Below the pieces are notes generated by a model. That model was not told the origin of the DNA, made no database searches, and saw only the letters and a list, made by a program, of their open reading frames with translations. A stretch of DNA of 10,813 nt from Hyphomicrobiales bacterium. Lineage in GTDB: Bacteria > Pseudomonadota > Alphaproteobacteria > Rhizobiales > Beijerinckiaceae. Positions 1 through 10,813 of the stretch are shown here, piece by piece. The position numbers and the translations under genes are program-made. The DNA lies in NCBI GenBank assembly GCA_003567055.1, contig PXAW01000486.1:1-10813 (forward strand), written 5' to 3'. Position 1 is the stretch's first letter. The number at the start of each line of letters is the position of its first letter.

Positions 1-1132
1 CCGCCTGCCCGGTGCCGCGCCGCACCGCGTCGATGCAATCGGTATCGAAGACGACCGGCGGGTTATTGGTGACCCGGCGGTGTTCGGCTGCGAGGCCGAT
101 TTCGCCTGCGATAGCGTCGATCTCTTGATGGAGCGCGGCCTCCATCGCCTCCAGCACGGCTGTTTCGGGATGGCGGAAATCGACTGTGAGAAAGACCTCG
201 CCGGGAATGACGTTGCGGGAATTGGGGCGCACCTCGACCATGCCGACCGTGCCCACCGCATGCGGCGCATGTGCATGGGCGATGGCATCGACGCGCTCGA
301 TGATGCGGGCAGCACCCAGAAGCGCGTTGTGGCGCAGCGGCATCGGCGTGGTGCCGGTATGGGATTCTCGGCCCGTGAGGGTGATGTCGTACCAGCGCAT
401 GCCCTGGACGCCGGTGACGATACCGATGCTCTTGCCCTCGGCTTCCAGGATCGGGCCCTGCTCGATATGCAGCTCGAACATGGCCGAGAACTGCGTTTGG
501 CCGACCGGCACGTCACCGCGATAGCCGATCCCTTCGAGCGCCTCGCGCAGGCTAACCCCGTCGCGATCGGTAATCGCCTCGGCCATGTCGGGCTCATAGA
601 GACCCGAATGCACGCCGGCGCCGAGCATGGAGGGCGCAAACCGTGCGCCTTCTTCGTTGGTCCAGTTGACGAGCATGAGCGGCGCGTTGGTCTCGTAGCC
701 GAGATCATGCAGCGTACGCAGCACTTCGAGGCCGGCGAGGACGCCGAGCACGCCGTCGAACTTGCCGCCGGTGGGCTGGGTGTCGAGATGGCTGCCCATG
801 GCGATCGGGGCGATGTCGTTGCGCTTGCCCGGTCGCACGGCGAACATGTTGCCCATCGTGTCGACGCTGACGCTGCAGCCGAGCTTCTCGCATTCGGCGC
901 GAAACCAGTCGCGGATCTGGCGGTCGAGATCGGTCAGGGTGACCCGGCAGATGCCGCCCTTCGGCGTTCCACCAATCTGCGCCGTCTCCATCAGCGTATC
1001 CCACAGGCGCTGTGGATCGATGGTGAGATTCTGCATGCTGACGGCCCCCGTGCTGATCGTATGCGGCGCAGGTTCGGGCGCGTTTGGCTTGCTCGCAAGG
1101 GGAAGCTTGGGAGAAGGGGCCTGCGTGTTCAT
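1..1132 (-). CDS. M20-family Zn hydrolase (N-carbamoyl-L-amino-acid hydrolase / allantoate amidohydrolase type), 3' end outside window
   Basis: About 377 residues are visible; the family is usually 410-420, so roughly the last 40 lie beyond the left edge. Members hydrolyse N-carbamoyl amino acids, ureidopropionate or allantoate, using two metal ions in the cytoplasm, as part of hydantoin, pyrimidine or purine nitrogen salvage. Visible motifs are GSHLDTQPTGGKFDG with metal ligands H115, D117 and D126, the NEEGARF block with E160-E161, and ELHIEQGPILE with H222. Substrate cannot be fixed from motifs. Residue numbers count from the ATG at 1132. An in-frame ATG at 1036 gives MQNLTIDPQRLWDTLME, which is where family members normally begin; the 32 extra residues upstream are proline-rich and neither start has a clear Shine-Dalgarno. 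The gene diverges from the small protein at 1266. The assignment to the amidase/carbamoylase branch of M20 is firm; the start and substrate are uncertain. Confidence 0.9.
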   Translation of the reverse strand, partial: MNTQAPSPKLPLASKPNAPEPAPHTISTGAVSMQNLTIDPQRLWDTLMETAQIGGTPKGGICRVTLTDLDRQIRDWFRAECEKLGCSVSVDTMGNMFAVRPGKRNDIAPIAMGSHLDTQPTGGKFDGVLGVLAGLEVLRTLHDLGYETNAPLMLVNWTNEEGARFAPSMLGAGVHSGLYEPDMAEAITDRDGVSLREALEGIGYRGDVPVGQTQFSAMFELHIEQGPILEAEGKSIGIVTGVQGMRWYDITLTGRESHTGTTPMPLRHNALLGAARIIERVDAIAHAHAPHAVGTVGMVEVRPNSRNVIPGEVFLTVDFRHPETAVLEAMEAALHQEIDAIAGEIGLAAEHRRVTNNPPVVFDTDCIDAVRRGTGQA

Positions 1133-1201
1133 GCACTATCGTCTGGCTTGTCGCGGCACGGCGGGAATTGGTTAAATGCTTCGGTAAGCGTGGGGCGCAA
1201 A

Positions 1202-1231
1202 TGAGATGGACACAATCTGTCTCAAATTGTA
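1202..1231 (-). promoter_or_regulatory. Candidate promoter/operator between divergent hydrolase and small-protein genes
   Basis: Seen in the sequence: an imperfect dyad TGAGA (1202-1206) and TCTCA (1220-1224) separated by 13 nt, plus ACAAT (1212-1216) and ATTGT (1226-1230). On the minus strand TACAAT (1231-1226) matches the sigma-70 -10 box at five of six bases, but no good -35 sits at the right distance. Inference: promoter and regulator site for the leftward hydrolase. Short dyads arise by chance, so this is tentative. Confidence 0.25.
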
Positions 1232-1265
1232 CTCAATCCTCGAAGCTGTTGGTGGAGTACGCGTG

Positions 1266-1529
1266 ATGGCGTTTTTCGTGCACTGGTGTCTGCTGAACCG
1301 CGAGGGGCGGATTCTCGAAAGCGGGTGTTTCGATGCCAGTTTCGCGCGTCGCGACGGCGCCGTCCGTTTCGTGCTCGACCGGCTGGAAGCCGCGCCGCAT
1401 TATGGGTTTTGCGCCGGTCAGGATTACTGGTGGCTGGCCGGGCAGCGTGATGGCGGGCTCGAAACCCGGCTCTGGATCGATGCAGATGCAACTATTTGTG
1501 TGCAGCATGCGGATGCCGGTATGGTCTGA
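1266..1529 (+). CDS. Small uncharacterised protein, 87 aa
   Basis: I do not recognise a named family. The product begins MAFFVHWCLLNREGR and is soluble, with no signal peptide or membrane segment, and is rich in aromatic residues (a WW pair in DYWWLAGQRD). Coding is supported by a good Shine-Dalgarno GGTGGAG at 1251-1257, eight bases before the ATG at 1266, and by GC-rich third positions. The reading frame also has an ATG at 1206, but that would add an unconserved-looking stretch and lacks a ribosome site, so 1266 is preferred. It is divergent from the M20 hydrolase and its stop is only five bases from the convergent DUF4864 stop, leaving no room for a terminator between them. Function unknown. 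Confidence 0.65.
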   Translation: MAFFVHWCLLNREGRILESGCFDASFARRDGAVRFVLDRLEAAPHYGFCAGQDYWWLAGQRDGGLETRLWIDADATICVQHADAGMV

Positions 1530-1534
1530 ACGGC

Positions 1535-1966
1535 CTATGCCGCCACCGCGTCCTCGCGCACGAGACGCACGCCGGCGATCTTCCAGCTGCCATCGGGTTG
1601 CTGTTCCATTGTATACAAAGCCAGCCAGGCCTGCCCGTTCGCATCGATCAGGGTGACTTCCTGCACCGGCCCCTGCGGCGTCTGGCGCAAGGCGCCGAAA
1701 TCCCGGCTGCGCTGGCGATAGACCGGCGGATATCCCTGACGCACCATTCCCATGAAACGCTCTTCGCCGGGGAACAGGCGCTGGATTCCCGGCGCTGCGA
1801 AGCTGTAGGCGCGGGTGGCGTCGTCAGCGAGGAAGGCGTCGAGCTGGCGCGTGATGACGTCCCGGATGGCCGCGCTCTCCCCAGCTTCCCGGGCGAGAGC
1901 CGCAGGGGTGGAAGCCAGTCCAAATAGCAGCACGAAGGCTGCGAGGATTTTCGAAAATTGCCGCAT
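1535..1966 (-). CDS. DUF4864 family secreted protein, 143 aa
   Basis: The first 25 residues form a classic Sec signal peptide: a short basic start, a hydrophobic core AAFVLLFGLAS, and an AxA cleavage site ALA|RE after residue 25. The mature part of about 118 residues matches the DUF4864 pattern: a helical IRDVITRQLDAFLADDATRAYSFAAPGIQ segment, then RFMGMVRQGYPPVYR, FGALRQTPQGPVQEV, a DANGQAWLALYTMEQQPDGSWKI strand pair and a short tail. The fold is probably NTF2-like (inference). No function is established. The start is fixed by GAGGAG seven bases upstream. It follows the SDR gene on the same strand after 58 bases, so the two may be cotranscribed. Confidence 0.88.
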   Translation of the reverse strand: MRQFSKILAAFVLLFGLASTPAALAREAGESAAIRDVITRQLDAFLADDATRAYSFAAPGIQRLFPGEERFMGMVRQGYPPVYRQRSRDFGALRQTPQGPVQEVTLIDANGQAWLALYTMEQQPDGSWKIAGVRLVREDAVAA

Positions 1967-2024
1967 CGTCTTCTCCTCTCGCAGGCGCCCCGAACGGCGC
2001 GGTCAAATGCGGCAATCGGCCCGG

Positions 2025-2744
2025 CTACCAGGGCAGGCGCTCACCGCGATAGTCGTAGAAACCGCCGCTTTCTTCACTGGTGAGGCCGTCGATCACGGCC
2101 AGCATCTCACCGACCGCGACATCGGGCTCCCGGACATCGAGCCCGCTCTTGGCGAAGGGTTTCGTCAGCGGGGAATGCACCGTGCCCGGATGCATGGCGA
2201 CGCAAAGCGCCTCGCGCCAGCGCCGGCCCAGTTCGATGGAAGCGCAGCGCACGATCTGGTTGAGCGCGGCTTTCGAGGCGCGGTAGGAATACCAGCCGCC
2301 GATGCGGTTATCGCCGATGGAGCCGACCCTGGCCGAGAGCGTGACGAAGGCCGCCTTGCCCTCGCGCGGCAGGAGCGGCAGCAGATGCTGCATCAGCAGG
2401 GCCGGGCCGATGGCGTTCACGGCGTAGGAATAGGCCATGTGACCGGCATCGAGATCGCGCCACGACTTTTCCGGCATGCGCTCATCATCATGCAGGAAGC
2501 CCGTCGCGTCGATGACGAGGCGGATGCGCTCGCCCTCGAGGCCGCCCGCGAAATCAGCAATAGTGGCGGGATCGAGCAGGTCTAACCCGGCATCGTTGCT
2601 GCGCGCGGCGGCGACGACCCGGCTGAAGCGTCCGGAGGCTTCGAGCGCGCGCACGAAGGCGGCGCCGATGCCGCCGGTCGCGCCGGCGACGACGGCGATG
2701 CCGTCATCGGGGAAGGAGGTGAGGGCGTCGTTTTTTTGTACCAT
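2025..2744 (-). CDS. SDR family NAD(P)-dependent oxidoreductase, 239 aa (C-factor-like)
   Basis: A Rossmann-fold short-chain dehydrogenase. Residues 21-27 are GATGGIG, the nucleotide-binding TGxxxGIG loop; N110, S137, Y154 and K158 form the usual catalytic tetrad (YRASK). Length and sequence style fit the CsgA/C-factor-like branch of classical SDRs, in which the substrate is usually unknown. The protein ends with a GGFYDYRGERLPW tail typical of that group. The ATG at 2744 is preceded immediately by an in-frame GTG at 2747; neither has a normal Shine-Dalgarno. The start codon forms the end of a perfect inverted repeat (2742-2767), which suggests control of transcription or translation initiation. 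It lies 92 bases downstream of the RcdA-type gene on the same strand and 58 bases upstream of the DUF4864 gene. Confidence 0.92.
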   Translation of the reverse strand: MVQKNDALTSFPDDGIAVVAGATGGIGAAFVRALEASGRFSRVVAAARSNDAGLDLLDPATIADFAGGLEGERIRLVIDATGFLHDDERMPEKSWRDLDAGHMAYSYAVNAIGPALLMQHLLPLLPREGKAAFVTLSARVGSIGDNRIGGWYSYRASKAALNQIVRCASIELGRRWREALCVAMHPGTVHSPLTKPFAKSGLDVREPDVAVGEMLAVIDGLTSEESGGFYDYRGERLPW

Positions 2745-2767
2745 CACCGCGAAATATCGCGGTGATG
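2742..2767. repeat. Perfect 11-bp inverted repeat spanning the SDR start codon
   Basis: CATCACCGCGA at 2742-2752 is repeated as its exact reverse complement at 2757-2767, with AATA between. The left arm includes the SDR start codon (CAT on this strand). In the SDR mRNA it would form an 11-bp stem with a four-base loop and the AUG as its last bases. It is not an intrinsic terminator: on the minus strand the bases after it are GTACAAAAAAACG, and on the plus strand CTTCAAGG. It is either an operator or an RNA hairpin that masks the start; the sequence does not decide. Confidence 0.7.
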
Positions 2768-2836
2768 CTTCAAGGCAAGATCTTCATTGCAAAGGGCGCT
2801 GCGATCCTGATTCCCCGCGGACCGCGCCGTCCGGCC

Positions 2837-3361
2837 TCAGTTTGCGCCGAAAGCCGAGCGGATCAGCCATTGCTGCGCGGCCACCGGGCTCTCGTTCTTC
2901 GGACGCGTGGGCTCATCGGTCGAGATCAGCTTGTCGAGATGGACGATGCGGGCGTGCAGGCGCGCGGAATGGCTGATCAGATCCTTCAGGCGCGGCGGCA
3001 GGGAGGAGGTGTCGAAGACGGGGCTCGCCGGTTCCGGCTTGGTGAGGCGCACGCGGGTCTGTTCCTGCAGGGCCCGCTCCGGGGAGATTTCACCCTCGGC
3101 GACGGCGCGCTGGACCAGGAGCCATGAAGCGATCTGCATCAGGCGGGTGGTGAGCCGCATGCTCTCACTGGCATAGGTCAGCGATGCCTGGCGCGACAGC
3201 AGCCGCGATTCCTCGCGCCCGTCACCGTCGAGATAGGCCGCCGTCTCCTCGCCGAGTCCCATACCTTCGCTGAACAGAGCGCGGAACGCCTCCGAACCGA
3301 CGAAGTTGCGGCCGAAATCGACCGGGTCGCCTTCTTCCCGAAAAGTGATGTCCGCGTTCAT
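2837..3361 (-). CDS. rcdA: DUF1465 / RcdA family protein (regulator of CtrA degradation), 174 aa
   Basis: The protein matches the DUF1465 family, whose studied member is Caulobacter RcdA, a helical adaptor that with CpdR and PopA delivers the cell-cycle regulator CtrA and other substrates to the ClpXP protease at the pole. The diagnostic core is at about residues 58-106: RQASLTYASESMRLTTRLMQ followed by IASWLLVQRAVAEGEIS and the EQTRVRL segment, then a second helical part SLPPRLKDLISHSARLHARIVHLDK. The C-terminus (from about 147) is low-complexity and probably disordered, as in RcdA. The ATG at 3361 has a perfect AGGAGG six bases upstream; a frame extension to 3427 lacks a ribosome site. A near-CtrA box lies about 117 bases upstream. 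Family is confident; the RcdA function in this organism is inferred. Confidence 0.85.
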   Translation of the reverse strand: MNADITFREEGDPVDFGRNFVGSEAFRALFSEGMGLGEETAAYLDGDGREESRLLSRQASLTYASESMRLTTRLMQIASWLLVQRAVAEGEISPERALQEQTRVRLTKPEPASPVFDTSSLPPRLKDLISHSARLHARIVHLDKLISTDEPTRPKNESPVAAQQWLIRSAFGAN

Positions 3362-3477
3362 GTCTCGCCTCCTGCATTGCGCATTGTCGTGTCCTGTCCC
3401 AAACGAAAACGCCGGGACGCGGTTCATGCGGAACGAGGCAAAACTAACGCCGAATGCTGGAGGGCGCGCTGTTTACA

Positions 3478-3492
3478 TTAGGTTAGGGTTAA
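3478..3492 (-). promoter_or_regulatory. Near-consensus CtrA box upstream of rcdA
   Basis: On the minus strand this reads TTAACCCTAACCTAA: TTAA, seven bases, then CTAA, one mismatch from the CtrA consensus TTAA-N7-TTAA, with the favoured TTAACC half. It ends 116 bases before the RcdA-family start codon and lies downstream of the terminator at 3507-3536, so it belongs to the rcdA promoter region. A clear -10 is not visible. Binding is inferred. Confidence 0.45.
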
Positions 3493-3506
3493 CGCTGTGG
3501 ATGAAT

Positions 3507-3536
3507 CAAAAAAAGAGCCGCCGGGAAGGCGGCTCT
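3507..3536 (-). terminator. Strong intrinsic terminator, leftward
   Basis: On the minus strand a 9-bp perfect stem, AGAGCCGCC / GGCGGCTCT with a five-base loop (3514-3536), is followed directly by a run of seven T (3514-3508). It stops leftward transcripts coming from the DUF1192 side before rcdA. It is 156 bases past the DUF1192 stop, with a CtrA-type box in between, so it may mainly end a separate small RNA. Confidence 0.9.
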
Positions 3537-3595
3537 GAAGTCTCAACAGGGAGGCGTCAAACAGAGTGGACAGGAGCCACTCGACATCCAGAAGT
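3507..3595 (-). ncRNA. Candidate CtrA-controlled small RNA with CUCC-rich loop
   Basis: No convincing ORF exists here. On the minus strand, downstream of the CtrA-type box and a -10-like GATATT, about 89 nt lead to the strong terminator. The predicted RNA contains stem GAGTGG/CCACTC (3582-3564) with loop CTCCTGT, a single-stranded linker with CGCCTCCCTG, and the terminator stem. A short CCAGA..TCTGG hairpin overlaps the probable 5' end. Exposed CUCC/CCUCCC stretches are complementary to Shine-Dalgarno sequences, as in several alphaproteobacterial trans-acting sRNAs. The alternative is that this is simply the 3' untranslated region of the DUF1192 mRNA. The transcription start is estimated, not known. 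Confidence 0.5.
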
Positions 3596-3599
3596 CTGG

Positions 3600-3640
3600 A
3601 ATATCTGATTCATAAACCGGAAAGCTTAAGGAGTGGTTAA
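3600..3640 (-). promoter_or_regulatory. Perfect CtrA box with promoter-like -10 (putative sRNA promoter)
   Basis: At 3626-3640 the sequence is TTAAGGAGTGGTTAA, an exact TTAA-N7-TTAA match; read leftward it is TTAACCACTCCTTAA, which also keeps the favoured TTAACCA half. The distal TTAAGC (3629-3624) can serve as the -35, and GATATT (3605-3600, four of six to TATAAT) follows after 18 bases. CtrA-activated promoters commonly carry the box over the -35. No gene starts on the plus side within 400 bases, so the leftward reading is favoured. Confidence 0.6.
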
Positions 3641-3691
3641 CGCCTCGTTTCCAATTGAGATTCATTGCGCGAAAATGACACATGGCCAAGC

Positions 3692-3898
3692 TTACGCCTT
3701 GAATACGGCATCCGCTGCTGATTTTGACGCCTGCTTTTCCGCGCGCATCTGCTCCAGCCGCGTGATCTCCTGCCGCAGGACCGCGATTCGCTCGTCGATC
3801 TCCTCGATCGACAATGTCGAAAGATCCTGGCCGACAACGTGATTGCGGGCCTGCGCCTGGGGGCGCACGGTCTCGTCCGCGAAAGGATCGAATGCCAT
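3692..3898 (-). CDS. DUF1192 family small coiled-coil protein, 68 aa
   Basis: The product matches DUF1192: an acidic N-terminus MAFDPFADE, the signature GQDLSTLSIEEIDERIAVLRQEITRLEQ at residues 23-50 that forms a short coiled coil, a basic KQASKSAADAVF stretch, and an end near 68 residues. Family members are typically 55-70 residues and of unknown function. The ATG at 3898 has AGAGGAG six bases upstream; a much longer open frame continues past it but only overlaps the divergent quinone oxidoreductase gene and is not real. It is divergent from the quinone oxidoreductase with about 148 bases between starts, and upstream of the RcdA-type gene on the same strand. From memory, this arrangement recurs in Rhizobiales; a database check would settle it. 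Confidence 0.88.
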   Translation of the reverse strand: MAFDPFADETVRPQAQARNHVVGQDLSTLSIEEIDERIAVLRQEITRLEQMRAEKQASKSAADAVFKA

Positions 3899-4046
3899 GG
3901 CCTTCTCCTCTGCTTGCCGTATTCTGCCCACAGGGTAAGCCACATGACCCGCGCTTGCCAATGCCGTCGGGGCATGCGACCCCCGATCAGCGACCTGAAA
4001 CCGGGCGAGCCGGCACGAAAAGCCGGTATCAGACGAGGAGAAAGCC

Positions 4047-5048
4047 ATGACACATCCCGCAACGATGCGTGCCGTCATCGCCGATGGCGGTGGTGGTCCC
4101 GAGGTCCTGAAGCTGGTCGAGCGCCCGGTTCCGCAGCCGGGAGCCGGCGAAATCCTGGTTCGCGTGCATGCCGGCGGCATCAACCGCCCCGACGTCTTCC
4201 AGCGGCTCGGCAATTATCCGCCCCCGCCCGGCGCCTCCGACATTCTCGGCCTCGAGATCGCCGGCGAAGTCGTGGCCTGCGGCGAGGGCGCGACGGATTT
4301 CGCCGTCGGTGACCGGGTGATGGCTCTGGTCGCTTCCGGCGGTTATGCGGAGTACGCCGTGGTGGCGCAGGACAATGCGATCCCCGTGCCGGAAGGCCTC
4401 TCCATGGTCGAGGCCGGGGCGATCCCGGAGACCTATTTCACGGTCTGGACCAACATGTTCGATCGCGGTGGCCTCCAGCCCGGCGAGACGGTGCTGATCC
4501 ATGGCGGCTCCTCGGGCATCGGCACGACCGCGATCCAGCTCGCCAAGGCCTTCGGCGCCACCGTGTTCGTCACCGCCGGCTCGCAGGAGAAATGCGAGGC
4601 CTGCCTCAAGCTCGGTGCCGATCGCGCGATCAATTACCGCGATGAGGATTTCGTCGCGGTGGTGAAGGAAGCGACAGATGGCAAGGGTGTGCCGCTGATC
4701 ATCGACATGGTGGGCGGCGACTATATCGGGCGCAATTACGACGCCGCCGCGATCGAGGGCCGCATCGTGCAGATCGCCTTCCTGAAGGGCGGCAAGGCCG
4801 AGGTCGATTTCCGCCGCCTGATGGTCAAGCGCCTGCACCATACCGGCTCGACCCTGCGTCCGCGCTCGGTGGCGCAGAAGGCGGAGATCGCCCATTCCCT
4901 GCGCGACAAGGTCGTGCCGCTGCTCGCCAAGGGCGCTTGCAAGCCGATCATCGATTCCACCTTCCCGCTGGAAGATGTCGCCAAGGCGCATGCGCGGATG
5001 GATTCGAGCGCCCATATCGGCAAGATCGTACTGACCATGGCGGATTGA
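4047..5048 (+). CDS. NAD(P)H:quinone oxidoreductase, PIG3/zinc-independent MDR family, 333 aa
   Basis: A cytoplasmic medium-chain reductase of the quinone oxidoreductase (PIG3-like) branch, expected to reduce quinones or similar carbonyls with NADPH. The N-terminal GroES-like domain contains NRPDVFQRLGNYPPPPGASDILGLEIAG, the group signature; it lacks the Zn ligands of alcohol dehydrogenases. The Rossmann domain begins at residues 153-159, GGSSGIG followed by TTAIQLAKAFGA, and NYRDEDF lies after the second strand. Length is normal for the family. The start at 4047 has GAGGAG with a six-base gap; it is first in a rightward series and is followed by a small Ada-like gene after 24 bases, suggesting cotranscription. 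Physiological substrate unknown. Confidence 0.95.
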   Translation: MTHPATMRAVIADGGGGPEVLKLVERPVPQPGAGEILVRVHAGGINRPDVFQRLGNYPPPPGASDILGLEIAGEVVACGEGATDFAVGDRVMALVASGGYAEYAVVAQDNAIPVPEGLSMVEAGAIPETYFTVWTNMFDRGGLQPGETVLIHGGSSGIGTTAIQLAKAFGATVFVTAGSQEKCEACLKLGADRAINYRDEDFVAVVKEATDGKGVPLIIDMVGGDYIGRNYDAAAIEGRIVQIAFLKGGKAEVDFRRLMVKRLHHTGSTLRPRSVAQKAEIAHSLRDKVVPLLAKGACKPIIDSTFPLEDVAKAHARMDSSAHIGKIVLTMAD

Positions 5049-5072
5049 CGAAGACGGCTGACGGGGGCGGGG

Positions 5073-5339
5073 ATGGAAGCGCGCTACACTCTGCGTGATC
5101 ATGCCGACCGCCCCGTCCCGTCAGCGGCGCCCGGGCGCTTCGGCGGTCATGCGAAGAGCCGCATCTACGGGCGCCTCGATTGCCGCGCGGCCAGGGCCGC
5201 GATCGCACGCGGCGGGCCGTATGCACGTCATCGCGTCTTCTTCGCCGACGAGCCGACCGCCGTGAGCGCCGGCTATCGCCCCTGCGCCGTGTGCATGCCG
5301 GAGGCCTATGCTGCGTGGAAGACGCGCCGTAACGCTTGA
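5073..5339 (+). CDS. Stand-alone Ada-like metal-binding-domain protein, 88 aa
   Basis: The sequence resembles the N-terminal metal-binding domain of the Ada methylphosphotriester repair protein: GRLDC (C37), then YARHRVFFADEPTAVSAGYRPCAVCM with C71 and C74. Ada uses four cysteines to bind zinc; here only three are visible, and an arginine stands near the place of the fourth (R41), so metal binding and methyl acceptance may differ. No DNA-binding or methyltransferase domain follows, so this is not a full Ada. Such short proteins are annotated simply as metal-binding proteins and their function is unknown. The ATG is preceded by GGGGGCGGGG, an unusual but purine-rich ribosome site. The gene lies 24 bases after the quinone oxidoreductase. 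Confidence 0.75.
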   Translation: MEARYTLRDHADRPVPSAAPGRFGGHAKSRIYGRLDCRAARAAIARGGPYARHRVFFADEPTAVSAGYRPCAVCMPEAYAAWKTRRNA

Positions 5340-5480
5340 TCCTGCACTTGCGGTACGCGCATGGCTGCAGGTTGTGCAGCGCAGCGCATCATGGCATCCC
5401 GGTATGCGGGTATGTGGCGGCGGCTTCCTTGGAGCCCGCTGCGGCACGCCTTCTGCGCAGCGCTCACCGGAACCCGCTCC

Positions 5481-6887
5481 ATGACAGACCGCATCGATGC
5501 GTTATCGGGGATCGCGCTCGTCATCGCCTGGTTCGCCCTGCTCGTGACGAGCCTTTCCGGTGAAGCGGCTCGGGCTCTGGCGGACGGTGCGCCGAGCCCG
5601 CTCATGCTCGTCGGGATGGCGGGGATCCTGTTCTATATCGTCGCGCAGAGCACACGCTACACGCGCTTCGTCTGGAGCCATCTCGCCTTCGGTGCGGTCG
5701 TCACCGGGATGGCCCTGTTCGTGCTGCCTTCGCCGGTGATTGCGCTGGCGGAGGCGTTCTGGCGCAGTGTCTTCATCGTGGTGCTGTTTTCATCGCTGGG
5801 CGTGCTGCGCGTCGCGGCGCAGACATCGCCGATGGTGCACGAGGCCGGCGCCATGCTGGTGCGCCAGCCGCCGGGACGCCGCTATTTCGCGCTGGCGGGC
5901 GGCTCTACATTGTTCGGGGCGATCCTGAATTTCGGCGTGATCGCGCTCTTCAGCGGCATGATCCGCGACGCCGTCAAGGCGGCTCCCGGCGATGCCACAG
6001 TGGCCAGAGCGCGCGAGCGCCGGATGCTGCTGGCGATGCTGCGCGGCTTTTCGGTGACCATGTTCTGGTGCCCCCTGACGGTCGCCTTCGCCATAACGAC
6101 CACCGGCATTGCGGGCGCGCAATGGCCGATGATGGTGCTGATCGGGACCGGCCTCGGGGTGATGACCGTGATCGCCGGCTGGGCAATCGACAGCGGCGCA
6201 TCGCGGCGGGCAGCGGGGACCGGCGATCCGGTGCCGTTTTCTTTCGCGGCGCTGGTGCCGCTCGTCATCCTTCTGTTGCTCCTGTCGAGCGCGGCGGCGC
6301 TGGTCGAGCGCTTCACGCCCGGTGAGCTCATCCACGGGGTCATCCTCTTCGTGCCCGTGATCGGTCTCGTCTGGATCCTGCGCGATACCGGGCGCGCGGG
6401 GCTCGACCATCTGCGGCGTTATGTGGTGGAACAGGCGCCCCAGCAACGTCAGGAATTGTCCGTTCTGGCCAATGCGGCCTATGCCGGCACGCTCATCGGG
6501 ATGCTGCTGCCGCAGGTCTTCATCGACGCCCTGATCGGCCCGCAGGGCCTGCCGCCGGTCTTCGTCCCGGCGCTGTTCATGCTGCTCGTGGTGCTGTTCG
6601 GTCTGCTTGGTGCCAACCCCCTGATCACGGTCGCGGTGCTGGCCAGCGTGATGGCCGATCCGGCGCGCTACGGTGTCGATGCGACGCTGGTCGCGAGCGC
6701 TCTGGCGATCGGGTGGGGCATGGCGATCGCCTCCTCGCCGGCCACCGCGGCGACCATGTATATCGGGCGGCTGACGGGATACGGCTCATTCACCGTGGGG
6801 ACGCGCTGGAATGCCGGCTATGCCACCGTGTCCGTCGTGATGATCAGCGCCGCGCTGACGTTGCTCGGCCTGTGGCGGGGCGCCTGA
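5481..6887 (+). CDS. Multi-pass membrane protein, probable ion-transporter-superfamily permease, 468 aa
   Basis: Residues 9-26, 40-56, 66-83, 93-110, 138-160, 187-207, 213-234, 251-272, 284-300, 361-400, 411-425 and 447-465 are long hydrophobic stretches, so about 12-13 membrane segments. Two halves show similar polar breaks: GGSTLFGAILNFGVIALFSGM in the first, and ANPLITVAVLASV followed by GWGMAIASSPATAATMY in the second. Conserved small, Pro and Asn residues inside membrane segments are typical of ion-transporter-superfamily carriers of organic anions or Na+; this is a resemblance, not an identification. The open frame extends upstream to an ATG at 5361, but the extra 40 residues are not hydrophobic or conserved-looking and no ribosome site precedes either start, so 5481 (MTDRIDALSG) is chosen with moderate certainty. 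The 141 bases before it hold no recognised signal. Confidence 0.75.
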   Translation: MTDRIDALSGIALVIAWFALLVTSLSGEAARALADGAPSPLMLVGMAGILFYIVAQSTRYTRFVWSHLAFGAVVTGMALFVLPSPVIALAEAFWRSVFIVVLFSSLGVLRVAAQTSPMVHEAGAMLVRQPPGRRYFALAGGSTLFGAILNFGVIALFSGMIRDAVKAAPGDATVARARERRMLLAMLRGFSVTMFWCPLTVAFAITTTGIAGAQWPMMVLIGTGLGVMTVIAGWAIDSGASRRAAGTGDPVPFSFAALVPLVILLLLLSSAAALVERFTPGELIHGVILFVPVIGLVWILRDTGRAGLDHLRRYVVEQAPQQRQELSVLANAAYAGTLIGMLLPQVFIDALIGPQGLPPVFVPALFMLLVVLFGLLGANPLITVAVLASVMADPARYGVDATLVASALAIGWGMAIASSPATAATMYIGRLTGYGSFTVGTRWNAGYATVSVVMISAALTLLGLWRGA

Positions 6888-7110
6888 CGGCACGCGTCGA
6901 TATGGGTGGAAAAAGCTCCGCTCACCGGCTCCGCGCCCTTGCGTCACGGTGGTTTGCTGCATTTCCCCATTGCCCTGAAGAATATGCTCACATAACTCTT
7001 GGTCAGGAGAGGCCGGCTGCACCGGAACACGGCGCGGATATGCTTCCCGGCGAAGAAACAGGCACGCCACGGCAGGGCCGGAACGCAGCGTGCAGCTTTG
7101 GAGGACGAAG

Positions 7111-8874
7111 ATGGATTATCGTGCGCCCGTGACCGATATGGTCCATATCATGCGCCATGTGGCCGGCCTCGACGATGCGCTTGCAGAGGGGCTGCATCCC
7201 GATCTCTCGGCGGAGCTCGTCGACCAGATTCTGGAAGAGGCCGGCAAGTTCGCCGGCGATGCGATCGCGCCGCTCAACCGCATCGGCGATACCAAGGGGC
7301 CGAGCCTCGCCAACGGCGTCGTGACCACGCCTCCGGGCTGGAAGGAGACCTATCGTAACTGGGCGGATGCCGGCTGGAACGCGCTGCCTGGGCCGGCGGA
7401 ACATGGCGGCCAGGGGCTCCCGGGCCTGCTCAACGCCGCCTGCATCGAGATGTGGAATGCCGCTTCGCTCTCCTTCGGCATCGCGCCGCTGCTCACCATG
7501 GGCGGGATCGAGGCGATGACGAAGCATGCGACGCCGGAATTGCAGGAGCTTTATCTCGGCAAGCTGATCTCGGGTGAATGGACCGCGACGATGAACCTGA
7601 CCGAGCCGCAGGCCGGATCCGATCTCGCCGCGCTTCGCGCCCGCGCCGAACCTGCCGGTGACGGGACCTACCGGATCACGGGCCAGAAGATCTACATCAC
7701 TTATGGCGAGCACGACATGACGGACAACATCGTCCACATGGTACTCGCGCGCCTGCCGGATGCGCCGGCGGGGACGAAGGGCATCTCGCTCTTCCTCGTG
7801 CCCAAGATCCTGCCCGACGGCAGTCGCAACGACGTCTTCTGCAACGGCATGGAGCACAAGCTCGGCCTGCACGGCTCGCCGACCTGCACCATGGTATTCG
7901 GCGACGAGGGCGGTGCCACCGGCTGGCTGATCGGCGAGGAGAATCGCGGGCTGGCCTGCATGTTCACGATGATGAACAATGCCCGCCTCGGCGTCGGCCT
8001 CCAGGGCGTCGCCGCCTGCGAGCGCGCCTACCAGCAGGCTCTGTCCTATGCCCGTGATCGCCGCCAGGGCCGCGCCGCCTCGTGGCAGGGCGACGGCATG
8101 GCGCCGATCATCGCGCATCCGGATGTCCAGCGCATGCTGATGACCATGAAGGGCTTCACCCAGGCCGCGCGCGCCATCTGCTACATCACCGCCGGTGCAC
8201 TCGATCGCGCCCATGCAGCGGGCGATGCGGATGCGCGACGCCGGGCGCATGAGCGCGCTTCGCTGATGACGCCGGTCGCGAAAGCCTTCTCCACCGATCT
8301 CGCCAACGAAGTCGCCTCCCTCGGCGTGCAGGTGCATGGCGGCATGGGCTTTATCGAGGAGACCGGCGCGGCGCAGCATCTGCGCGATGCGCGCATTCTC
8401 GCGATTTATGAGGGCACCAACGGCATCCAGGCGATCGACCTCGTGACCCGCAAGCTGCCGCTCTCCGGCGGCGAGACGGTGCGCGGCGAGATCGCGCGGC
8501 TGCGTGCGGTTGCCGATCGTGTCACCAGGGAGGGCGGGGCGGCCTATGGCGACACGGCCAGCCGGCTGCGCGAGGCGGTCGAGGCGCTTGACCGCGCGAC
8601 GAGCCACCTGCTCAAGGCGCTCTCCGGCAATGCCCAGCAGGATGCGCTTGCCGGTGCGACGCCGTATCTGCGCCTGTTCGGGCTGACGCTCGGGGCGGCT
8701 TCGCTGGCCGAGTCCGCGCTTGCGAGCGGCGAGGGCGATCCGCTCGCCGCCGGACGCGTCGCGCTGGTGCGGTTCTTCGCCGAAAACCAGGCGAGCCTCG
8801 CCCCCGGTCTCGCGGAGACCATCATCCATGGCGGCGCCTTCACCGAGAACGCGGAGCTCGCGCTCGCGAGCTGA
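7111..8874 (+). CDS. Acyl-CoA dehydrogenase with C-terminal extension (DmdC-like), 587 aa
   Basis: An FAD-dependent enzyme that makes the first alpha-beta double bond in acyl-CoA. Residues to about 155 are the N-terminal helical domain; LTEPQAGSDL near residue 163 and the following YRITGQKIYITYGEHDM form the flavin and substrate-binding middle domain; the C-terminal helical domain carries YEGTNGIQAIDL with the catalytic glutamate E434. An extra helical region of about 120 residues follows, as in the longer type that includes 3-methylmercaptopropionyl-CoA dehydrogenase DmdC and several broad acyl-CoA dehydrogenases. Length (about 590) fits. Substrate cannot be read from the sequence; no DmdB or DmdD homologue is visible, so dimethylsulfoniopropionate use is not supported. 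The ATG at 7111 has GGAGG seven bases upstream; an alternative in-frame ATG at 7090 is less supported. The 223 bases upstream look non-coding. Confidence 0.95.
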   Translation: MDYRAPVTDMVHIMRHVAGLDDALAEGLHPDLSAELVDQILEEAGKFAGDAIAPLNRIGDTKGPSLANGVVTTPPGWKETYRNWADAGWNALPGPAEHGGQGLPGLLNAACIEMWNAASLSFGIAPLLTMGGIEAMTKHATPELQELYLGKLISGEWTATMNLTEPQAGSDLAALRARAEPAGDGTYRITGQKIYITYGEHDMTDNIVHMVLARLPDAPAGTKGISLFLVPKILPDGSRNDVFCNGMEHKLGLHGSPTCTMVFGDEGGATGWLIGEENRGLACMFTMMNNARLGVGLQGVAACERAYQQALSYARDRRQGRAASWQGDGMAPIIAHPDVQRMLMTMKGFTQAARAICYITAGALDRAHAAGDADARRRAHERASLMTPVAKAFSTDLANEVASLGVQVHGGMGFIEETGAAQHLRDARILAIYEGTNGIQAIDLVTRKLPLSGGETVRGEIARLRAVADRVTREGGAAYGDTASRLREAVEALDRATSHLLKALSGNAQQDALAGATPYLRLFGLTLGAASLAESALASGEGDPLAAGRVALVRFFAENQASLAPGLAETIIHGGAFTENAELALAS

Positions 8875-8891
8875 TCGCGCTGCGATCGCGA

Positions 8892-8927
8892 GGCGCATGC
8901 GCAGGTGATGCCGCCTGTGCATGCGCC
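8892..8927. repeat. Long GC-rich stem-loop after acyl-CoA dehydrogenase gene
   Basis: GGCGCATGCGCAGG (8892-8905) pairs with CCTGTGCATGCGCC (8914-8927): 13 Watson-Crick pairs plus one G-U pair, with an eight-base loop. It starts 18 bases after the stop codon. There is no T run on either side, so it is not a standard intrinsic terminator; it may protect the 3' end or act in Rho-dependent or attenuated ending. Smaller dyads (GATCGC/GCGATC at 8873-8887) lie next to it. Confidence 0.6.
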
Positions 8928-9031
8928 GACCCGCCGGCTTCGATCCGGGAACACCTCACCAAGCTTTGCGTTGGCAATGCGAACCGGCGCAGAGAGCATC
9001 TGCGGGGGCGTTTTATCGGGTGGAGGGTGGC

Positions 9032-10813
9032 GTGAGCACGGGTGCGTCTGGTGGGCATGTCGGATGGGGAGAGCGGCTGCGCGGTTTCATCGGCAGCTTT
9101 TCGCTGAGAAACCGGCTGATCGGGATCCTGCTCATCGCCACGCTCCCGGGCATGGCCGTCGCCATCTTCCTCGCCGTCAATGCCCTCGACAACGAGCGCG
9201 CACGGATCGAGGAGAATGCGAAACGTCTGGCCGATATTCATGCGGCACAGCATACCAATGTCATCGAAAACGCCCGCATCATGATGGAAACGGTCGTCGA
9301 ACTGGTCGAGACCCGCCCGGTCAGCGGCACCGAATGCAGGCATTTTCTCAGTGACCGGATCGACCGCTACGCCTCCTTCACCTCGCTGACCCTGATCGAC
9401 GGGCAGGGAGCGCTGCTGTGCGCCCGCAACGACCACGAGCTGCCGGCGAATTTCCCGAGTGAGGGTTTTCTGGAGAGGCTGGGCGACGCGGAAGACATGG
9501 TCGTGAGTGATTACACGGTGGGGCAATCGGGCATGCCGCTGATCATCGCGGCGCTTCCGATCCGCGAGGATGGCGGGCGCCTCGAGGGCGCGATCGCTGT
9601 CGGCATCGATCTGCGCTGGATGGAATTTCTGACACGTCGCCTCAACCTGCCCGCCGGCAGCACCGTTACTGCGATCGGCAGCGACGGGCAGGTTCTGACC
9701 CATGATCGCGCGGAAGGCGGCGACAGCGACGACCTCGAGGCGCCGCGCGAGACACTTCCGGTCGAGGATATCCGGCTTCAGATGGCGACCATCGGCAGCG
9801 GTGCGATACGCGGCACGACGGAAAACGGATCCGACCGGGTCTTCGGTTTTCAGCGCACCGATGCGGGTGACCTCATCATCGCCGTGGGCAAGCCGCAATA
9901 CATGGAGTTCGAACGCTATGGCGTGGCCCTGCGCGACACGCTGGCTGCACCCATGGCCATCCTCATTCTCGCGCTGATCGCGGCCGCCTATGCGAGCGAG
10001 TCGCTGGTGGTGCGTTGGGTGCGTCTGCTGACCGGGGCTGCGATCCGGATGTCCGGCGGCGATCTCGAGGCGCGCTCCAACGTGCCGCATTCGCGCTACG
10101 AACTCGGGCGGCTCGCTGCGGCGTTCGACAGTATGGCGGCGTCGATCCAGGACAAGCAGGCGCAGATTCGCGCGAAGGCGGCCCAGTACCGGGATCTGCT
10201 GCATGAGCTCAATCATCGCGTCAACAACAACATGCAGATGATCAGCAGTTTGATCCGCATGAAGACGCGGGGCATCAGGGACCAGGAGGCGCGTCACGTC
10301 ATCGAGGATGTCGAACTGCGGCTCAGGGCACTCTCGGAAATCCAGCACCTGCTCTATGGTCGCGAAGACGGTTTTGACAATGACCCCGAGTATACTGTCC
10401 GCCTTGGACGTCTGCTGGAAGAATTCTACTCGTCCGACAATATCAGGGTGCGTGTGGACGCCGAGGCGATCGCTATCCCGCGTCCCTCTGCAGTGCCGCT
10501 CGCGTTGATCATGAACGAGTTGATCACCAACGCCTGCAAGCATGCCTATCCTGATGACGGGGGCGAGATCCGGGTGACGTTGCGTGCCTCCGGCGGCGAA
10601 GTCCATCTCTCGGTCGCCGATGACGGCGCTCCCGTCCCGAATGAATGGAAGCCGGGCCAGGAGGAGGCGTCGATGGGATTGCGCATCATCCGCAGCATGG
10701 CGGCCCATCTCGGAGGCGAAGTGGAAATTCACCCGGAAACATCCGGGAAATCCATCAACCTCTCCTTTCCTCTGGATCCCGCCGGCGCGCGCCGGGATGA
10801 GCCCTCGGATCCA
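9032..10813 (+). CDS. Membrane sensor histidine kinase, CACHE-like/HAMP/HisKA_2/HATPase, 3' end outside window
   Basis: 594 codons are open to the right edge. Residues 28-50 form a first membrane helix, followed by an extracytoplasmic region of about 250 residues with the strand pattern of a double CACHE sensor (TSLTLIDGQGALLC and, later, VTAIGSDGQVLTH). A second membrane helix is near 301-327, then HAMP (RWVRLLTGAAIRMSGGDLEA) and a HisKA_2-type dimerisation/phosphoacceptor helix, LLHELNHRVNNNMQMISSLI, with probable phospho-histidine H395. The ATP domain shows MNELITNACKHA (N495, N500), VADDGAP and MGLRIIRSM. HWE/HisKA_2 kinases in alphaproteobacteria often feed the PhyR general stress response, but no partner gene is in the window. 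GTG at 9032 is chosen: GGAGG at 9022-9026 stands five bases upstream. An upstream in-frame GTG at 9020 lacks that site. Confidence 0.93.
   Translation, partial: MSTGASGGHVGWGERLRGFIGSFSLRNRLIGILLIATLPGMAVAIFLAVNALDNERARIEENAKRLADIHAAQHTNVIENARIMMETVVELVETRPVSGTECRHFLSDRIDRYASFTSLTLIDGQGALLCARNDHELPANFPSEGFLERLGDAEDMVVSDYTVGQSGMPLIIAALPIREDGGRLEGAIAVGIDLRWMEFLTRRLNLPAGSTVTAIGSDGQVLTHDRAEGGDSDDLEAPRETLPVEDIRLQMATIGSGAIRGTTENGSDRVFGFQRTDAGDLIIAVGKPQYMEFERYGVALRDTLAAPMAILILALIAAAYASESLVVRWVRLLTGAAIRMSGGDLEARSNVPHSRYELGRLAAAFDSMAASIQDKQAQIRAKAAQYRDLLHELNHRVNNNMQMISSLIRMKTRGIRDQEARHVIEDVELRLRALSEIQHLLYGREDGFDNDPEYTVRLGRLLEEFYSSDNIRVRVDAEAIAIPRPSAVPLALIMNELITNACKHAYPDDGGEIRVTLRASGGEVHLSVADDGAPVPNEWKPGQEEASMGLRIIRSMAAHLGGEVEIHPETSGKSINLSFPLDPAGARRDEPSDP

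Follow-up and report, generated by a model that had tools for sequence, protein, structure and literature searches.

BjrC1505, the RNA of Rfam family RF02356, has reportedly been seen as a discrete small RNA (sRNA) in Bradyrhizobium and Rhodopseudomonas. Madhugiri and colleagues (RNA Biol 2012) are said to have verified it by Northern blot and to have found it at lower levels in nodules. No link of BjrC1505 to CtrA or to rcdA was found in the literature, supplements and most subscription journals lying outside the coverage of the search. For their cluster A, Brilli et al. predicted that the regulation of RcdA by CtrA is conserved in evolution, according to the accessible part of their report (PMC2877005). 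In S. meliloti, CtrA binds the rcdA promoter region in ChIP-seq, and in the excerpted text of the same study the expression of rcdA is unchanged upon CtrA depletion (PMC4433202).

The locus described here lies on the minus strand of the window, the whole stretch of 10,813 nucleotides (contig PXAW01000486.1, assembly GCA_003567055.1, Hyphomicrobiales bacterium) that was analysed. The first-pass annotation of this DNA had reported a CtrA box, a hairpin, a CCUCCC stretch and a terminator one after the other on that strand. All of these elements were found, in that order, and the observation as a whole is confirmed; its interpretation is partly supported. The annotation recognised no named family, which was wrong: in an Rfam search, minus-strand positions 3648–3508 match RF02356 over the whole length of the model with 106 bits, the cut-off being 50. 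The RNA family is thus already known; what is new is the promoter, in which a CtrA box is conserved, together with the association of the sRNA with rcdA. The sRNA is flanked by a DUF1192 gene upstream (PF06698, 3692–3901, identified by family search) and a DUF1465 gene downstream (PF07323, 2837–3361), all on the same strand. PF07323 is a family that we take to be that of RcdA; among 14 control genomes its sole match is in Caulobacter. The longest open reading frame of rcdA begins at 3427, and we chose 3361 as the likely start since the relatives begin there.

The predicted RNA of about 95 nt occupies 3508–3602 on the minus strand, as indicated by the Rfam match, a match to our own model and the fold (−36.1 kcal/mol, z −4.75). 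Our model was built from 46 homologues with the promoter DNA excluded; it carries only the terminator pairs, and its E-values are rough. Twelve of the 58 first-set loci are outside the training alignment (L027, L030, L032, L039, L043, L047, L052–L055, L057 and L058), being weak, mis-oriented, truncated or identical in their RNA to another locus. Hairpin 1 (3587–3600, TCCAG-ACTT-CTGGA) and hairpin 2 (3564–3582, GAGTGG-CTCCTGT-CCACTC) are seen in the fold, with double-sided changes in 5 of 6 and 4 of 6 consensus pairs, respectively. They are followed by an intrinsic terminator (3508–3536), detected in a terminator scan, with a 9-bp stem at 3536–3514 and a 7-T run at 3514–3508. Over the three-hairpin consensus, which was named from one member (L001), double-sided changes occur in 14 of 20 pairs. 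They amount to 54 cells against 14.3 in shuffles, and none of 500 shuffles was as high. When the partner columns were slid by 1–3 positions, pairing fell from 89% to 38–54%. RNAalifold by itself predicts the terminator as the only structure in the homologue alignment. The terminator with its 7-T tail, as annotated, is conserved and covarying; its support comes from this conservation, because the number of terminator-like sites in the scan does not exceed that in shuffles (1 found, 1.4 expected).

The near-invariant part of the RNA in the homologue alignment is a 17-nt core, TTTGACGCCTCCCTGTT, at 3545–3561. It contains the anti-Shine-Dalgarno CCTCCC at 3554–3549, so that the second CCUCCC stretch of the first-pass annotation lies in the most conserved part of the RNA. 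The same annotation had given weight to the CUCCUGU loop of hairpin 2. This loop is present in the window, but it is absent from more distant members, and the conserved core is UUUGACGCCUCCCUGUU rather than this local loop. In the comparison with relatives, which had been proposed as a check, the box and the terminator are conserved, and the loop is lost in those more distant members. A mini-ORF reading TTG-ACG-CCT-CCC-TGT-stop was also considered and rejected, the stop being at that place in just 50 of 91 sequences.

The CtrA box (TTAACCACTCCTTAA, 3626–3640, minus strand) has the exact form TTAA-N7-TTAA and is the sole exact site of the window. Such a site had been called unlikely to be random, and the shuffles agree: the window holds one exact and one one-mismatch site where 0.12 with up to one mismatch are expected, and two such sites were reached in 2 of 200 window shuffles. 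The one-mismatch site (TTAACCCTAACCTAA, 3478–3492, minus strand, from the motif scan) is a second, weaker CtrA-like box in the gap between the terminator and rcdA. The assembly, 3.19 Mb long and some 75% complete, contains 21 exact sites, each listed on both strands as the motif is palindromic. Among 109 distinct upstream regions, drawn from the 46 training loci and the 65 named rcdA loci where the promoter-free model found the RNA, the box is exact in 62 and has one mismatch in 41 (shuffles 0.9 and 9.1). This set is biased, as 46 of its loci were found through the Rfam model and the first positions of that model lie on the box.

A clean test was made with 98 order-level regions that were found with the promoter-free model and are absent from the earlier set. 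They stem from a held-out set of 103 of the 134 places hit by the model; places in training genomes, second copies, some of the weaker places and one lying at the start of a contig had been excluded. Of the 103, 5 were then dropped as duplicates or too short. The box is exact in 40 of the 98 regions, has one mismatch in 53 and two in 5, compared with 1.3, 11.9 and 39.1 in dinucleotide shuffles. A box with at most one mismatch is thus present in 93 of 98 loci against 13.2 in shuffles, counts that are not independent events because genomes within one order are related. The interval from −400 to −320 of the same 98 loci, largely coding and hence an imperfect control, gave no exact and 1 one-mismatch site. 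Exact sites with spacings of 4, 5, 6, 8, 9 and 10 numbered 0, 2, 0, 1, 0 and 3 in the held-out regions, against 40 at spacing 7; one-mismatch sites at those other spacings numbered 16–34 each. CtrA is predicted to bind this box.

The geometry of the promoter is also largely fixed. The gap between box and RNA measures 22–24 nt in 83 of the 109 regions; of the 93 held-out regions whose box has at most one mismatch, 67 show this gap. Across 81 aligned upstream regions, TTTCC-like columns come after the box, and a TAT-N-AA hexamer (T69% A86% T66% N A67% A48%) stands 11 nt beyond it; 41 of these regions have their best TATAAT-like hexamer at the same offset. In the window the hexamer is TATGAA at 3609–3614 on the minus strand, 11 nt from the end of the box, and is the probable −10. 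GATATT, which had been proposed for this role, lies at 3605–3600 and overlaps the predicted start; it is not conserved, a congener (L005) having GACATT. The start of the RNA near 3595 is probably wrong as well: since TATGAA is the conserved hexamer, the 5′ end in the window's species is predicted at about 3602, and hairpin 1 (3600–3587) would therefore be part of the RNA. GAATC, a GANTC site of the CcrM type, overlaps the probable −10 at 3607–3611, and in Bosea relatives the hexamer is flanked by two GANTC sites. As a general feature near the −10 the GANTC site was rejected, being lineage-limited (20 of 109 loci, 9.3 expected).

Measured from the predicted start, the box occupies about −38 to −24, and a full TTAA-N7-TTAA thus stands in the −35 region, as in CtrA-activated promoters. 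Full CtrA motifs lie near −35 at activated promoters, for example at −39 in Caulobacter ctrA P2, in the accessible text of PMC4287350; the 5′ end of the present box, at about −38, is comparable. As its −35 region would be the CtrA box, the promoter, which points leftward, would most likely be activated by phosphorylated CtrA. The opposite role, with CtrA as a repressor at the box and a housekeeping polymerase driving the sRNA without CtrA, appears highly improbable to us. In Caulobacter, CtrA can act as a repressor from half sites (PMC4287350, as excerpted), and the −35 is ambiguous either way because the search of this region gave no sigma-70 consensus pair; a full box in the −35 region, with a defined spacing to TAT-N-AA as here, is, by contrast, the activating geometry according to the same partial source.

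The family is widespread in the order. RF02356 matches were obtained in 30 of 41 relatives, 26 of them above the cut-off, and in 30 of 289 genomes of the class, 14 of them above it; the 14 control genomes, Caulobacter included, gave none. From the order, 150 genomes were sampled, and the promoter-free model matched 131 of them at E ≤ 1e-6. At E ≤ 1e-5 it found the RNA upstream of rcdA on the same strand in 65 of 80 named rcdA loci; the other 15, some cut short upstream and many from Methylobacterium relatives, gave no match at this threshold, and the RNA of those Methylobacterium relatives may have diverged rather than be absent. At least two hits of the sRNA model per genome were seen in G249, G041, G334, G405 and G327, two of those in G249 lying within 300 bases. 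In the class as a whole, weak hits in 123 of 289 genomes (E ≤ 1e-3) were not counted as members, because the promoter-free model holds only terminator pairs. Among 24 class-level hits with E-values from 1.5e-8 to 1e-5, a 25th (L166) being skipped as its locus is cut short, the box was exact in 4, had one mismatch in 5 and two or more in 15; shuffles gave 0.1 exact and 1.1 with up to one mismatch. In eight of the weak class-level loci (L379, L381, L382, L387, L388 and L392–L394) a common hairpin, ACGTCTCC(C)AGACGT, precedes GAAGCCTCCCTGTT, with a terminator after it. Theirs is apparently another anti-Shine-Dalgarno RNA, lacking the CtrA box. The weak hits are a mixture, in agreement with their exclusion from the family.

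The rcdA gene lies downstream in 37 of the 58 first-set loci, in a search that used the RcdA protein of the window and covered flanks of up to 1.5 kb (L039 being mis-oriented). With 15 RcdA proteins as queries, it was found adjacent and on the same strand in 97 of the 103 held-out loci. Such synteny would be expected if the stretch were the 5′ leader of rcdA, the box serving rcdA and the hairpins and terminator forming an attenuator. CtrA does activate rcdA in Caulobacter (PMC4433202, as excerpted), and Agrobacterium rcdA has several transcription start sites, its predicted CtrA site lying at a greater distance upstream than the one in Caulobacter, as described in the available portion of PMC10469942. 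The leader explanation is nevertheless unlikely in our judgement. The terminator is conserved, and rcdA often has a CtrA-like site of its own: one with at most one mismatch is present in 50 of 92 gaps between sRNA and rcdA, where about 3 are expected from mononucleotide shuffles. BjrC1505 has, moreover, reportedly been seen as a discrete RNA.

Further evidence against a leader comes from 10 loci outside the order where RNA and box occur together, with rcdA missing, at another place or at a distance of 1.5 kb. All 10 keep the box (6 exact, 4 with one mismatch), at a gap of 22–24 nt in 8 and of 12–13 in two. The distance to rcdA is 41–45 kb in G081, G207 and G304, about 3.4 kb in G223 and 1.5 kb in G097. 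No rcdA was found in G041 and G125; in G119, G234 and G320, which are less sure cases, it is on a different contig. A bias remains, because these loci belong to the training set and were found via the Rfam model, to whose score the box contributes; their membership of the family does not rest on the box, because the RNA parts alone score 50–85 bits with the promoter-free model. L044, with its RNA near a contig end, and the weak loci L054 (exact box) and L058 (one mismatch) were left out. On balance, the assignment of the box to the sRNA promoter is favoured.

S. meliloti Ak57 carries a divergent copy of the sRNA between the DUF1192 and DUF1465 genes, with an exact box at L167:2171–2185 and the RNA at about 2201–2308 (promoter-free model, E 1.2e-8). 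RF02356 is its best Rfam family at 27 bits, below the cut-off, and the core is reduced to CTCCCTGTT. A second exact box, at L167:2345–2359, precedes the DUF1465 gene. The presence of CtrA at S. meliloti rcdA and the unchanged rcdA expression upon depletion in the excerpted study (PMC4433202) speak against a leader; a CtrA-driven sRNA between the box and rcdA might fit them. The first-pass annotation had proposed that the sRNA has a gene of its own, with a CtrA box. This is strongly supported by the comparison of genomes and by the loci where RNA and rcdA are apart, the latter with the bias of the Rfam model. From the sequence evidence, we consider it quite probable that the stretch is such a gene under CtrA control.

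Transcription would stop at the terminator of the sRNA, before rcdA is reached, and give an RNA of about 95 nt. This RNA would probably act in trans: its unpaired UUUGACGCCUCCCUGUU would pair with Shine-Dalgarno regions, so that a group of mRNAs is translated less during the phase of the cell cycle in which CtrA is active. Translation control, as suggested in the first-pass annotation, is a plausible inference in that no other part of the RNA is as conserved as the CCUCCC core, but the target tests were negative. We give repression through anti-Shine-Dalgarno pairing an even chance. Duplex energies were compared with 173 background start regions under a simple rule for open reading frames, which is a crude test. 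The start region of rcdA was slightly better than background, 40% of which was at least as strong (141 regions), and GGAGGC was not enriched in this rcdA test (27 of 183 versus 17 of 113); rcdA was rejected as a target. When four congeneric genomes were searched for ACAGGGAGG ahead of an ATG, the pattern was found at the gene of a PIN-domain-like protein in 3 of 4 and at that of a small protein in 2 of 4. The small protein is present in just 7 of 41 relatives, and neither gene is put forward as a conserved target. In G003, ACAGGGAGGTCGTGTCCATG occurs at 14 places among the matches listed and is perhaps a mobile element.

The target tests also included ctrA, which would be expected as a target if the RNA were the Hyphomicrobiales counterpart of Caulobacter CcnA, acting on ctrA and gcrA mRNAs. 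CcnA is a non-coding RNA with a predicted CtrA site, and its C-rich loop contacts the G-rich 5′ regions of ctrA and gcrA (PMC8959179, in the part available). The ctrA start regions were average in 21 genomes, a mean of 53% of the background being at least as strong, so that this crude energy test shows no preferred pairing and ctrA is rejected as the preferred target. CcnA also lies at a different locus, in the origin region (PMC4287350, as excerpted). We regard this counterpart as improbable.

We propose, tentatively and with somewhat less than even confidence, that BjrC1505 is an order-wide output of CtrA, an anti-Shine-Dalgarno RNA that forms a post-transcriptional arm of the CtrA circuit beside the gene of RcdA, the adaptor of CtrA degradation, and that explains CtrA binding without rcdA change in Sinorhizobium. 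If CtrA drives BjrC1505, this master regulator of the cell cycle has an sRNA output that has gone unnoticed in most of the sampled Hyphomicrobiales genomes. Such a link between CtrA and the sRNA would also offer a reading of the S. meliloti result, in which CtrA is at rcdA and rcdA is unresponsive. Some of the RcdA sites of Brilli et al. may be the box of the sRNA.

Among known RNAs, RF02356 BjrC1505 is the one that the window RNA resembles in hairpins, core and terminator, with no structural difference. Positions ~8–22 of the Rfam model fall on the CtrA box in our reading of the alignment, so the first third of the model is probably promoter DNA and not RNA, and the family boundary may perhaps have to be shortened. 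The 3′ part of the RNA (window 3500–3578) resembles the suhB/mmgR and SorX sRNAs below the cut-offs. With RF00519 (suhB/mmgR) it has CCUCCCU, AGACUU and the terminator in common; the 5′ part is not common, and membership was rejected at 29.7 bits, below the cut-off of 41. The 3′ likeness is perhaps a common module of anti-Shine-Dalgarno and terminator. GspR (SmelC775) of Sinorhizobium is likewise a CtrA-linked sRNA of the same order, but its gene lies between SMc03844 and SMc03845 (PMC5928217, as excerpted). SMc03845 is srlA, encoding a thioredoxin-fold protein and not RcdA, according to the accessible part of PMC9561847. In the excerpted account of its authors, GspR is limited to Sinorhizobium and has no known promoter signatures upstream (PMC5928217). 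Identity with GspR was rejected because the loci differ, the S. meliloti copy lying between the DUF1192 and DUF1465 genes and GspR beside srlA. CcnA of Caulobacter, compared by its description, is at another locus, and the pairing with ctrA is unsupported for the window RNA; the two are alike as non-coding RNAs with a predicted CtrA site and with C-rich stretches suiting ribosome-binding sites (PMC8959179, in the part available).
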